A stretch of 64,000 nucleotides of DNA from Raineyella sp. W15-4 (GTDB lineage: Bacteria > Actinomycetota > Actinomycetes > Propionibacteriales > Propionibacteriaceae), in assembly GCF_033170155.1 (NCBI RefSeq), contig NZ_CP137079.1, positions 1,302,001 to 1,366,000 of the forward strand, written 5' to 3'. The notes beneath the pieces were generated by a model that was given only the letters and a program-made list of their open reading frames with translations, was not told the DNA's origin and did not search any database. The position numbers and the translations under genes were made by a program. Shown in pieces: positions 1 through 64,000 of the stretch. Each line of letters opens with the position of its first letter. Positions within the stretch are counted from its first letter, which is position 1.

Positions 1-1
1 G

Positions 2-1180
2 GTGCAGGCGATCATCGGCGCGGTGATGTGTGTCGCGGCCTGGCTCGCCGCGAACTCCCGGGGCCGGCTCAAGGCGGTGATCCTGGTCGGGGTCACCGGC
101 TACGGGCTGGCGCTGCTGTTCCTCATCCACGGGGCGCCGGACCTGGCGCTCACCCAGGTGCTCACCGAGACCGTGTCGATCGTGGTCTTCGTCCTGGTGC
201 TGCGGAAGTTGCCGAAGTACTTCACCGACCGGCCGCTGACCTCGATGCGCTGGTGGCGGATCGGGCTGGCCATCGCCGTCGGCGCCACCGTGGTCGGCGC
301 GGTCCTGGTGGCCGCCACCGCCAGGGTCGCCGAGCCGGTGTCGGGCGCGCTCTACACCCAGGCCTGGGAGATCGGTCACGGCACCAACATCGTCAACGTC
401 ACCCTCGTCGACGCCCGTGCCTGGGACACCTTCGGGGAGATCTCGGTGCTGCTGATCGCCGCCACCGGCGTCGCCTCGCTGATCTTCATCCGCGCCCGCT
501 ACACCGTCCGTACGCCGGCCCAGGCCCGTGAACAGGCGGCCCGGGAGGGGCGCGGGGCGCGCGGGTACTCCTGGCTGCGAGGCGGCCAGGCGCTCTCCCC
601 GCTGCGCCGATCGCTGGTGATGGAGGTGGTCACCCGGCTGCTCTTCCCGGTGATGGTGATCACCTCGGTCTACGTCCTGATGTCCGGGCACAACTGGCCG
701 GGGGGCGGGTTCGCCGGCGGGCTGATCGCCGGGCTGGCGCTCGTCCTGCGCTACCTGGCCGGGGGCCGGCACGAACTGGACGACGCCGCCCCGGTCGACG
801 CCGGTGCGGTGCTGGGCTCCGGCATGGTGGTCGCGGTCGGCTCCGCTGTCGCGCCGCTCGCGGTGGGCGGCTCGGTGCTGGAGTCGTACGCCCTGGACAT
901 CCACCTGCCGTTCCTCGCCGAGGCACACGCCTTCGGCCGGGTCTGGCCGTTGCTGGGCGACATCCACGTGGTCACCTCGGTCTTCTTCGACATCGGCGTC
1001 TACCTGGTGGTGATCGGGCTGCTGCTCGACATCGCCCGGTCGCTGGGCGCCGGCATCGACGTCCAGACCGAGCAGGACCGCGCCCCGCACCCGGCCGAGG
1101 GCGGCGGGGTCCGCGGCGGACGCAGCGCGCTGCGGCTGCCCGGCCGTCCGTTCGAGGAACCCCGCGAGACGGAGGTCTGA
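2..1180 (+). CDS. mnhA: Mrp/Mnh Na+/H+ antiporter subunit A/B fusion, 3' part (5' end outside window)
   Basis: This is the C-terminal part of the large MrpA-type subunit fused to MnhB, in a membrane complex that exchanges Na+ for H+. The reading frame is open to the first base, so the N-terminal proton-channel domain lies upstream. About residues 20-70 match the MbhD-like region (APDLALTQVL), about 95-165 the MbhE-like region, and about 200-345 the MnhB domain (GHNWPGGGFAGGL). All of it is hydrophobic and multi-spanning. The stop shares one base with the start of the next gene (TGATG), so the operon is translationally coupled. The A/B fusion is common in actinobacteria. Confidence 0.9.
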   Translation: MQAIIGAVMCVAAWLAANSRGRLKAVILVGVTGYGLALLFLIHGAPDLALTQVLTETVSIVVFVLVLRKLPKYFTDRPLTSMRWWRIGLAIAVGATVVGAVLVAATARVAEPVSGALYTQAWEIGHGTNIVNVTLVDARAWDTFGEISVLLIAATGVASLIFIRARYTVRTPAQAREQAAREGRGARGYSWLRGGQALSPLRRSLVMEVVTRLLFPVMVITSVYVLMSGHNWPGGGFAGGLIAGLALVLRYLAGGRHELDDAAPVDAGAVLGSGMVVAVGSAVAPLAVGGSVLESYALDIHLPFLAEAHAFGRVWPLLGDIHVVTSVFFDIGVYLVVIGLLLDIARSLGAGIDVQTEQDRAPHPAEGGGVRGGRSALRLPGRPFEEPRETEV

Positions 1181-1773
1181 TGGCACCCAACCTCACCCTC
1201 CTCCTCATCGCCGGCTTCCTCATCGCCTGCGGGGTGTACCTGCTGCTGGAGCGATCGCTCACCCGGATCCTGATCGGGATCCTGCTCGCCTCGAACGGGG
1301 TGAACCTGCTCTACCCGATCATCGCCGGGCCCGCGCGGCTGCCCGCCTTCATCGGCATCAGTCCCCGCGACGGGATCACCGACCCGTTGCCCCAGGCGAT
1401 GGTGCTGACCTCGATCGTGATCACCCTGGCGACCACCGCGTTCCTGCTGACGATGGCCTACCGGGCCTTCCAGGTGAACGGCCACGACGAGGTCCAGGAC
1501 GACGTCGAGGACGCCGTCATCCGCCGCCTGGCACTGCTGGACGAGGCCTCCGAGTCGTACGACGCCGGGGTCACCAGCGGTGAGCCCGGTGAGGAGGCCG
1601 GCAGTGATGTCGTCGGCGGGACAGCGCCGGAGCCGGGCGACCTCGGTCGGTCCGGGCTCGAGGCCGGCAGCGCTGTCCGGGACGGCGCCGCCCCGGGCAG
1701 CGCGGCGCCGGTGGCCGGCGACCCCGCCGGGCGGGCGGGCGCGGAGACCGGCGGCGGAGAGGCGGACCGATGA
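1180..1773 (+). CDS. mnhC: Na+/H+ antiporter subunit C (MnhC/MrpC) with long hydrophilic tail
   Basis: NuoK-like small subunit of the Mrp antiporter. Residues 1-110 carry three predicted membrane segments and the family pattern GVYLLLERSLTRILIGI. The family is usually about 110-125 residues; this protein has 197. The extra 80 or so residues form an acidic, Gly/Ala/Pro-rich tail with no recognisable fold. It overlaps subunit A/B by one base and subunit D by four. Function is secure from context and the conserved core; the role of the tail is unknown. Confidence 0.92.
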   Translation: MAPNLTLLLIAGFLIACGVYLLLERSLTRILIGILLASNGVNLLYPIIAGPARLPAFIGISPRDGITDPLPQAMVLTSIVITLATTAFLLTMAYRAFQVNGHDEVQDDVEDAVIRRLALLDEASESYDAGVTSGEPGEEAGSDVVGGTAPEPGDLGRSGLEAGSAVRDGAAPGSAAPVAGDPAGRAGAETGGGEADR

Positions 1774-3290
1774 CCTGGCTGGTGCCGATGCCGATCCTGC
1801 TGGCCCTCTTCGGAGCCGGGCTGACCCTGATCCTGGGCCGACGGCCGAACGCCCAGCGCGCCGTCTCCGTCACCGTCCTGTCGCTGATCGTGGCGGTCGC
1901 CGCCGTGCTGGCGTACCGGGCCGATCGGGTCGGCGTGCAAGTGACCCGGATCGCCGGCTGGCCGGCACCGCAGGGCATCTCGCTGGTGGCCGACCGGCTC
2001 TCGACGCTGCTGCTGCTGGTGTCGTCGGTGATCTGTCTGCTGGTCCTGCTCTTCTCGCTGGGTCAGGAGGAGGAACAACGGCGCCGCGAGACGCCGATCT
2101 CGATCTTCCACCCGACCTTCCTGGCGCTCACCGCCGGGGTGTCGAACGCCTTCCTCACCGGCGACCTGTTCAACCTGTACGTCGGCTTCGAGATGCTGCT
2201 GTTCGCCTCCTTCGTTCTGCTCACCCTGGGCGGCACCGGGGAACGGATCCGGGCCGGCACCACCTACGTGGTGGTGTCCCTGGTCAGTTCGCTGCTCTTC
2301 CTGGTCGCCCTGGCCGCCGTGTACGCCGCGACCGGCACGGTCAACATGGCCCAGGCCGGGGCCCGGCTCGCGGCGCTGCCGATCGAGGTCCAGCAGGTGA
2401 TCCACTTCCTGCTGATCACCGTCTTCGGGATCAAGGCCGCCGTCTTCCCGCTGTCCGCCTGGCTGCCGGACTCCTATCCGACCGCCCCGGCGCCGGTCAC
2501 CGCGGTGTTCGCCGGCCTGCTCACCAAGGTCGGGGTGTACGCGATGATCCGGACCCAGACCGTGCTCTTCCCCGACAACGCGCTGCAAGTGCCGATGCTG
2601 GTGATCGGCATCCTCACCATGATCCTCGGCATCCTGGGTGCCATCGCCCAGGGCGAGATCAAGCGGATGCTCTCCTTCACCCTGGTCAGCCACATCGGCT
2701 ACATGGTCTTCGGCATCGCGCTGGACTCCGACGCCGGGCTGTCCGGCGCGATCTTCTACACGGCGCACCACATCCTCGTCCAGACCGCCCTGTTCCTGGT
2801 CGCCGGCCTGATCGAGCGCCGCGGCGGGTCGACCTCGCTCAACGAGCTGGGTGGGCTGGCGTCCGCCTCACCGGTGTTGGGGGCGCTGTTCCTGGTCCCG
2901 GCGCTCAACCTGGCCGGCGTCCCGCCACTGTCGGGCTTCATCGGCAAGGTCGGCCTGCTGCGGGCCGGCGTCGGTGCCCACAACTGGCTCGCCGGCGTCG
3001 GGGTGGGCGCGGTGCTGCTGACCAGCCTGCTCACCCTGTTCGCCGTGGCGAAGATCTGGAACCGGGCGTTCTGGCAGGCGATGCCGCTGGTGGAGAACGA
3101 GGACGGCAAGCTGGTCGAGGCGGGCCTGCCGCTGCAGCCGTCGATGGCCGCCGTCGCGGGAGCGCTGGTCGCCGTCAGCCTGACCCTGACCGTGTTCGGC
3201 GGCCCGTTGTTCGGGTTCACCGACCGGGCGGCGCACGACGCGCGCAGCGGCGCGTACTCCGCCGCCGTGCTGCCGGAGGGGGTGCGATGA
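1770..3290 (+). CDS. mnhD: Na+/H+ antiporter subunit D (MnhD/MrpD)
   Basis: NuoN/NuoM-like proton-translocating subunit of 506 residues, the normal length. It has about 14 predicted membrane helices. Conserved Proton_antipo_M features are visible, including FNLYVGFEMLLFASFVLLTL near residue 130 (with the family glutamate), the lysine in FGIKAAVFPLSAWLPDSYPT near 215, and HHILVQTALFLVAGLIE near 330. The start ATG overlaps the subunit C stop (ATGA), and the end overlaps subunit E in the same way. Confidence 0.95.
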   Translation: MTWLVPMPILLALFGAGLTLILGRRPNAQRAVSVTVLSLIVAVAAVLAYRADRVGVQVTRIAGWPAPQGISLVADRLSTLLLLVSSVICLLVLLFSLGQEEEQRRRETPISIFHPTFLALTAGVSNAFLTGDLFNLYVGFEMLLFASFVLLTLGGTGERIRAGTTYVVVSLVSSLLFLVALAAVYAATGTVNMAQAGARLAALPIEVQQVIHFLLITVFGIKAAVFPLSAWLPDSYPTAPAPVTAVFAGLLTKVGVYAMIRTQTVLFPDNALQVPMLVIGILTMILGILGAIAQGEIKRMLSFTLVSHIGYMVFGIALDSDAGLSGAIFYTAHHILVQTALFLVAGLIERRGGSTSLNELGGLASASPVLGALFLVPALNLAGVPPLSGFIGKVGLLRAGVGAHNWLAGVGVGAVLLTSLLTLFAVAKIWNRAFWQAMPLVENEDGKLVEAGLPLQPSMAAVAGALVAVSLTLTVFGGPLFGFTDRAAHDARSGAYSAAVLPEGVR

Positions 3291-3964
3291 GCCGGGAGCC
3301 TCACGGCGGGGACGGGAGCCGGGTGCCCACCCGGCGGGTCCGCCCCGGCTGGCGGTCGATCCTGATCGGCGTGCTGATCTGGTGCATCCTGTGGGGCCGT
3401 GTCGATGTGAAGACGATCCTCGGCGGCCTGGTCGTCACCGGCGGGGTGGCGCTGTTGTTCCCGCTGCCGGCGATCCGCTTCCGTGGCCGGATCCGGCTGC
3501 TGGGCGTGATCCGGCTGGTCCTCACCACACTGCTCGACCTCGTCGAGTCGTCCTGGCGGGTCGCCGTGCTCGCCGTGGCCTGGCGCCGACCGGTCCGCAG
3601 CGCCATCGTCCGGGTCCGGCTGCGGACGAACTCCGACCTGCTGATCGCGATGATCGTCGAACTCATCGGTCTGGTCCCCGGGTCGGTCGTCGTGGAGCAG
3701 ACGCGTGCGCCGTCCCAGGTCTTCGTCCACGTCCTCGACGTCCGTGACCGGTCCCACCTGGACGAGGCGTACGCGATCGTCCGTACGGTCGAGGAACGGG
3801 TGATCCGTGCCTTCGGGACCGACGAGGAACTCGCGGCGTTGGCCGCCCCGCCCGGCGCGGTCCCGACCTCGGCGGCTGCCGCGGCGGTGACCGAGCCGGC
3901 GGTAGGTGCGCCGCGAGCCGCCACCGGGGATCTCCCGTCGACCGATCCGGAGGTGGACCGATGA
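3287..3964 (+). CDS. mnhE: Na+/H+ antiporter subunit E (MnhE/MrpE)
   Basis: Small Mrp subunit needed for complex assembly. I start it at the ATG that overlaps the subunit D stop (ATGA), giving 225 residues. The same frame is open far upstream, but that part is only shadow sequence of subunits C and D. Residues 20-75 form two membrane helices (ILIGVLIWCILWGRV), followed by a conserved cytoplasmic domain (LIAMIVELIGLVPGSVVVE). The C-terminus after about residue 175 is an Ala/Pro-rich extension beyond the usual family length. Confidence 0.9.
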   Translation: MSREPHGGDGSRVPTRRVRPGWRSILIGVLIWCILWGRVDVKTILGGLVVTGGVALLFPLPAIRFRGRIRLLGVIRLVLTTLLDLVESSWRVAVLAVAWRRPVRSAIVRVRLRTNSDLLIAMIVELIGLVPGSVVVEQTRAPSQVFVHVLDVRDRSHLDEAYAIVRTVEERVIRAFGTDEELAALAAPPGAVPTSAAAAAVTEPAVGAPRAATGDLPSTDPEVDR

Positions 3965-4449
3965 CCGCGGTGGACAGCATCGAGGCGGCCCAAGGGCTGG
4001 TGGCGATCGTTGCGGTCGTCGTCCTCGGTCTGGCCGCCGCCGTCACGCTGTTCCGGCTGGCGAAGGGCCCCACCAGCCTGGACCGGATCATCGCCAGCGA
4101 CCTGATCGTCGGGATCGCGGTCGGCGGTCTCGCCCTCCAGGTCGTCCTCAGCGACCGGCTCACCACGCTGCCGATCCTGCTGGCGCTGTCCCTGGTCGGG
4201 TTCATCGGGGCAGTGTCGATGGCACGGTTCGTCCATGACCAGGTGCCCGGATCGGCCGGCGAGGTCGGGCGGCGGTCCCGTCGACGGGGGGAAGGACGGC
4301 GACCCACCGTCCGGGCCGAACGGTCGGCGTCGACCCCTGAGCCGATGCCCGGTGCCGGCGGCCCGGGGATGCCCGGGCCTGGCGCGGCCGACCCGGAGGC
4401 GGCCGATCCCGGGGCGACCGGCCGGAATCGATCGGGAGGCACGGCATGA
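3961..4449 (+). CDS. mnhF: Na+/H+ antiporter subunit F (MnhF/MrpF)
   Basis: Three-helix Mrp subunit. Residues 10-90 hold the conserved core (FRLAKGPTSLDRIIASDLI), which normally makes up the whole protein. Here 162 residues are encoded because a basic, Pro/Gly-rich tail of about 70 residues follows. It overlaps subunit E by four bases and subunit G by four bases. The tail is in the same frame and ends exactly at the coupled start of subunit G, so it is not an obvious annotation error. Confidence 0.9.
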   Translation: MTAVDSIEAAQGLVAIVAVVVLGLAAAVTLFRLAKGPTSLDRIIASDLIVGIAVGGLALQVVLSDRLTTLPILLALSLVGFIGAVSMARFVHDQVPGSAGEVGRRSRRRGEGRRPTVRAERSASTPEPMPGAGGPGMPGPGAADPEAADPGATGRNRSGGTA

Positions 4450-4835
4450 CCGACGCGATCCTCGACCTGGTGGCAGCGGTGCTCTGTCTCATCGGCGCGC
4501 TGCTGTGTCTCACCGCCGCGGTGGGCCTGGTCCGGTTCCCCGACCTGATCTCGCGGATGCACCCGGCGGCCAAGCCGCAGAGCCTCGGCCTGCTGGTGCT
4601 GCTGGTCGGGGTGGTGCTGCACGTGCGGACCTGGTCGGCCTTCTTCCTGCTCGCCCTGGTCACCATCCTGCAGATGATGACGGTGACCCTGGCGTCCCAC
4701 GTGGTGGCCCGCACCGGCTACCGGGCCCGGCTGATCGACCCGCGCACTCTGGTTGCCGACGAGCTCGCGGAGGCGGTCGCCGAGCGGGCCCGCGCCGATC
4801 GCGAGGGTCGGGGCGGGCCCCGGGCCGCGGACTGA
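4446..4835 (+). CDS. mnhG: Na+/H+ antiporter subunit G (MnhG/MrpG)
   Basis: Last subunit of the Mrp complex, 129 residues with three membrane helices. The family signature VGLVRFPDLISRMHPAAKPQ lies near residue 30. It is the final gene of the antiporter operon; the following protease gene begins 12 nt later and may be co-transcribed. The complex probably supports sodium tolerance and pH homeostasis, as known for this family. Confidence 0.93.
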   Translation: MTDAILDLVAAVLCLIGALLCLTAAVGLVRFPDLISRMHPAAKPQSLGLLVLLVGVVLHVRTWSAFFLLALVTILQMMTVTLASHVVARTGYRARLIDPRTLVADELAEAVAERARADREGRGGPRAAD

Positions 4836-4847
4836 GAGGATCTCCGC

Positions 4848-5957
4848 ATGACTCGCCCCGGTCGGACTGCCCTCTTCCCGCCGCCCCCTGCGCTCCCGGT
4901 GCGGAGCCAGGACTACTACGGCTTCCTCCGGACACCGCGGTACCGGTGGTGGAAGGGGCTGTTGGCGGCGCTGCTGTTGCTCGTCGGCTTCCTGGTGGTG
5001 GACGGCGTGCTGGCCACCGCCGGCCTGATCGTCGACATCGTCCTCGGCGCCGTCAGCCCACAGGACCTGCGCGGCGCGGCGAACGGGGTGATCCCCATCG
5101 GACCGGCCACCTTCATCGGCAACAACCTCGGACTGGCGCTGCTCGTGCCGCTGGCGATGCTGCTCGCCCGGGCGTTCTTCGGCCAGCGCCCGGGGTGGTC
5201 GGCGTCGGTCGCCGGCCGGTTCCGGTGGCGCTGGCTCGGCTGGTGCCTGCTGGTGGTGGGACTGCCGTGGTTCGCGCTGCTGATGATCTCCACGATGGCC
5301 GACGGGGGGTTCCCGACCCCCGTCCTCACCCCGTCGGTGTGGCTGATGCTCGGCCTCACCCTGCTCACCACTCCGCTGCAGTGCGCGGGGGAGGAGTGGG
5401 CATTCCGCGGTCTGCTGCCGCGTTCCTTCGCGGCGATGGTGCCGCACCCGGGGGCGGGCGCTGCGGTGGGGGTGGTGCTGGCGTCGCTGCTGTTCATGGC
5501 CGCCCACGCCGCCGCCGACCCGTGGTTGAACGCCTTCTACTTCTGCTTCGGCCTGGTGATGAGCGCCCTGACCTGGCGGACCGGCGGCCTGGAAGCCTCG
5601 GTGGTGTTCCACACGGTCAACAACCTGACCGGTCTCATCCCGGTGGTGCTGACCGCCGACTACGCGTCGATCGGTGACCGGGGTGTGGGCTCCGGTTCCC
5701 CCGCGGTGCTGATCCCGCTCGTCCTCGGCGTCGGACTGGTGTTCCTCACCGACCTGGTCCGTCGCCGGCGGGGAGTGGCCCGGACGGCCGCCCCGGGACT
5801 CGACCTGCTGCCGCCGCCGGCCGCGGTGTCCGTCCCGCCGGCCGGGGCGTCCCTCCCGCCGGCCGGGGACTCGGAGATCCAGGAGCCGGGAGATACCCTG
5901 GGAGCCTATGAGCATCGCGACCAGCCCCCCGGACCTGCGGACGAGCAGCGGCCCTGA
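4848..5957 (+). CDS. CPBP family intramembrane metalloprotease (CAAX protease-like)
   Basis: Membrane protein of 369 residues with about seven or eight helices. The three CPBP (Abi/CAAX prenyl endopeptidase-like) motifs are present: the EExxxR motif in GEEWAFRGLL near residue 180, a histidine in FMAAHAAADPW near 225, and HTVNN near 260. The C-terminal 60 residues are Pro-rich and contain a short SVPPAGASLPPAG repeat. The start has a GAGAGGAT ribosome site 12 nt after the antiporter operon. Its 3' end overlaps the radical SAM gene by 50 nt, which is unusually long. The substrate is unknown. Confidence 0.82.
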   Translation: MTRPGRTALFPPPPALPVRSQDYYGFLRTPRYRWWKGLLAALLLLVGFLVVDGVLATAGLIVDIVLGAVSPQDLRGAANGVIPIGPATFIGNNLGLALLVPLAMLLARAFFGQRPGWSASVAGRFRWRWLGWCLLVVGLPWFALLMISTMADGGFPTPVLTPSVWLMLGLTLLTTPLQCAGEEWAFRGLLPRSFAAMVPHPGAGAAVGVVLASLLFMAAHAAADPWLNAFYFCFGLVMSALTWRTGGLEASVVFHTVNNLTGLIPVVLTADYASIGDRGVGSGSPAVLIPLVLGVGLVFLTDLVRRRRGVARTAAPGLDLLPPPAAVSVPPAGASLPPAGDSEIQEPGDTLGAYEHRDQPPGPADEQRP

Positions 5958-7890
5958 GTCACTGTTCCCGCGACTCGAGCCGCTGCTGGCCCGGGTCGGC
6001 AAGCCGATCCAGTACGTCGGCGGGGAGCTGAACTCCGTCGTCAAGGAATGGGACTCCGCCGAGGTCCGCTGGTGCCTGTCCTACCCGGATGCGTACGAGG
6101 TGGGCCAGCCCAATCAGGGGGTCGCGATCCTCTACGAGGTCCTCAACGAGCGCGACTGGATCCTGGTCGAGCGGACGTACACCGTCTGGCCGGACCTGGC
6201 CGCGATGATGCGCGCCTCCGCGGTGCCGCAGTTCACCCTCGACGCCCACCGCCCGGTGCGGGCATTCGACGTGCTCGGCTTCAGCTTCTCCACCGAGCTC
6301 GGCTACACCAACATGCTGGAGACGATCGACCTGGCCGGCATCCCGTTGCACGCGGTCGACCGCGGCGAGGACGACCCGATCGTGATCGCCGGCGGTCACG
6401 CCGCGTTCAATCCGGAGCCGATCGCCGACTTCCTCGACGCCGCCGTGCTCGGCGACGGCGAGGAGGTCTCGCTGGCGATCTCGGCGGTGATCCGGGAGTG
6501 GAAGGCCGAGGGCCGTCCGGGTGGCCGGGACGGGCTGCTGCTGCGGCTGGCCGAGTCGGGCGGGGTGTACGTGCCGCGGTTCTATGACGTGGACTACCTG
6601 CCGGACGGCCGGATCCGCCGGGTGGCGCCGAACCGTCCCACCGTGCCGTACTCGGTCCGCAAGCACACGCTGATGGACCTCGATCAGTGGCCCTACCCGA
6701 AGCATCCGCTGGTCCCGCTCGCCGAGACCGTCCACGAGCGCTACTCGGTGGAGATCTTCCGCGGCTGCACCCGGGGCTGCCGGTTCTGTCAGGCCGGGAT
6801 GATCACCCGTCCGGTGCGGGAACGGTCGATCGAGACGATCGGCGCGATGGTCCAGGCGGGCCTGGAGGCGACCGGTCTGGAGGAGGTCGGTCTGCTCTCG
6901 CTGTCCTCGGCCGACCACTCCGAGATCGTCGAGGTCACCAAGCAGCTCGCCGACCGTTACGAGGGGTCGAACGTGTCGCTGTCGTTGCCGTCGACGCGGG
7001 TCGATGCCTTCAACATCGACCTGGCCGACGAGCTGTCCCGCAACGGCCGGCGCTCCGGCCTGACCTTCGCCCCCGAGGGCGGCTCGGAACGGATGCGGCG
7101 GGTGATCAACAAGCAGGTCGACGAGGAGGACCTGATCCGTACGGTGGCCACCGCGTACTCCAACGGCTGGCGGAACGTGAAGCTGTACTTCATGTGCGGC
7201 CTGCCGACGGAGACCGACGAGGACGTCCTGGCGATCGCCGACCTGGCCCGCAAGGTGATCGAGACCGGCCGGGAGGTGTCGGGGCGCAAGGACATCCGGT
7301 GCACCGTCTCTATCGGTGGGTTCGTGCCGAAGCCACACACCCCGTTCCAGTGGGCCGCCCAGCTCGACGCCGAGACCACCGACCGGCGGCTGCAACGGCT
7401 CCGCGACGTGATCCGGGCCGACAAGCGCTACGGGCGCTCGATCGGCTTCCGCTACCACGACGGCCAGCCGGGCATCGTCGAGGGGATGCTGTCGCGTGGT
7501 GACCGCCGGGTCGGTGCGGTGATCGAGGCCGTCTGGCGCGACGGCGGTCACTTCGACGGCTGGTCGGAGCACTTCTCGTACGAGCGCTGGCTGCGGGCGG
7601 CCGAGGAGACCCTCGCCCCGCAGGGCGTGGACATCGCCTGGTACACCACCCGGGAACGCGACTACGACGAGGTGTTGCCCTGGGACCACCTGGACGCCGG
7701 TCTCGACCGAGACTGGCTGTGGGACGACTGGCAGGACGCCCTCGACGAACAGCCGGTCGACGACTGCCGCTGGAACCCCTGCTACGACTGCGGCGTCTGC
7801 CCGCAGCTGGACACCGAGATCCAGATCGGCCCGAGCGGTCGTACGTTGCTGCCGCTGACCCCGGTCCGCAACCCGCTGGCCGCGGACTGA
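5908..7890 (+). CDS. TIGR03960-type B12-binding-like radical SAM protein
   Basis: Large radical SAM protein, 660 residues. Residues 1-220 resemble a B12-binding-like domain (GGHAAFNPEPIADFLDAAVL). The radical SAM cluster motif CTRGCRFC lies near residue 290, and the C-terminus has further cysteines (CRWNPCYDCGVCPQLDTE) that could bind another cluster. The biochemical role of the family is not established. Its usual neighbour is the DUF2344/TIGR03936 radical SAM-linked protein. Here that partner starts at 17841, about 10 kb away, with the polysaccharide locus in between. ATG 5908 has a GGGAG site. Confidence 0.85.
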   Translation: MSIATSPPDLRTSSGPESLFPRLEPLLARVGKPIQYVGGELNSVVKEWDSAEVRWCLSYPDAYEVGQPNQGVAILYEVLNERDWILVERTYTVWPDLAAMMRASAVPQFTLDAHRPVRAFDVLGFSFSTELGYTNMLETIDLAGIPLHAVDRGEDDPIVIAGGHAAFNPEPIADFLDAAVLGDGEEVSLAISAVIREWKAEGRPGGRDGLLLRLAESGGVYVPRFYDVDYLPDGRIRRVAPNRPTVPYSVRKHTLMDLDQWPYPKHPLVPLAETVHERYSVEIFRGCTRGCRFCQAGMITRPVRERSIETIGAMVQAGLEATGLEEVGLLSLSSADHSEIVEVTKQLADRYEGSNVSLSLPSTRVDAFNIDLADELSRNGRRSGLTFAPEGGSERMRRVINKQVDEEDLIRTVATAYSNGWRNVKLYFMCGLPTETDEDVLAIADLARKVIETGREVSGRKDIRCTVSIGGFVPKPHTPFQWAAQLDAETTDRRLQRLRDVIRADKRYGRSIGFRYHDGQPGIVEGMLSRGDRRVGAVIEAVWRDGGHFDGWSEHFSYERWLRAAEETLAPQGVDIAWYTTRERDYDEVLPWDHLDAGLDRDWLWDDWQDALDEQPVDDCRWNPCYDCGVCPQLDTEIQIGPSGRTLLPLTPVRNPLAAD

Positions 7891-7894
7891 GAGG

Positions 7895-9134
7895 TCACCG
7901 CGACTGGTCCCCGGGGGCGGTGACGAGGCGCTGTGCCACCGTGGTCACATCAGGAGCTGCATGCCTGGCGTCGGGCCTCGGCCGGGCGGCGGAGCGTACC
8001 GGAAGGATCTCGGGACGACGCCGCGCGGCGATGTCCTCGACCCAGCCCAAGCACAGGACGGCGACGAGGAGCACGGCCAGGGTCGCGCCGAAGGCGATCA
8101 GGCCGGACTGCCAGGTGAAGGTGTCGACATCCGCCACGATGCCGAACCTCGGGAGGCCCCACAGCGCGACGAAGATCGCCGTGTTGCCCCAGAGATAGAT
8201 CGTCATCGCTCGGCGGTTGGAGAGGGTCACCCAGTGCGAGAGCACCGGGACACGGCTCACCCACTGCAGTGTCAACGGCAGACGCAGCAGGATCATCGTG
8301 AAGCCGAGGTTGTACAGGGCGGTCGCCATCGGGATGTCCGAGACGTTGAACAACCCCTGGTCGGGACCGTGGAACAGCAGGGACCAGACCAGGGCCGCCA
8401 CGACCAGCAGGACGCCGATGATGACGGTCCTGGCGATCGAGAGACGGCGCAGCAGTCCGTCCGTGGTGGTAGAAGCCGATCATCCAGCAGGCCGCGTAGG
8501 TGGCCACGGAGAGGACTCCGTCGGCGAGGGCGTTGTCGAGGTTGAGGATGTGTCCGGCTTCCAGCAGGAGCACCACGAAGGGGAGCACCATCATCGGGCG
8601 GCGCCAGTGACGCCACAGCCACAGCAGGCCGCCGGAGATCAGCATCAGCCACAGGTACGTGCGGATGTACCACAACGGAACGGCCCATTCGGCCCCGATG
8701 TCACTGGCCGGCGGCGTGACCAGCGGGAAGATCCACCCCAGCACACTGGGACCGAGCGCACTCGCGTCCGCGGTCGTCGCGGTCCAGCCGGTGACGACCA
8801 TGATCGGCACCAGGATGAGACCCATCGCCCACAGCGGCGGCAGGAGGCGGCGCAGCCGCTTCAGGACCACCGGGCGGACCCCCGTGGTCGACCTGTCCAG
8901 GGAGGCGGCCATCAGCGAGCCCGCGAAGGCGAACATCACCCCCATCGACGGGAAGATCAGCGGAAGCCAGGCCCAGCCGAAGAGGTGGAACAGCAGGACA
9001 CGAGTCAGCGCAGCGGACCGCAGGACATCGATGTAGCGGTTGCGTACCCGGTCACCGGTGGCCGGAGACGGCGAGTGCACAGAGGAGGCCGAGGAGTTGC
9101 CTGTCGGAGTCTCGGCCGGGTCGACCGCAGTCAT
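7895..9134 (-). pseudogene. Acyltransferase 3 family membrane protein, frameshifted
   Basis: Acyltransferase_3 (PF01757-like) integral membrane protein, probably acylating a surface sugar polymer. The N-terminal half (9134 to about 8455) has RYIDVLRSAALTRVLLFHL and several helices ending in WMIGFYHHGR. The C-terminal half continues in another frame (about 8455 to 7895; LLRRLSIARTVIIG, then NRRAMTIYLWGNTAIF). The frames meet around 8450-8462, where a one-base indel would restore about 413 residues. Both halves look well conserved, so this is a recent mutation, phase variation or sequencing error. ATG 9134 overlaps the deacetylase-synthase stop (ATGA) and has an AGGAG site. Confidence 0.75.
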
Positions 9135-11533
9135 GATGAGGCTCCTGCCAATGAGGGCCGACCGGCTGGGGCGGAGCCGTGCTCGGCGTCCATCGATGCG
9201 GAGCCGTGCTCGGCGTCCATCGATCCGGTGCGTTCGAGCTTGTTCCACCTGACCTTGGTGCCCTTCCAGGCGGCGAACACCGATGCGTAGAGCAGGTAGG
9301 CACGGAGCGGCTCATACATCAGGCGGTAGATCGGCACCATCCACAGGTGCGCCCAGTCCTCGTGCATCATCCGGATGGACAGCACCACGAACAGCAGCTG
9401 GACGCCGACGAAGAGGGCGAAGAAGGTGAGAGCGATCCGAGGTCCCTCACGGTCGAGGCTGAGCACCGCCATGAACGTGGTGAAGGGGATGAAGACCAGC
9501 GGGATCAGCAGCGACAGCAAGTAATTCGGGAGCACGTACCATCCCAGGCCCGGATGCTTGGGGCTGAACAGCAGCCCGCGGTGCTTCCACATCGCCTGCA
9601 TGGTGCCGTACGTCCAGCGGACGCGTTGCTTGAGCAGGTCGTCGACCGACTCGGGAGCCTCGGTGAAGGCATAGGCATCGTCGTCCTGGGCCACCCGCCA
9701 CCCGAGCTCGTGCAGTGTCAGGGCCAGATCGCAGTCCTCGGCCAGGTTGTCCGTGGCGTACCCGCCGGCACTGATGATCGCCGACTTGCGCCAGGCCGCG
9801 CACGCGCCCGGAATGATGGAGATGCCCTCGATCGCGTCCTGCGCCGAGCGATCGAGACCGATCTGGGTGAGGTATTCCAGTGCCTGCCAGCGGGTGAGGA
9901 GGTTCGTCCCGCGGTTGCCGACGCGGACCACGCCCGCGACTCCGCCGAGCTTGCCGTCCGGATCGTTGGCGAAGTGCCGCACCAGATTGCCGACGGTGTC
10001 CTCGGTGACGATGGTGTCGGCGTCCAGGGTGACGATGATCTCCCCCCGGGCCATGGTCAGCCCGTTGTTCAGCGCGTGGGACTTGCCTCCGTTGGGCTGG
10101 GTGACGAGACGAACTCGTGGGTCCAGGGCGGCCAGCGCCGCGACGACGTCGCCCGTCCCGTCGGTGGAACCGTCGTTGACCACGAGGACCTCGGTGATCG
10201 GGAACCGCGATCTCAGAACGGTCCGGATCGTCCGCTCGATCACGGGCTCCTCGTTGTAGGCGGCGAGGAGCACAGTGACCGGAAGACTCATCTCCGTCGC
10301 ATCGGGCCAGGCCACCCTGCGCCGGCGACGGAAGCGACCCAGCGCGAGGAAGGAGTTCAGCCCGCCGTACACGATGGTCAGCAGCACGGTGAGCCCGAAC
10401 ATGAACACCATGATCGGGGTGGGCCAGGTGTCGTAGGCGGTGAACGTGAAGAGGGCGATCCGGTCGGCCGGGGTCACCGTTGCCGGCGCGTTCACCTGCC
10501 CGATCGTCGGGTTGGCTTCGGTCACCGACGTGAACGTGTAGCCGTACTTCTTGGCCTCGGGTACCAGACGCTTCGTGATGTAGTCGACGCCGCGCTCACG
10601 ATTCGGGCCACCGGCATCGTGCATGAGCACCGTGAAGTTGTTGCCCGTGCTGAAGTCGGGGAGGCTGATGTCCGCCGCGGTCCCGTGCGGATCCTCGGCG
10701 TGCTGCCAGTCGAGAGTGTCGAAGTCGTACGTCGCGTGGATGTACCCCATCCGCTGGGCGCGCAGCAGCGCCTCGACCTGGTCCTCCGAGGTGCTGGTGT
10801 CGCTGCCGTCGTCGTACGGCATCCGCCACAACGTCGTCGTGTCCCCGGTGAGCGCCCGGATGATGCGTTCGTTCACCACCAGCTCGAACGTCTCGCGCCA
10901 GCGTGGCATGGCACCGAGGTCGGGGTGGTAAATGGTGTGGCTGGCGATCGTGTGGCCGTCCGCGATCATCCTGCGGACGAGCTCCGGGTGCAGGATGATG
11001 TTGCGTCCCTGCATGAAGAACGTGGCGTGGATGCCGTTCGCCTTCAGGGCATCAAGGAGCTCCGGGGTCACCTTGCCGTCGGGCCCGTCGTCGAAGGTCA
11101 GCGAGATCGTCTTCTGGACGTCGGCGCCGTAGCCGTACGACTGGACCGCGTACTGGCTGTCCTTGACCTTGTCGGCGTCCTCCGGCGTCAGGGTGGCGAC
11201 ACGTTGACGCGTGAAGGGTTCGATCGCCTCGACGTTGCCGTTGATGCGGGTCAGTTGGACGAGTCGGGTGAGCGGGCCCACCCCGAACGACGGCACATGC
11301 GGACCCGTGTCGGCGACGGTGAGCTGTGAGCTCTTCGCGTTCGCCGGGGCGTGCAGCGGCCGCAGCGCGATGGTCAGCAGGTAGCCGCCGGAGACGAGCG
11401 CCACCGCCAGGAGCACTATCAGGGCATATCGTGTGCGGCGCCATCGCCTGCCCTCGGGGTCAGCGAACACGTAGGTCCCGGAGACGCGTGCCTTGCGTCG
11501 AGGAGCCTTACGTCGCGGAGTCGTTCTGGACAC
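9131..11533 (-). CDS. Bifunctional CE4 polysaccharide deacetylase / GT2 synthase
   Basis: Fusion of a NodB-type deacetylase and a processive family 2 glycosyltransferase, resembling PgaB/IcaB plus PgaC/IcaA in one chain. After a basic N-terminus with YVFADPEGRRW and one helix, the CE4 motifs appear near residues 145-330: TFDDGPD, SHTIYH (metal HxxxH), RMPYDD, TLDW and LMHDAGG. A helix near 390 is followed by GT2 motifs (VVNDGSTDG, LDADT, AEDCDL, QRVRW) and C-terminal helices. It likely makes and deacetylates a poly-N-acetylglucosamine-like polymer, as proposed for MatB in Streptomyces. GTG 11533 gives 800 residues; the frame stays open upstream to 11677. Confidence 0.88.
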   Translation of the reverse strand: MSRTTPRRKAPRRKARVSGTYVFADPEGRRWRRTRYALIVLLAVALVSGGYLLTIALRPLHAPANAKSSQLTVADTGPHVPSFGVGPLTRLVQLTRINGNVEAIEPFTRQRVATLTPEDADKVKDSQYAVQSYGYGADVQKTISLTFDDGPDGKVTPELLDALKANGIHATFFMQGRNIILHPELVRRMIADGHTIASHTIYHPDLGAMPRWRETFELVVNERIIRALTGDTTTLWRMPYDDGSDTSTSEDQVEALLRAQRMGYIHATYDFDTLDWQHAEDPHGTAADISLPDFSTGNNFTVLMHDAGGPNRERGVDYITKRLVPEAKKYGYTFTSVTEANPTIGQVNAPATVTPADRIALFTFTAYDTWPTPIMVFMFGLTVLLTIVYGGLNSFLALGRFRRRRRVAWPDATEMSLPVTVLLAAYNEEPVIERTIRTVLRSRFPITEVLVVNDGSTDGTGDVVAALAALDPRVRLVTQPNGGKSHALNNGLTMARGEIIVTLDADTIVTEDTVGNLVRHFANDPDGKLGGVAGVVRVGNRGTNLLTRWQALEYLTQIGLDRSAQDAIEGISIIPGACAAWRKSAIISAGGYATDNLAEDCDLALTLHELGWRVAQDDDAYAFTEAPESVDDLLKQRVRWTYGTMQAMWKHRGLLFSPKHPGLGWYVLPNYLLSLLIPLVFIPFTTFMAVLSLDREGPRIALTFFALFVGVQLLFVVLSIRMMHEDWAHLWMVPIYRLMYEPLRAYLLYASVFAAWKGTKVRWNKLERTGSMDAEHGSASMDAEHGSAPAGRPSLAGASS
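9171..9224 (-). repeat. 27-bp perfect tandem duplication near the 3' end of the deacetylase/GT2 gene
   Basis: Two identical 27-bp units (9171-9197 and 9198-9224) lie in tandem. They encode SMDAEHGSA twice in the hydrophilic C-terminus, about 40 bases before the stop codon. The unit is nine codons, so the frame is kept. Confidence 0.9.
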
Positions 11534-11539
11534 TATGTT

Positions 11540-11554
11540 CTTACCCCCAGTAAG
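11540..11554. promoter_or_regulatory. Small dyad upstream of the deacetylase/GT2 gene
   Basis: CTTAC-N5-GTAAG (11540-11554) sits 7 nt upstream of GTG 11533 on the minus strand. It could be an operator or overlap a promoter. No function is shown by sequence alone. Confidence 0.3.
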
Positions 11555-11680
11555 AGCTGTGTGGAGCCTGAGCGGTCCCCCCCCGGTCAGAGGAGGGAGC
11601 AGCGATGTTCCCCGCGCGAGCTTACCCCACCGTGCGGGCCGGAGGGAAATTCCGATTCGTCGCCGATTCGGCGGCACCGG

Positions 11681-13888
11681 TCACGGGGTTGATGGCCCGG
11701 GGCTCGGCGCTGGCTCGGACGGTTCTGTCGTAGGACTCGGCGGTGTGGAGGGGGATGCGGGGGCGACCGGGACAGTGGGCGGCACGACGACCGGCGGGGC
11801 AATCGACGCCGGGGGCTGCTGTGACGACGCGACGGAGGGCGCGGGGGAGTTCGGGGCGCCGGCCGTCGAACGCCCGGCCGAGGAGGTCGAGGGCGTGCCC
11901 GCGACGGCGAGCGGACTCAGCGAGCTCTGCGGCTGCTTCGCGGCGTAGGACGAGGTGTCGAAGTCCTCCACCGGCTGGCCCGTGGTGGCCACCTTCATGT
12001 AGTCCAGCCAGGTCATGGTCGGGTAGCTGGCTCCGAAGAAGGTCTGGTCCCCGGGCGCGCGATACGGGTCGAGGTCGGCGTTGCCGTCGTCCCCCGCGAC
12101 GAACATCACCGCGGTCGAGATCTGCTTGGTGTAGGCGATGAACCAGCCCGCCGCGATCTGGTCGCCGACACCGGCGGTGCCGGTCTTGCCCGCCACCGGA
12201 CGCCCCAGCGCGGAGGCGCGGACACCGGTGCCCTCGTTGACAACCGACTGCAGGGCGTAGGTGGTGTCGGCAGCGACTTTCGTGTCCACGGTGTTCTGCT
12301 CTGCGGGATCGGCCTCGTAGAGGACGTTCCCGGCGCTGTCCTTGACCTCGCGGATGACGTGGACACCATTGCGGGTGCCGCTGTTGGCGAGGGTGGCGTA
12401 CGCGTTGGCCATGTCGACCGGGCTCGCCTCCGCCCCGCCCAGTGCGACGCGGTTGGTCGCATCCCATCCGCCCGCGCTGGGGGCACCGGCGTCGTTCGCG
12501 GCCCGGATGACCTCCTGCGGACCGTTCTTCATCTTCGACGTCAGGTCCACGAAGGCGGTGTTGATCGAGGCCGCGGTCGCCTGCAGCAGCGTCACCGTGC
12601 CGTACTGGGTGCCGAACTCGTTGCGGACAGGCTGTGACTCTCCCGGCGGCGTGAAGGTGTCGCCGCGCAGGGGCGTGTCGAGCGTGAAACCGTTCCGAAG
12701 CCCCGCGACGAGGCCGAACGCCTTGAACGTCGAGCCGGTCATCCGGGCCGTGGTGGCCCAGTTGCGTGAGTTCTTCACGAAGTCGTCGCCGCCGTACAGG
12801 GCGACCAGTCCACCTGTTGCGGTGTCGACCGACGCGATGGCGGCGTGGACACCTGCTCCCGTCTGGTTGCGCGCCTTGGCCGCGTCGGTTGCCTGGGCCT
12901 GGTAGGTCTGGGCGGCCTTCTCCGCTGCCGCCTGGGCCGCCGCGTCGAACGTCGTGGTGATCTGCAGGCCCCCACCGTTGATCTGGGCGTCGGTGAAGTC
13001 GAGGGACAGCAGTTCCTTCTGTGCCATGTAGACCAAGAAGCCCCGCGGGCCCGCGTAGACGGCCGGCGGCGGGACATCCGGCAGCTTCGGCATGGCACCC
13101 CGGTACTCGTCGAACTGTTGCTGGGTGATCGACTTCTCCTCGAGCATGCCCGAGAGCACGTACGCATAGCGGGCCTCGAGCCGGGACGTGTTGTCCGCCG
13201 TGATGCTGGGGTCGAGGAGGCTGGGGTTCTGGACCACCGCCGCGAGCACCGCCGCTTCGGGCACGGTCAGATCCTTGGCGTCCTTGCCGAACCAGCTCTG
13301 TGCCGCGGTCTGGACGCCGTACGCCCCGCGGCCGAAGTAGACGGTGTTGAGATAGTTCGTGAGGATCTCGTCCTTTGACTCACGGTTGTTCAGCTTCAGC
13401 GCCAGCACCACCTCCTTCAGCTTGCGGGTGACGGTGCGTTCCGACGTCAGGTACATCAGCCTGATGTACTGCTGCGTGATGGTCGAGCCTCCCTGCAGGT
13501 CATGGCCCGTCAGGATCGCGCCGAGTGCACGAGCCATGCCCGTGGGGGAAATCCCCGGGTTGGTCCAGAACGTACGGTCCTCGGCGGCGACCGCCGCGTC
13601 CTTCATCGCCTGGGGGATCTGCTCGCTCGGCACGGAGAGGCGGTTCTGTTCCGCCAGGGTGGCGAGTTCGGTCTTCCCGTCGGCGAAGTAGAGGCGCGAC
13701 AGGCTGGACTGGAAACTCGCGTTCGGATCAGGGACCTGGGTGACGACGTACAGGCCACCGAAGGCCAGGCCGGCTGCCAGCGCGAGCGCGACGACTCCGG
13801 CCACGAGCCCGACCATGATTCGCTGCCACAGAGCGAGCTTCGCCCACCGTGAGGTGGTGGCAGTACTGGTCTCGGTCACGTCAGCCAT
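11681..13888 (-). CDS. Class A penicillin-binding protein (transglycosylase/transpeptidase)
   Basis: Bifunctional peptidoglycan polymerase of 735 residues with one N-terminal membrane anchor (residues 25-48). The GT51 domain (about 70-250) shows the catalytic-glutamate region AAEDRTFW and GGSTITQQYIRLMYL. The transpeptidase domain (about 320-640) has the Ser-x-x-Lys box in GSTFKAF, a SIN motif and KTGTAG. A Ser/Pro/Ala-rich tail ends the protein. ATG 13888 has an AGGAG site 7 nt upstream; the frame extends further upstream without support. It lies between the chitosanase and the deacetylase-synthase, pointing to a shared cell-envelope task. Confidence 0.93.
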   Translation of the reverse strand: MADVTETSTATTSRWAKLALWQRIMVGLVAGVVALALAAGLAFGGLYVVTQVPDPNASFQSSLSRLYFADGKTELATLAEQNRLSVPSEQIPQAMKDAAVAAEDRTFWTNPGISPTGMARALGAILTGHDLQGGSTITQQYIRLMYLTSERTVTRKLKEVVLALKLNNRESKDEILTNYLNTVYFGRGAYGVQTAAQSWFGKDAKDLTVPEAAVLAAVVQNPSLLDPSITADNTSRLEARYAYVLSGMLEEKSITQQQFDEYRGAMPKLPDVPPPAVYAGPRGFLVYMAQKELLSLDFTDAQINGGGLQITTTFDAAAQAAAEKAAQTYQAQATDAAKARNQTGAGVHAAIASVDTATGGLVALYGGDDFVKNSRNWATTARMTGSTFKAFGLVAGLRNGFTLDTPLRGDTFTPPGESQPVRNEFGTQYGTVTLLQATAASINTAFVDLTSKMKNGPQEVIRAANDAGAPSAGGWDATNRVALGGAEASPVDMANAYATLANSGTRNGVHVIREVKDSAGNVLYEADPAEQNTVDTKVAADTTYALQSVVNEGTGVRASALGRPVAGKTGTAGVGDQIAAGWFIAYTKQISTAVMFVAGDDGNADLDPYRAPGDQTFFGASYPTMTWLDYMKVATTGQPVEDFDTSSYAAKQPQSSLSPLAVAGTPSTSSAGRSTAGAPNSPAPSVASSQQPPASIAPPVVVPPTVPVAPASPSTPPSPTTEPSEPAPSPGPSTP

Positions 13889-13989
13889 GGATCTCCTGGG
13901 TGATGGACGCTCTGCGGGAGGTGTCATCGGGAACGTCCGCAGAGGTGAAGTGGGTGGTGTACATGGACAGGGCGCCCGGCCTGCAGGCC

Positions 13990-14037
13990 GCCGACGGTCA
14001 GAGGCTGCACAAGGCCGACGGTCAGAGGCCGCATAAG
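13990..14037 (-). repeat. 24-bp tandem duplication across the chitosanase stop codon
   Basis: Units 13990-14013 and 14014-14037 differ at two or three bases. The stop TGA (14024-14022) lies in one unit, and the other unit carries a second in-frame TGA 24 bases downstream. The gene ends ...LCGL-stop and the duplicate would read ...LCSL-stop. Confidence 0.85.
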
Positions 14038-14936
14038 GGGGACACCTCGATCCGGAAGTGGTCGCCGTAGATGTCCCAGGCCAGTGGCGCGCGCAGGTCC
14101 AGCTCGCCGGCGGCCAGCAGGCCCCGCTGGGCGGTGGACACCCGGGTGGCCGTCCCGGGTGAGACCTCCTGCAGCATGTACGCCTCACGGGCGGTCAGCC
14201 AGGCCGCCAACCAGGTCTTCTCCTGGCCACCCTCGGACGGGGGCCTGGCATGCTGCAGGGCGTCGGCACGGATGGTGCGGAACCCGCTCTCACCGTGCTG
14301 GATCATCGCGTCGTAGTAGGCGAACTGTCCGAAGGACCGCAGGCCGTCCTGGTCGGCGGCTCGCAATGCCGGCGCCAGGTACCAGTCGTGGGCCAGTTGG
14401 AGCTGGGTATCACGGAAAGTGGGATCGGTGGCGGCCTCTTTCCAGGCCTGCACGAAAGTGGGGCCGAGTCCGGTCTGCGACGAGGTCCCGTTCACCGCCT
14501 CAAGGGCGGACAGGTACGGTGCCAGCGTGTTGTTGTCGGGCTGGGCGGCGACGTAGCGGCGGACCAGTTCGAGCATGCTGGAGGTCTTCGACGTGAAGCC
14601 GATGATCCCGCCGGTGTAGCCCCGGTTCCACTGGTCGCTGCCCTCGACGTTGTACTCGATGTAGCCGACCTGGTCCTCCCAGTACAGCGAGGAGTTCTCC
14701 GCCGAGGAGACCATCATCTGGGCGACCGCCTGCTTGCGCGGATTGCTGTGGAGATCTCCGGTCAACGCCAGCGGCGACACGCATCTGACGAACTGGTCGT
14801 GCCGGGGGAGCGACGGCTGCACCACGGTCAGCAGTGCCATGAGAAGCACCAGCGCACCGATGATGCCGACGACCCAGCCGATCCGACGACGTCGACCGCG
14901 ACGCCGGCTGGGTCCGGCATCACCCGACCCGGCCAT
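14022..14936 (-). CDS. GH46 chitosanase, membrane-anchored
   Basis: Endo-beta-1,4-chitosanase of glycoside hydrolase family 46, which cleaves deacetylated glucosamine polymers. After a basic segment and one helix (about residues 20-42), the GH46 fold covers the rest: SSAENSSLYW holds the family catalytic Glu, RGYTGGIIGFTSKT the conserved loop, FGQFAYYDAMIQHG the core helix, and LDLRAPLAWDIYGDHF the usual C-terminus. The catalytic Asp region is changed: a longer loop places an Asp (GSDQWNRGY) four residues before Arg. ATG 14936 has a GAGGTGG site; a GTG at 14975 is an alternative. Located outside the membrane, it could trim or release the polymer made by the downstream synthase. Confidence 0.87.
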   Translation of the reverse strand: MAGSGDAGPSRRRGRRRRIGWVVGIIGALVLLMALLTVVQPSLPRHDQFVRCVSPLALTGDLHSNPRKQAVAQMMVSSAENSSLYWEDQVGYIEYNVEGSDQWNRGYTGGIIGFTSKTSSMLELVRRYVAAQPDNNTLAPYLSALEAVNGTSSQTGLGPTFVQAWKEAATDPTFRDTQLQLAHDWYLAPALRAADQDGLRSFGQFAYYDAMIQHGESGFRTIRADALQHARPPSEGGQEKTWLAAWLTAREAYMLQEVSPGTATRVSTAQRGLLAAGELDLRAPLAWDIYGDHFRIEVSPLCGL

Positions 14937-14996
14937 GTCGTCCACCTCGGTGGCGTCGCGGGTCATGCCGGTCACCCGGCACCGCCGTCGTGGCCA

Positions 14997-15128
14997 CTAC
15001 GACGCTCCGAGTACGATCATCACGGCGAGGAGGCTGCCGAGGGCCTTCAGGAGCAGCCAACGCCTGCCCCCCGGATCGGCGGAGACGAAATTCCCCCTCG
15101 CCGGGGACCGGTTGCCGGCTCCGGGCAT
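14997..15128 (-). CDS. Putative 43-residue membrane micro-protein of the aminopolysaccharide locus
   Basis: A short open frame of 43 codons: polar N-terminus, then NFVSADPGGRRW, then one hydrophobic helix (LLLKALGSLLAVMIVLGAS). The juxtamembrane pattern closely resembles YVFADPEGRRW at the same place in the deacetylase-synthase at 9131-11533, which argues that it is real. A GTG directly precedes the ATG. A 23-codon frame (from ATG 15199) ends in a TGATG overlap with this start and may be a coupled leader. It lies 60 nt before the chitosanase ATG, so it probably heads the operon. No function can be assigned. Confidence 0.5.
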   Translation of the reverse strand: MPGAGNRSPARGNFVSADPGGRRWLLLKALGSLLAVMIVLGAS

Positions 15129-15217
15129 CACGCCGCGGAGTCGAGTCTCTCAACAATGGTCGCTCCCCCCAGGTCGGCCACGGTGACGTGCCTACCCATC
15201 TGAGCGAGCTGTGCACC

Positions 15218-15241
15218 GGTTACGAGGCCCTAAAGGTAACC
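15218..15241. promoter_or_regulatory. Dyad GGTTAC-N12-GTAACC upstream of the aminopolysaccharide operon
   Basis: Perfect 6-bp arms separated by 12 nt lie between the malic enzyme terminator and the micro-protein/chitosanase genes. The spacing suits a dimeric regulator. GTAAC half-sites recall MtrA-type sites of other actinobacteria, but that is only a resemblance. The roughly 200 nt between the micro-protein start and malic enzyme hold this dyad and the terminator, and no other clear gene. Confidence 0.4.
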
Positions 15242-15275
15242 CAACCGGCATCGGGGGACAACCAAATATCTCGGG

Positions 15276-15303
15276 CTGCCCGACCGGCATCGCGGTCGGG
15301 CAG
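15276..15303 (-). terminator. Rho-independent-like terminator after malic enzyme
   Basis: Perfect 10-bp stem (CTGCCCGACC / GGTCGGGCAG) with an 8-nt loop, 27 nt past the malic enzyme stop. On the minus strand it is followed by a short T-containing tract. Confidence 0.65.
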
Positions 15304-15329
15304 CGGGGCGCGGGGTGGCCGGGGAGAGG

Positions 15330-17045
15330 TCAGTCCGCGATGACCTTCGGATATCGCGGATCCCACATCTGGTCGTAGACGCCCTGGACCCGGTCGTCCA
15401 GCGGGTGGGCGGCCAGGCCCTCCGCCTCCGCGGCGGCGACGACAGCCAGCGCGACGGTCGCCGAGACCGCCCGCAGGTCCTGGATGCCGGGCAGCAGCGA
15501 GGCGCCGCGGACCTTGGCGCGGCTGAGCGTCGCCACGGCGCTGGCCGAGGCGGCGATCATCCGGTCGGAGACCCGGGTGGCACGGCACGCGGCGACCGCG
15601 AGCCCGATCCCGGGGAAGACCAGCGCGTTGTTGGCCTGGGCGATGGCGTACCGTACGCCGTCGTACTCGACCGGATCGAACGGCGACCCGGTCGCGATCA
15701 GCGCCCGCCCCTCGGTCCAGGCGAGCAGATCGGCCGGGACGGCCTCGGCCTTCACCGTGGGGTTGGACAGCGGCAGGATGATCGGTCGCTCCGCATGGGC
15801 CGCCATCTCGCGGATGATCGGCTCGGTGAAGGCGCCGGGTTGGGCCGACGTGCCGATCAGCACCGTGGGCCGTACGTTGCCGATGACGTCCGCGAGGTCG
15901 TAGCGTCCGGGTGCGGCGAGCACCCAGTCGGTGAGTTCCTCGTCCCGGCGGGCGTACTCCACCTGGAAGGGGCGCATCCGCTCGCCCAGGCCCTCCCGCA
16001 ACAGCCCCCGCGAGCCCAGGCACCAGAAGCGCCGGTTGGCCTCGTCGACGCTGAGTCCGTCGGCGACCATCATGTCGCGGAGCAGTTCGGTGATGCCGAC
16101 ACCCGCCGTCCCGGCGCCGTGCACCACGATCCGTTGCTCGGCCAGCGGGCCGCCGGTGGTCCGCAGCGCCGACAGCACGGCCGCCACCACCACGGCGGCG
16201 GTGCCCTGGATGTCGTCGTTGAAGGCGCAGTAGTCAGCCCGGTAGGCGTCGAGGACCTTGTGCGCGTTCGCGGCGCCGAAATCCTCGAAGTGGATCATCG
16301 CGTGCGGGAACATCGCCGTCGCGGTCTCCATGAACTGTCGGATGAACGCGTCATAGCGGTCGCCGCGGATCCGGGAGTGCCGCTCGCCCAGATAGTGTTC
16401 GCTGCTCAGCAGAGCGACGTTGTCGGTGCCCACGTCCAGCACGACCGGCAGCACCCGCTGGGGGTGGATGCCCGCGGCGGCGGTGTAGACGGCGAGCTTG
16501 CCGACCGCGATCCGGACGCCGCCGACGCCCTGGTCGCCGATGCCGAGGATGCCCTCGGAGTCGGTCACCACGATCAGGTCGACGTCGTCGGGAGCCTGGC
16601 CGTACGCCCCGAGCGCCTGCGCCATGTCATCCGGGTGGTCGATCGACAGGAACACCCCCCGCGGACGCTGCATCCAGAAGCTGTACTTCTCGATCGCCTC
16701 GCCGATGGTCGGGGTGTAGACGATCGGCAGCATCTCCTCCAGGTGCTCGGCGAGCAGCCGGTAGTAGAGCACCTCGTTGCGGTCGTGCATCGCCTCGAGG
16801 TAGTTGTTCTTCGCCAGGTCGCTGGGCTGCTCGCGGTACTGCTCGTAGACCTTCTTGAGCTGGGAGTTCAGTGACGTCACCCCGGGCGGGAGCAGCCCGG
16901 CGATGCCCAGGGCCTCCCGATCCGTGTGGCGGAAGGCGGTGCCCTGGTTGATCATCGGCAGCGCGAGGACGTCGCGCCCCCGCACATGGATGTGGACGGT
17001 CTCCCCATCGGGACCGTGCCGGAACTCGTACGGAGCAGTGCCCAT
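15330..17045 (-). CDS. NAD-dependent malic enzyme
   Basis: Oxidative decarboxylation of malate to pyruvate, a link between the TCA cycle and pyruvate pools. At 571 residues it matches the long SfcA/MaeA type. Visible features include the malic enzyme signature FWMQRPRGVFLSIDHPDDM near 130, VVTDSEGILGIGDQGVGG near 165, EDFGAANAHKVL with AFNDDIQGTAAV near 245-275, and the Rossmann motif VHGAGTAGVGI near 310. ATG 17045 lies 6 nt after a TAGACT box, so the mRNA is probably leaderless. Its own promoter and terminator make it a single-gene unit. Confidence 0.92.
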   Translation of the reverse strand: MGTAPYEFRHGPDGETVHIHVRGRDVLALPMINQGTAFRHTDREALGIAGLLPPGVTSLNSQLKKVYEQYREQPSDLAKNNYLEAMHDRNEVLYYRLLAEHLEEMLPIVYTPTIGEAIEKYSFWMQRPRGVFLSIDHPDDMAQALGAYGQAPDDVDLIVVTDSEGILGIGDQGVGGVRIAVGKLAVYTAAAGIHPQRVLPVVLDVGTDNVALLSSEHYLGERHSRIRGDRYDAFIRQFMETATAMFPHAMIHFEDFGAANAHKVLDAYRADYCAFNDDIQGTAAVVVAAVLSALRTTGGPLAEQRIVVHGAGTAGVGITELLRDMMVADGLSVDEANRRFWCLGSRGLLREGLGERMRPFQVEYARRDEELTDWVLAAPGRYDLADVIGNVRPTVLIGTSAQPGAFTEPIIREMAAHAERPIILPLSNPTVKAEAVPADLLAWTEGRALIATGSPFDPVEYDGVRYAIAQANNALVFPGIGLAVAACRATRVSDRMIAASASAVATLSRAKVRGASLLPGIQDLRAVSATVALAVVAAAEAEGLAAHPLDDRVQGVYDQMWDPRYPKVIAD

Positions 17046-17051
17046 GGATGG

Positions 17052-17057
17052 AGTCTA
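17052..17057 (-). promoter_or_regulatory. -10 box (TAGACT), leaderless malic enzyme promoter
   Basis: On the minus strand TAGACT is followed by exactly 6 nt and the ATG at 17045. The same box and spacing precede the ABC ATPase start at 21115. No clear -35 element is visible. Confidence 0.5.
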
Positions 17058-17135
17058 TCGGGTGTCTACGACAGGCTCCGTGGAGGGGCCGGTCGGACCG
17101 GTGGGGCGATCAGGCCGGCCCGGTGGGCCTGTCGA

Positions 17136-17169
17136 CAGGCCGTGCCGGTCCTCAGGCCGTGCCGGTCAG
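17136..17169. repeat. 17-bp tandem duplication across the SRPBCC stop codon
   Basis: The 15-mer CAGGCCGTGCCGGTC occurs at 17136-17150 and 17153-17167, a 17-bp period. The SRPBCC stop (17154-17152) lies at the junction. Confidence 0.8.
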
Positions 17170-17655
17170 TCCGTCGACCGCCCCGTCGGCGGGCATCCCG
17201 GCGAGGACGTACTGGTCGTAGACGTCTTCCCAGCTGTAGAGGTCCCGCGGTTGCTCGCCGCGCAGGCACAGCTCCAGCCGGGACAGGCAGTTGGTCCAGC
17301 CGGCCGCGTTGAGCGCGGCCAGGTCGCGGTCGGCCAGGTAGATCGTCATCGTCAGCAGTGTCGAGTCGCCGTCCGGCATTAGGTCGAACCAGACCTCGTC
17401 GGTGCCGAAGGTGAACCCGAGCCGTTCCCCCTCCTCGTACGCCAGGACGGTGCCGAGCATCGGGTCGAAGCCCTCGTTCCCGAAGAACACCGTGCCGCCC
17501 TCCAGCGGCTCCAGCGTCAGGTGGGCGGGGAACCATCGGTCGAGCCGCCGGGTTTCGGTGAGGGACAGCCACACCCGGTGCGGTGGGCGGGGGTGGTGCA
17601 GGGTGAACCGGACGGCGGGACGGCCGTCGATGGTGCGGAAGGACCCGAGGTTCAT
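17152..17655 (-). CDS. SRPBCC (AHSA1-like) domain protein
   Basis: Cytoplasmic protein of 167 residues with the Bet v1/START-like fold expected for Activator of Hsp90 ATPase 1-like proteins. Typical patterns are RVWLSLTETRRLDRWFPA near 27-45 and GTDEVWFDLMPDGDSTLL near 90. Such proteins bind hydrophobic ligands or act as stress-related co-regulators; no specific ligand can be read here. ATG 17655 has an AGGAG site 9 nt upstream. It lies back-to-back with the radical SAM-linked gene. Confidence 0.75.
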   Translation of the reverse strand: MNLGSFRTIDGRPAVRFTLHHPRPPHRVWLSLTETRRLDRWFPAHLTLEPLEGGTVFFGNEGFDPMLGTVLAYEEGERLGFTFGTDEVWFDLMPDGDSTLLTMTIYLADRDLAALNAAGWTNCLSRLELCLRGEQPRDLYSWEDVYDQYVLAGMPADGAVDGLTGTA

Positions 17656-17840
17656 CGGCTGGCTCCTGGGGTAGTGGTGCGGAGGACATCCACACGTCGG
17701 TCCAGGTGCGCCGCTGCACGGTGGCGGACAGGGCCCCGCCGGGGCAGGACCCACCGTCTACGATAGGCGACGCCGGCCTCGGACGCCCATCGCGTTGCAC
17801 GGGGCAGGACGGGGTCCGGCGCCGGGTAGGGTGGCACCTC

Positions 17841-18551
17841 GTGGCACCCCAGCAGCAGCCCGAACAGCAGGCCCCGCCGGTCCAGCGGCTCCGGATCCGG
17901 TACGCCAAGCGCGGCCGGGCGCGGTTCGCCTCACACCGCGACGTCGTCCGAGCCTTCGAGCGGGCGTTGCGGCGGGCGCACGTCCCGATGGCCTACTCCT
18001 CGGGATTCAACCCGCACCCGCGGATCTCGTACGCCAACTCGTCGCCGACCGGCGCCGCGACCGAGGCGGAATACCTCGAGATCGGGCTGGCCGAGGTCTG
18101 TGACCCGGCCAAGGTGCTCGCCGCGCTCAACGACGCGATGCCCGACGGGCTGGTGCTGGTCGAGATCCGGGAGGCCGTCGCCGGCAAGGTCAGCGACGGG
18201 CTGGAGGCGTCCGTCTGGCGGGTGGAACTGCCCGGTGCGGATGGGCGGGCGATGGCCGACGCCGTCCGGCTGTTCCTCGATCGCGACGAGGTGGTCACCG
18301 AACGGATGACCAAGAACGGCCCGCGATCGTTCGACGCCCGGGCCGATGTGAAGGGGATCAGCGCATACGCCACCGGCGGGGTGCCGATGCTCGACCTGGT
18401 GATCGCCCACGGGGAGCCGCTGGTCCGACCCGACGACGTGCTGCGGGTGCTGCACGAGCTCCATCCGGACTTCACCGTGGCCGACCCGGCCAGGATGACC
18501 CGGCTGATCCAGGGCCGCCTCGAGCTGAACCGGGTGATCGCGCCCTGGTGA
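17841..18551 (+). CDS. TIGR03936 / DUF2344 radical SAM-linked protein
   Basis: Protein of 236 residues of the DUF2344 family, found next to or fused with TIGR03960-type radical SAM proteins. Diagnostic patterns are RIRYAKRGRARFASHRDVVR near 20, AYSSGFNPHPRISYA near 52 and EYLEIGLAEVCD near 75. Its role is unknown; it is probably a partner of the radical SAM protein at 5908, from which it is separated by the polysaccharide and malic enzyme genes. I chose GTG 17841, 8 nt after a TAGGGT box, over an upstream in-frame start that would add a non-conserved arm. Confidence 0.85.
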   Translation: MAPQQQPEQQAPPVQRLRIRYAKRGRARFASHRDVVRAFERALRRAHVPMAYSSGFNPHPRISYANSSPTGAATEAEYLEIGLAEVCDPAKVLAALNDAMPDGLVLVEIREAVAGKVSDGLEASVWRVELPGADGRAMADAVRLFLDRDEVVTERMTKNGPRSFDARADVKGISAYATGGVPMLDLVIAHGEPLVRPDDVLRVLHELHPDFTVADPARMTRLIQGRLELNRVIAPW

Positions 18552-18595
18552 CCGGTGGGCCCGATCACCAGGGCCGGGCCCGGTCGGGCCCGACC
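18543..18595. terminator. Bidirectional terminator region between radical SAM-linked gene and ctaA
   Basis: Two adjacent hairpins lie between convergent genes: CCCTGGTGA/TCACCAGGG (18543-18573, overlapping the stop codon) and the palindrome GGTCGGGCCCGACC (18582-18595). Confidence 0.5.
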
Positions 18596-18654
18596 GACCG
18601 GGCGGCGGCCCGTCCGGCTGCGGCGAGGTCGGGCCGGGTGCCGAGGAGGTCGGA

Positions 18655-19554
18655 TCAGGCGTTGGCGAGGTCGGGCGTGCTCGCGGTGCTGCGGGCCTCG
18701 GTCGGCCGTCGTACGGACAGCGCGAGGTCGGTGGCGGCGATCATCACCAGGCACACCCCGAGCAGGTGCACGATGATCAGCCCGCGCGGCAGACCGGTGA
18801 AGTACTGCACGTAGCCGACCGCGCCCTGCAGCAGCAACACCCCGAGCAGGGCGTACGACTGGTGACTGCGCAGCGTCACGACCAGATAGATCGTCACCGC
18901 GACCAGCAGCCACACGCTCACTGCGTGGACCTTGGCGATCGTCTCCAGATCGAGTCCGGTGCGCGGGGAGGACAGGTCACCGGCATGCGGGCCGGAGCCG
19001 GTGACCAGGGTGCCGAGGTAGACGGCGACCCAGGTCAACGCGTACGCCACCCGGGTGAGGGTGACCGGGAGGGTGCCCGCCACCGTGCTGGTCCGGCGCC
19101 GGGCCAGGGCGAGGTTCCAGGTGCAGATGCTGACCAGTGCCGCGGACAGCAGCAGATGGACGGCGACGAGGTAGGGGCTGAGCCGCACCCAGACGGTGAT
19201 GCCGCCGACCACCGCCTGCAGGACGATACCGACCATCACCAGCTGGCTGAGCATCCGGACCCGCGGCACCCGGGTGCCGTTCTCCCGGGTCCGCCAGGCG
19301 GCGATGATGGTACCGACCGCGACAATGATCAGCACGAAGGTGAGCAGCCGGTTGCCGAACTCGATCGCCCCGTGCAGGCCGTTCGCCGGCAGGGTGACGT
19401 ACGAGTCCGGGGAGCACTTGGGCCACTGGGAGCAGCCCAGACCCGAGCCGGTGACCCGGACGATGCCGCCGGTGAGGATGATGCCGCTGTTGGCGATGAG
19501 GTTCGCCAGCGACCAGCCGCGCAGCGCGCGCGTCGTGCCGAACAGTCGGGTCAT
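18655..19554 (-). CDS. ctaA: Heme A synthase CtaA (COX15 family)
   Basis: Oxidises heme O to heme A for cytochrome c oxidase. The protein has 299 residues and eight predicted helices. The extracytoplasmic cysteine pair is in GCSQWPKC near 40. Heme-ligand histidines are visible in LHGAIEFGNR near 60, VAVHLLLSA near 130, KVHAVSVW and IIVHLLGV. The ATG overlaps the permease stop (ATGA), so the correct start is 19554 although the frame is open upstream. The ctaA-permease-ATPase order matches Rv1456c-Rv1458c in Mycobacterium tuberculosis. Confidence 0.92.
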   Translation of the reverse strand: MTRLFGTTRALRGWSLANLIANSGIILTGGIVRVTGSGLGCSQWPKCSPDSYVTLPANGLHGAIEFGNRLLTFVLIIVAVGTIIAAWRTRENGTRVPRVRMLSQLVMVGIVLQAVVGGITVWVRLSPYLVAVHLLLSAALVSICTWNLALARRRTSTVAGTLPVTLTRVAYALTWVAVYLGTLVTGSGPHAGDLSSPRTGLDLETIAKVHAVSVWLLVAVTIYLVVTLRSHQSYALLGVLLLQGAVGYVQYFTGLPRGLIIVHLLGVCLVMIAATDLALSVRRPTEARSTASTPDLANA

Positions 19555-20399
19555 GAGGTCCAACGGAAAGCCTTTCGTGCGGCCAGCGCGCCCAGCACCG
19601 ACCAGACCAACCCTACGAGGAGGGGCTGCCAGAGCACCGTACCGTCGGACCAGGCGCGGAGCGACTCGCCGACGGCGGCGGTGGGCAGCAGGGCAACCAC
19701 GGGACGCAGGGCCTCCGGGTAGCGGCCGAGCGGCAGCATCACCGCGCCGCCCATCAAGAGCACAAGGTAGATGAGGTTGGCCAGCCCGAGGGTCACCTCG
19801 GCGCGCAGTGTGCCGCCCAGCAGCATCCCGATCGCGGCGAAGGCGAGTCCGCCGAGGATCGTCGTGAGCGTCGTCACCAGGGTGGGCAGCAGGCCGCCGA
19901 CCGGGCGCCAGCCGAGCGCCAGGGCGATCACCGCGAGGACGGCCAGCTGGCCGATCGAGACGATCACCAACGAGATCGCCTTGCCGAGCAGCAGCCCGCC
20001 ACGGCCCAGCGGGGTGGGGGAGAGTCGCTCCAGCACACCGTAGCGGCGCTCGAACCCGATGTTGATCGCCAGCGAGGTGAAACAGGTGGACCAGACCGCC
20101 AGGGCGAAGACCGACGGGGCCAGCTCGCGGAACCCGTAGCCGAGCGCGGGGCCGAACCATTTGCCGACCACCAGGAAGCCGATCGGGATGACCAGGGCCA
20201 GCAGCAGCTGCTCGCCGTTGCGGACCAGCAGCCTGGTCTCCATCAGGGCGTGGCTCCACACCCGGCGCCCGGCGGGTGCCGCTCCCGGGGCGGGGGAGTA
20301 GTCGAGCGCGGTCACGAGACCTCCTGCCGTGGATATCACGGAACCTCCTGCCGTGGGTGAGCCGGCGGTGTCACCCAGTGGTGCGTCCGGGCCGGTCAT
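19551..20399 (-). CDS. ABC-2 type transporter permease
   Basis: Six-helix ABC-2 membrane subunit of 282 residues. A hydrophilic, Gly/Ala-rich N-terminal arm of about 45 residues precedes the conserved region (HALMETRLLVRNGEQLLLAL, then FERRYGVLERLSPTPLGR). It pairs with the ATPase at 20396-21115; starts and stops overlap by four bases on both sides. The transported substance is not known; location next to ctaA suggests a role near cytochrome biogenesis or drug export. Confidence 0.88.
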   Translation of the reverse strand: MTGPDAPLGDTAGSPTAGGSVISTAGGLVTALDYSPAPGAAPAGRRVWSHALMETRLLVRNGEQLLLALVIPIGFLVVGKWFGPALGYGFRELAPSVFALAVWSTCFTSLAINIGFERRYGVLERLSPTPLGRGGLLLGKAISLVIVSIGQLAVLAVIALALGWRPVGGLLPTLVTTLTTILGGLAFAAIGMLLGGTLRAEVTLGLANLIYLVLLMGGAVMLPLGRYPEALRPVVALLPTAAVGESLRAWSDGTVLWQPLLVGLVWSVLGALAARKAFRWTS

Positions 20400-21115
20400 G
20401 GGTGCATCCGGGCGTCGGTGTGCGCGAGGAAGACGTCCTCGAGCGATTTCCCGTCGGCGGTCAGCTCCGCCACGGTGCCGGCCAGGGCGATCCGGCCGTG
20501 ATCGATGATCCAGATCCGGTTGGCCAGTTCCGCGGCCTCGTCCATCAGATGCGTGGTGAGCAGCACCGAGACACCGGCATCGCGCAGGTCCCCGACGAGC
20601 GCCCACACCGAGCGGCGCGAGTGCGGGTCCATCCCGGCGGTCGGCTCGTCCAGGAAGACCAGCTCCGGGCGGCCGACCAGCGCCCCGGCCAGGTTGACCG
20701 CCTGCTGCTGGCCACCGGAGAGCCGGCGATAAGGGGTCGAGGCGAACTCGTGCAGCCCGAGCCGCTCCGCCAGCGGCTCGACCGGCAACGGGTGGGCGTG
20801 CAGCGACGCGAGGTAGCGGAGCAGCTCCAGCGGTCGTACGCCGGACCAGGCGCCGGTGGTCTGCGGCATCATCCCGACCCGGCCGGTGGCGCACGCGGTG
20901 GCGACATCCTCGCCCATGATCCGGATCGTGCCCGAGTCCGGGGTGAGGATCCCGGTGCAGCACCGGATCAGGGTCGTCTTGCCGGCTCCGTTGGGGCCCA
21001 GCAGAGCGGTGACCCGGCCCGGTTCCGCGCGCAGCGCGAGGTGGTCGATGATGGTGCGCCCGCCGAGGCGTACGACCAGGTCGGTGATCTCGAGGGCGGC
21101 GGGGGAGTCGGGCAC
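20396..21115 (-). CDS. ABC transporter ATP-binding protein (CcmA/DrrA type)
   Basis: ATPase of 239 residues. Walker A is GPNGAGKTT near 39, the Q-loop MMPQTTG near 82, the signature LSGGQQQ near 133, Walker B LVFLDEPTAGMD near 153 and the H-loop TTHLMDEA near 187. It powers the permease encoded next. The start is GTG 21115, 6 nt after a TAGACT box, so the three-gene ABC-ctaA transcript is probably leaderless. Confidence 0.92.
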   Translation of the reverse strand: MPDSPAALEITDLVVRLGGRTIIDHLALRAEPGRVTALLGPNGAGKTTLIRCCTGILTPDSGTIRIMGEDVATACATGRVGMMPQTTGAWSGVRPLELLRYLASLHAHPLPVEPLAERLGLHEFASTPYRRLSGGQQQAVNLAGALVGRPELVFLDEPTAGMDPHSRRSVWALVGDLRDAGVSVLLTTHLMDEAAELANRIWIIDHGRIALAGTVAELTADGKSLEDVFLAHTDARMHP

Positions 21116-21121
21116 TCGTTG

Positions 21122-21127
21122 AGTCTA
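21122..21127 (-). promoter_or_regulatory. -10 box (TAGACT), leaderless ABC-ctaA promoter
   Basis: TAGACT on the minus strand, then 6 nt, then GTG 21115. The arrangement is identical to the malic enzyme promoter. Confidence 0.5.
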
Positions 21128-21273
21128 GGACCGGCGAGCCTGAGAATCCGGTGAGGGGTGTCGCGTGGGCTTGGCCCGACCTCCGCTGTCGTGTCCCGGA
21201 TCCGCGGTTTGCGGGCGGGTGAGCCCTCGCCGGTGCTGCCCGTACGGCCTCGCCGGAGTGGTACCTCTCGCAG

Positions 21274-21279
21274 TAGGCT
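21274..21279 (+). promoter_or_regulatory. -10 box (TAGGCT) for the membrane protein at 21286
   Basis: TAGGCT is followed by 6 nt and ATG 21286, consistent with a leaderless transcript diverging from the ABC-ctaA operon. Confidence 0.45.
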
Positions 21280-21285
21280 CGGGCC

Positions 21286-21726
21286 ATGAGCTCCCCGGTC
21301 CGTCCGGCGGAAGGACGACCGTCGAGCAGAACGATCGCCCCCGTGCACGTCGTCGACCTCTTCGTCTACGTCGTGGTACTCAATCTCGCGGCACAGTTCG
21401 TGCCGGTGGTGATCACCGAGACTTTCTCCATGTCCCTGCTCGCTGCCTTCGTGCTCAAAGTCGTGCTCGAGGTGGTCCTGTTGGTCAAGGACCGGGTGAA
21501 GGCCAGGTTCAAGTCGGCCACGCGGCCCCTGATCCGCGTGGCCTTCGCGCTGCTGCTGTGGGTGGTCCTGGCCGGCAGCAAGTTCCTGGTCCTCGAACTC
21601 ATCGCCCTGGTCTTCCACGGACGGGTCAGTCTGGGTGGCTTCTGGTCGGTGACCGGCCTCGTTGTGGTCCTGATGCTGTGCCGTGTCGGTGTCCGCCGCC
21701 TGCTCGCGCCCCCGGCCGGCGGATAA
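21286..21726 (+). CDS. Hypothetical four-helix membrane protein
   Basis: Protein of 146 residues with about four hydrophobic segments (near 25-45, 48-66, 82-100 and 112-130) and basic linkers (KDRVKARFKSATRPLIR). I recognise no named family. It diverges from the ABC-ctaA operon and ends before the repeat cluster at 21811. The start is supported by a leaderless-type promoter rather than a ribosome site. Confidence 0.6.
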   Translation: MSSPVRPAEGRPSSRTIAPVHVVDLFVYVVVLNLAAQFVPVVITETFSMSLLAAFVLKVVLEVVLLVKDRVKARFKSATRPLIRVAFALLLWVVLAGSKFLVLELIALVFHGRVSLGGFWSVTGLVVVLMLCRVGVRRLLAPPAGG

Positions 21727-21810
21727 CACCGGCACCGGCGGACGTGATCGGCCCAGCGCCTCCTTGCGCGGCCGGCTGGAGGACGGCTTGAGGCCGGCTG
21801 GGGCAGTCGC

Positions 21811-21936
21811 GCGTTCCCGCGGACCTTTGTGCGTTCCCGCGGATACGCAGGGTGCAGCGGGAACATCACAGCGTCCGCGGGAACCGGGTCGGGGTCCCGT
21901 TGCGTCCGCGGGAGTGTCACAAGGTCCGCGGGAACC
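21811..21936. repeat. Cluster of short direct and inverted GC-rich repeats
   Basis: Two direct copies of GCGTTCCCGCGGA (21811, 21831) are followed by inverted copies or part-copies of the same word (about 21855, 21871, 21902 and 21925; core TCCGCGGGAAC). Spacing is roughly 20-30 nt. The 260 bases between the convergent genes ending at 21726 and 21987 contain nothing else I can identify. The cluster could fold into hairpins and act as a bidirectional terminator. It also marks the left edge of the catabolic island. Confidence 0.75.
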
Positions 21937-21986
21937 TTGCTGTCAGCAGCGTCGGCCCCCGACCCGCCACCTCGGCCCGCGCCCCC

Positions 21987-22790
21987 TCACCCGAGGAACG
22001 CGGCCAACAGCGCCGCGACCTCATCGGGTGCCTCGTGGTTGACGATGTGACCGCTGCCGGCCACGACGCGTAACTGGGCCGTGGGCAGCGCCGCCGCTAA
22101 CTGACGCATCGAGGCGACCGGCCCGCCACCGTGGTCGTGCTCGGCGGCCACCAACAGCGTCGGGGTGGACAGGGATGCGAGCCGCGCGGTGAGGTCCATC
22201 GCGACGAAGGCGCCGACGTACGCGACGTAGCCGTCGACGGAGCTGCGCCGGAACCCGGCCGTGAGTCGCTGCTCGACCTCCGGGTGGGCGGCCCGGAAGT
22301 CGTCCCCCAGCCAGCGCTCCACGGTGACCTCCCCGAGCCCTTCTAGACCGTCGCGCCGGGCGATCGCCTGCCGATCGCGCCAGAAGTCGCGCCGGTCGTC
22401 GGGCTGGCGTGCCCGGCAGCAGCAGGCGACCACCTTCTCCACCCGGTCGGGGTGATCGAGGGCGAGGGTCAGGGCGGTGGAGCCGCCGAAGCCCAGCCCG
22501 ACCACGCTGGACCGTTCGATGGCGAGCGCGTCCCACAGCGCGACGATCCCCTCGGCGACACCCTCGATCCGTAGGTCGGCCGGCGGCGCTTCGCTCGCCC
22601 CGCACCCCCAGGGCTCGAACCGCAGCACCCGGTGGGTCGCCGACAGCTCGCTTGCCTGGCGCTCCCAGAACATGGCGTCGTTCCCGATGCCAGGCACGAA
22701 GGTCACCCAGGGGGCGCCGTCCGGCCCGGCCACGTACGCCTCCAGCCGCGGCCACTCGGGGACGGCCAGGTCGGGCAGGTGGGCAGCCAC
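21987..22790 (-). CDS. Alpha/beta hydrolase-fold protein lacking the usual nucleophile serine
   Basis: Protein of 267 residues with the alpha/beta hydrolase fold, similar in pattern to 3-oxoadipate enol-lactonase and C-C hydrolases (FVPGIGNDAMFWERQ near 30, RFEPWGCGASE near 57). The acid (LVAAEHDHG near 213) and histidine (GSGHIVNHEAP near 245) are present. The nucleophile elbow reads GLGFGG where GxSxGG is expected, so Ser is Gly. The paralog at 40657 has the normal GNSFGG. It may have lost hydrolase activity or use another chemistry. GTG start, one base after the VOC gene. Confidence 0.75.
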   Translation of the reverse strand: MAAHLPDLAVPEWPRLEAYVAGPDGAPWVTFVPGIGNDAMFWERQASELSATHRVLRFEPWGCGASEAPPADLRIEGVAEGIVALWDALAIERSSVVGLGFGGSTALTLALDHPDRVEKVVACCCRARQPDDRRDFWRDRQAIARRDGLEGLGEVTVERWLGDDFRAAHPEVEQRLTAGFRRSSVDGYVAYVGAFVAMDLTARLASLSTPTLLVAAEHDHGGGPVASMRQLAAALPTAQLRVVAGSGHIVNHEAPDEVAALLAAFLG

Positions 22791-22791
22791 G

Positions 22792-23403
22792 TCAGGCCTC
22801 CTTCGGTGCGGGACGTACGTGCGGGGCGCCGGGGATGAAGTCGTCGGTGGTCCCGGCCCGGAAGCCCTCCAGCGCCTCGAGGGCGGCGCCGTCGACGTAG
22901 TAGAGCTCGGTGTAGCAGCCGATCGCCTCCCTGGTGTCCCAGTAGCTCCACCGGCAGTTGCCGGTGTCGGCCCGGAACCAGCCGGCCATCGCCTTGACGA
23001 GTCCGCGGGCGGTGTAGTGCGCCTCGGCCGCCTCGAATTCGGCCGGGTCGGGGAGCCGGAAGCCGATGTGGTGCGGGCCGGTGCCGTGCTCGTCGAGCCA
23101 GTCCCGATAGATGCTGCGGCCGCCGTCGTGCTCGGCCAGTTCGATCAGTGTGTCGCCGGCGAAGCTGTACGCACAGCTGAACTGGAAGTCCTCCGGCTCG
23201 CCCCAGTACTCCTTGTCGACCTGGTGCTTCGCCAGGTCGTACGCCGTGGACCAGCGGTCGACGCCATTGACCCTCCGCCAGTGGTCGATCGCCGTGTCGA
23301 GGTCCTCGACGACGAAGCAGATCTGGTCGAAGGCCTGGCCGATGAAAGCCGGGACCTCCGCCCCCGCGGCATCCGCGGCGGTGGCGACGGTGTTCGTGGT
23401 CAT
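22792..23403 (-). CDS. VOC family protein (glyoxalase/dioxygenase-like)
   Basis: Protein of 203 residues with a vicinal oxygen chelate pattern: FDQICFVVEDLDTAIDHWR near 25 and GPHHIGFRLPDPAEFEAAEA near 108, where a His is a likely metal ligand. A later Glu (CYTELYYVDG) could be another ligand. The exact reaction (isomerase, lyase or dioxygenase) cannot be assigned. It belongs to the minus-strand catabolic operon, 25 nt after the aldehyde dehydrogenase. Confidence 0.7.
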   Translation of the reverse strand: MTTNTVATAADAAGAEVPAFIGQAFDQICFVVEDLDTAIDHWRRVNGVDRWSTAYDLAKHQVDKEYWGEPEDFQFSCAYSFAGDTLIELAEHDGGRSIYRDWLDEHGTGPHHIGFRLPDPAEFEAAEAHYTARGLVKAMAGWFRADTGNCRWSYWDTREAIGCYTELYYVDGAALEALEGFRAGTTDDFIPGAPHVRPAPKEA

Positions 23404-23427
23404 CTCTTGCTCCTTACGTACGTGCCC

Positions 23428-24927
23428 TCACCAGGAGACCGCGGTGTACTTGCTCTCCAGGTACTCCAGCAGGCCCTCGTGGCCGCCCTCCTTGCCGACG
23501 CCGGACTCCTTCCAGCCGCCGAACGGGGCCGCCGGGTCGGAGACCTTGCCGCGGTTGATGCCGACCATGCCGGACTCGAGGCGCTCGGCGATCGCCAGGC
23601 CGTTGCCGATGTCGCGGGTCTGGACGAAGGAGACCAGGCCGACGTCGACGCTGTTGGCCCGCGCGATGACGTCGTCGATGTCGGTGAAGGTCGCGACCGG
23701 GGCCACCGGGCCGAAGATCTCCTCCTCCATCGCCCGGGCGTCCAGCGGGACGCCGCGCAGCAGGGTCGGCTGGAGGAAGTGCCCGGGGGCGTCCACGGCA
23801 TCGCCGCCCTGGGCGACCGTGGCGCCGCGGTCGTGGGCGTCCTGGATCAGGGCGAGCATGCCGTCGCGCTCCTGGCCGGTCACCATGGCACCCAACTCGA
23901 CGCCGGGCGTCAGGCCATGGCCCACGGTGACCCTCGACATCGCCTCGGCGAAACGGCTGCTGAACTCGGCCTCGACCGCCTCGTGGACGTAGAACCGGTT
24001 GGCGGCGGTGCAGGACTGGCCGCCGTTGCGCAGCTTGGCGACCATGGCGCTGTTCACCGCGACGTCGAGATCGGCGTCCTCCAACACGATGAACGGCGCA
24101 TTGCCGCCCAGCTCCATGGACGTACGCAGCACCCGCCGGGCGGCCTGCTCCAACAGGATCTTGCCGACGCCGGTCGAGCCGGTGAAGGAGATCTTGCGAA
24201 CCCGCTTGTCGGCCATCATAGCGGCGACGCTGGCCGAGGAGCTGCGCGGCGTGACGACGTTGACCACGCCGGCCGGGACGCCGGCCTGTTCGAAGACCCG
24301 GGCCATCGCCAGCACGGTGAGCGGGGTCTCCTTCGCCGGGCGCAGCACGGTCGTGCAGCCGGCGGCCAGGGCGGGGCCGATCTTGCGGGTGGCCATCGCG
24401 GCCGGGAAGTTCCACGGGGTGACGAACAGCGAGACCCCGACCGGGTGCAGGGTCGTGATGATCCGGTAGTCACCGCTGGGCGCGGTGCTGACGTTGCCGA
24501 GGGCCCGGACGGCCTCCTCGGAGAACCAGCGTAGGAACTCCGCGGCGTAGTCGACCTCGCCGAGGGCCTCGCCGTACGCCTTGCCGCTCTCCAGCGTGAT
24601 CAACCGGGCGATGTCGGCCTTCTGGGCGATCATCAGGTCGAACGAACGCCGCAGGATCTCGGCCCGTTGCCGGGGCGGGGTGGCGGCCCAGCCCGCGGCG
24701 GCCTCGTCGGCCGCCGTCACGGCGTCGAGGCAGTCGTCCAGGGTGCCGTCGGCGACCTCGACGATCGTCTCGGCCCTGCCCGGGTCCTCGACCGGGAAGC
24801 TGGCGCCGTCGGACGCGGCGCGCCATTCACCGCCGATGTACTGGCGGCCCTGCAGGGCTAGGTCGTACGCCGATCCCGGGGTCACGGTGCCGAGGGTGCC
24901 GGTGGTCAGGGTGCTGGTCATGGTCAC
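23428..24927 (-). CDS. NAD(P)-dependent aldehyde dehydrogenase (succinate-semialdehyde dehydrogenase-like)
   Basis: ALDH superfamily enzyme of 499 residues. The catalytic Cys is in GGQSCTAANRFYV near 305, the general-base Glu in MELGGNAPF near 270, and the cofactor region in FTGSTGVGK near 250. The overall pattern is closest to GabD-type succinate-semialdehyde dehydrogenases. In this operon it may instead oxidise the aldehyde released by the adjacent DapA-family aldolase. ATG 24927; the aldolase stop is 25 nt upstream. Confidence 0.88.
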   Translation of the reverse strand: MTMTSTLTTGTLGTVTPGSAYDLALQGRQYIGGEWRAASDGASFPVEDPGRAETIVEVADGTLDDCLDAVTAADEAAAGWAATPPRQRAEILRRSFDLMIAQKADIARLITLESGKAYGEALGEVDYAAEFLRWFSEEAVRALGNVSTAPSGDYRIITTLHPVGVSLFVTPWNFPAAMATRKIGPALAAGCTTVLRPAKETPLTVLAMARVFEQAGVPAGVVNVVTPRSSSASVAAMMADKRVRKISFTGSTGVGKILLEQAARRVLRTSMELGGNAPFIVLEDADLDVAVNSAMVAKLRNGGQSCTAANRFYVHEAVEAEFSSRFAEAMSRVTVGHGLTPGVELGAMVTGQERDGMLALIQDAHDRGATVAQGGDAVDAPGHFLQPTLLRGVPLDARAMEEEIFGPVAPVATFTDIDDVIARANSVDVGLVSFVQTRDIGNGLAIAERLESGMVGINRGKVSDPAAPFGGWKESGVGKEGGHEGLLEYLESKYTAVSW

Positions 24928-24952
24928 TGTCTCGTTCCTCTCGGTCCCGGGC

Positions 24953-25969
24953 TCAGGCCCGGACCCGGCCGGCCAGGAAGGCTTCGTCAGGGTCGTCGGT
25001 GCAGGGCAGACCCGCGGCCTTCAGGCCGGCGCGCAGGGACTTCATGTGCTTGTCGGGCAGCCGCGTCATCGGGTGGCGCAGCGCGCCCCCGTTGAAGCCG
25101 GCCAGCCAGTCCTGGTACTTCCACGACGTCCGATTGAGGGTCGAGGTGCCGGGCATGTACGAGGCGCCGACCGCGTCGTTCGCGAGTCGGGCCGGCATGG
25201 TGCCCCAGAAGTTCTCCATGGCCTGTTCCCACTGGCCGTTGCGGGCCTGCCGGAACGCGGTCGGGTAGTAGTCGCCCATCCACTGGGTGTTCGAGGTGCC
25301 GGAGAACTGGATGTCCATCAGGTCCATCAGCGGCAGGCACTGGTTCTCGATCGGGTGCGAGATGATGATCTCGTCGCGGAAGTGGTGGTACATCTCGATC
25401 GAGCCGATCGGCTGCGGGTAGCCCTGCTCCGCCTTGATCGCCACGACGTTGGGGATGGTGTCGATCATCCGGCGCACCAGCGAGACCTGCATCCCGGCCG
25501 GGTGCACCCGCTCGAAGCCCCACAGCGGTATCGCGAACAGCATTACGGCCAGGTCGACGGCGTCGCAGAAGGCCTTGGTGTAGTCGTAGATCTCCTGCTC
25601 CGAGGTTGGCCAGAACTGCGCCGGGTAGGACAGCAGCGCGATGTCGGCCCCGTTCGCCTCGGCCAGCTTCGCGGCGTGGATGTTCTCCTCCAGGCTGGCG
25701 AACGCGGCGTGGAAGAAGAGCTTCGTACGCCCCGCCGAGGCCTCCCGGGCGATCGCGGTGAACTCGGCGTTCTCCTCCGGGGTGATGTTCGTCTCGGCCA
25801 TGATCAGCGTGTAGTCGTAGCCCAGTCGGGCGATCAGGTCCACGTCGTGGGCGATGCCGTTGGCGTTCAGCATCTTCAGGTCGGGGGCGAACGACGGCTG
25901 GGTGACACCGGAGACGCCGGTGAGGTGCTCCCAGGCCCACTCGCGGGCCTCGTTCTTCTGGTAGTCCAT
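24953..25969 (-). CDS. DapA (dihydrodipicolinate synthase) family lyase/aldolase
   Basis: Class I aldolase-type TIM barrel protein of 338 residues, longer than DapA itself (about 290). The Schiff-base lysine is probably in NVVAIKAEQGY near 175. A Tyr in the YDYTLIMAE region may help. Relatives in aromatic pathways are hydratase-aldolases that split ring-cleavage products to pyruvate and an aromatic aldehyde. The downstream aldehyde dehydrogenase fits such a role, but the substrate is inferred from context only. Confidence 0.75.
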   Translation of the reverse strand: MDYQKNEAREWAWEHLTGVSGVTQPSFAPDLKMLNANGIAHDVDLIARLGYDYTLIMAETNITPEENAEFTAIAREASAGRTKLFFHAAFASLEENIHAAKLAEANGADIALLSYPAQFWPTSEQEIYDYTKAFCDAVDLAVMLFAIPLWGFERVHPAGMQVSLVRRMIDTIPNVVAIKAEQGYPQPIGSIEMYHHFRDEIIISHPIENQCLPLMDLMDIQFSGTSNTQWMGDYYPTAFRQARNGQWEQAMENFWGTMPARLANDAVGASYMPGTSTLNRTSWKYQDWLAGFNGGALRHPMTRLPDKHMKSLRAGLKAAGLPCTDDPDEAFLAGRVRA

Positions 25970-26063
25970 GCTGTAGCTCCTCTGCTCGCTGATGGTGGAT
26001 GTGGGCCGGGTCGGCTCAGCGGGGCCGCCGATCCCTGGGACATACGTGTCCGGATCGCCGGGG

Positions 26064-27155
26064 TCACTTGTTGATCGGCTGGATCGGCGAGTCGACGACG
26101 GTGCCGAGGCCGAGATGCTCGGCCCTGATAAGGATCTGCTCGGCGATGACGAGGTCCTGCAGGCCGGAGCCGACCGACTTGTAGACGACGATCTCCTCGT
26201 CGTTCTCCCGGGCGGCCCGGCGGCCGCTGACGATGTCGGCGAGCGAGAAGACCCGCCCGTCGAGGTCGATGCCCTCGGCCCTGGCGGCTAGGAAGTCGCC
26301 GGTGTCCTCGGTCACCTCCTCGACCATGTCGGCGACGATCCGGGCCGCCCCGGCGAGCAGGTCGGTGCCGACCTCGCGCTGTTCGGGCAGGGTGGAACCG
26401 ATCGAGACGACGGTCGTCCCGGGCTCGACCCAGGCCCCGCGCAGGGTGGGGGATTCGTCCCGGGACCGGGCCGCACAGAGGATGACGTCCGCTCCGCGGG
26501 CCGCCTCCTCCGCACTCACCGCTGTCCGGACCTCCACGCCGGTCCCGGCCCTCGCGCGTTCGGCGAACGACTGCCGGGACGCCTCGCGGGGGCTGAACAC
26601 CGTGGCAGAGGCGATGGCGCGGATCGTGCTCACGGCCAGCAGGTGGTTGTAGGCCTCGAAGCCGGAACCGATCACGGCGACCGAGAGCGGGCGGCGCGGC
26701 GCCGCTGCGTCCACGAAGACCGCCGAGGTCGCGGCCGTGCGCAGGCCGGTGATGTGGTTGCCGTCGACGATGGCCCGTAGCGTGCCGACCTGCCGGTCGA
26801 TCAGCAGGATGGTGTAGCTGGCCTTGACGTTCTGCCGGTTGACGGTGATGAGCTTGGCCCCGACGTGGTCGCCCGAGGTCGAGATGGCGGTCATCCCGCG
26901 CAGCCAGACGCCGGTGTCGCGGGCCATGGAGCGCATCGGCGCCATCTCGGCGGTGAGGTGGCGACGGTACGCCGTCCGCAACGCGTCGATCGCCTCGCCC
27001 CAGTCGGCGAGTCGTTCGACGTCGGCAGCGCCGAGCAGGCGCAACTGTCCGGCCGGGGTGGTGACGGAGCCGTGGCCGCCGGCGGCTGGCACGGGTGACC
27101 CGTGCGTTCCGGAGATCGGCGTGCCGGAGGCGGGAGTGACGGTGCTGTGGGACAT
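26064..27155 (-). CDS. Ornithine cyclodeaminase / mu-crystallin family protein
   Basis: NAD(P)-binding protein of 363 residues. The family core is visible: MAPMRSMARDTGVWLRGM near 70, AKLITVNRQNVKASYTILL near 100, and TGLRTAATSAV followed by the Rossmann motif VIGSGFEAYNHLLA near 160. Members act as cyclodeaminases, ketimine reductases or amino-acid dehydrogenases. Its presence in an aromatic catabolic operon is unexpected and hints at a nitrogen-containing or imine intermediate. I start at ATG 27155; the frame continues upstream only as a shadow of the next gene. Confidence 0.8.
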   Translation of the reverse strand: MSHSTVTPASGTPISGTHGSPVPAAGGHGSVTTPAGQLRLLGAADVERLADWGEAIDALRTAYRRHLTAEMAPMRSMARDTGVWLRGMTAISTSGDHVGAKLITVNRQNVKASYTILLIDRQVGTLRAIVDGNHITGLRTAATSAVFVDAAAPRRPLSVAVIGSGFEAYNHLLAVSTIRAIASATVFSPREASRQSFAERARAGTGVEVRTAVSAEEAARGADVILCAARSRDESPTLRGAWVEPGTTVVSIGSTLPEQREVGTDLLAGAARIVADMVEEVTEDTGDFLAARAEGIDLDGRVFSLADIVSGRRAARENDEEIVVYKSVGSGLQDLVIAEQILIRAEHLGLGTVVDSPIQPINK

Positions 27156-27190
27156 GGCGCGGTGGCTTCCTCCGAGATCGGGTACGGGCA

Positions 27191-28117
27191 TCAGACCGGC
27201 GAGGAGGCCCAGAGCTTCTGGTCCGGGTCGTTGGCCTGGGCCTGGAGCATCCGCTCGGTGATCGGGCCGCCGAAGCCCCACTGGTCCTGCGTCTCGGGTG
27301 CCAGGTCGTAGATTCGCGGGACGTGGTGCTCGTCGTCGATGACCTCCAGGGAGGTGGTGTACTCGTGCACGTTGCCGTTCGGGTCGAGGAAGTAGGCGAA
27401 AGTGTTGTCGCCGGCGGTGTGTCGGCCAGGACCCCAGAGGACCTCCTTGCCCGCCCGCAGCAGCCGACCCGAGCCGCGCAGGTACTCGTCGATGCCGCGC
27501 ATCTCGAAGGACACGTGGTTGACGGCGGTGTGCCGGCCGCGGCCGAGCCCCAGGATGTGGTGCTGCGTCCCGGCGCGCATGAAGCACAACACATTGCCCA
27601 GCCAGTCGGTCAACCGCAGGCCCAGGTACTGCTCGTAGAACGCCTTCATCGCGTCCAGGTTCGGGGTGTTGATCACGAGGTGGCTCAGCGCCTGGGGAAT
27701 CGACTCGCGCTCCTCGAGCTGCCGGAAGGGCTTGGGGATGACATCGGCCGAGACCTCGACGAGCACGCCGTCCGGATCGAAGAACCGCACCCCGTACCCG
27801 CCGCCGGGGGTGTCGAGTGCACCGGGCTCACGGTTGAGGCGTACGCCGCCGGCGAGCAGGCGCTCAGCCAGCGCGTCCACATCGGCCGTGGTCTTCGCGG
27901 CGTACGCCACCAGGTCGATGCCTTTTCGGTCGTCCTCGCGCAGCCGGACCACATACTGCTCGGGATCGGCCGGGGTGCCCCAGAAGGAGATCCCGGAGTC
28001 GTCAGCGATCCGCTCCAGACCCCACAGGTCCTGGTAGAAACCGACGGCCTCCTGGTACCGGGGGACAGCGAGGTCGAGGTGGCGGACCCGGGTGACGGGG
28101 CGGAACGGTTCGATCAT
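27191..28117 (-). CDS. Type I (VOC) extradiol ring-cleavage dioxygenase
   Basis: Two-domain extradiol dioxygenase of 308 residues that would open a catechol-type ring next to the diol. The metal triad typical of BphC/XylE relatives is present in the second domain: His in QALSHLVINTPN near 150, His in AVNHVSFEM near 215 and Glu in GNVHEYTT near 265. ATG 28117 has a GAGGAG site. First gene of the minus-strand arm, divergent from the LysR gene; the AT-rich intergenic region with two dyads is its likely control site. Confidence 0.85.
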   Translation of the reverse strand: MIEPFRPVTRVRHLDLAVPRYQEAVGFYQDLWGLERIADDSGISFWGTPADPEQYVVRLREDDRKGIDLVAYAAKTTADVDALAERLLAGGVRLNREPGALDTPGGGYGVRFFDPDGVLVEVSADVIPKPFRQLEERESIPQALSHLVINTPNLDAMKAFYEQYLGLRLTDWLGNVLCFMRAGTQHHILGLGRGRHTAVNHVSFEMRGIDEYLRGSGRLLRAGKEVLWGPGRHTAGDNTFAYFLDPNGNVHEYTTSLEVIDDEHHVPRIYDLAPETQDQWGFGGPITERMLQAQANDPDQKLWASSPV

Positions 28118-28222
28118 GGGTGGACTCCTCGTCCTTGAGGTGGGCTCGTGGGGCTTGCGGACGCCGTGCCGGTCGGGGCGATGTGACGAGGCTAGGTCGC
28201 GTGAGACCTGCGCCACCAACAA

Positions 28223-28232
28223 TCAATATTGA
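28223..28232. promoter_or_regulatory. Palindrome TCAATATTGA in the divergent catabolic promoter
   Basis: Perfect 10-bp palindrome in the AT-rich gap between the extradiol dioxygenase and LysR genes. It uses the same TCAAT/ATTGA half-sites as the T-N11-A dyad 9 bp away, so it may be a second contact site for the regulator. Confidence 0.45.
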
Positions 28233-28240
28233 ATGGATAT

Positions 28241-28255
28241 ATTGACCGAATCAAT
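28241..28255. promoter_or_regulatory. LysR-type operator ATTGA-N5-TCAAT (T-N11-A)
   Basis: A perfect inverted repeat of 15 bp that meets the T-N11-A rule for LysR boxes. It overlaps the -35 element of the LysR promoter. The same arms with the same spacer length recur at 32161-32175, upstream of the ferredoxin-oxygenase genes. Confidence 0.65.
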
Positions 28256-28270
28256 GTTTTTGCGGATACT
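28242..28270 (+). promoter_or_regulatory. LysR gene promoter, TTGACC-N17-GATACT
   Basis: The -35 box TTGACC (28242-28247) and -10 box GATACT (28265-28270) are 17 nt apart. ATG 28278 follows 7 nt after the -10 box, so the transcript is probably leaderless. The operator overlapping the -35 box implies autoregulation. Confidence 0.6.
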
Positions 28271-28277
28271 GGCGGCC

Positions 28278-29198
28278 ATGGAACTGAACCGCGTGGACCT
28301 CAACCTGCTGGTGGCGCTCGATGCTCTGCTTGCCGAGCACAGCGTTACGCGGGCCGCCGAACGGCTTCATGTGGGACAGTCGGCGATGAGCTCGACGCTG
28401 GGCCGGCTGCGCAAGCTGCTCGGTGACCCCATTCTGGTCCGGGACGGCCGTGCCCTGGTGCCGACGCCTCGGGCGCTCGCCCTCGAACTTCCGGTCCGGC
28501 GATTGCTGGCCGACACGGAGCGGCTGCTCAGTGACGCCGGAGGTTTCGACCCCGCAGCCGATGCGCGGACCTTTACCATCCTCGCCAGTGATTTCGTGGT
28601 GATGACCTTCCTGCAGCCGCTGTTGGCCCGGCTGTCTCGCGAAGCGCCCGCGGTGAGGTTCACCGTCCTTCCGCCGGGAGAGGGATTCGAGGAGGACCTG
28701 CGCCGCAACCGCGTCGACGCCGTCGTGGTTCCCAGGGAGATCCTCCCGGGCTATCGGAAGTTCAGGCACCAGGTGCTGTTCCGGGACCGCTACGTGTGCG
28801 TCGTCGATCGGGACAACCCGGATGTCGGGGGCAGCCTCTCCGTCGAGCAGCTGTCCACGATGCCGTACCACGCCTGGGGGTCCGGGGCGCTCCCGTCACT
28901 GGTCGAGATCCAGCTCGATTCGCTCGGCATCGAGCGCCGGATCGAGCTGGTCACCACGATGGGTATCGCCCCCTTCGTGGTGCGCGGGACCCGCCTGCTG
29001 ACCATCATCCCAAGCCGGCTCGCCAGTTACCCGTCGATCCTCCCCGACCTGCGCCTGTTGGAACCCCCTGTGTTGCTCGGCGGTCTCTCCGAGACGCTGC
29101 TGTGGACCGACATCAACGATGCCGACCCCGGGCACCGGTGGATGCGCAGGGTGTTCGCCGAGCATGCCGCCGCGCTGGCCGCTGCCGGCACCCAGTGA
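28278..29198 (+). CDS. LysR family transcriptional regulator of the catabolic island
   Basis: Protein of 306 residues. The winged HTH is at the N-terminus (VDLNLLVALDALLAEHSVTR, then AAERLHVGQSAMSSTLGRLR), as in NodD/NahR-type members. The effector-binding domain follows, with FTILASDFVVMTFLQPLLAR near 97. It lies between the two arms of the pathway, as expected for the local regulator. I choose ATG 28278; an in-frame ATG at 28233 would place the promoter and operator inside the gene. Confidence 0.87.
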   Translation: MELNRVDLNLLVALDALLAEHSVTRAAERLHVGQSAMSSTLGRLRKLLGDPILVRDGRALVPTPRALALELPVRRLLADTERLLSDAGGFDPAADARTFTILASDFVVMTFLQPLLARLSREAPAVRFTVLPPGEGFEEDLRRNRVDAVVVPREILPGYRKFRHQVLFRDRYVCVVDRDNPDVGGSLSVEQLSTMPYHAWGSGALPSLVEIQLDSLGIERRIELVTTMGIAPFVVRGTRLLTIIPSRLASYPSILPDLRLLEPPVLLGGLSETLLWTDINDADPGHRWMRRVFAEHAAALAAAGTQ

Positions 29199-29222
29199 TC
29201 GGATCAATAGCTGGTAACGGAA

Positions 29223-29244
29223 GAATGTGTTTCCCGTCACATTC
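29223..29244. promoter_or_regulatory. Dyad GAATGTG-N8-CACATTC upstream of the MFS gene
   Basis: Perfect 7-bp arms with an 8-nt spacer lie 73 nt before the MFS start. The half-sites differ from the LysR operator, so another regulator may act here. A nearby palindrome, TGATC-G-GATCA, sits at 29196-29206 over the LysR stop. Confidence 0.5.
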
Positions 29245-29316
29245 GAGAGTCTTTAGTTTCGTGGTCATCCGCCCGTTCCGCGTCGGCCGACGTCGCCCGA
29301 CCACCAAGGAGTCCCC

Positions 29317-31002
29317 ATGACCACCCCCTCGTCCGTGCATGCCCCGGTGCGCGCCACGCCACCGCCCGTCACCGGATACTCGGGAACCCTGATCGCTGCT
29401 TGCTCCGCCGTCTTCGTCTCCCAGGCCATCAGTGCTCTGCCCGCCTCACTGAACGGCCTGTTCCAGTCCTCCCTCGGGATCTCCGGCATCCAGCTCACCT
29501 GGATCACCGCGGCCTTCATGGTCACCGTCGTCGTGTTCGAGTTCACCTTCGGTGTGCTGGGCGACATGTACGGCCGCAAGAAGCTCGTCCTCGGAGGCGC
29601 CGCCCTGGCGCTCGTCGGCAGCACCGTCTCCGCGCTCGCCCCCACCGTCGAGGTGGTCTGGGTCGGTGCGGCGATCAACGGCCTCGGGGCCGGCGCGATG
29701 TTCCCAGGGTCCCTGTCCCTGGTAGCCGCCATCACCCACTCCGCCGACCAGCGGGCCAAGGCGATCGCCATGTGGGCCGGAGCCCTCTCCCTCGCCTGTG
29801 CGGCCGGGCCATTGGCGGGCGGCATCCTGTCGTCCGGCGGCAACTGGCGGTTGTCGTACTGGTTCCTGGCCGTCATTGCCGTCGTTGCTCTGCTGTTGAC
29901 CGCCTTCCTCGCCGTGGAGTCCTCCGCGCCCGAGGGTCGCAAGCTCGACGTCCCCGGCCAGCTTGCCTTCGCCGCCGGTCTGCTGCTCGTCCTCTACGGC
30001 GTCATCCAGGGGGCCGAGGACGGCTGGGGCAGTCCGCGTATCATCGGCGCCTTCGTCCTGGGGGCGGTGCTGTTGGGCCTGTTCGTGCTGATCGAGAACC
30101 GGGTCGCCTCGCCGATCCTGCACCTCGGCCTCTTCCGGGATCGGGCCTTCGCGTCCACCGCGCTCGTCGCGGTGCTCGGCATGTTCACTTTTCTGGGCTT
30201 CGGCTACGGCGTCAGCATGTGGCTCGGCCCGGTCCAGCACATGCCGCCGATCATGATTGCACTGGCCTTCGTGATCGTCCAGGCCCCGACCTTCGTCCTC
30301 GTGCCGCTGCTGTCCCGTCTGCTCCGGGTCGTCAGTCCGATGTGGTTGCTCGCCGGCGGGTGGGCGCTGATGGGGATCGGCACCCTGGTGTTCAGCCGGC
30401 TGGACGTCACGCACCACTCCTTCACCCCGTTGGTCGTGCCGTGCCTACTGGTCGGTTTCGGTTTCGCCCTGGCTCTGAACTCGATGACGGCCGTCGCGCT
30501 GAACAACGTGCCGATGCACCTGGTCGGCATGGGCAGTGCGACCATCAACATGATCCGTGACCTCGGTTTCGCTCTCGGTCCGGCGCTGGTCGGCTCGATC
30601 GCGCTGGGCCACGCCGCCCGCGCCTTCGACCGGAACCTCGGCACCGCCGGTCTGTCACCGGCGGACCTGCAGGCGGCCCAGCAGGTGAACCAGCTCGCCG
30701 GCCCGCTGGCTGTGAATGGCTTGCCACAGGGTGCCCCTGGCTCGCTGGCGTCCGGCATCGCCCTGCAGTCCCTGGGTGACGGGTTCTCCCGTGGTCTCCT
30801 GGTGGCTGCCATCGCGGCCTTCGCCGCCGCGGTCCTCACCGTTGTCCTGATGGCCGGTGTGACGGTGCATGACCCTGACCCCGAGGCCCTTTTCGACCCG
30901 CTGCATCCGGCCGTCGACTCCACCCCGGTTGTCGACCTGCCGATCCCTGTCCACCCTGACCAGCCCGGCTTCGAGAGGGGCACTCGGCATGACCACGCCT
31001 GA
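29317..31002 (+). CDS. MFS transporter, DHA2-like (14-helix type)
   Basis: Major facilitator protein of 561 residues with about 14 membrane segments. The inter-helix 2-3 loop motif is GDMYGRKKLVLGG near 82, and WITAAFMVTVVVFEFTFGVL precedes it. Length and layout fit the EmrB/QacA-like DHA2 family, usually drug-proton antiporters, though some act on aromatic acids. In this island it probably moves the aromatic substrate or a toxic intermediate. AAGGAG site. Its 3' end overlaps the FAD monooxygenase by 14 nt, so the two are coupled. Confidence 0.85.
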   Translation: MTTPSSVHAPVRATPPPVTGYSGTLIAACSAVFVSQAISALPASLNGLFQSSLGISGIQLTWITAAFMVTVVVFEFTFGVLGDMYGRKKLVLGGAALALVGSTVSALAPTVEVVWVGAAINGLGAGAMFPGSLSLVAAITHSADQRAKAIAMWAGALSLACAAGPLAGGILSSGGNWRLSYWFLAVIAVVALLLTAFLAVESSAPEGRKLDVPGQLAFAAGLLLVLYGVIQGAEDGWGSPRIIGAFVLGAVLLGLFVLIENRVASPILHLGLFRDRAFASTALVAVLGMFTFLGFGYGVSMWLGPVQHMPPIMIALAFVIVQAPTFVLVPLLSRLLRVVSPMWLLAGGWALMGIGTLVFSRLDVTHHSFTPLVVPCLLVGFGFALALNSMTAVALNNVPMHLVGMGSATINMIRDLGFALGPALVGSIALGHAARAFDRNLGTAGLSPADLQAAQQVNQLAGPLAVNGLPQGAPGSLASGIALQSLGDGFSRGLLVAAIAAFAAAVLTVVLMAGVTVHDPDPEALFDPLHPAVDSTPVVDLPIPVHPDQPGFERGTRHDHA

Positions 31003-32116
31003 ATCCGCTCTCGTCATCGGCGGAGGCTTCTCGGGGACCTCTGCTGCCCTCGAGCTGGCGAAGCGTGGCGTACGTGTCGACCTTGTCGAGATCAGTGCCG
31101 AGTGGGGGTCGTACGGTGCCGGGATCAGCATCGGCGGCCCCACGTTGCGGGCCCTGCGGACCCTGGGCGTCCTGGATCGGTACCTCGCCGAGGGAGCGGC
31201 CTTCGACGGGACGGACGTGCTCACCGCTGAGGGACGGCCGCTGGCCGCCCTGCCCACCCCCCGAGTGGCCGGGGACGATGTCCCGGGCAACGGTGCCATC
31301 ATGCGACCGACGCTCCAGCGGATCCTGTCGGAGGCCGCCGTGGCCGCCGGCGTCCGGGCTCACCTGGGCAGCACCGCGACCGACCTGATCGACGACGGCG
31401 ACGGCGTCACCGCCGTCCTGACCGACGGGTCCCGGGACCGCTACGACGTCGTCGTGGCCGCCGACGGCCTGTACTCCCGGACACGCCGGACACTGTTCCC
31501 CGATATCCCCGGCCCCCGCTACAGCGGGCAGGGGGTGTGGCGGGCTGTCCTGCCGCTCGATCCGGCCATCGACCACACCACTCTGTGGGTCGGTGACGAC
31601 CTCAAGGTCGGGCTGAACCCCGTGTCCGACCGTGAGATGTACCTCTTCGTCAACGAGAACATCCCGGTCCACCGCCGGGTGCCCGACGACGAGCTGCTGC
31701 CACGGCTGGGAGCCCTGCTCGAGCGGTTCACCGACCCGCGGGTGCGGTCCGCCCGCGACCACCTCTCCGGGACCTCGCTCATCTCCTTCCGCCCCCTCGA
31801 GGGGCTGCTGGTGTCCACGCCCTGGCATGCGGGCAGGGTGGTGCTGATCGGTGACGCCGTGCACGCCACCACGCCGCACCTGGCGTCGGGGGCCGGCATC
31901 GGGATCGAGGACGCCATCGTCCTGGCCGAGGAACTGTCCTCTGGGGGTGAGGTCGAGGATGCGCTGGCCGCTTTCGAACGGCGTCGCTGGGACCGGTGTG
32001 CGATGGTCGTCCGCAACTCCGGTCGCCTGGGCGAGATCGAGATCACCGGCGGGGATCGCCACGAGCATGCTGACCTGATGGACGCGTCGTTCACCGCCCT
32101 GTTGCAGCCGATCTGA
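30989..32116 (+). CDS. FAD-dependent aromatic monooxygenase (salicylate hydroxylase-like) 1
   Basis: Group A flavin monooxygenase of 375 residues. The FAD motif is VIGGGFSGTSAALELAKRG near 9, the DG motif VVAADGLYSRTR near 155, and the GD motif VVLIGDAVHATTPHLASGAG near 285. Such enzymes use NAD(P)H and O2 to hydroxylate or decarboxylate aromatic rings. ATG 30989 lies within the end of the MFS gene. A paralog with the same architecture is encoded at 39370. The order of use in the pathway is unknown. Confidence 0.85.
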   Translation: MTTPESALVIGGGFSGTSAALELAKRGVRVDLVEISAEWGSYGAGISIGGPTLRALRTLGVLDRYLAEGAAFDGTDVLTAEGRPLAALPTPRVAGDDVPGNGAIMRPTLQRILSEAAVAAGVRAHLGSTATDLIDDGDGVTAVLTDGSRDRYDVVVAADGLYSRTRRTLFPDIPGPRYSGQGVWRAVLPLDPAIDHTTLWVGDDLKVGLNPVSDREMYLFVNENIPVHRRVPDDELLPRLGALLERFTDPRVRSARDHLSGTSLISFRPLEGLLVSTPWHAGRVVLIGDAVHATTPHLASGAGIGIEDAIVLAEELSSGGEVEDALAAFERRRWDRCAMVVRNSGRLGEIEITGGDRHEHADLMDASFTALLQPI

Positions 32117-32160
32117 CCGCAGTACGCCCCCGTACGGTCGGGCCTGACCTGTGCATCTCT

Positions 32161-32175
32161 ATTGATGGAGTCAAT
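32161..32175. promoter_or_regulatory. Second LysR-type operator ATTGA-N5-TCAAT
   Basis: Identical arms and spacing to 28241-28255, with a different spacer (TGGAG instead of CCGAA). It lies 122 nt before the ferredoxin start in an AT-rich stretch. A GACGTACGTC palindrome is at 32210-32219 and an AACCGT/ACGGTT pair at 32192 and 32222. The 181 nt between the monooxygenase and ferredoxin genes therefore appear to be a promoter region. Confidence 0.65.
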
Positions 32176-32297
32176 GTGGATCATCATCAACAACCGTTTT
32201 TCAAAATGTGACGTACGTCCTACGGTTTTCGGTATCGACCAGCGCCCACGGCGCTCCCACCGACCATCACCACGATGCGCAGGAAGGCAAGGAAGCC

Positions 32298-32504
32298 ATG
32301 AGCATCTCCATCACACTCGATACCTCCAAGTGCCAGGCCTACGGGCTGTGCATGGGCATCGCCCCCGACCACTTCGATGTCCCGGCCGGCCGGTCCATCG
32401 CCGTCCTGCTGCGCGACGCCGCAGAGGACGACGAGCGGGAGGATCTCGAGGAAGCCGTCCGCAGCTGCCCGGCGCAGGCCATCACCCTCATCGCGATCGG
32501 CTGA
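32298..32504 (+). CDS. Ferredoxin, 3Fe-4S single-cluster type
   Basis: Small electron carrier of 68 residues. Cysteine spacing is Cys-x5-Cys (SKCQAYGLCMG, near 12-18) and a later CPAQAI, the pattern of single-cluster 3Fe-4S ferredoxins rather than Rieske or plant-type proteins. It should carry electrons from the reductase encoded next to the ring-hydroxylating oxygenase. The ATG has an AGGAAG site; two bases separate it from the reductase gene. Confidence 0.88.
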   Translation: MSISITLDTSKCQAYGLCMGIAPDHFDVPAGRSIAVLLRDAAEDDEREDLEEAVRSCPAQAITLIAIG

Positions 32505-32506
32505 TC

Positions 32507-33739
32507 ATGGGTCAGCCGAAGAACGTCCTCGTCGTCGGAGGCTCCGCTGCCGGCCTGGCCGCGGCCGACGGTCTACGGGAAGGCGGACACGAGGGCCTGA
32601 TCACCCTCCTCACCGCGGAGAAGCAGGCCGGGTACGATCGGCCGACCCTCTCGAAGGCCCTGCTCTCGGGGACCGGCGAGCCCGAGGTCCGTGCGTTGCG
32701 TAGCCCCCAGCACTTCGCGGACAAGGACCTTCGGCTGCGCACCGGCGTCAGCGCGGCCCGGCTCGACCCCGAGCGCCGGGTCGTCGTCGCGGACGGCGGC
32801 GAGGAGTTCCCGTACGACGTGCTGGTGATCGCCACCGGCGTCCGCAACCGCACCCTCACCACCGACGAGGGAGAGGTACTGCCGACGATGCGGACCAGCG
32901 AGGACCTGGCCGTGATCCGTGACCGCGTCGCAGCGAGTGAGGCGATTACCGTGGTCGGCGCCGGATTCATCGGTCTCGAGGTCGCGGCGAGCCTGCGCGA
33001 GCGGGGCAAGGAGGTCACCCTCTTCGGCGCCCATCCGCTGCCGATGGACCACATCATCGGCCCGGAGGTCGCCGGGATCATCCGTGATGAGCACCGCCGC
33101 CACGGTGTCGATCTGCGCGCCGAGACCTTCGTCACTGGGATCGGCGGCGAGGCCGGCGGGTACGTCCTGCGCTACACCGACCGCGAAGGCATCGAACACA
33201 CCCACCCCAGCGGGTGCGTGATCGCCGGCATCGGCGTCACCCCGAACATCGAATGGCTGGAGGACTCGGGCCTGTGCCTGGACGGCGGTGTGGTCACCGA
33301 CGCGGCGGGACGGACGAACCTCCCCGAGGTGTGGGCCGCCGGCGACGTGGCCTATTACTTCCACCCGCTCTACGACGAGCTCGTCCGGGTGCACCACTGG
33401 ACGAACGCGGTCGAACAGGGCCGGGTCGTCGGCCTCAACATCGCCCGGGGCACCGACACCGCGTTCCGGACCGTGCCGTACTTCTGGACCGACATGTTCG
33501 GCCGCAAGTACCACTACTACGGCCGTCGCCGGGGCGGCGACGAGTCCGTCCTCGCGGTCGGGTCGTACGCCGACGACGAGTTCCTGGTGATGTTCGGCGC
33601 CGGCGGGAAGATCCATGCCGTCGTCTCGCGTGGGTGCGGACGCGTCCTGCGTGGCTACAGGAAGCTGCTGCAGTGCGGAGCCGGCTGGGACGAGGCGCTG
33701 GCCCACGCGGGCATCACCACCGCACGAGCCGGGGCCTGA
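32507..33739 (+). CDS. NAD(P)H-dependent FAD ferredoxin reductase
   Basis: Pyridine nucleotide-disulfide-type reductase of 410 residues. FAD is bound by VVGGSAAGLAAADGLREGG near 8, NAD(P)H by VVGAGFIGLEVAASLRERG near 145, and the C-terminal FAD motif is VWAAGDVAYYF near 280. It should pass electrons from NAD(P)H to the ferredoxin. Start is ATG 32507, two bases after the ferredoxin stop; the open frame upstream is a shadow. The 196 nt that follow hold no recognised feature beyond the GAAGGAG site of the oxygenase. Confidence 0.9.
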   Translation: MGQPKNVLVVGGSAAGLAAADGLREGGHEGLITLLTAEKQAGYDRPTLSKALLSGTGEPEVRALRSPQHFADKDLRLRTGVSAARLDPERRVVVADGGEEFPYDVLVIATGVRNRTLTTDEGEVLPTMRTSEDLAVIRDRVAASEAITVVGAGFIGLEVAASLRERGKEVTLFGAHPLPMDHIIGPEVAGIIRDEHRRHGVDLRAETFVTGIGGEAGGYVLRYTDREGIEHTHPSGCVIAGIGVTPNIEWLEDSGLCLDGGVVTDAAGRTNLPEVWAAGDVAYYFHPLYDELVRVHHWTNAVEQGRVVGLNIARGTDTAFRTVPYFWTDMFGRKYHYYGRRRGGDESVLAVGSYADDEFLVMFGAGGKIHAVVSRGCGRVLRGYRKLLQCGAGWDEALAHAGITTARAGA

Positions 33740-33935
33740 GCCCGCTGCGATCGAGACAGGACCGACCGGTACGCCGGACCCGTATACAGGGCCACTGCTC
33801 CGGGCCGGCACCGGCACCGCTGTCCACCGTCACCCTCCCCACCATCACGCACCCGCCCCGCCCCGCCCCGACACCCCGCGTGGGCCGGTTTCCCGGCCAC
33901 CGCACACCACCCGCCAAAGGTTCGAAGGAGAACCC

Positions 33936-35417
33936 ATGCACCGGTACCAATCCCCGAGCCCGGACGACGCCGCGTACATCGACGCCGTCGTCGACCGGGT
34001 CGAGGCCTCGCTCGACGAGAGCCTGCTGCCCGTCGACATCTTCAACGACGACCGGATCTTCGCCGCCGAGATGCAGCGCATCTTCACGAAGAACTGGGTC
34101 TTCATGGGTCACGAGTCGGAGATCCCGAACAAGGGGGACTTCGTGATGCGCCGGATCGGCGTGGACCGGGTCATCCTGGTCCGCGACAGCACAGGCACGA
34201 TCCGCGTTCTGAACAACCACTGCCGCCACCGCGGTACGGAGATCTGTCACGAGGACAGCGGCAACACCTCGGTCTTCAAATGCCCTTACCACGGCTGGGC
34301 GTACAAGAACGACGGTGACTGGGCCGGTGCCCCGCTGATGAAGGACGCGTACGGCGAGAAGCTCGACGCGCGTGACTGGGGCCTGCTGCGCGCGCCCAAG
34401 GTGGAGACCCTGTTCGGGTTCGTCTTCGCCTCGCTGTCCGAGGACGTTCCGCCGCTGCGCGAGGCGCTCGGCGACGCGGTGTGGGCCTTCGAGGCGATCT
34501 TCAACCTGCACGAGGACGGCGTGGAGGTGCTCGGTCCGCCGGAGGTCTTCACCGTCAAGGCGGACTGGAAGAACGGTGCGGAGAACTTCGCGGGCGACGC
34601 TTACCACGTCGGTACCACCCACTACTCCAACACCCTGGACGGCTTCATCCCCGGCTTGAACAACGTCGCGGTGGCGGCCCACGGCTACGACTTCGGCAAC
34701 GGCAACAGCTTCATCGGTCACTCGATCCACGAGCTGATCGCGCCGCCGTTCACCTTGTGGGGCTATCCGGAGGAGGTGCGCAGCCAGTTCCAGTTCGACC
34801 GTCTCGACGATGTGCAGCGGGAGATGATCGAGAACCGCCCGCCGACCATCGGCACGATCTTCCCGAACCTCAGCTACCTGCGCTTCCCCCAGCCGTACAA
34901 GGAGAACGAGTGGCCGATCCCGTTCACCAATATCCGCGTCTGGCAGCCGGTCGCGCCGGGCGTGATGGAGCTGTGGACCTGGGAGTTCGAATACACCTGC
35001 GCCCCTCAGGAGTACAAGGACAAGGCCTACCTCGCCGGCCAGTACGGCTTCGGCTCCGGAGGTGTCTTCGAGCAGGACGACACCGTCGTCTGGGAGGGCA
35101 TCGCCAAGGCGGGCAAGAGCTCCTGGGCCCGGGAGGCCGGTATGCGCCTGCACCTCAGGCAGAAGCGCAACGGGCCCGACCCCGAGTGGCAGGGTCCCGG
35201 CAGGTACTACGAGTCGATCCTCGGTGAGTACCTCCAGGAGGAGTTCTACCGCCGCTGGGTCAAGGAGATGCGTTCGCACAAGACCACCCAGCCAGCAGAG
35301 ATCAGGGCCGCCGGGATCGCGGCCGGCGGGGCCGAGACCGTGGGGACGACGGCGAGCACCGAAACCGCGCTGGCCGCCATCGCCGAGACCGAGAAGAAGC
35401 AGGGGGCCCTGGCATGA
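33936..35417 (+). CDS. Rieske ring-hydroxylating dioxygenase, alpha (catalytic) subunit
   Basis: Large oxygenase subunit of 493 residues that would dihydroxylate an aromatic ring using O2. The Rieske 2Fe-2S motif is CRH (NNHCRHRGTEIC) and CPYH (FKCPYHGWAY), near 92-115. The mononuclear iron ligands include His-His in GDAYHVGTTH near 225, with an acidic residue later. The C-terminus has an Ala/Glu-rich extension of about 50 residues beyond the typical length. ATG 33936 has a GAAGGAG site, and the end overlaps the beta gene (ATGA). Confidence 0.93.
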   Translation: MHRYQSPSPDDAAYIDAVVDRVEASLDESLLPVDIFNDDRIFAAEMQRIFTKNWVFMGHESEIPNKGDFVMRRIGVDRVILVRDSTGTIRVLNNHCRHRGTEICHEDSGNTSVFKCPYHGWAYKNDGDWAGAPLMKDAYGEKLDARDWGLLRAPKVETLFGFVFASLSEDVPPLREALGDAVWAFEAIFNLHEDGVEVLGPPEVFTVKADWKNGAENFAGDAYHVGTTHYSNTLDGFIPGLNNVAVAAHGYDFGNGNSFIGHSIHELIAPPFTLWGYPEEVRSQFQFDRLDDVQREMIENRPPTIGTIFPNLSYLRFPQPYKENEWPIPFTNIRVWQPVAPGVMELWTWEFEYTCAPQEYKDKAYLAGQYGFGSGGVFEQDDTVVWEGIAKAGKSSWAREAGMRLHLRQKRNGPDPEWQGPGRYYESILGEYLQEEFYRRWVKEMRSHKTTQPAEIRAAGIAAGGAETVGTTASTETALAAIAETEKKQGALA

Positions 35418-35935
35418 CCAGCGAACAGGTCGACCTGACCGCCGAGCAGCTGCGCCACCTGGCCGAGGATTTCCTGGCTCGCGAGGCCAAACTGCTCGAC
35501 GAGCGCCGCTATGACCAGTGGCTGGAGATGATCGACGACGACGTCCTCTACGAGGTGCCGATCCGCGCCGCGAAGTTCGACTACGACGAGGAGACCAGCG
35601 CCGGCGCCTTCCGCATCCGTGACGACAGGTACCTGCTCGCGCTACGGGTGAAGCGGTTGGCCACCGGCCAGGCCTGGGCCGAGGTGGCCCCGTCCCGGAC
35701 ACTCCGGGTCGTCGGCAGTGTCATCGTCGAGCGGGGCGAGCTCCCGGACGTGATCAACGTCGAGAGTGCCGTCCTGCTCTACCGCCAGCGCGGCCACGAC
35801 GAACTCGGCGACATCATCCCTGTCCGCCGGACCGACCGACTGCGGATCACTGACACCGGGCTCAAACTGTTCCGTCGCCACGCCGTCCTGGCCACCGCCA
35901 TCTTGCACACGCCGAACCTCGGCGTCTTCCTCTGA
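35414..35935 (+). CDS. Rieske ring-hydroxylating dioxygenase, beta subunit
   Basis: Small structural subunit of 173 residues with the NTF2/SnoaL-like fold. The family pattern FLAREAKLLDERRYDQWLEM is near 20, and RLATGQAWAEVAPSRTLR is near 78. It assembles with the alpha subunit, usually as alpha3beta3. The four-base overlap with the alpha gene indicates coupled synthesis. Confidence 0.92.
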   Translation: MTSEQVDLTAEQLRHLAEDFLAREAKLLDERRYDQWLEMIDDDVLYEVPIRAAKFDYDEETSAGAFRIRDDRYLLALRVKRLATGQAWAEVAPSRTLRVVGSVIVERGELPDVINVESAVLLYRQRGHDELGDIIPVRRTDRLRITDTGLKLFRRHAVLATAILHTPNLGVFL

Positions 35936-35953
35936 TCACGAAAGGTCCGCACC

Positions 35954-36766
35954 ATGCAGATGCTCGAGAACGACGTAGTCCTCGTGATCGGTGGAGGATC
36001 CGGGCTGGGCCTCGGGGTCGTACGGCACTGTCTCGGCGAAGGGGCCCGGGTCGCGGTTCTCGAGGTCTCGACGGCGAAGGTCGAGCAGCTGCGTGAGGAG
36101 TTCGGTTCCGACGTCCTGACCATCCGCGGTGACGTGACCGAGCTCGCCGACGTCGAGTCGGCCCGGGAGGAGATCCTCGCGACGTACGGCCACATCGACG
36201 CCGTCATCGCCTGCCAGGGCATCTTCGACGGACAGGTCCCGGTCGCCGACATCGCCCCCCGGCGACTCGCGACCCTGTTCGACGAGGTGTTCCACGTCAA
36301 CGTGCTGGGCCACCTGCTGGTGGCCAGCGTGTTCCGCGAGGCACTCGCCGCCCGTCAGGGCGCCCTCGTCCTCACCTCTTCCACCGCTGCGTACGCCGCT
36401 GACGGGGGAGGGGCCGTCTACACGGCAACCAAGGGGGCGATCCGTAGCCTGGTCGGCCAGCTGGCCTTCGAGTTCGCCCCCGACATCCGGGTGAACGGGG
36501 TGGCCCCCGCCGGGATCGCCGGCAGCAAGCTGGCCGGCCCGGGCACCCTCGGGCTCGCCGGGGCCACCCAGGACGCCATCCCCAAGGACGCCTTCCTGTC
36601 CACCTTCCGGCGCGTGTCGCTGCTCCGGGAGTTGCCCACCGCCGAGGAGTACGGACCCGTCTACGCCTTCCTGGCATCGCGTCACAACACGATCATGACC
36701 GGCCAGACCGTCGTGGCCGACCAGGGGCTGCTCAACCGCGCGGTCCTGACCGCGCCGGCCCGCTGA
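35954..36766 (+). CDS. SDR-type cis-dihydrodiol dehydrogenase
   Basis: Short-chain dehydrogenase of 270 residues, resembling BphB/HcaB-type enzymes that re-aromatise the cis-diol from the oxygenase to a catechol. The NAD motif is VIGGGSGLGLGV near 10, the catalytic Ser region LTSSTAAYAA near 140, and the YxxxK motif YTATKGA near 156. The start at 35954 is 18 nt after the beta subunit stop, with a GAAAGG site. Its stop lies in a 24-bp word that is repeated just downstream. Confidence 0.85.
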   Translation: MQMLENDVVLVIGGGSGLGLGVVRHCLGEGARVAVLEVSTAKVEQLREEFGSDVLTIRGDVTELADVESAREEILATYGHIDAVIACQGIFDGQVPVADIAPRRLATLFDEVFHVNVLGHLLVASVFREALAARQGALVLTSSTAAYAADGGGAVYTATKGAIRSLVGQLAFEFAPDIRVNGVAPAGIAGSKLAGPGTLGLAGATQDAIPKDAFLSTFRRVSLLRELPTAEEYGPVYAFLASRHNTIMTGQTVVADQGLLNRAVLTAPAR

Positions 36767-36803
36767 CGCGACCGGCGGCCTGACCGCGCCGGCCCGCTGA
36801 CGC
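36746..36803. repeat. 24-bp direct repeat including the SDR stop codon
   Basis: The same 24-mer (CTGACCGCGCC...CTGACGC) occurs at 36746-36769 and 36780-36803, a 34-bp period. The first copy contains the SDR stop TGA; the second carries the same TGA in the 82-nt gap before the next gene. Confidence 0.9.
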
Positions 36804-36848
36804 CGCGCACCAGCTTTCGACCCACCCCCATCGCCGAGGAGGCGACCT

Positions 36849-37841
36849 GTGACCACCACCAAGAACTACGGCCTCACCGGCCTGGAGGAACTGCGCTTCG
36901 CCGTCGAGGACCTGGCGGCCGCCACCCGCTTCGCCGAGGACTGGGGACTGACCCGCCTCGACGACTCCGCGGAGTTCCGTGCCATCGACGGTTCCCGTGT
37001 CGAATTCGTCCGTACCGACCTGTCCGACCCGCGGGCCACCCCGGTCGGGGACGCCAGCGGTCTGGCCGAGATCACCTGGGGCGTACGCTCCGCCGACGAT
37101 CTGGAGGCTCTCCGTCGGGAACTGGCCACCGATCGGGAGGCGGTCATCGGTCCGGACGGGGTGCTGCGCAGCCACGACGACCTCGGCTTCCGGCTGGCGT
37201 TCCGCATCACCCGCCGGGAGAAGGTCGACTATGCCGTGACCCGCTACAACTCCCCGCAGCAGCCCGATCGGATCGACAGCCGCGCCGCCCGTTACGACCG
37301 CGCTGAGCCGTTCCAGCTCAGCCACCTGGCCATCGGCGTCGATGACGCCTGGCAGGCTGCCCAGTTCTACCTCGACCGGCTGGGCTTCCGGGTCTCCGAC
37401 CGGTACGCCAACCGGGGGATCTTTGCCCGCTGTTCCGCCGAGGGCAACCACCACGACGTGTTCTTCATGAACGCCAAGCAGCCGGGGACCCGCTTCAACC
37501 ACCTGGCCTGGAAGGTCCGGGATGTGCACGAGGTGATCCTCGGTGGCCAGGCCTTCGACGCGAAGGGGTGGCAGACCTTCGCCGGCCCGGGCCGACACCT
37601 GGTCTCCTCGGCCTGCTTCTGGTACTTTCTCACCCCGTTCGGCGGCTCGTGGGAGTACGCCGCCGACGAGGACATGGTTACCGAGCAGTGGGAGCCACAG
37701 GATTTCGCGGCCGAGGCGCACATATTCTCCCAGTGGACCTTCGGGCTGGAGAAGTCGGACGGCACGCTGCGCGGACCGATCTCCGGCAGTCGGCCGGCCG
37801 CGAATGACCCGCGCGACCCGGAATCGATGGTGGTCGGATGA
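36849..37841 (+). CDS. Type I (VOC) extradiol dioxygenase, BphC-like
   Basis: Second two-domain extradiol dioxygenase, 330 residues. The iron-ligand triad is visible in the second domain: His in QLSHLAIGVDD near 158, His in RFNHLAWKV near 218 and Glu in GGSWEYAAD near 272. It differs clearly from the enzyme at 27191, so the two probably cleave different rings or intermediates. GTG start with a GAGGAGG site. It overlaps the downstream hydrolase fusion by four bases. Confidence 0.85.
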   Translation: MTTTKNYGLTGLEELRFAVEDLAAATRFAEDWGLTRLDDSAEFRAIDGSRVEFVRTDLSDPRATPVGDASGLAEITWGVRSADDLEALRRELATDREAVIGPDGVLRSHDDLGFRLAFRITRREKVDYAVTRYNSPQQPDRIDSRAARYDRAEPFQLSHLAIGVDDAWQAAQFYLDRLGFRVSDRYANRGIFARCSAEGNHHDVFFMNAKQPGTRFNHLAWKVRDVHEVILGGQAFDAKGWQTFAGPGRHLVSSACFWYFLTPFGGSWEYAADEDMVTEQWEPQDFAAEAHIFSQWTFGLEKSDGTLRGPISGSRPAANDPRDPESMVVG

Positions 37842-39307
37842 CCACCCCCGGGACGGTGACTGCAGCGCCGGAGATCATTGCCTCGACGAACGCGGGGCCG
37901 GCCACCACCACGTGGGTCGAACTGCTCGATACCCAGGTCAGGATCCTCCGGGGCCGCTACCGGACCCGCGTCCTCGAGGCGGGGCAGGGGCCCGCGCTGG
38001 TCCTGCTGCACGGCACCGGAGGCCACCTGGAGAACTGGGTGCGCAACATTCCCCGGCTGTCCCGGCACTTCCACGTGATCGCGCTGGACTTCCTGTGGCA
38101 CGGACGCTCCCAGACCGAGGACTTCGACCCGGAGCTGATCCCGCCCCTGGTCGACCAGGTCACCGATGTGATGGATGTGCTCGGCATCGAGACGGCCGCG
38201 GTCGAGGGGCAGTCGCTCGGCGGCTGGGTCGCCATGCAGCTGGCCCTGCGCCATCCGGAGCGGGTGGGCCGGTTGGTGCTGACCACCACGATGGGTTTCG
38301 ACCCGGCGGAGGGTGCCATCCCCGGCTTCGTGGAGCCGAACTGGGCGTCGAACCTCGCCGGTTCCCTGGACGTCTTGCGGAACCCGACCTACGACAACGT
38401 CCGCACCCGGATGACCCGAATCCTCGCCGACCCGGAACGGATCACCGACGAGGCGATCCTGATCCGCCAGGCGCTGTACCGGCAGCCGGCGCTGGCGGCG
38501 GTGCAGCAACGGTTCATCACCGAGTACCAGACCGGTGACGCGGTCCGTCGTCACCGGGTGTCCGACCCAATGGCCGGGGAGATCGCCTGCCCGACGCTCG
38601 TCTACTGGGGCGACCACAACCGCACCCCTCCGGCATACGGCCGGTATCTCGCCGACCGGGTCCGGGACGGCCGATTCCACTGCGCCGCCGACACCGGGCA
38701 TTGGGCGCAGTTCGAGAGCGCGGAGCAGCACGACGCCGTCGTCACGGCGTTCCTGCTCGGGGTGGACTCCGTCCGGGGCACCGCGACCGGTCACGGGACG
38801 GAGTCCGAGCACCTCATGGAGCACGATCACTGCGCCGACCCCGTCCGGACCACAGGAAGGAACGAGCCGATGGCGGACGTCACCGGGCGCTGGGACATCG
38901 TCAGTTGGGTGCAGGACTTCGACGACGGTCGGCAGGTGTATCCCCTGGGCGAGGAGCTGGAGGGCTTCATCCGCTACACCCCTGACGGCGACATGGTCTG
39001 CCTGATCGCCCGGGCGGACCGTACGCCCTTCACCACCGGTGGACAGTGGAACGCTGCCGATGTGGAGAAGGCTGCCGCCTATTCGTCCGTGCTCGCCTAC
39101 GCCGGGACGTACGACATCGAGGGCGACACCGTCGTCCACCACGTCGACCTGAGTCTCTTCCCCAACTGGGAGGGTGGTGACCAGCGTCGCCGCTTCATTC
39201 TCCGTGAGGACGGCACCCTCGCCCTGGAGGCCCGCCTCGAGGACGGCACCGCCGAGGCCCGTACCGCCCGCCTGGTCTGGCGGCGTCCGGCTGACCGGGC
39301 CGCCTGA
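37838..39307 (+). CDS. Alpha/beta hydrolase fused to a lipocalin-like domain
   Basis: A 489-residue protein with two parts. Residues 1-310 form a C-C hydrolase-like alpha/beta hydrolase: VLLHGTGGHLENW near 60, nucleophile Ser in VEGQSLGGWVA near 127, Asp in YWGDHNR near 255 and His in DTGHWAQFE near 287. Residues 345-489 resemble a lipocalin-like (PF13924-type) domain: GRWDIVSWVQDFDDGRQVYP and GFIRYTPDGDMVCLI. The domains are joined in frame, but the second has its own ATG with a strong ribosome site. It overlaps the extradiol gene (ATGA), so the first domain should act on the ring-cleavage product. Confidence 0.82.
   Translation: MTTPGTVTAAPEIIASTNAGPATTTWVELLDTQVRILRGRYRTRVLEAGQGPALVLLHGTGGHLENWVRNIPRLSRHFHVIALDFLWHGRSQTEDFDPELIPPLVDQVTDVMDVLGIETAAVEGQSLGGWVAMQLALRHPERVGRLVLTTTMGFDPAEGAIPGFVEPNWASNLAGSLDVLRNPTYDNVRTRMTRILADPERITDEAILIRQALYRQPALAAVQQRFITEYQTGDAVRRHRVSDPMAGEIACPTLVYWGDHNRTPPAYGRYLADRVRDGRFHCAADTGHWAQFESAEQHDAVVTAFLLGVDSVRGTATGHGTESEHLMEHDHCADPVRTTGRNEPMADVTGRWDIVSWVQDFDDGRQVYPLGEELEGFIRYTPDGDMVCLIARADRTPFTTGGQWNAADVEKAAAYSSVLAYAGTYDIEGDTVVHHVDLSLFPNWEGGDQRRRFILREDGTLALEARLEDGTAEARTARLVWRRPADRAA
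38854..38872 (+). promoter_or_regulatory. Internal ribosome-binding site and ATG before the lipocalin-like domain
   Basis: AGGAAGG (38854-38860) is followed by a 9-nt spacer and an in-frame ATG (38870-38872). Initiation here would give a free 145-residue lipocalin-like protein, the normal length for that domain. Confidence 0.55.
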
Positions 39308-39369
39308 CCCTCGCTCACCCATCACCTCGGCCACCCACCACTTCGGGCCCATCACACAGGAGTGACACC

Positions 39370-40500
39370 ATGACCATCCCCGACACCTTTAAGGTCCTGA
39401 TCATCGGCGGCGGCACCGGCGGCATGTGCAGCGCCATCACCGTCGGCCGCCTCGGTGCGGACGTCGACCTGATCGACATCGACACCAACTGGCGTCCCAC
39501 CGGTGCCGGCATCACCATTACCGGTGCGACCCTGCGTGCGCTCAAGGACATCGGCGTCTACGACGAGATCGCCGCGCAAGGCTACGTGGGCGACGGCATT
39601 CGCGTCTGCACGGTCGACGGCGAGTTCATCCGGGAGATCGCGACCCCGATCCCGGCCGAGGCCGGCGTGGCCGGCTGCGGTGGCATCACCCGACCGGTGC
39701 TGCACAGCATCCTGTCCAGGCACGTCCGAGAGGCCGGCACCGACGTCCGTCTCGGGCTGTCGGTCGACCGGCTCGAGCAGGACGCCGACGGAGTGAAGGT
39801 GACCTTCAGCGACGGCACCAGTGGCCGGTACGACCTGGTCGTCGGTGCCGACGGCATCAACTCGCGTACCCGCGAGCAGATCTTCCCGGAGGCACCGAAG
39901 CCTGAATACACCGGACAGAGCGTCTGGCGGATCTTCACCGAGCGACCCGAGGGGGTCGACCAGCGCCACTTCTTCCTGGGCGGGAGGAACAAAGTCGGCT
40001 TCACCCCGGTGTCCGACACTGAGATGTATCTCTTCGTGAACCAGCGCACGGAGAAGATCTGGCGCGATCCGGAGACCCTGCCGGCCGAGCTCCGCAGCCT
40101 GCTTGAGGGCTACGGGGGGCACGCCGGCCGGATCCGCGACGCGATCACCGACGACACCGAGGTGATTTTCCGGCCCTTGGAAGCCTTCGTCCTGCCCGCT
40201 CCGTGGCACGTCGGACGTGTCGTGTTGATCGGGGACGCGGCGCATCCCACCACGCCGCAGCTGGCCTCCGGCGCCGGCATCGCCGTCGAGGACGCCCTCG
40301 TCCTGGCCGAGGAGATCGCCCAGGCCGGTGGCGACGTGCCCGGCGCCCTGGCCGCCTTCACCGCCCGGCGGGAGAAGCGGTGCCGGCTGGTGGTGAACAG
40401 CTCGGTGAAGATCGGCCGGCTCGAGCAGGCCCAGGCCTCACCCGAGGAACAGACCGCCGTCGTCGACGAGGCCCTCGCCGCGCTGGCGCTGCCGATCTGA
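39370..40500 (+). CDS. FAD-dependent aromatic monooxygenase (salicylate hydroxylase-like) 2
   Basis: Group A flavin monooxygenase of 376 residues, paralogous to the enzyme at 30989. The FAD motif is LIIGGGTGGMCSAITVGRLG near 10, the DG motif VVGADGINSRTREQ near 158, and the GD motif LIGDAAHPTTPQLASGAG near 285. The start has a CACAGGAGTG site. It is near the end of the plus-strand arm; its reaction is probably ring hydroxylation of a later intermediate. Confidence 0.85.
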   Translation: MTIPDTFKVLIIGGGTGGMCSAITVGRLGADVDLIDIDTNWRPTGAGITITGATLRALKDIGVYDEIAAQGYVGDGIRVCTVDGEFIREIATPIPAEAGVAGCGGITRPVLHSILSRHVREAGTDVRLGLSVDRLEQDADGVKVTFSDGTSGRYDLVVGADGINSRTREQIFPEAPKPEYTGQSVWRIFTERPEGVDQRHFFLGGRNKVGFTPVSDTEMYLFVNQRTEKIWRDPETLPAELRSLLEGYGGHAGRIRDAITDDTEVIFRPLEAFVLPAPWHVGRVVLIGDAAHPTTPQLASGAGIAVEDALVLAEEIAQAGGDVPGALAAFTARREKRCRLVVNSSVKIGRLEQAQASPEEQTAVVDEALAALALPI

Positions 40501-40536
40501 GCCAAGCCGGTCCCATTTGCGAATCGATCAGAGGGC

Positions 40537-40561
40537 TGCCGCCGTGTTCGTCAGGGCGGCA
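40537..40561 (+). terminator. Possible hairpin after FAD monooxygenase 2
   Basis: Stem TGCCGCC/GGCGGCA with an 11-nt loop, in the 156-nt gap between the monooxygenase stop and the MhpC-like gene. No U tract follows, so it may only attenuate transcription. Confidence 0.35.
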
Positions 40562-40656
40562 ATCCTGTGGACACCACCTGCCGCCGCGCCTAGCGTGAAC
40601 GGCGATTGCCCAGGAACCACCGGGCCCGCAACGAGGCGCCCCCGAAAGGACCCACC

Positions 40657-41490
40657 ATGAGCGAGTCGAACCCCGAGATCGGCCGGTCCGTCCGGACCGG
40701 CGACATCGTCACGAACTACCACGACGTCGGCGAGGGCGCGCCGGTGCTGCTGTTCCACGGCTCCGGCCCCGGCGTCAGCGCCTGGGCGAACTGGCGGCTG
40801 CTGATCGGGGCACTGTCGCCGAAGTACCGGCTGCTGGCACCCGACTTCGCCGGCTTCGGCTACACCGAGGTGCCCGGAGACATCACCTACAGCCGGCAGG
40901 TCTGGCTGGACCAGATGATCGCCTTCATGGATGCCCTCGGGGTGGAGAAGGCCTCCGTCGTCGGCAACTCCTTCGGCGGCTCGATGGCCCTCGCGCTGGC
41001 CATCCACCACCCGGAGCGGGTCGACAAGGTCATCCTGATGGGCGCCGCCGGAGTGCCCTTCGAACTGACCGACGGCCTGGACCGGGTCTGGGGCTACCAG
41101 CCCTCGATCGAGAACATGGGCCGGCTGATGCGCGAGACCTTCGCGTACGATCCCGCGCTGATCAGCGATGATCTGGTCCGGATGCGCTACGGGGCGAGCG
41201 TCCGCCCCGGCGCACAGGAGGCGTTCTCCAGCATGTTCCCCGTCCCGCGTCAGCACGGTGTCGACGGGCTCGCGCACACCGAGGACGAGGTCCGTACGGT
41301 GCGGCACCGCACCCTGATCGTGCACGGCCGCGACGACAAGGTCATCCCGCTGTCCAACTCGTTGACGCTGCTCGACTGGATCGACGACAGCCAGCTGCAC
41401 GTCTTCGGCCGCTGCGGGCACTGGACCCAGATCGAGAAGGCGGGGGAGTTCGCCCAGCTGGTGGGGTCCTTCCTCGACGGCGCGGCCTGA
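40657..41490 (+). CDS. Meta-cleavage product hydrolase (MhpC/XylF-like alpha/beta hydrolase)
   Basis: C-C bond hydrolase of 277 residues, expected to hydrolyse a ring-cleaved 2-hydroxy-6-oxo-dienoate to 2-hydroxypentadienoate and a carboxylic acid. The oxyanion motif is LLFHGSGPGVSAWANW near 27, the nucleophile is in VVGNSFGGSMAL near 105, the acid in HGRDDKVIP near 228 and His in GRCGHWTQIE near 255. GAAAGGA site before ATG 40657. Last gene of the catabolic island; the 168 nt after it contain the suf promoter. Confidence 0.88.
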   Translation: MSESNPEIGRSVRTGDIVTNYHDVGEGAPVLLFHGSGPGVSAWANWRLLIGALSPKYRLLAPDFAGFGYTEVPGDITYSRQVWLDQMIAFMDALGVEKASVVGNSFGGSMALALAIHHPERVDKVILMGAAGVPFELTDGLDRVWGYQPSIENMGRLMRETFAYDPALISDDLVRMRYGASVRPGAQEAFSSMFPVPRQHGVDGLAHTEDEVRTVRHRTLIVHGRDDKVIPLSNSLTLLDWIDDSQLHVFGRCGHWTQIEKAGEFAQLVGSFLDGAA

Positions 41491-41624
41491 CCGACGGGCT
41501 CAGTGGTCGGGGCGGTCTGGGGCCTGGCCAGGTATCTGGGGGTTCCGGCCCGGGCGAAACGCATCAGTGCCCCGGCCGCGGGACCCTGACACCGTCCATC
41601 ATGCGGCAGCGGCACGGCGGCGGT

Positions 41625-41652
41625 TTGACTTCGTCCTGATTAAGGCAACAAT
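41625..41652 (+). promoter_or_regulatory. suf operon promoter, TTGACT-N16-AACAAT
   Basis: The -35 box TTGACT (41625-41630) and a -10-like AACAAT (41647-41652) are 16 nt apart. GTG 41659 follows 6 nt later, so sufR is probably translated from a leaderless mRNA. Confidence 0.6.
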
Positions 41653-41659
41653 GGCGTTG
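41646..41659. promoter_or_regulatory. Candidate SufR operator, CAAC-N6-GTTG
   Basis: The inverted repeat CAAC/GTTG spans the -10 box and touches the GTG start codon. A repressor bound here would block initiation, matching the known autorepression of SufR in other bacteria. The short arms make this tentative. Confidence 0.4.
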
Positions 41660-42525
41660 TGAAATCTTCCCGGGTGGACACGACGCGTCCGTCCGATGGT
41701 CAGCCGGCCACCGCGACGGAGCGGACGGTGTTGCCCATGCCCAGCGTGCCCGACGCCGAGCGGACGACCCGGGAGCGGGTGGCCCGCTCTATCCTCGAGC
41801 ACGGCCCGTCGACGGCGGGTCAGCTCGCCGAGCGGCTCGACCTGACCCCCGCCGCCGTCCGCCGCCATCTGGCCGTCCTCGAGGAGGAGGGCGACCTGCG
41901 CAGCGAGGAACAACGAGTCTACGGGACCCGCGGCCGCGGGCGCCCCGCGAAGGTCTTCCTGCTCACCGACGCCGGCCGCACCCACTTCCCCTCCTCGTAC
42001 GACGAGCTGGCGATCCAGGCGCTGCGGCAGCTGCAGGCGCTGGCCGGCGACCCCGCGATCGAGCGGTTCGCCGAGGACCGGGTCGCCGACGTGGTCCGGC
42101 GCTACCAGGTGATCCTCGAAGAGGCCGCCGCCGAGGGGGAGGCGATCGCCGCCCCCGAGGCACTGGCGCGCGCGCTGAACGACCAGGGCTACGTCGCGAC
42201 GATGCAGCCCGCCTGGACCGGCGAGCAGCTCTGCCAGCACCACTGCCCGGTGTCCCACGTCGCGGTGGAGTTCCCCGAGCTGTGCACGGCCGAGACCGAG
42301 GTGTTCTCCCGGCTGCTCGGCGTCCATGTGCAGCGCCTCGCGACGATCGCCGACGGCAACGGCGTGTGCACCACCCACATCCCCGACCCGGCGGCCGTCT
42401 CCGGCCGCCGCCACCCCCATCCGGCCGACGCGCCCACCACGACGCGTACCCCGGCCAGGACCCCGACCGACGCACCCGCCGCCGCGGCGCGTGCCACTAC
42501 CGATGCCACCCACCAGGAGGGCTGA
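41659..42525 (+). CDS. sufR: Iron-sulfur-responsive transcriptional regulator SufR
   Basis: Winged-helix repressor of the suf operon, 288 residues. The HTH is near 50-95 (HGPSTAGQLAERLDLTPAAV). Cluster-binding cysteines lie near 195-215 (QLCQHHCPVSH, FPELCTAE), as in other SufR proteins. A Thr/Ala/Pro-rich tail of about 45 residues follows. GTG 41659 is supported by a leaderless promoter; a shorter protein from a downstream start is possible. It is the first gene of the operon and four bases before sufB. Confidence 0.9.
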   Translation: MKSSRVDTTRPSDGQPATATERTVLPMPSVPDAERTTRERVARSILEHGPSTAGQLAERLDLTPAAVRRHLAVLEEEGDLRSEEQRVYGTRGRGRPAKVFLLTDAGRTHFPSSYDELAIQALRQLQALAGDPAIERFAEDRVADVVRRYQVILEEAAAEGEAIAAPEALARALNDQGYVATMQPAWTGEQLCQHHCPVSHVAVEFPELCTAETEVFSRLLGVHVQRLATIADGNGVCTTHIPDPAAVSGRRHPHPADAPTTTRTPARTPTDAPAAAARATTDATHQEG

Positions 42526-42528
42526 CCG

Positions 42529-43962
42529 ATGACGCAGGTGACCAACGAGCCGCAGCTCACCCAGGCCGAGCAGATCGATGCGCTCAGCCACTACGGGTAC
42601 GGCTGGCACGACCGCGACGAGGCGGGTGCTGCCGCCCAGCGCGGGCTCAACCCGGCCGTCGTCGGCAACATCTCCGGGCTCAAGCACGAGCCCGAGTGGA
42701 TGCTGCAGCGCCGGCTCAAGGCGCTGAAGCTCTTCGAGCGCAAGCCGATGCCGACCTGGGGTGCCGGGCTCGACGACATCGACTTCGACAACATCAAGTA
42801 CTTCGTCCGCTCCACCGAGAAGCAGGCCGCCTCCTGGGAGGAACTGCCGGCGGACATCAAGAACACCTACGACAAGCTGGGCATCCCCGAGGCGGAGAAG
42901 GCCCGGCTGGTGGCCGGCGTCGCCGCCCAGTACGAGTCCGAGGTGGTCTACCACAAGATCAACGAGGAGCTCGAGCGCCAGGGCGTGATCTTCCTGGACA
43001 CCGACACCGGCCTGAAGGAACATCCGGAGATCTTCGAGGAGTACTTCGGCACCGTCATCCCGGCCGGGGACAACAAGTTCGCCTCGCTGAACACCGCGGT
43101 GTGGTCCGGCGGCTCGTTCATCTACGTGCCGAAGGGGGTCCACGTCGAGATCCCGCTGCAGGCCTACTTCCGGATCAACACCGAGAACATGGGCCAGTTC
43201 GAGCGGACGCTGATCATCGCCGACGAGGGCTCCTACGTCCACTACGTCGAGGGCTGCACCGCGCCGATCTACAAGTCGGACTCGCTGCACTCCGCGGTGG
43301 TGGAGATCATCGTCAAGAAGAACGCCCGGGTGCGCTACACGACCATCCAGAACTGGTCGAACAACGTCTACAACCTCGTCACCAAGCGCGCCACCTGCGA
43401 GGAGGGCGCGACGATGGAGTGGATCGACGGCAACATCGGGTCCAAGGTCACGATGAAGTATCCCGCGGTCTACCTGATGGGCGAGCACGCCCGCGGCGAG
43501 ACGCTGTCGATCGCCTTCGCCGGCGAGGGGCAGCACCAGGACACCGGCTCGAAGATGGTCCACCTGGCGCCGAACACGTCCAGCTCGATCATCTCCAAGT
43601 CCGTCTCCCGCGGCGGCGGCCGGGCCTCCTACCGCGGCCTGGTGCAGGTCGAGGAGGGGGCGCACAACGCGAAGTCCTCGGTGCGCTGTGACGCGCTGCT
43701 GGTCGACACCATCTCCCGCTCCGACACCTACCCGTACGTCGACATCCGTGAGGACGACGTGTCGATGGCCCACGAGGCCACCGTGTCCAAGGTCTCCGAG
43801 GACCAGCTGTTCTACCTGATGTCGCGCGGCATGGCCGAGGACGAGGCGATGGCGATGATCGTGCGTGGCTTCATCGAGCCGATCGCCAAGGAGCTCCCGA
43901 TGGAGTACGCCCTGGAGCTCAACCGGCTGATCGAGCTGCAGATGGAAGGGGCCGTCGGCTGA
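42529..43962 (+). CDS. sufB: Fe-S cluster assembly protein SufB
   Basis: Scaffold subunit of the SufBCD complex, 477 residues, full length. Conserved patterns include [20 protein letters not shown] near 190, [14 protein letters not shown] near 240 and the C-terminal [20 protein letters not shown] and [14 protein letters not shown] region. It receives sulfur from SufS-SufU and builds the cluster with SufD and SufC. Located three bases after sufR. Confidence 0.96.
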
Positions 43963-44027
43963 TCCGCCGCCTCCGTCCGTCCCACCCGTACGCCCCGTAC
44001 GACGACCACCCGTACGCATCGAAGAGA

Positions 44028-45284
44028 GTGACCCCGTTGTCCGTCGATACCGCCTCCACCGAAGGCACGACCGCCGCCGAGCCCGCCACCCGCCCGTCCA
44101 CGGACGGCGCGGCCGCTCCGCGTGTGCCCAGCCTGCCGAAGATCGCCTCCCACCTGCACGCCACCCCGTCCTGGGACGTCGCCGACTTCCCGGTGCCGAA
44201 GGGGCGCGAGGAGATCTGGCGGTTCACGCCGCTGAAGCGGCTGCGGGGGCTGTTGGAGGCCGAGGCCACCGGTGACCGGCTGCAGTGGCAGACCACGCTG
44301 CCCGAGAGCGTCACGCTGACCCGGATCTCCGGCGAGCAGGCCCGCGCCCTCGGCGGCCGGGCCCCGATGGACCGGCTGGCCGTCCTCGCCGCGGCGAACG
44401 CGGACGGCGCCGTCCGGGTGGACATCCCGGCCGAGACCGAGGTGACCACGCCGGTGATCCTCACCCTCACCGGCACCGGCGCCGAGACGGTCGTCCACGA
44501 GCACCTGGTGATCACCGTCGGTCACCACGCCACCGCGACCATCGTCCTGGAGCACCGCGGATCCGCGACGTACGACGCGTACGTCTCGGTCCTGGTCGGC
44601 GACGGGGCCACCGTCAACCTGGTCGAGCTGCAGCTGTGGGACGACGACGCGGTGCACACCGGACAGACCTCGGTCCGGGTGGGGCGCGATGCGTCGGTGA
44701 CCGCGGTGACCGCCACGCTCGGCGGCGACCTGGTCCGGCTCACCCAGACCACCGACTACGCCGGCGTGGGCGGCGAGCTGCACCAGTACGGCGTCTACTT
44801 CGCCGACGCCGGCCAGCACCTCGAGCACCGGCTGCTGGTCGACCACGCCACCCCGAAGTCGGTCTCCCGGGTCGACTACCGCGGGGCGCTGCAGGGCGAG
44901 GGCGCGCACACCGTGTGGATCGGCGACGTGCTGATCCGCAAGACCGCCGAGGGGATCGACACCTACGAGACGGACCGCAACCTGGTCCTCACCGACGGCT
45001 GTCGCGCCGATGCCGTGCCGAACCTGGAGATCGAGACCGGCGAGATCGGCGGGGCGGGGCACTCCGCCACCACCGGCCGGTTCGACGACGAGCAGCTGTT
45101 CTACCTGCAGAGTCGCGGCATCCCGGAGGCGGAGGCCCGCCGGCTGGTGGTGTTCGGCTTCTTCACCGAGATCATCACCAAGATCGGCGTTCCCGACATC
45201 GAGCAGCGCCTGCTGGCGGCCGTTACCGAGGAGCTCTCGGCGACCGTCGGCGCCCCGGCGCCGGCCGCCCCGGTCCAGGCCTGA
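44028..45284 (+). CDS. sufD: Fe-S cluster assembly protein SufD
   Basis: SufB-related partner subunit. Conserved patterns are GREEIWRFTPLKRL near 60, QYGVYFADAGQHLEHRLLVD near 260 and FYLQSRGIPEAEARRLVVFG near 360. Two starts are possible: GTG 44028 (418 residues), which lies against the GAAGAGAG purine tract, or TTG 44037, which has better spacing from it. The 65-nt gap after sufB is the only sizeable one in the operon and contains two GTACG-type words but no clear promoter. Confidence 0.93.
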   Translation: MTPLSVDTASTEGTTAAEPATRPSTDGAAAPRVPSLPKIASHLHATPSWDVADFPVPKGREEIWRFTPLKRLRGLLEAEATGDRLQWQTTLPESVTLTRISGEQARALGGRAPMDRLAVLAAANADGAVRVDIPAETEVTTPVILTLTGTGAETVVHEHLVITVGHHATATIVLEHRGSATYDAYVSVLVGDGATVNLVELQLWDDDAVHTGQTSVRVGRDASVTAVTATLGGDLVRLTQTTDYAGVGGELHQYGVYFADAGQHLEHRLLVDHATPKSVSRVDYRGALQGEGAHTVWIGDVLIRKTAEGIDTYETDRNLVLTDGCRADAVPNLEIETGEIGGAGHSATTGRFDDEQLFYLQSRGIPEAEARRLVVFGFFTEIITKIGVPDIEQRLLAAVTEELSATVGAPAPAAPVQA

Positions 45285-45324
45285 CCGCACCCTTCCCGAC
45301 TTCGTCCAACCCAGGAGACCACCC

Positions 45325-46092
45325 ATGGCAACCCTCGAGATCCACGACCTGCACGTCCAGGTGGAGACCGACAACGGCCCCAAGCCCATCCTCAAGGGCG
45401 TCGACCTCACCATCCGCTCCGGCCAGACCCACGCGATCATGGGGCCGAACGGCTCCGGCAAGTCGACCCTGGCGTACACCCTGGCAGGGCATCCGAAGTA
45501 CACCGTCACCGGCGGCACCGTCACCCTCGACGGCGCCGACATCCTGGCGATGAGCACCGACGAGCGGGCCCGCGCCGGCCTGTTCCTGGCCATGCAGTAC
45601 CCGGTCGAGGTGCCCGGCGTGTCGGTGGCGAACTTCCTGCGCACCGCCAAGACCGCCGTCGACGGCCAGGCGCCGAAGATCCGCACCTGGACCAAGCAGG
45701 TCACCGGGGCGCTGGCCCGGATGGACCTGGACGCCAGCTTCGCGCAGCGGTCGGTCAACGAGGGCTTCTCCGGCGGCGAGAAGAAGCGCCACGAGATCGC
45801 CCAGCTCGAGCTGCTCAACCCGAAGGTCGCGATCCTCGACGAGACCGACTCCGGCCTCGACATCGACGCGCTGCGCGTCGTCTCCGAGGGGGTCAACCGC
45901 TTCATCGCCCAGGGCGACCGTGGTGTGCTGCTGATCACCCACTACACGCGGATCCTGCGCTACATCACGCCCGACGTCGTGCACGTCTTCGTCGATGGTC
46001 ACATGATCGCCCAGGGCGGCCCCGAGCTGGCCGAGGAACTCGAGGCGGAGGGCTACGACAAGTACGTGAAGGCGGCCCGGATCGATGCCTGA
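45325..46092 (+). CDS. sufC: Fe-S cluster assembly ATPase SufC
   Basis: ABC-type ATPase of 255 residues that drives SufBD rearrangement. Walker A is GPNGSGKSTLAYTLAGH near 38, the signature FSGGEKKRHE near 148, Walker B VAILDETDSGLDIDAL near 170 and the His switch ITHYTR near 205. The ATG has a CAGGAGA site 40 nt after sufD; the frame upstream is a shadow. It overlaps sufS by eight bases. Confidence 0.96.
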   Translation: MATLEIHDLHVQVETDNGPKPILKGVDLTIRSGQTHAIMGPNGSGKSTLAYTLAGHPKYTVTGGTVTLDGADILAMSTDERARAGLFLAMQYPVEVPGVSVANFLRTAKTAVDGQAPKIRTWTKQVTGALARMDLDASFAQRSVNEGFSGGEKKRHEIAQLELLNPKVAILDETDSGLDIDALRVVSEGVNRFIAQGDRGVLLITHYTRILRYITPDVVHVFVDGHMIAQGGPELAEELEAEGYDKYVKAARIDA

Positions 46093-47473
46093 CACCCTGA
46101 CCTCCACCGGTGGGCCGGCCCGGTCGGCGGCCGACGGCTACGACATCGAGGCCGTCCGCAAGGACTTCCCGGTGCTGGAGCGTACGGTCGGTGATTACCC
46201 ACTGGTCTACCTGGACTCGGCGAACACCTCGCAGAAGCCCCGCCAGGTGATCGAGGCGATCACCGACTTCTACGCCCACCACAACGCCAACGTCGCCCGC
46301 GCCATGCATCTGCTCGGCGCGGAGGCCACCGCGGCGTACGAAGGCGCCCGCGCGAAGATCGCCGGATTCATCGGCGCCGCCGACTCGCGCGAGGTGATCT
46401 ACACCAAGAACGCCTCCGAGGCGCTCAACCTCGCCGCGAACACCCTCGGCTCCCGGCTGGGTCCCGGCGACGAGGTCGTCGTCTCGGTGATGGAGCACCA
46501 CTCGAACCTCGTCCCCTGGCAGCTGGTCTGCCAGCGCACCGGGGCGACGCTGCGCTGGTTCGACGTGACCGAGGAGGGACGGCTCGACCTGGCGAAGGCC
46601 GAGGCGGAGGGTCTGGTCAACGAGCACACCAAGGTGGTGGCGATCACCCGCCAGTCGAACGTGCTGGGCACCATCAACCCGGTCACCACCGTCGCCCGGA
46701 TGGCGCACGCCGTCGGCGCCGTGCTGGTGATCGACGCGTCCCAGTCGGTGCCGCAGCTGACGACCGACGTGCAGGCCTGGGAGGCCGACCTGGTCGCCTT
46801 CACCGGCCACAAGATGCTCGGCCCGACCGGGCTCGGCGTGCTGTGGGGCCGTTACGACCTGTTGGAGCAGCTGCCGCCGTTCCTCGGCGGCGGGGAGATG
46901 ATCGAGGTCGTCCGGATGGAGGGGTCGACGTACGCCCCGCCGCCGTACCGGTTCGAGGCCGGCACCCCGCCGATCGCCGAGACGGTGATGCTGGCGGCGG
47001 CGATCGACTACCTGAACGGCATCGGGATGGACCACATCGCCGCCCACGAGCAGCGGATCACCGGTTACGCCCTGAAGCGGCTGGCCGACGTCAAGGGCCT
47101 GCGGATCCTCGGCCCGACCGAGGCGGTCGACCGGGGTGGCGCGATCTCGTTCACCCTCGAGGGGGTGCACCCGCACGACGTGATGACCATGCTCGACGCG
47201 CGCGGCGTCGCGGTCCGCGGTGGCCACCACTGCGCCCGGCCGCTGCACGACCGGTTCGGGATCCAGTCGTCCACCCGGGCGTCGTTCTACCTCTACACCA
47301 CCGAGCAGGAGATCGAGGCGCTCGCCGAGGCCCTCGACCACACCCGGGACTTCTTCGACCGGCCGCGCTCCGCGTCCCGGACCCGCCACCGGGAGGCGGG
47401 CGCCGCTGCCCGGACGCGCCGCGGCGACTCGCGTGTTGCGCCGCAGGCACGCCTCGTGGAGGAGCAGGAGTGA
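46085..47473 (+). CDS. sufS: Cysteine desulfurase SufS (type II)
   Basis: PLP enzyme that takes sulfur from cysteine for cluster assembly, 462 residues. The PLP lysine is in FTGHKMLGPTG near 240, VMEHHSNLVPW lies near 138, and the sulfur-accepting Cys in RGGHHCARPLHDRFG near 380. A basic, Arg/Ala-rich tail of about 40 residues extends past the usual end. The GTGA overlap with sufU couples the two, which act together in this pathway. Confidence 0.95.
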   Translation: MPDTLTSTGGPARSAADGYDIEAVRKDFPVLERTVGDYPLVYLDSANTSQKPRQVIEAITDFYAHHNANVARAMHLLGAEATAAYEGARAKIAGFIGAADSREVIYTKNASEALNLAANTLGSRLGPGDEVVVSVMEHHSNLVPWQLVCQRTGATLRWFDVTEEGRLDLAKAEAEGLVNEHTKVVAITRQSNVLGTINPVTTVARMAHAVGAVLVIDASQSVPQLTTDVQAWEADLVAFTGHKMLGPTGLGVLWGRYDLLEQLPPFLGGGEMIEVVRMEGSTYAPPPYRFEAGTPPIAETVMLAAAIDYLNGIGMDHIAAHEQRITGYALKRLADVKGLRILGPTEAVDRGGAISFTLEGVHPHDVMTMLDARGVAVRGGHHCARPLHDRFGIQSSTRASFYLYTTEQEIEALAEALDHTRDFFDRPRSASRTRHREAGAAARTRRGDSRVAPQARLVEEQE

Positions 47474-48006
47474 ACGTCGAGGAGATGTACCAGGAGATCA
47501 TCCTGGACCACTACAAGGAGAAGCACCACAGCGGCCTGCGCGATCCGTACGCCGCCGAGGTGTATCACGTCAACCCGAGCTGTGGTGACGAGATCACCCT
47601 GCGGGTAGCCCTCGACGGCGACACCATCACCGACGTGTCGTACGACGGGCAGGGCTGCTCGATCTCGCAGGCCTCCACGTCGGTGATGACCGACCTGGTG
47701 ATCGGGCGCAGCATCGAGGGCTCCCAGCTGCTCTACCAGCACTTCAAGGAAATGATGGAGTCGCAGGGCCGGATCGAACCCGACGAGGACGAGTTCGAGG
47801 ACGGCATCGCTTTCGCCGGCGTGTCGAAGTTCCCGGCCCGGGTCAAGTGCGCGCTGCTGAGCTGGTCCGCGCTGCGGGACGCGCTGATCCGCGCGACCGC
47901 CGACACACCGGCCACGGGCCCCGCGACGGCACGGACTGCTGCGCCGCGATCCGCCGCACACGAGCCTGCCAGGAAGGAACCCGCCATGAAGGAGGACCGG
48001 GTATGA
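47470..48006 (+). CDS. sufU: Sulfur-transfer protein SufU
   Basis: Zinc-binding sulfur shuttle that takes persulfide from SufS. The three metal cysteines are in NPSCGDEITL near 38, GQGCSISQAS near 63 and ARVKCALLSW near 125, with the family Asp next to the first. At 178 residues it is longer than usual; the extra 35 residues are Ala/Thr-rich and charged. GTG 47470 overlaps the sufS stop. It overlaps the next gene by four bases. Confidence 0.93.
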   Translation: MNVEEMYQEIILDHYKEKHHSGLRDPYAAEVYHVNPSCGDEITLRVALDGDTITDVSYDGQGCSISQASTSVMTDLVIGRSIEGSQLLYQHFKEMMESQGRIEPDEDEFEDGIAFAGVSKFPARVKCALLSWSALRDALIRATADTPATGPATARTAAPRSAAHEPARKEPAMKEDRV

Positions 48007-48482
48007 CCAACCACGCCGACGCTCCCGCGGACCGGGTGCGGGACCGTGAACTCATGGGCGACGCCCCGGCCGGGTCCACCGCCGTCCCGACCGCCGGCCC
48101 GGAGGGGATCACCGCCTCCCCGGTGCCCGAGGTCGAGGAAGCACCTGCCGTGATCGGGGCGTCCTCGCTGTCCCGGCTGTCCGAGGACGAGGTGCTCGAG
48201 GCACTCAAGGACGTCGTCGACCCCGAACTCGGGATCAACGTCGTCGACCTCGGGCTGATCTACGGTGTGCACGTGGAGGAGGACTCGAGCGTCGTCGTCG
48301 ACATGACGCTGACGAGTGCCGCCTGCCCGTTGACCGATATGATCGAGGACCAGGCGGATGCCGCCCTCGAGGGGATGGTCAACGCCCTGCACATCAACTG
48401 GGTGTGGATGCCGCCGTGGACGGCGGCGAAGATCACCGACGACGGTCGCGACCAGCTACGTGCGATGGGGTTCAACGTCTGA
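48003..48482 (+). CDS. DUF59/MIP18 family Fe-S assembly factor (SufT/PaaD-like)
   Basis: Protein of 159 residues. The first 55 are low-complexity; the DUF59 domain follows: LKDVVDPELGINVVDLGLIY near 80, with a conserved Cys in TSAACPLTDMI near 115. Members help transfer or mature Fe-S clusters. It closes the suf operon as Rv1466 does in M. tuberculosis. ATG 48003 overlaps sufU; the long upstream open frame is a shadow. Confidence 0.9.
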   Translation: MTNHADAPADRVRDRELMGDAPAGSTAVPTAGPEGITASPVPEVEEAPAVIGASSLSRLSEDEVLEALKDVVDPELGINVVDLGLIYGVHVEEDSSVVVDMTLTSAACPLTDMIEDQADAALEGMVNALHINWVWMPPWTAAKITDDGRDQLRAMGFNV

Positions 48483-48495
48483 CCACACGAGGAGG

Positions 48496-49842
48496 ATGAT
48501 GACCGACCGGCGTCCGCGCAACGTTCCTGTCGACCTGGCCCGGGCGCTGGCGATCCTCGTAGTGGTGTGGTTCCACCTGTCGTACTTCCAGCTGGCGATG
48601 ACGATGGGACCCGACCGGCAGCCGCAGCTGACCCTGACGATGCGTACGGTCGGACTCGCCGGCTGGGTGGGCAGCTGGTTCCTCCAGGTGATGCCGCTGT
48701 TCTTCGTCGCGGGCGGCTTCGCCAACGTCCAGGTCGTCGACCGGGTGGTCCGGGAGGGACGGACGTACGGCCTCTACCTCGCCGAGCGGGCCCGACGGCT
48801 GATCGGCCCACTCACCGTCTACGTCGGCTTCGTGACGATCGTCGCCACCGTTCTCGCCTGGGTCGGGCAACTGCGCACCGCCGAGTACCTCAGCCTGATG
48901 GCGACCCGGGTGCTGTGGTTCATCTCCGCCTACCTCGTCATCGTGCTCCTCGCCCCGTCGATGGTCCGGGCGCACGACCGCTGGGGCCTGCGGGTCCCGA
49001 TCGTCCTGCTCGCTCTGGCCCTGTTGGTCGATGCGGCGGGGTTCCTCACCGGAGAACCGGAGGTCCGGGAGCTCAACCACCTGTTCGTCTGGCTCTTCGC
49101 CCACCAGCTCGGCATCGGCTATGCCCGCGGCTGGCTGCGTCGCGGGCCGATCCGCCGCAGCCTGCTGATCATCGCCGGCGCCGCGGCCGGGATCGTGGCG
49201 CTGCTCCGGCTGGTGCCCTACCCGGCGGCCGCGGTCGGCGTGGGCGACCAGGACACCTCCAACCTGGTGCCCCCCACGACGCCGATGGCGCTGCTGGCGC
49301 TGGCCGAGTTCGCCCTGCTGGCGCTCGCCGAGCACTACTTCGGCGACCGGCTGCGCCGGGCCGCCCGGCTCCAGCGGGTGCTGGCGGTGGTGAACGCGCT
49401 GGCGATGACGATCTACCTGTGGCACATCCCGATCATCGCGGCGGCCGTCGGGCTCCTGCTGCTGCCCAGCATGGCGGTGGGCCATCCGATCCCGTTCCTG
49501 CTCAGCACCCCGATGTACTGGCTGCTGTCGATCCCGCTGCTGATCCTGTTGGTGCCGCTGATCAGCCGGGTCGAACAGGCCCTGATCCCGCCGGTGGGCA
49601 CCCGTCAGTCGGGCCGGCTGGCCCTCTACGGAGCGATCCTGCTCTTCGTCGGGCTGGAGATCATCCGCCGCGAGGGGATGGTGCTGCATCCCCAGGCCCC
49701 CGCCTCCACGCTGGGCGTGCTGCTGTTCATGGTCGGCGCCTGGTCGGTTCGGCTGGCGACCGATCTGCCGGCCACCCGCCGAGGACTTCTCCACCCCGGG
49801 GCCGACCGGCACGAGACCGAGAGTCGCGGCGGATCGGTCTAG
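48496..49842 (+). CDS. Acyltransferase 3 family membrane protein
   Basis: Membrane protein of 448 residues with about ten helices. The family start pattern VDLARALAILVVVWFHLSYF (with the conserved His) is near 12, followed by VMPLFFVAGGFANV near 75. It probably O-acylates a cell-surface glycan or lipid. It follows the suf operon after 13 nt but has no functional link to it. The two adjacent ATGs (48496, 48499) lie directly after GAGGAGG. This intact gene could complement the frameshifted family member at 7895-9134, though the two are not close in sequence. Confidence 0.82.
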   Translation: MMTDRRPRNVPVDLARALAILVVVWFHLSYFQLAMTMGPDRQPQLTLTMRTVGLAGWVGSWFLQVMPLFFVAGGFANVQVVDRVVREGRTYGLYLAERARRLIGPLTVYVGFVTIVATVLAWVGQLRTAEYLSLMATRVLWFISAYLVIVLLAPSMVRAHDRWGLRVPIVLLALALLVDAAGFLTGEPEVRELNHLFVWLFAHQLGIGYARGWLRRGPIRRSLLIIAGAAAGIVALLRLVPYPAAAVGVGDQDTSNLVPPTTPMALLALAEFALLALAEHYFGDRLRRAARLQRVLAVVNALAMTIYLWHIPIIAAAVGLLLLPSMAVGHPIPFLLSTPMYWLLSIPLLILLVPLISRVEQALIPPVGTRQSGRLALYGAILLFVGLEIIRREGMVLHPQAPASTLGVLLFMVGAWSVRLATDLPATRRGLLHPGADRHETESRGGSV

Positions 49843-49874
49843 CGGCCCCGCGGTCGGGCGGCCCCGGCGGTCGG
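49842..49874. repeat. 16/17-bp tandem duplication after the acyltransferase stop
   Basis: GCGGCCCCGCGGTCGG (49842-49857) is followed directly by GCGGCCCCGGCGGTCGG (49858-49874), one base longer. It begins on the last base of the TAG stop codon. A further TCGGCGGGCA word recurs just downstream. Confidence 0.7.
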
Positions 49875-49897
49875 CGGGCACCCACTGTCGGCGGGCA

Positions 49898-49903
49898 TAG
49901 GAT
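49898..49903 (+). promoter_or_regulatory. -10 box (TAGGAT), leaderless ABC-F promoter
   Basis: TAGGAT is followed by 6 nt and GTG 49910. There is no ribosome-binding site, consistent with a leaderless mRNA. Confidence 0.5.
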
Positions 49904-49909
49904 GGCGCG

Positions 49910-51511
<1,602 letters not shown>

Positions 51512-51616
51512 TGACGGGGCGGCGGCTGCGCCGCCGATCGGCAGCGGTCCGGCAACGCACCGTCGGCCGGGCGGTGTCGGGGCAGTCGGCAGCGACCCGG
51601 CGCTGGACCCCGCTGC

Positions 51617-51622
51617 TAGCAT
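51617..51622 (+). promoter_or_regulatory. -10 box (TAGCAT) upstream of the small HTH protein gene
   Basis: TAGCAT lies about 39 nt before ATG 51661, implying a short leader that includes the GGGAGG site. A putative -35 box is not clear. Confidence 0.35.
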
Positions 51623-51660
51623 GGGCGTCCAGTCGGACGAGGCGGGAGGCGGACAGCGGC

Positions 51661-52209
51661 ATGGTACCGGGCGGCAACGGGTCGCGAATCACGGGCGAGG
51701 AGCGGGAGCGTCTGATGCTCGTCTACGTGCGGCGGTACCGCGCGGGGGAGTCGATCCCGTCCCTGGCCACCGACACCGGGCGCGCCGAAGGCTTCGTCGA
51801 GGGCCTGCTCCGGGAGGCCGGGGTGGCGCTGCGTCGCCGCGGGAACGGCCTCGCCGGTCCGCATGTTGCCGGCGCGACGCAGGCGGCGTCCGGCCCCGCC
51901 GATCCGGCGCCCGAGCCCGACGGTCCGGCGTCCGCTCAGGATCAGCTCCGCGACCTCGAGCGGTCACCCGAGCCACTGACCGACTGGGGTCTGCCGACAC
52001 CGCCGCTCGGGGTCCTGGTCAAGAAGAAGGACAAGGGCCGGGCCAAGGAGCTGGCGGCGGCCACGGTCAAGGCGCACCGCAAGCGGGTGGGCCGGTCGAC
52101 GGAGGCCGACGACGGGAAGGCCGCCGGTGGCGGCTCCGCCTCCCGTCGGAAGAAGGCCTCGGCGGAGAAGTCCGGCAAGAAGAAGCACCCGAAGAAGTCC
52201 CACCGGTGA
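51661..52209 (+). CDS. Small HTH protein with basic C-terminal tail
   Basis: Protein of 182 residues. A helix-turn-helix-like segment occupies residues 10-60 (GEERERLMLVYVRRYRAGES, then SLATDTGRAEGFVEGLLREA). A Pro/Ala linker and a Lys/Arg-rich end (KKKHPKKSHR) follow, suggesting nucleic-acid binding. It sits after the ABC-F gene like Rv1473A, which is much shorter. ATG 51661 has a GGGAGG site at long spacing. It overlaps the ABC exporter start by four bases. Confidence 0.7.
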   Translation: MVPGGNGSRITGEERERLMLVYVRRYRAGESIPSLATDTGRAEGFVEGLLREAGVALRRRGNGLAGPHVAGATQAASGPADPAPEPDGPASAQDQLRDLERSPEPLTDWGLPTPPLGVLVKKKDKGRAKELAAATVKAHRKRVGRSTEADDGKAAGGGSASRRKKASAEKSGKKKHPKKSHR

Positions 52210-54092
52210 GTATGTTCTCCCCCGGCCACGTCATGCGGCAGATGACGAAGGGCGATTCCCTCGGTGACCAGAAGCTGTCCAAGGGCACCTTCCGCCGCGT
52301 CGTGGCGTACGCGCGCCCGTTCTGGGGCCTGATCGGCGTCTTCGTCGCCGTGGTGATCGTGCAGGCCGGGCTGGGCGTGGCCCCTCCGCTGCTGTTCCGC
52401 GAGATCATCGACAAGGGCGTGCTCGGCCACGACCGGGCGGTGGTGGTGACCACGGCGTTGGTCGTCGCGGGCATCGCGGTGGTCAACGCCGGCTTCGGGC
52501 TGCTGCAACGCTGGTGCTCGGCCAGGATCGGCGAGGGACTGATCTACGACCTGCGCACCGCGGTCTTCGACCATGTCTCCGGGATGCCGGTCGCCTTCTT
52601 CACCCGGACCCAGACCGGCAAACTCGTCTCCCGGCTCAACTCGGACGTGATCGGCGCCCAACGGGCCTTCACCACCACCCTGTCCGGGGCGGTGTCCAAC
52701 ATCTTCGGGCTGATCCTGACCCTCGGCGCGATGCTGGCGCTCAGCTGGCAGTTGACGCTCGGCGCGCTGGTGCTGCTGCCCGTCTTCGTCATCCCGGCCC
52801 GGGTGGTCGGCCGCAAGTTGGCCGAGCTGACCCGGCGCCAGATGAGCGACAACGCCGAGATGTCGGCGACGATGACCGAGCGGTTCTCCGTCTCCGGCGC
52901 GCTGCTGGTGAAGCTGTTCGGCCGCCCCACCGAGGAGCACGACCGGTTCGCGGCCCGGGCCGGCAGCGTCCGCGACGTCTCGGTCGCGATAGCGATGAAC
53001 GGCCGGTTCTTCATCACCACCCTGACCCTGGTCGCCGCGCTCGCCACCGCCCTGGTGTACGGGGTGGGTGGCGTGATGGCGGTCGACGGGGCGCTCACCG
53101 TCGGCACCCTGACCGCGCTGGCCGGGCTGCTCACCCAGCTCTACGGTCCGTTGACGGCGCTGACCAACCTGCGGATCGACGTGATGGGGGCCCTGGTCTC
53201 GTTCGAGCGGGTGTTCGAGATCCTCGACCTGCGACCGGCGATTGCCGAGAAGCCCGGTGCCGTCCCGCTCAGCGGCGAGGCGTCGGTCGAGTTCGAGGAC
53301 GTCCGGTTCGCCTACCCGCGGGCCGAGGACGTCTCGCTCGCCTCGCTGGAGTCGGTGGCCGTGCCGGAGCACATCCCCGGCGCGCCGGTGCTGCGGGGGG
53401 TCAGCTTCCGGGTGGCCCCGGGCAGCACCACCGCGATCGTGGGGCACTCCGGCTCGGGGAAGACCACCCTGACCCACCTCGTCGCCCGGCTCTACGACGT
53501 CACCGGCGGAGCCGTCCGGGTCGGCGGGATCGACGTCCGGGACCTGCAGGTCGCAGCCCTGCAGGGGGCGGTGGGCTACGTCACCCAGGACGCCCACATG
53601 TTCCACGACACGGTCCGGGAGAACCTGCGCTACGCCCGGCCCTCGGCGACCGAGGCCGACCTGTGGCAGGTGCTCGAGGCGGCCCACATCGCCGACCTGG
53701 TGCGTCGGCTCCCCGAGGGCCTGGACACCCTGGTGGGGGAACGCGGCTACCGGCTCTCCGGCGGTGAACGCCAGCGCCTGGCGATCGCCCGGCTGCTGCT
53801 CAAGGCGCCCCCGATCGTCATCCTCGACGAGGCGACGGCCCACCTCGACTCCGATTCCGAGGCCGCCGTGCAGCGCGCCCTGGACGCGGCGATGGAGCAT
53901 CGGACGAGCCTGGTCGTGGCGCACCGGCTGTCCACCATCCGCGGGGCCGACGAGATCCTGGTGGTGGAGGACGGCCGGATCGTCGAGCGCGGCACCCACA
54001 CCGAGCTGCTCGCACGAGGTGGGGCGTACGCCGAGCTCTACCGGACACAGTTCGCCGAACCGGACCGCAGCGCCGGAGCCGCCACCGGCTGA
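52206..54092 (+). CDS. ABC exporter, fused membrane and ATPase domains
   Basis: MsbA/LmrA-like half-transporter of 628 residues. Six membrane helices occupy residues 35-330. The ATPase domain follows: Walker A GHSGSGKTTL near 418, Q-loop YVTQDAHMF near 462, signature LSGGERQR near 520, Walker B IVILDEATAHLD near 540 and H-loop VAHRLSTIRG near 578. It probably works as a homodimer exporting a lipid or drug. GTG 52206 overlaps the HTH gene (GTGA); ATG 52212 is an alternative. Confidence 0.9.
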   Translation: MSMFSPGHVMRQMTKGDSLGDQKLSKGTFRRVVAYARPFWGLIGVFVAVVIVQAGLGVAPPLLFREIIDKGVLGHDRAVVVTTALVVAGIAVVNAGFGLLQRWCSARIGEGLIYDLRTAVFDHVSGMPVAFFTRTQTGKLVSRLNSDVIGAQRAFTTTLSGAVSNIFGLILTLGAMLALSWQLTLGALVLLPVFVIPARVVGRKLAELTRRQMSDNAEMSATMTERFSVSGALLVKLFGRPTEEHDRFAARAGSVRDVSVAIAMNGRFFITTLTLVAALATALVYGVGGVMAVDGALTVGTLTALAGLLTQLYGPLTALTNLRIDVMGALVSFERVFEILDLRPAIAEKPGAVPLSGEASVEFEDVRFAYPRAEDVSLASLESVAVPEHIPGAPVLRGVSFRVAPGSTTAIVGHSGSGKTTLTHLVARLYDVTGGAVRVGGIDVRDLQVAALQGAVGYVTQDAHMFHDTVRENLRYARPSATEADLWQVLEAAHIADLVRRLPEGLDTLVGERGYRLSGGERQRLAIARLLLKAPPIVILDEATAHLDSDSEAAVQRALDAAMEHRTSLVVAHRLSTIRGADEILVVEDGRIVERGTHTELLARGGAYAELYRTQFAEPDRSAGAATG

Positions 54093-54107
54093 GGGGCCCT
54101 GGACCGG

Positions 54108-54977
54108 TCAGGCCCGGGCGAACTCCCAGAGCCGTACGGCCACCTCGACCTCGACCTCGCCGGGTGGCTCGTCGGTCGGCGTGGCACCGTTCTCCGCGGT
54201 CTCGGGCCGGGCTGCGTCAGGCCGGCTGTGGAAGGCGTTCGGCCCCATCCCGACCAGGTCCGCGACCGTGTCGGCGGACAGTCGGACCGTGAACCGGAGG
54301 TCGGTGCTGGCGACGAGGTCGAGGTGGCCGGCCATCCGGTCGAGCAGATGCGACTCCTTGTCCTGCTCGATGTCGAGCAGGTGCAGGGCGGACCGCAGCC
54401 CCGCCAGGTGCTCGGGCAGCGGGGTGACCACCAGGGCCCGGCCCTGCGGGACGAGGACCCGGGCGAACTCCGCGGGATTGCGGGGCGCGAAGACCGCGAG
54501 CAGCACATCGACGACACCGCCGCGGACGGGCAGCCCGGCCCAGGTGTCGGCCACCACCGCGCCGATCCGCGGATGGGCGCGGGCCGCCCGTCGGACTGCG
54601 GCGGGGGAGATGTCCAGCGCCAGGCCGCGGTCGTCGTCGGCCAGGCAGCCGGCCAGGTAGTAGCCGGTGCCAGCGCCGGCCTCCAGGATGGTGAGCGGCG
54701 TGCCGGTGTCGCCCGTTCGACGGGCGGCGGAGCGTACGGCGTCCCGGACCGGGCCGTACGCCCCGGTGCCCAGGAACCGGTCGCGGGCCGCGACCATCGC
54801 CGCGGTGTCGGCGTGCCGGGGCACACCCCCGGCGAGCAGATTGACGTAGCCCTGTCGGGCGATGTCGAAGCTGTGGCCACGCGGGCAGCGCAGCGTACGA
54901 CCCTCGAGGACCAGTCCGGCCGCATCCGCCCGGGGACACTGCGGACAGTGCAGCAGTTCGACGACGTCGGCCAGCAT
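54108..54977 (-). CDS. rlmA: RlmA-like 23S rRNA (guanine-N1)-methyltransferase
   Basis: SAM-dependent methyltransferase of 289 residues. A zinc-finger-like N-terminus has cysteines in LHCPQCPRAD and LRCPRGHSFD near 10-37, as in RlmA proteins. The SAM motif is LEAGAGTGYYLAG near 98, and FAPRNPAEFARVL near 165 is a family signature. It methylates a guanine in helix 35 of 23S rRNA in relatives, where the actinobacterial type relates to macrolide resistance. ATG 54977, eight bases after the SURF1 stop. Confidence 0.85.
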   Translation of the reverse strand: MLADVVELLHCPQCPRADAAGLVLEGRTLRCPRGHSFDIARQGYVNLLAGGVPRHADTAAMVAARDRFLGTGAYGPVRDAVRSAARRTGDTGTPLTILEAGAGTGYYLAGCLADDDRGLALDISPAAVRRAARAHPRIGAVVADTWAGLPVRGGVVDVLLAVFAPRNPAEFARVLVPQGRALVVTPLPEHLAGLRSALHLLDIEQDKESHLLDRMAGHLDLVASTDLRFTVRLSADTVADLVGMGPNAFHSRPDAARPETAENGATPTDEPPGEVEVEVAVRLWEFARA

Positions 54978-54985
54978 GACGCGGC

Positions 54986-55846
54986 TCAGCGGGAGGTGCC
55001 GGGCAGCGGCGGCTCACCCACCGGTGCCGGGCGCGCTGCGCCGGCCGACTGCCGGGCGGCGGAGGCGTCTCCGGTCGGTGGCTCCGCACCGCCAGCTGCC
55101 TGTTCCCGGCGGCGTCGCCGCCCGGTGATGATCTCGCGGGCGTCCTTGCCGATCAGGATGAACGTTCCGCCGATGCCGATGGCGGCGAAGCAGAACCACT
55201 GGATCGCGTACGACAGGTGCGGCCCTTCGCTGAGTTCCGGCAGGGCGACCGTGACGAGCCCGCCCTGTTGTGCCGGGGTGATCGAAGTGGCGTTCAGGTA
55301 CCCGTCGACGAGGGGCCGGCCCGACCAGGTCGCGATCGCCGGCGGGTTCACCAGCCGGGTCGATCCGCCGGCCGGCACGACGGCATCCTGCGGACCGGAC
55401 TCGTCGGCCGTCACATACCCCTCGACCGTCACCACGCCGGAGGGCGGGGCCGGGATCGCGGCAGCGTCGGGTAGCGGACCGTTGTCCGGCCGCGCCGCGA
55501 ATCCGCGATCCACCAGCACCCACTGGCCCGCGGTGGTCTGCAGGGGCACGACGACCTCGTAGCCGGTGTCACCGTTGTTGCTCCGGTAGCGCACCTGCAC
55601 CTGGTGGGCCGGGTCGAAGGTGCCCTCGACCCGCACCCGCCGGTACTGCTTGTCCGCCGTGATCGGCGGGCCGAAGACCTCGTCGAAGCTCGCCACCGGT
55701 TCCTGCTGCTGGGTCACGATGGTCGCATTGCGGGCCCGCTTCTCCGCCAGCCGACGCAGCTGCCAGTCGCCGAGCTGGATGAAGGCGGTGACCAGGACGA
55801 CGGCGAAGATGACCAGTCCGACCCAGCGCTTCCAGTACGTGCCCAC
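54986..55846 (-). CDS. SURF1 family cytochrome oxidase assembly protein
   Basis: Protein of 286 residues with the SURF1 layout: one N-terminal helix (VGLVIFAVVLVTAFIQLGDW near 9), an extracytoplasmic domain with FDEVFGPPITADKQYRRVRV near 54 and VLVDRGFAARP near 110, and one C-terminal helix near 215-235 (HLSYAIQWFCFAAIG). A Pro/Ala-rich cytoplasmic tail follows. It assists cytochrome c oxidase assembly and is thus linked to CtaA at 18655. GTG 55846 lies 6 nt after a TACTCT box. Confidence 0.9.
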   Translation of the reverse strand: MGTYWKRWVGLVIFAVVLVTAFIQLGDWQLRRLAEKRARNATIVTQQQEPVASFDEVFGPPITADKQYRRVRVEGTFDPAHQVQVRYRSNNGDTGYEVVVPLQTTAGQWVLVDRGFAARPDNGPLPDAAAIPAPPSGVVTVEGYVTADESGPQDAVVPAGGSTRLVNPPAIATWSGRPLVDGYLNATSITPAQQGGLVTVALPELSEGPHLSYAIQWFCFAAIGIGGTFILIGKDAREIITGRRRRREQAAGGAEPPTGDASAARQSAGAARPAPVGEPPLPGTSR

Positions 55847-55852
55847 TCCCCG

Positions 55853-55858
55853 AGAGTA
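55853..55858 (-). promoter_or_regulatory. -10 box (TACTCT), leaderless SURF1 promoter
   Basis: TACTCT on the minus strand, then 6 nt, then GTG 55846. No ribosome-binding site is needed in this arrangement. Confidence 0.45.
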
Positions 55859-55911
55859 GTCGTCGCCGCCGGCTCCGCGGTCCGGTGTCCCGTGGGATGA
55901 GGACCGGTGTG

Positions 55912-56229
55912 CTACTGGATGTCCGCGTCGGTCTCGTCGTCCGGATCGTCCTCGGCCACCTCCGCGGCCTCGGTCGTCCGATCGTCGAGGCTGAGCACCA
56001 GGGCGGTCGTCTGGGCGGCGACCTTGCCGAGGCTTCCGCCGCGGCCGACCGCTACACCGACCAGGAACAGGGTGAGGGGGGAGGCGGCGCGTTCCACCTG
56101 GTGCGACGCGTCGCGGGCCAGGTCGAGGATGGTCAGGATGTCGTCCTTGCTCAGCTCGAAGTCACCGGTGTCGATGTGATGGGCCAGGATGTTGATCCAC
56201 TCCTTGAGACTCGCCCACTCCTCCGTCAT
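55912..56229 (-). CDS. DUF6457-like small protein
   Basis: Protein of 105 residues: an N-terminal helix-rich part (WASLKEWINILAHHIDTGDF), then LDLARDASHQVERAASPLTLFLVGVAVGRG, and an acidic end. The pattern fits DUF6457 proteins, often found next to molybdenum-cofactor genes in actinobacteria, which agrees with the divergent moaA. Function unknown. A strong GGAGGAG site precedes ATG 56229. Confidence 0.7.
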   Translation of the reverse strand: MTEEWASLKEWINILAHHIDTGDFELSKDDILTILDLARDASHQVERAASPLTLFLVGVAVGRGGSLGKVAAQTTALVLSLDDRTTEAAEVAEDDPDDETDADIQ

Positions 56230-56328
56230 CGTTCTCCTCCAGCTGCGTCGGTGTGCCCCGATCATGGCATGAGCGTTCCGGCCGGAATCGACCGGGGTCC
56301 TGCTGTCCGACCAGTGGGTGCACTGGCC

Positions 56329-56334
56329 TACACT
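56329..56334 (+). promoter_or_regulatory. -10 box (TACACT), leaderless moaA promoter
   Basis: TACACT is followed by 6 nt and ATG 56341. The 111-nt region between the divergent starts shows no riboswitch that I can recognise. Confidence 0.5.
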
Positions 56335-56340
56335 CCACTC

Positions 56341-57366
56341 ATGCCTCGGCCCGGGACCGTACGAACGATGCTGCCGTTGGCGGACGCCCACGGGCGGGTC
56401 GCCACCGATCTGCGTGTCTCCCTCACCGACCGCTGCAACCTGCGGTGTACGTACTGCATGCCCCCCGAGGGCCTGGACTGGATGCCGGGCGACGACCTGC
56501 TCACCCATGGCGAACTGGTCCGGCTGGTGGGGATCGGCGTGGAGCGTCTCGGGATCGGCACCGTACGGCTCACCGGCGGGGAGCCGCTGCTGCGTCCGGA
56601 CCTGGCACAGATCATCGCCGCGATCGCGGATCTCAGGCCGCGCCCCACCATCGCCCTGACCACCAACGGCATCGGGCTGGCGCAGCGGGCCGCCACCCTG
56701 CGGTCCGCCGGCCTGGACCGGATCAACGTCTCCCTTGACACGCTCGACCCGGCCCGGTTCCATGCCCTGACCCGGCGCCGGCGGCACGGCGACGTGCTCG
56801 ACGGCATCCGGGCGGCGAAGGCCGCCGGGCTGGCGCCGGTGAAGATCAACGCGGTGCTGATGCGGGGCCTCAACGACGACGAGGCTCCCGCGCTGGTCGA
56901 CTGGGCCGGCCGAGAGGGCGTCGAGCTGCGTTTCATCGAGCAGATGCCGCTGGACGCCCAACACGGCTGGCGCCGGGACCGGATGGTCACTGCCACGGAG
57001 GTCCTCGCCTCGCTGGCCGGGCACCGGCTGCACCCGGTCGCGGCCGAGGGCCGGAGCCGGGGGAGTGCCCCCTCCGAGTTGTTCCGGGTCGGTGACAGCG
57101 AGCAGTTGGTCGGCATCATCGCGTCGGTGTCGCGGCCGTTCTGCGGCGCCTGTGACCGGGTCCGGCTGACCGCCGACGGGCAGGTCCGCACGTGCTTGTT
57201 CTCGCGCACCGAGGACGACCTGCGGACGGCGCTGCGGTCGGGTGCCGGCGACGAGGAGATCGCAGAGCAGTGGGCGCGCGCCGTGGCCGGGAAGCTGCCC
57301 GGGCACGGGATCAACGATCCGAGCTTCCTGCAGCCGGACCGGCCGATGTCGGCGATCGGCGGCTGA
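56341..57366 (+). CDS. moaA: GTP 3',8-cyclase MoaA (molybdenum cofactor biosynthesis)
   Basis: Radical SAM enzyme for the first step of molybdopterin synthesis, 341 residues. The SAM cluster motif is CNLRCTYC near 33-40; the second cluster uses cysteines in PFCGACDRVR near 264 and VRTCLFS near 281. LTGGEPLLRPDL lies near 77. The C-terminal GG in MSAIGG is the conserved tail that enters the active site of MoaA. ATG 56341 is supported by the leaderless promoter; the frame upstream is a shadow. Confidence 0.95.
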   Translation: MPRPGTVRTMLPLADAHGRVATDLRVSLTDRCNLRCTYCMPPEGLDWMPGDDLLTHGELVRLVGIGVERLGIGTVRLTGGEPLLRPDLAQIIAAIADLRPRPTIALTTNGIGLAQRAATLRSAGLDRINVSLDTLDPARFHALTRRRRHGDVLDGIRAAKAAGLAPVKINAVLMRGLNDDEAPALVDWAGREGVELRFIEQMPLDAQHGWRRDRMVTATEVLASLAGHRLHPVAAEGRSRGSAPSELFRVGDSEQLVGIIASVSRPFCGACDRVRLTADGQVRTCLFSRTEDDLRTALRSGAGDEEIAEQWARAVAGKLPGHGINDPSFLQPDRPMSAIGG

Positions 57367-57379
57367 TCCGGGCCCGACG

Positions 57380-57464
57380 CCGGCTGGGAACGGAAGCTGG
57401 CCAGGGACGGGAGTCGGCCAGGAACGAGAGCCGGCTGGGAACGAGGGCCGGCCGGGGGCGGGAT
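57380..57464. repeat. Five 17-bp imperfect tandem repeats between moaA and the DUF3099 gene
   Basis: Consecutive 17-mers start at 57380, 57397, 57414, 57431 and 57448, with rough consensus CCGGCYRGGAACGRRAG. They fill nearly the entire 97-nt gap between the convergent stops and end on the first base of the DUF3099 stop codon. Confidence 0.85.
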
Positions 57465-57925
57465 CAGCGGGCCGGTCGGTCCGGACCGGGCGATCCGTCC
57501 TCGGGCCCGTCAGACCCGGGAGCCTCGTCACCGGGAGCGTTCGGGGAGGTGCCGGTTCCGCGGGTCGGTTCGGATTCTCCGGGGATGATCAGCGGGGTCG
57601 CACGGTCGGGGCCCTCCAGCTCCGGACGCTGTGGTTCCTCGGGCGGCACGTCCGGGAGATCCTGGCCCCTGTTGAGGCGCAGGTCGACGGCATTGGCGAT
57701 GACGACCGCGATCGCCGGGAGGAAGGCCGCCCCGGCGACGGCCACCCAGCGCCACACCCCGTGCAGGAACACCGCGGCGACGAAGCAGATGATCCGCAGC
57801 GACATCATCGCCAGGTATTCCATCTGGCGGCGGTTGAGGTCCTCCTCGGGACTGCGCGGGGCGCTGGTGATCAGCGCAGGATGGTGCCGCCCCGTCCGGC
57901 GCCGTCGGCCCGCTGACCTTGCCAC
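57464..57925 (-). CDS. DUF3099 family membrane protein
   Basis: Protein of 153 residues. The family motif HPALITSAPRSPEEDLNRRQ is near 15, then two membrane helices (IICFVAAVFLHGVWRWVAVA and LPAIAVVIANAVD). The C-terminal 60 residues are Pro/Asp-rich. I start at GTG 57925 because a TATAGT box lies exactly 6 nt upstream; a GTG at 57973 would add 16 non-conserved residues. Function unknown; the family is confined to actinobacteria. Confidence 0.8.
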   Translation of the reverse strand: MARSAGRRRRTGRHHPALITSAPRSPEEDLNRRQMEYLAMMSLRIICFVAAVFLHGVWRWVAVAGAAFLPAIAVVIANAVDLRLNRGQDLPDVPPEEPQRPELEGPDRATPLIIPGESEPTRGTGTSPNAPGDEAPGSDGPEDGSPGPDRPAR

Positions 57926-57931
57926 CCCGTC

Positions 57932-57937
57932 ACTATA
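57932..57937 (-). promoter_or_regulatory. -10 box (TATAGT), leaderless DUF3099 promoter
   Basis: TATAGT, five of six matches to the TATAAT consensus, lies 6 nt before GTG 57925 on the minus strand. Confidence 0.55.
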
Positions 57938-58190
57938 GGCAGTCGGAACGGCATCCGACGAGGCTTGCGTCACACGTCGGCACCAGCGCGAGCGCGACGG
58001 TGACGGCCTGGGACTCTCGCCGGTGGAGGCCACCGAGCTACCGTCCGGCGCGGCGGTTTCCGCCCTCCCGACGCTTCTCGGGCCCCTGGCCTGCTCCGGT
58101 GGGACCGACAGAATTTCGTCGGGTTTCTTGACCATGTCGGGGTTGCCGAGCAGCGTCGGGAAACCGGCGATCCCGCCCGTGGGTCCGTGC

Positions 58191-58271
58191 CGGCACCGGT
58201 ACCCCCGCTGTTCGCCCGGCGGCCGGACATCCGCGGCCCGCCGTCACCGCCGAACGGGGGTGCCGGTGCCG
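58191..58271. repeat. Long-stem inverted repeat in the DUF3099-fabG intergenic region
   Basis: CGGCACCGGTACCCCCG (58191-58207) pairs with CGGGGGTGCCGGTGCCG (58255-58271) with one mismatch and a 47-nt loop; pairing extends a few bases outward with a bulge. The 413-nt region between the divergent genes holds only this, the two -10 boxes and no convincing gene. Confidence 0.55.
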
Positions 58272-58325
58272 GTCACGGGCCCGTTCCGGCCGAACGTGCG
58301 GGGCGGCCGGCGGCGTACGCCCTGC

Positions 58326-58331
58326 TAGCGT
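58326..58331 (+). promoter_or_regulatory. -10 box (TAGCGT), leaderless fabG promoter
   Basis: TAGCGT is followed by 7 nt and GTG 58339. Confidence 0.4.
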
Positions 58332-58338
58332 GTGGCCA

Positions 58339-59070
58339 GTGAGCACAGCATCTGAGGCCCCCGCCGCGGGCCGGGTCGCCCTTGTCACGGGCGGAAATCG
58401 TGGCATCGGGCGTGCCATCGCCGCCCGCCTGACCGCCGAAGGCTACCGCGTCGCCGCGACCTCACGCAGTGGGGAGGTGCCCGAGGGCGTCCTCGGGGTG
58501 CCCTGCGACATCACCGACCAGGCCCAGGTCGAGGCCGCCTTCACCACGGTGGAGAAGGAGCTCGGCCCGGTCGAGGTGCTGGTCGCCAACGCCGGCATCA
58601 CCCGCGACACGCTGCTGATGCGGATGAAGGACGACGACTGGGACGCCGTCATCGACACCAACCTCACCGGCACCTTCCGCGTCGTCCGCCGCGCCGCCCG
58701 CGGGATGATGAAGGCCCGCTTCGGGCGGGTCATCCTGATCTCCTCGGTGGTCGGCCTGATGGGTGGCGCGGGCCAGGTGAACTACGCGGCCTCGAAGTCG
58801 GGCCTGGTGGGCCTGGCGCGCTCGGTGGCACGCGAGCTGGGCTCGCGCGGGATCACCGCGAACGTCGTCACCCCCGGGTTCATCCGCACCGACATGACGG
58901 CGGAGCTGGGCGACGACCTGGTTGCGAAGTACGCCGCGCAGATCCCGGTCGGCCACCTCGGCGAGGTCGATGACATCGCCGCCGCCGTCGCTTTCCTGGC
59001 CTCCGATGCCGCCGGCTACATCTCCGGTGCCGTGCTGCCCGTCGACGGCGGTCTCGGCATGGGGCACTGA
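58339..59070 (+). CDS. fabG: 3-oxoacyl-ACP reductase FabG (MabA-like)
   Basis: NADPH-dependent ketoacyl reductase of fatty-acid synthesis, 243 residues. The cofactor motif is VTGGNRGIGRAIA near 16, NAGITRD near 88, the catalytic Ser in VILISSVVG near 137 and YxxxK in NYAASKSGLVG near 152. Followed 39 nt later by an InhA-like reductase, the same order as mabA-inhA in mycobacteria. The gene end is duplicated (20-bp repeat including the stop). Confidence 0.9.
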   Translation: MSTASEAPAAGRVALVTGGNRGIGRAIAARLTAEGYRVAATSRSGEVPEGVLGVPCDITDQAQVEAAFTTVEKELGPVEVLVANAGITRDTLLMRMKDDDWDAVIDTNLTGTFRVVRRAARGMMKARFGRVILISSVVGLMGGAGQVNYAASKSGLVGLARSVARELGSRGITANVVTPGFIRTDMTAELGDDLVAKYAAQIPVGHLGEVDDIAAAVAFLASDAAGYISGAVLPVDGGLGMGH

Positions 59071-59092
59071 TACTCCGCATGGGCCACTGACA
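59053..59092. repeat. 20-bp tandem duplication across the fabG stop codon
   Basis: CTCGGCATGGGGCACTGA at 59053 is repeated as CTCCGCATGGGCCACTGA at 59073, a 20-bp period with two mismatches in these 18 bases. Each copy contains a TGA; the first is the fabG stop. Confidence 0.8.
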
Positions 59093-59109
59093 GCAGACAG
59101 GAGCACAGC

Positions 59110-59880
59110 ATGGGAATCCTCGACGGCAAGAACATCCTCGTCACCGGCGTGACGATGAACACCTCGATCGCGTACAAGGTGGCGGAGATCGCCCAGGCCG
59201 AGGGCGCCACGGTCATCGTGTCGAACTTCGGCCGGGCGATGAGCCTCACCCGCCGGGTCGTCCAGAAGCTGGACCCGGTGCCCCCGGTGCTGGAGCTCAA
59301 CGTCACCGACGCCGACCAGCTGGCCGGTCTGGCCGGCGTGCTGGGCGAGCATGTCGAGCGGATCGACGGCATCGTGCACGCCATCGCGTACGCCAATCCG
59401 AAGACCGCCCTCGGGGGCGGTTTCATGACCACCGAGTGGGACGACGTCGCGACCGCACTGCACACCTCCTCCTACTCGCTGGTCTCCCTGGTCCGGGCCT
59501 GCCGGCCGCTGATCACCGGCCCGGCCAGCGTCGTCGGGCTGACCTTCGACGGGTCCGTCGCCTGGCCGACGTACGACTGGATGGGCGTCGCCAAGGCTGC
59601 CCTGGAGGCCGCCAGCCGCTACCTGGCCCGCTACGTAGGGCCGGACGGGATCCGGACGAACATGGTGTCGGCCGGCCCGATCGACACCCTCGCCAAGAAG
59701 GCCATCCCCGGCGGGGCGGACTTCAACGACGTCTGGGCCGACCGGGCGCCGCTCAGCTGGGATCCCACCGACGCCACCGCGACCGCGAAGGCCGTGGTCG
59801 CGCTGCTGTCCGATTGGTTCCCGATGACCACCGGTGAGGTCATCCACGTCGACGGCGGTCTGCACGCGACCGGCGCCTGA
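59110..59880 (+). CDS. fabI: Enoyl-ACP reductase FabI (InhA-like)
   Basis: NADH-dependent enoyl reductase, last step of the elongation cycle, 256 residues. It starts with the InhA-like MGILDGKNILVTGV and has AIAYANPK near 95, the active-site Tyr and Lys in TYDWMGVAKAALEAASR near 155, and SAGPIDTLAKKAI near 190. An AGGAG-like site precedes ATG 59110. It forms an operon with fabG. In mycobacteria ferrochelatase follows; here it is absent. Confidence 0.92.
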   Translation: MGILDGKNILVTGVTMNTSIAYKVAEIAQAEGATVIVSNFGRAMSLTRRVVQKLDPVPPVLELNVTDADQLAGLAGVLGEHVERIDGIVHAIAYANPKTALGGGFMTTEWDDVATALHTSSYSLVSLVRACRPLITGPASVVGLTFDGSVAWPTYDWMGVAKAALEAASRYLARYVGPDGIRTNMVSAGPIDTLAKKAIPGGADFNDVWADRAPLSWDPTDATATAKAVVALLSDWFPMTTGEVIHVDGGLHATGA

Positions 59881-59969
59881 CCCTCGGCCCGGCTCGTCCT
59901 GCAGCTCGGCGCGGTCGGCCTCCTGACCGTCGGGTCCTCGGCCCGCCGGTCCTCGGGCCGATAGCCCTA

Positions 59970-60006
59970 CCGGCCCGGCCCGCCCCGTCGGGGCCGGTCG
60001 GGCCGG
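59970..60006. terminator. Bidirectional hairpin between fabI and the gene at 60014
   Basis: Nested GC-rich stem: outer CCGGCCCG/CGGGCCGG and inner CCCC-GTC-GGGG, between convergent genes and 8 nt from the minus-strand stop codon. Confidence 0.5.
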
Positions 60007-60013
60007 TCGAGGA

Positions 60014-60760
60014 TCAGGCGGGTTGCCAGGCGCAGGACGCCTCCAGGCTGTCCAATGCCGCGTTGAGCAGACCCCGCAGGGTCCGGGCCCGGAGCTCGGC
60101 GGCGTGGGCGTGCAGTAGTCCGGACTCGTCGGCCAGGCCGGTCTCACAGGCCTCGACCAGTCGCAACGCCCGGGCGGCCGCGTGGCGCTGCCGGGTGGGG
60201 TAGGCCGCCGGCAGTTCCAGCCCGTCGCTCTCGGGCCGTCGCCCCGACGTCATCCCCAGCCGGTCCAGTTCGCCGGTGGCCGCCCGGATCGCGTCGGTGA
60301 GCGCGTGCTCGGTCTCCGCCGACGACACCGGGGGGAAGGGGCGGTCGGCCGCCACCAGCTGCCACTGGATCGCCGGGCCGACCCTGGCGGGGATCCAGGC
60401 GGCGCCACCGGTGCGTGGGATCACTGCGGCCCCGGCCCCGAGGGCTGCGCGGGTCAACGACATCGGCCCCCGCAGCGGACCCAGCCGCCCGGGACGGGGC
60501 AGCGCCAGGATCCAGTCCTCGGTGGTGCGCCGCAGCGCTGCCGGCATCGCCTCGTCCAGTGGATTCGACCCCTCGCCGGACAGCCCGAGCAGGGCGTCGG
60601 GGTCACTGACGTGGTGGGCCGCGTCGCCGTCCTGGACCATCCGGGCAGCGACCTCGGCGCTGGGCGCGGACGACCCGGCGGCGCCGGCGGCGGGTCCGTG
60701 GCGCAGCACGTTGAGGTTCGTCACCAGGCGGATCGCGGCGAGCAGGGTCACGGAATCCAC
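60014..60760 (-). CDS. Conserved hypothetical protein
   Basis: Protein of 248 residues rich in Ala and Arg, with no signal peptide or clear membrane helix. The most structured parts are VTLLAAIRLVTNLNVLRHGP near 3, TEDWILALPRPGRLGPLRG near 80 and a helical C-terminus (ALRLVEACETGLADESGLLH). I recognise no family. Its place after the mabA/inhA-like pair and on the opposite strand recalls Rv1486c, but homology is not shown here. GTG start; no promoter is clear. Confidence 0.6.
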   Translation of the reverse strand: MDSVTLLAAIRLVTNLNVLRHGPAAGAAGSSAPSAEVAARMVQDGDAAHHVSDPDALLGLSGEGSNPLDEAMPAALRRTTEDWILALPRPGRLGPLRGPMSLTRAALGAGAAVIPRTGGAAWIPARVGPAIQWQLVAADRPFPPVSSAETEHALTDAIRAATGELDRLGMTSGRRPESDGLELPAAYPTRQRHAAARALRLVEACETGLADESGLLHAHAAELRARTLRGLLNAALDSLEASCAWQPA

Positions 60761-60900
60761 CGTACGTCACCGGTCCGGGAGCAGCCCCGGATCGGCGCCG
60801 GACGAACCCCTCGCGGCAGGTGCTCGGGGACCGTGCCGGGCACGGACGGCGGGTCCGGTACGAGCAGCGAGCCGGGCACCCGCTGTGCCTCCGGGGCATG

Positions 60901-60906
60901 TAGGTT
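60901..60906 (+). promoter_or_regulatory. -10 box (TAGGTT), leaderless promoter of the ABC ATPase at 60914
   Basis: TAGGTT is followed by 7 nt and ATG 60914; no ribosome-binding site is visible. Confidence 0.45.
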
Positions 60907-60913
60907 CAGGGGC

Positions 60914-61696
60914 ATGGTCGCTGTGGTGGATCTGGTCGATGTGAGCGTGAGGCGCGGCAACACGATGTTGCTCGAGGGCATCAACTGGCAAGTCGGGGAG
61001 TCGGACCGCTGGGTCGTCCTCGGTGCGAACGGCGCCGGCAAGACCACCCTGTTGCGTCTGCTCACCGGCGACCTCTACCCGACCAGCGGCATGGCGGGGG
61101 TCCTCGACGAAGTCCTCGGCGCAGTGAACATCTTCGACCTGCGCCCGCGGATCGGCCTGGTGTCCCAGACCTTCCAGGAGCGGGTGCCGCGCGGGGAGAC
61201 GGTCCACGATCTGGTCGTTTCCGCGGCGTACGCGGTGGTCGGCCGTTGGCGCGAGGAGTACGACAGCTTCGACCACGAGCGGGCCGACGCCCTGCTCGAT
61301 CGCTTCGGGATGCTGGCGCTGCGGGATCGTACGTTCGGCACCCTCAGTTCCGGCGAACGCAAGCGGGTCGAGATCGCCCGCGGCCTGATGGTGGACCCGG
61401 AACTGCTGCTCCTCGACGAACCCGCCTCGGGCCTCGACCTCGGCGGACGGGAGCGTCTGGTGAGCCTGCTCGGTCACCTGGCCAACGACCCGCTGGCGCC
61501 GGCCAGCGTGATGGTGACCCACCATGTGGAGGAGATACCGCCGGGCATCAGCCACGCGATGCTGCTCAAGAAGGGCCGGATCGTCGCCGCAGGGCCGGTG
61601 CGGGAGGTGCTCACCGAGCCGCTGATGAGCGAGACCTTCGACATGCCGCTGCGACTGATCATGAGCCAGGGCCGCTTCACCGCGAGGGCGCGCTAG
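60914..61696 (+). CDS. Stand-alone ABC transporter ATP-binding protein
   Basis: ATPase of 260 residues. Walker A is GANGAGKTTLLRLLTG near 37, the Q-loop region GLVSQTFQER near 84, the signature LSSGERKR near 143 (Ser for the first Gly), Walker B LLLLDEPASGLD near 163 and the H-loop VTHHVEEIP near 200. No membrane permease adjoins it; the next gene is a short two- or three-helix protein. Similar proteins are annotated as ModF/YlmA-like. The start is supported by a leaderless promoter. Confidence 0.85.
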   Translation: MVAVVDLVDVSVRRGNTMLLEGINWQVGESDRWVVLGANGAGKTTLLRLLTGDLYPTSGMAGVLDEVLGAVNIFDLRPRIGLVSQTFQERVPRGETVHDLVVSAAYAVVGRWREEYDSFDHERADALLDRFGMLALRDRTFGTLSSGERKRVEIARGLMVDPELLLLDEPASGLDLGGRERLVSLLGHLANDPLAPASVMVTHHVEEIPPGISHAMLLKKGRIVAAGPVREVLTEPLMSETFDMPLRLIMSQGRFTARAR

Positions 61697-61939
61697 ATGT
61701 CGATGCACCTGCAGGACTGGTTCTTCCTGAACATGTGGGCGCTGTGGATCACCGGCGTGGTCCTCGCCCTGATGATCGAGCTCCTCCAACGGGACCGGCG
61801 CGGTCTGGCCTGCGCGGCGGGATGCGCGATCGGCGCGGTCGTCGCTGCGGTGGCCCCCGCGACCTGGTGGCTTCCGCCGGTGGTCGCGATCCTCGCGGTG
61901 TGGACGTTCTGGATGGTGCTGCGGCCGCAGAGGTCCTGA
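61697..61939 (+). CDS. Short NfeD-like membrane protein
   Basis: Protein of 80 residues with two or three hydrophobic segments: MWALWITGVVLALMIELL near 12, then two more separated by RRGLACAAG. It resembles the membrane half of NfeD family proteins but lacks the C-terminal OB-fold, so it is about half the usual length. ATG 61697 follows directly after the ATPase stop, so the two are coupled and may work together. Confidence 0.6.
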   Translation: MSMHLQDWFFLNMWALWITGVVLALMIELLQRDRRGLACAAGCAIGAVVAAVAPATWWLPPVVAILAVWTFWMVLRPQRS

Positions 61940-61963
61940 GCCGGCGGGGGCAGACTGGGAGGG

Positions 61964-62824
61964 ATGTCTATCTCAGCGCTCACCCTGATCACGATCACCG
62001 ACCCCCACGACGACCGGGTCGCCGACTACGTCCGGCTGCGCGACGTCTCGCTGCGCCGCTCGCTGGAGGCCGAGCACGGCCTGTTCATCGCCGAAGGGGA
62101 GAAGGTGATCCGGCGGGCGCTCGAGGCTGGGTATCCGCCCCGGTCGTTCCTGCTGGCCCCGCGCTGGCTGGAATCGCTCGCCGACGCGCTCGCACCGTAT
62201 CCCGAAGTGCCGATCTACGTCGTCTCCGAGGCGCTGGCGGAGGAGATCACCGGGTTCCACGTGCACCGCGGAGCACTCGCCTCGATGCGGCGCCGGACCG
62301 GCCGTACGATGGCCGACCTGCTCGACCTGCAGCGGTTGGTGGTCTGTGAGGACATCGTCGATCACACCAACGTCGGTGCCATCCTGCGCTCCGCCGCCGG
62401 GATGGGATGGGACGGCTGCCTGCTCGCCCCACGTGCCGCCGACCCGCTCTACCGTCGGGCGATCAAGGTGTCGATGGGGGCGGTCTTCTCACTGCCGTGG
62501 GCCCGGATCGACTCCTGGGCCGAGGCCGTCCCGACGCTGCGGGAGGCGGGATTCCTGACCCTGGCGATGGCCCTGAACGACGACGCGCAGTCCCTTCCCG
62601 ACGTTGCGCGGGCCCTCGCCCCGGACCGGAAGGTGGCGATCCTGCTCGGCACCGAGGGCGCCGGGCTGTCCCGACGCTGGATCGAGCAGGCCGACCTGGT
62701 CGTACGGATCCCGATGGCCCACGGGATCGACTCGCTGAACGTCGCTGCGGCGTCGGCTGTCGCGTGCTACGCCCTGGGGCCGGCGGGGTCGGGGGGTGCC
62801 GGTCGCGCGGACGGTCTCGGCTGA
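61964..62824 (+). CDS. TrmH/SpoU family RNA 2'-O-methyltransferase
   Basis: SPOUT-class methyltransferase of 286 residues. The N-terminal substrate-binding part contains GLFIAEGEKVIRRALEAG near 41. The three SPOUT motifs are HTNVGAILRSAAGMGWDG near 130, ILLGTEGAGLSRRW near 226 and IPMAHGIDSLNVAAASAV near 250. It probably methylates a ribose in rRNA or tRNA; the exact site is unknown. GGGAGGG precedes ATG 61964. Confidence 0.9.
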   Translation: MSISALTLITITDPHDDRVADYVRLRDVSLRRSLEAEHGLFIAEGEKVIRRALEAGYPPRSFLLAPRWLESLADALAPYPEVPIYVVSEALAEEITGFHVHRGALASMRRRTGRTMADLLDLQRLVVCEDIVDHTNVGAILRSAAGMGWDGCLLAPRAADPLYRRAIKVSMGAVFSLPWARIDSWAEAVPTLREAGFLTLAMALNDDAQSLPDVARALAPDRKVAILLGTEGAGLSRRWIEQADLVVRIPMAHGIDSLNVAAASAVACYALGPAGSGGAGRADGLG

Positions 62825-62840
62825 GCGGCCACTGCGTGCC

Positions 62841-62893
62841 TGACGGCTGAGGTGCCTGTCTGACGGCTCAGGTCGTCCGCCCGACGGCTCAGG
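62841..62893. repeat. Three 20-21-bp repeats at the TrmH/deformylase junction
   Basis: The core TGACGGCTSAGG occurs at 62841, 62861 and (as CGACGGCTCAGG) 62882. The copies fill the 64-nt gap between the convergent genes, and the last covers the deformylase stop codon. Confidence 0.75.
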
Positions 62894-63476
62894 CCGAGGT
62901 GCGCTTGGGTGTGACCGGCCAGTCCTCGGGGTAGAGGTGGGCCAGCGCCTCGTGGGACTGGTAGAGCTTCTTGCGGACCCGGGTCGACAGCCGGTCACCG
63001 AAGACCATCCCGTTGAGGTGATCGGTCTCGTGCTGCAGGCACCGGGCGAGCAGGCCGGTGCCGTGGATCTCGATCGGGTTGCCGTCGGTGTCCTGGCCGC
63101 GGCAGATGGAGTGATCGGTACGGGCCAGCGGGGCGTACCCGCCGGGGAGCGACAGGCACCCCTCGTCGGCCGACTCCAGCACCCGGTCGCGCCCCTCGGG
63201 TAGTTCGACCACGGGATTGCAGACCACACCGACCTGGGAGTGGTTGTCGGCGTCCGGGCAGTCGTAGACGAAGACCGCCAGGCTCACGCCCACCTGGGTG
63301 GCGGCGAGCCCGACACCTCGTGCGGCCTCCATGGTGGCGAACATGTCGCGGACCAGGGTGCGCAGGTCGTCGTCGAACTCGACCACCGGCTGGGTGGGGG
63401 CATGCATCACGGGCGTCCCCCAGCGGGTGATGGGGCGGAGGGTGCCGCCGGTGGTGAGCTCGCTGAGGCGCGTCAT
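62889..63476 (-). CDS. def: Peptide deformylase
   Basis: Metalloenzyme that removes the formyl group from new proteins, 195 residues. The three motifs are present: GVGLAATQVG near 55, EGCLSLPG near 105 (metal Cys) and QHETDHLNG near 148 (two metal His and catalytic Glu). ATG 63476 is preceded by a weak purine-rich site. It is divergent from xerC across a 172-nt gap. Confidence 0.95.
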   Translation of the reverse strand: MTRLSELTTGGTLRPITRWGTPVMHAPTQPVVEFDDDLRTLVRDMFATMEAARGVGLAATQVGVSLAVFVYDCPDADNHSQVGVVCNPVVELPEGRDRVLESADEGCLSLPGGYAPLARTDHSICRGQDTDGNPIEIHGTGLLARCLQHETDHLNGMVFGDRLSTRVRKKLYQSHEALAHLYPEDWPVTPKRTSA

Positions 63477-63648
63477 TGCTCGTCGTCCTGTCTCTCGGAG
63501 GGGTGCCGTGGGCCTGCGGACCCCACTCTAGGCGGCCGGTCGACGCCCGTGGCACGGGACCTGCGAGTGTGAGCCGGGCCCGCCCGTCATGGCCGGGCGG
63601 CGGCGTGGCGTGCTTGCTCCCGGTCGCCCTCCGGCCGACAGTAGGGCC

Positions 63649-64000
63649 ATGGTGATCGGTGAGGGCGAGCTGCCGGCGGACCTCCGCCGTGCCCTCGACG
63701 GGTACCGCAGCCATCTGGCGGGGGAGCGGCACGTCTCGCCGAACACGGTGCGTGCCTACGTCGGCGATCTCACCGAACTGTTCGAGCATCTGGGCCACCG
63801 CGGGGTTACCTCGCCGGCCGACGTGACGATCACCGACCTACGCGGCTGGCTGGCGGCCCAGCAGCGGGGTGGCGCCTCCCGCGGCACTCTCGGCCGGCGG
63901 GCCTCGACCGTCCGGGGCTTCTTCGCCTGGGCACGCCGCGACGGGCTGATCGCGACCGATCCGAGCCTGCGCCTGGCCTCACCGAAGATCGCCCGGATGC
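63649..64000 (+). CDS. xerC: Tyrosine recombinase XerC-like, N-terminal part (runs off window)
   Basis: The frame is open from ATG 63649 to the end of the window (117 codons). It encodes the SAM-like core-binding domain of site-specific recombinases: HVSPNTVRAYVGDLTELFEH near 28, TDLRGWLAAQQRGGASRGTL near 62 and STVRGFFAWARRDGLIATDP near 88. This matches chromosomal XerC, which resolves chromosome dimers, better than phage integrases. The catalytic Arg-His-Tyr residues lie beyond the window. A GACAGT box 6 nt before the ATG suggests a leaderless start. Confidence 0.82.
   Translation, partial: MVIGEGELPADLRRALDGYRSHLAGERHVSPNTVRAYVGDLTELFEHLGHRGVTSPADVTITDLRGWLAAQQRGGASRGTLGRRASTVRGFFAWARRDGLIATDPSLRLASPKIARM

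Follow-up and report, generated by a model that had tools for sequence, protein, structure and literature searches.

The closest described counterpart of the locus reported here is matA-matB-SCO2961 of Streptomyces, one of the mat-type loci that control pellet formation in that genus, in which a gene coding for MatA, a small membrane protein with a PVFVDxSGRR box and a C-terminal tail, lies upstream of matB, and the CE4-GT2 fusion gene is followed by one for an IcaC-like acyltransferase. According to excerpts of the published work, the locus of matB and SCO2961 makes PNAG, and the MatAB polymer is dispersin-sensitive (PMC5972031). The icaADBC genes of staphylococci provide GT2, CE4 and AT3 functions for partly deacetylated poly-GlcNAc. 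The ica genes are not known to include one for a hydrolase. In Gram-negatives, PgaB has a hydrolase domain fused to the deacetylase which, in the accessible part of its description, cleaves deacetylated PNAG and requires an active deacetylase (PMC5933820). Family GH46 is known for nutrition and protection, and its members of proven activity strictly conserve Asp40 (numbering of CsnN174) with one exception, as reported in the consulted portion of PMC4663542. The D40G replacement leaves 3% of the activity, and the counterparts of Asp57 and His200 start substrate binding. PNAG is β-1,6-linked while the known GH46 enzymes cut β-1,4 linkages, and no paper joining GH46, chitosanase and PNAG was found among those listed by literature searches.

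The window, i.e. the whole stretch of DNA analysed, comprises 64,000 nucleotides of Raineyella sp. W15-4 (NZ_CP137079.1, 1,302,001 to 1,366,000, forward strand). Between its malic enzyme and radical SAM genes, all genes lie on one strand (Table 1). The five features of the initial annotation, including a 43-aa ORF with one hydrophobic stretch, were found on the minus strand where it had placed them, and Pfam agrees with its domain labels for GH46, class A PBP, CE4-GT2 and acyltransferase 3 (AT3); all are as described except the AT3 gene, which is split by a frameshift and is not one ORF. The locus had been called compact, which is true of the 4-base overlap between CE4-GT2 and AT3 and of the 21 bases separating the 43-aa ORF from the GH46 gene, but not of the PBP gene, which stands about 130 and 150 bases from the genes on either side.

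Table 1 Features of the locus, with positions numbered from the first nucleotide of the window.
Feature	Position	Strand	Basis
Acyltransferase 3 (AT3), SCO2961/IcaC-like, frameshift-split at about 8463-8470	7895..9134	-	Pfam, identity to relatives
CE4-GT2 fusion, MatB-like putative polymer synthase/deacetylase	9131..11533	-	Pfam, NCBIfam, motifs
Class A PBP, extra lineage-specific copy	11681..13888	-	Pfam; missing at congener's locus
GH46 variant (GH46v), N-terminal hydrophobic anchor	14022..14975	-	Pfam, PDB matches, alignment; anchor by eye
43-aa ORF, box FVSADPGGRRW and one hydrophobic stretch	14997..15128	-	ORF, leader alignment
Leader of 43-aa ORF, resembling the CE4-GT2 leader (11534-11718)	15129..15322	-	Local alignment

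Compared with matA-matB-SCO2961, a GH46 gene (GH46v) is added and, in the window only, an extra PBP gene. The GH46v product matches PF01374 with an E-value of 4e-66 (223 bits, cut-off 27) and the PDB entries 1chk, 4ily and 4olt with E-values from 9e-58 to 6e-56, so its assignment to GH46 stands, but the initial annotation overlooked that the catalytic Asp is absent from it, as well as the AT3 frameshift. The GH46v motif is present in five loci: the window, a congener (G001), a genome from another order (G815), a Micrococcales MAG (L031) and a Phycisphaerales MAG (L032). In the window protein, Asp40 of CsnN174 gives way to YNVEG and a five-residue insertion (residues 108-117); such a replacement by a Glu-containing YxVEG with an insertion occurs in all six complete GH46v copies and in the L032 fragment, whereas the counterpart of Asp40 is Asp in 65 of the 65 other chromosomal GH46 sequences parsed. 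In the MAFFT alignment the Asp40 column holds different Glu residues in the genus and in G815/L031. The general acid Glu22 of CsnN174 corresponds to Glu93 of the window protein and, together with Arg42, Thr45, Asp145, Arg190 and Arg205, is retained in 6/6 complete copies, which fits the expectation for a working hydrolase. At the -2 subsite, Asp57 is replaced by Ser in the window and G001, where His200 is lost too, while both residues are retained in G815 and L031. GH46v resembles cluster A enzymes (CsnN174, OU01, SACTE_5457) in family match, acid Glu and most structural residues; besides the Asp40 replacement with the insertion beside it and a linkage to polymer synthesis, it differs from them in a cysteine pair near the termini, common to the six complete copies (Cys65/Cys315 in the window; the N-terminal Cys is missing from the L032 fragment), and in what appears by eye to be an N-terminal anchor (window, G001) or a lipobox-like start (G815).

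In an 80-row tree, the complete GH46v copies, six in number, group as a single clade with a support of 100/97; its branches are long (1.43 for the stem of the window and G001, 1.18 for G815), so some attraction is possible. The dN/dS value between the window and G001 copies is 0.31, which indicates that the gene is maintained under purifying selection and rules out a pseudogene. GH46v is the sole GH46 match in the genomes of W15-4, G001 and G815 and is therefore no spare beside a nutritional chitosanase. Another congener, G002, carries CE4-GT2 and has no GH46 match in its genome; GH46 was found in 0 of 13 genomes of the order of genome G285, a search that is uninformative. A pattern search of viral_contigs gave no GH46v relative, while viral GH46 sequences with the usual Asp do occur. 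The L032 contig, which stops inside the gene, carries YNVEG...ENR, and the presence of this segment in Phycisphaerales argues that it is a conserved form and not a product of decay. A gene neighboring GH46v in the Micrococcales MAG was tried as a guide to its family and rejected, its matches reaching only 53-59%.

A tie between a GH46-family gene and polymer genes, as suggested earlier, was seen in four of the five GH46v loci (window, G001, G815 and L031), where the gene adjoins AT3/CE4-GT2 genes, the linkage spanning at least two orders of actinobacteria. An AT3 gene lies within 1.5 kb in 3/4 actinobacterial GH46v loci as against 0/66 other GH46 loci (Fisher p 7e-5); in the window the two genes share a strand at a distance of about 5 kb. 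The gene order in G001, which shares the genomic site of the window, and in G815 is CE4-GT2, AT3, GH46v, and L031 has AT3 followed by three GH46v genes on a contig beginning inside AT3. In L032, where only the upstream side is visible, neither CE4-GT2 nor AT3 was found in 3.7 kb upstream; the motif therefore also occurs outside the mat-linked clade. As for the neighborhood check proposed with the initial annotation, the five-gene order was found in this genome only, and the five-gene combination is not conserved; what recurs is the three-gene core of CE4-GT2, AT3 and GH46.

The CE4-GT2 fusion and AT3 constitute a locus of a known kind (mat of Streptomyces, ica of staphylococci), and the common encoding of polymer synthesis, deacetylation and acylation, already pointed out in the initial annotation, is the mat/ica arrangement known from excerpts of PMC5972031. 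Unlike in icaADBC, CE4 and GT2 are fused, with Pfam matches to Polysacc_deac_1 (9e-32) and Glycos_transf_2 (8e-32). The top NCBIfam model for the GT2 domain is PgaC_IcaA (TIGR03937) with 194 bits, under the equivalog cut-off of 422, as compared to 80 bits with the NodC model; judging by these scores, the putative synthase is a relative of PgaC/IcaA and is not called an equivalog. The TFDDGPD, HTxxHP and RMPY motifs of the CE4 domain and DAD, ED and QxxRW of the GT2 domain, which we take to be the respective family motifs, are invariant in a three-way alignment, and the best PDB matches of the CE4 domain are proteins named peptidoglycan or chitin deacetylases. The N terminus of the fusion carries a MatA-type box (VFADPEGRRWRR and a hydrophobic stretch). 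The synthases of the genus and of G815 include such a box by fusion, in contrast to matA-matB-SCO2961, whereas 19 of the 24 CE4-GT2 loci retrieved from outside the genus encode a box-plus-TM protein, MatA-like by analogy, upstream.

The IcaC/SCO2961-like acyltransferase gene is located downstream of CE4-GT2 in the window as well, though with an apparent frameshift: its N-terminal part runs from 9134 to about 8463 and its C-terminal part, in another frame, from about 8470 to 7895, and the frame changes at an HHDG motif that is kept in relatives. The gene matches Acyl_transf_3 (8e-11), the C-terminal part having no Pfam match at E <= 0.001; the two parts are 51-56% identical to AT3 and 43-49% identical to the C-terminal half of AT3, respectively, in G001, G815 and L031, and the AT3 of G815 is a single open frame. 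Because of the frameshift, the window locus is possibly not fully working.

The reading we favor, with a confidence just short of even, is that a mat-type (ica-like) locus produces a partly deacetylated polymer and also encodes, in GH46v, a surface-tethered hydrolase that clips it. The CE4-GT2 fusion would polymerise GlcNAc and then deacetylate part of the chain outside, AT3 would modify the polymer or help its exit, and GH46v, anchored to the cell surface by its N-terminal hydrophobic stretch, would cut the emerging polymer and in this way control chain length or release, a role that the hydrolase domain of PgaB may have for PNAG in Gram-negatives. The likeness to PgaB, where the hydrolase is fused to the deacetylase, is limited to the proposed role of a synthase-linked hydrolase cutting deacetylated polymer (excerpts of PMC5933820). 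Catalysis would rely on Glu93 as the acid, with the invariant Glu of YxVEG standing in for Asp40; a Glu base is described for GH19, of the lysozyme superfamily, in the part of PMC2976769 consulted. Several points weigh against this reading: the L032 locus with no polymer genes in view, the near-strict conservation of Asp40 in active GH46 enzymes and the low activity of D40G, the loss of Asp57 and His200 in the window and G001, the different Glu residues aligned with Asp40, the long branches of the clade, the lack of a GH46 match in G002, the β-1,4 specificity of known GH46 enzymes and the AT3 frameshift. More tentatively, this GH46 clade may have shifted from foreign chitosan to self-made partly deacetylated poly-GlcNAc, perhaps β-1,6-linked, with a relocated or substituted base. 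If so, GH46v would be a dedicated hydrolase of Gram-positive mat/ica-type loci, doing with an unrelated, lysozyme-like fold what the hydrolase domain does in PgaB. With a GH46 clade tied to self-made polymers, a textbook family would gain a role new to it, and its specificity and catalytic base might be new as well; GH46v would also become a candidate for the enzyme that sets chain length or releases the polymer in mat-type loci, and might serve as a reagent for amino-sugar biofilms; whether Gram-positive poly-GlcNAc loci have a hydrolase of their own is now a directly testable question.

The replacement of Asp40 in every complete copy, the insertion falling in the most conserved segment of the protein and the loss of Asp57 and His200 in the window and G001 would also suit a non-hydrolytic binding protein, anchored at the surface to hold or guide an amino-sugar polymer. 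We consider this, the main rival, rather unlikely, since none of the six copies has lost the acid Glu, Arg42, Thr45 or the Arg-Asp-Arg network, Asp57 and His200 persist in G815 and L031, the altered segment is found again in another phylum, and GH19 provides the precedent for a Glu base. The strong Pfam score, the roles in nutrition and protection against external chitosan ascribed to GH46 in the consulted portion of PMC4663542, and the motif in L032 with no polymer genes in view would agree with an ordinary secreted or surface chitosanase sited by the polymer genes accidentally, which is nevertheless clearly unlikely given the catalytic change, the cysteine pair and the linkage in 4/4 actinobacterial loci, absent within 1.5 kb from the 66 other GH46 loci. 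Distinctly improbable is that the polymer is true bacterial chitosan (β-1,4 poly-GlcN/GlcNAc) cut by GH46v as by other GH46 enzymes: it would explain the linkage of a GH46-family gene to a synthase, the GlcN-recognising Asp57 of G815 and L031 and the names of the CE4 matches, but the GT2 scores favor PgaC/IcaA over NodC, the MatAB polymer is dispersin-sensitive PNAG in the excerpts of PMC5972031, and Asp57 is lost in the genus.

Following the initial annotation, the five-gene set could be one system in which the class A PBP ties the amino-sugar polymer to peptidoglycan synthesis. This agrees with the shared strand of all the genes flanked by those for malic enzyme and radical SAM, but we regard it as very improbable: G001 lacks a PBP at this site although CE4-GT2, AT3 and GH46 are all there, the stretches retrieved for G001, G002, G815 and the Micrococcales MAG contained no PBP match, and the CE4-GT2 gene is preceded by its own leader, which lies downstream of the PBP gene. 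The PBP (Transgly 5e-59, Transpeptidase 4e-28) brings the class A PBPs of its genome to four and is about 70% identical to a PBP encoded elsewhere in that genome and in each congener. It is probably outside the conserved system and, like the 43-aa ORF, appears to be lineage-specific and dispensable for the polymer system.

The 43-aa ORF, counted earlier as a micro-protein member of the locus, is best read as a relict, probably of a second CE4-GT2 gene of which the 5′ end remains, as its leader suggests: the local alignment of the two leaders scores 84, with a maximum of 51 among 100 shuffles. It gave no match at E <= 0.001 in Pfam or NCBIfam and, set against MatA, has a degenerate box, a hydrophobic stretch, no C-terminal tail and a leader like that of CE4-GT2, so that it is not classed as MatA; the MatA-like features of the window are the box fused to the synthase and this degenerate second box. 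The box was also considered as a genome-wide N-terminal signal and rejected, the exact degenerate DNA pattern matching only the CE4-GT2 gene in the W15-4 genome; the pattern is unable to match the 43-aa ORF because F is at another spacing there. No known RNA or riboswitch reached the gathering threshold in the whole window, one leader giving a chance-level RNA family match (E 0.37, under the gathering score) and the other none, and no promoters were found by consensus. Four minus-strand terminator-like sites are located from 15092 to 15283, where 1.6 +/- 1.6 are expected.

The locus lies on the minus strand at 7.9-15.1 kb of the window, in the 3.96-Mb one-contig genome G000, and its five genes are listed below in the order of transcription. 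The initial annotation is borne out as to order and strand, with Pfam agreeing for four genes; in the acyltransferase 3 (AT3) gene, a frameshift at about 8463-8470, at the conserved HHDG motif, splits the coding sequence across two frames and represents either a sequencing error or a recent loss. The G+C content over 8-14 kb, 66.8-67.8%, is lower than on either flank (70-73% across 8 kb on the left, 70-72% across 10 kb on the right), a hint of foreign origin which is only weak because dips to 66-67% also occur in other parts of the window, at 28-30 kb and 34-36 kb.

Genes of the locus in the window, in order of transcription
Feature	Coordinates	Strand	Support
43-aa ORF	15128-14997	-	without Pfam confirmation
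GH46 protein	14975-14022	-	Pfam
Class A PBP	13888-11681	-	Pfam
CE4-GT2 fusion	11533-9131	-	Pfam
Acyltransferase 3	9134-7895	-	Pfam; two frames

The GH46 protein is a strong match to its family, and the segment DIGDGRGYTGG of chitosanase CsnN174, which carries the base Asp40, corresponds in it to YNVEGSDQWNRGYTGG. When 37 CsnN174 positions were mapped onto 56 other GH46 loci, 55 of which were parsed (L057 was left out), Asp40 was found in all 55 and in 10 further GH46 proteins, a survey which excludes GH46 matches listed without a fetched locus and five actinobacterial plasmid matches; the aligned phage (n = 4), staphylococcal-plasmid (n = 3) and IMG/VR (n = 13) proteins also retain it. It is missing in six copies, hereafter GH46v, from the window, its congener G001, a Micrococcales MAG (L031, three copies) and G815, a genome of another order. 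Glu22, Arg42, Thr45, Asp145, Arg190 and Arg205 are retained in all six; G815 and L031 also retain Asp57 and His200, which the window and G001 have lost. In every GH46v copy the domain itself is free of cysteine, but one cysteine stands just ahead of it and another at the very C-terminal end; the two terminal cysteines occur together in 0 of 65 other GH46 proteins. They are likely to form a disulfide, since the N terminus lies near the C terminus in the GH46 structures treated in PMC4663542.

The six copies form one clade with support of 100/97 in an 80-row tree, although on long branches. In L031 (810-3809) the three copies stand in tandem, two of them with near-identical mature domains, which may reflect duplication or an assembly effect. 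A GH46 gene in L032, a Phycisphaerales MAG contig from another phylum, occupies 3655-3870, lacks the N-terminal cysteine and is cut by the contig end after YNVEGNAKENR, a fragment too short for the tree. The altered segment is thus conserved even between distant bacteria, and this counts in favour of function. No CE4-GT2 or AT3 gene was found in the 3.7 kb upstream, the visible side of this locus, and the contig was matched by the GH46 query alone, which shows that the segment is, as far as visible, not restricted to polymer loci and counts against an exclusive link.

In G001 the order is CE4-GT2, AT3, GH46v at the same site as in the window, between malic enzyme and radical SAM genes, and it recurs in G815, whose CE4-GT2 is 51% identical over 789 aa; in L031, AT3 precedes the three copies. 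A neighbour scan of 70 loci (71 minus L188, a wider copy of another; L032 stood outside the scan) placed AT3 within 1.5 kb of 3/4 GH46v loci versus 0/66 other GH46 loci (Fisher p 7e-5), or 3/5 versus 0/66 with L032 entered as unlinked (p about 2e-4, by hand), the p-values being indicative as the loci are not independent. The window AT3 lies about 5 kb from GH46v because the PBP and CE4-GT2 genes lie between. Wider flanks were viewed for 11 other GH46 loci (L034-L039, L098, L184-L187): in L098, from genome G369, a GH46 gene with the usual Asp (6938-8023) divergently adjoins a full set of mat-type genes for box protein, CE4-GT2 and AT3 (8636 onward). In another of the 11, from genome G625, AT3 is found about 7 kb from GH46, without CE4-GT2. 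Against a general link, the congener G002 has CE4-GT2 but gave no GH46 match, and among the matches listed, which set lower bounds, 23 genomes of the class were hit by both queries, with the two genes within a few kb only in the window and G369. The proposed association of GH46 with polymer genes stands in a narrower form, and the PBP and micro-protein drop out of it.

In the window synthase the motifs of the CE4 and GT2 families are retained in alignment, and relatives at E <= 1e-80 occur in at least 47 of 394 genomes of the class, a lower bound with the best two candidates scored per genome. The arrangement, CE4-GT2 followed by an IcaC-like acyltransferase, is that of the Streptomyces mat locus; as described in PMC5972031, this locus makes PNAG, with MatB as the CE4-GT2 protein, SCO2961 as the icaC orthologue and MatA as a protein in which no domain is known. 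Among 24 CE4-GT2 loci fetched outside the genus in two batches (20 + 4), 19 encode upstream a small protein that combines a PVFVDxSGRR-type box with a hydrophobic membrane stretch and that we take, by analogy, to be MatA-like. The synthases of the window, G001, G002 and G815 instead carry this box at their own N terminus, as a fusion.

The synthase would make the chain and partly deacetylate it, AT3 would modify it and GH46v would clip it at the cell surface, by analogy with the hydrolase domain of PgaB, reported to require deacetylated PNAG (PMC5933820). The candidate catalytic base is the Glu of YxVEG, the sole acidic residue of the altered segment common to all seven sequences; GH19, of the lysozyme superfamily, is described as using Glu in this role (PMC2976769). 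That GH46v instead binds the polymer without hydrolysing it seems unlikely, yet it is given some weight because the loss of Asp57 and His200 weakens the hydrolase reading in the genus.

Between the window and G001, dN/dS is 0.31 for GH46, which is therefore maintained. Two flanking genes give 0.16-0.17 and the GT2, CE4 and AT3 parts 0.45-0.60, the polymer genes being the more divergent. The malic enzyme, CE4-GT2 and radical SAM genes of G001 (L033, 3243-11739) are each broken across frames, so this assembly may be error-rich.

Class A PBP matches (E <= 1e-30) number four in the window's own genome and three in each of the congeners G001-G003, and the window PBP shares 70% identity with its paralogue in the same genome and 69-72% with one PBP of each congener. 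It is a lineage-specific fourth copy and probably not part of the polymer system. The 43-aa ORF occupies the position held by CE4-GT2 in G001, and its leader, together with its first codons, can be aligned to the leader and beginning of the window CE4-GT2 gene (score 84, against at most 51 in shuffles). A weaker similarity links the region of the ORF to the start of the G001 CE4-GT2 (score 65, maximum 57), and the two CE4-GT2 starts align at chance level (score 46, shuffle maximum 48). The start-to-box lengths of the ORF and CE4-GT2 differ by four bases (own count), which puts the original start in another frame. The supposed micro-protein is best read as a relict, the 5' end of an earlier synthase gene. 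A point against this reading is that its third-position G+C is 37/43 (p 0.012 at 70%), so it could still be translated.

GH46 genes were also seen in other settings. In three staphylococcal plasmids (L135, L136, L137) the chitosanase gene is followed by a gene for a GH5-type or cellulase-family hydrolase, and in L135 and L137 it lies near a malic or malolactic enzyme gene. In three Streptomyces phages (L138, L140, L141) a GH46-domain gene retaining the catalytic Asp is located between the major tail protein and tape measure genes, and its product is perhaps a tail depolymerase directed against an amino-sugar coat of the host.
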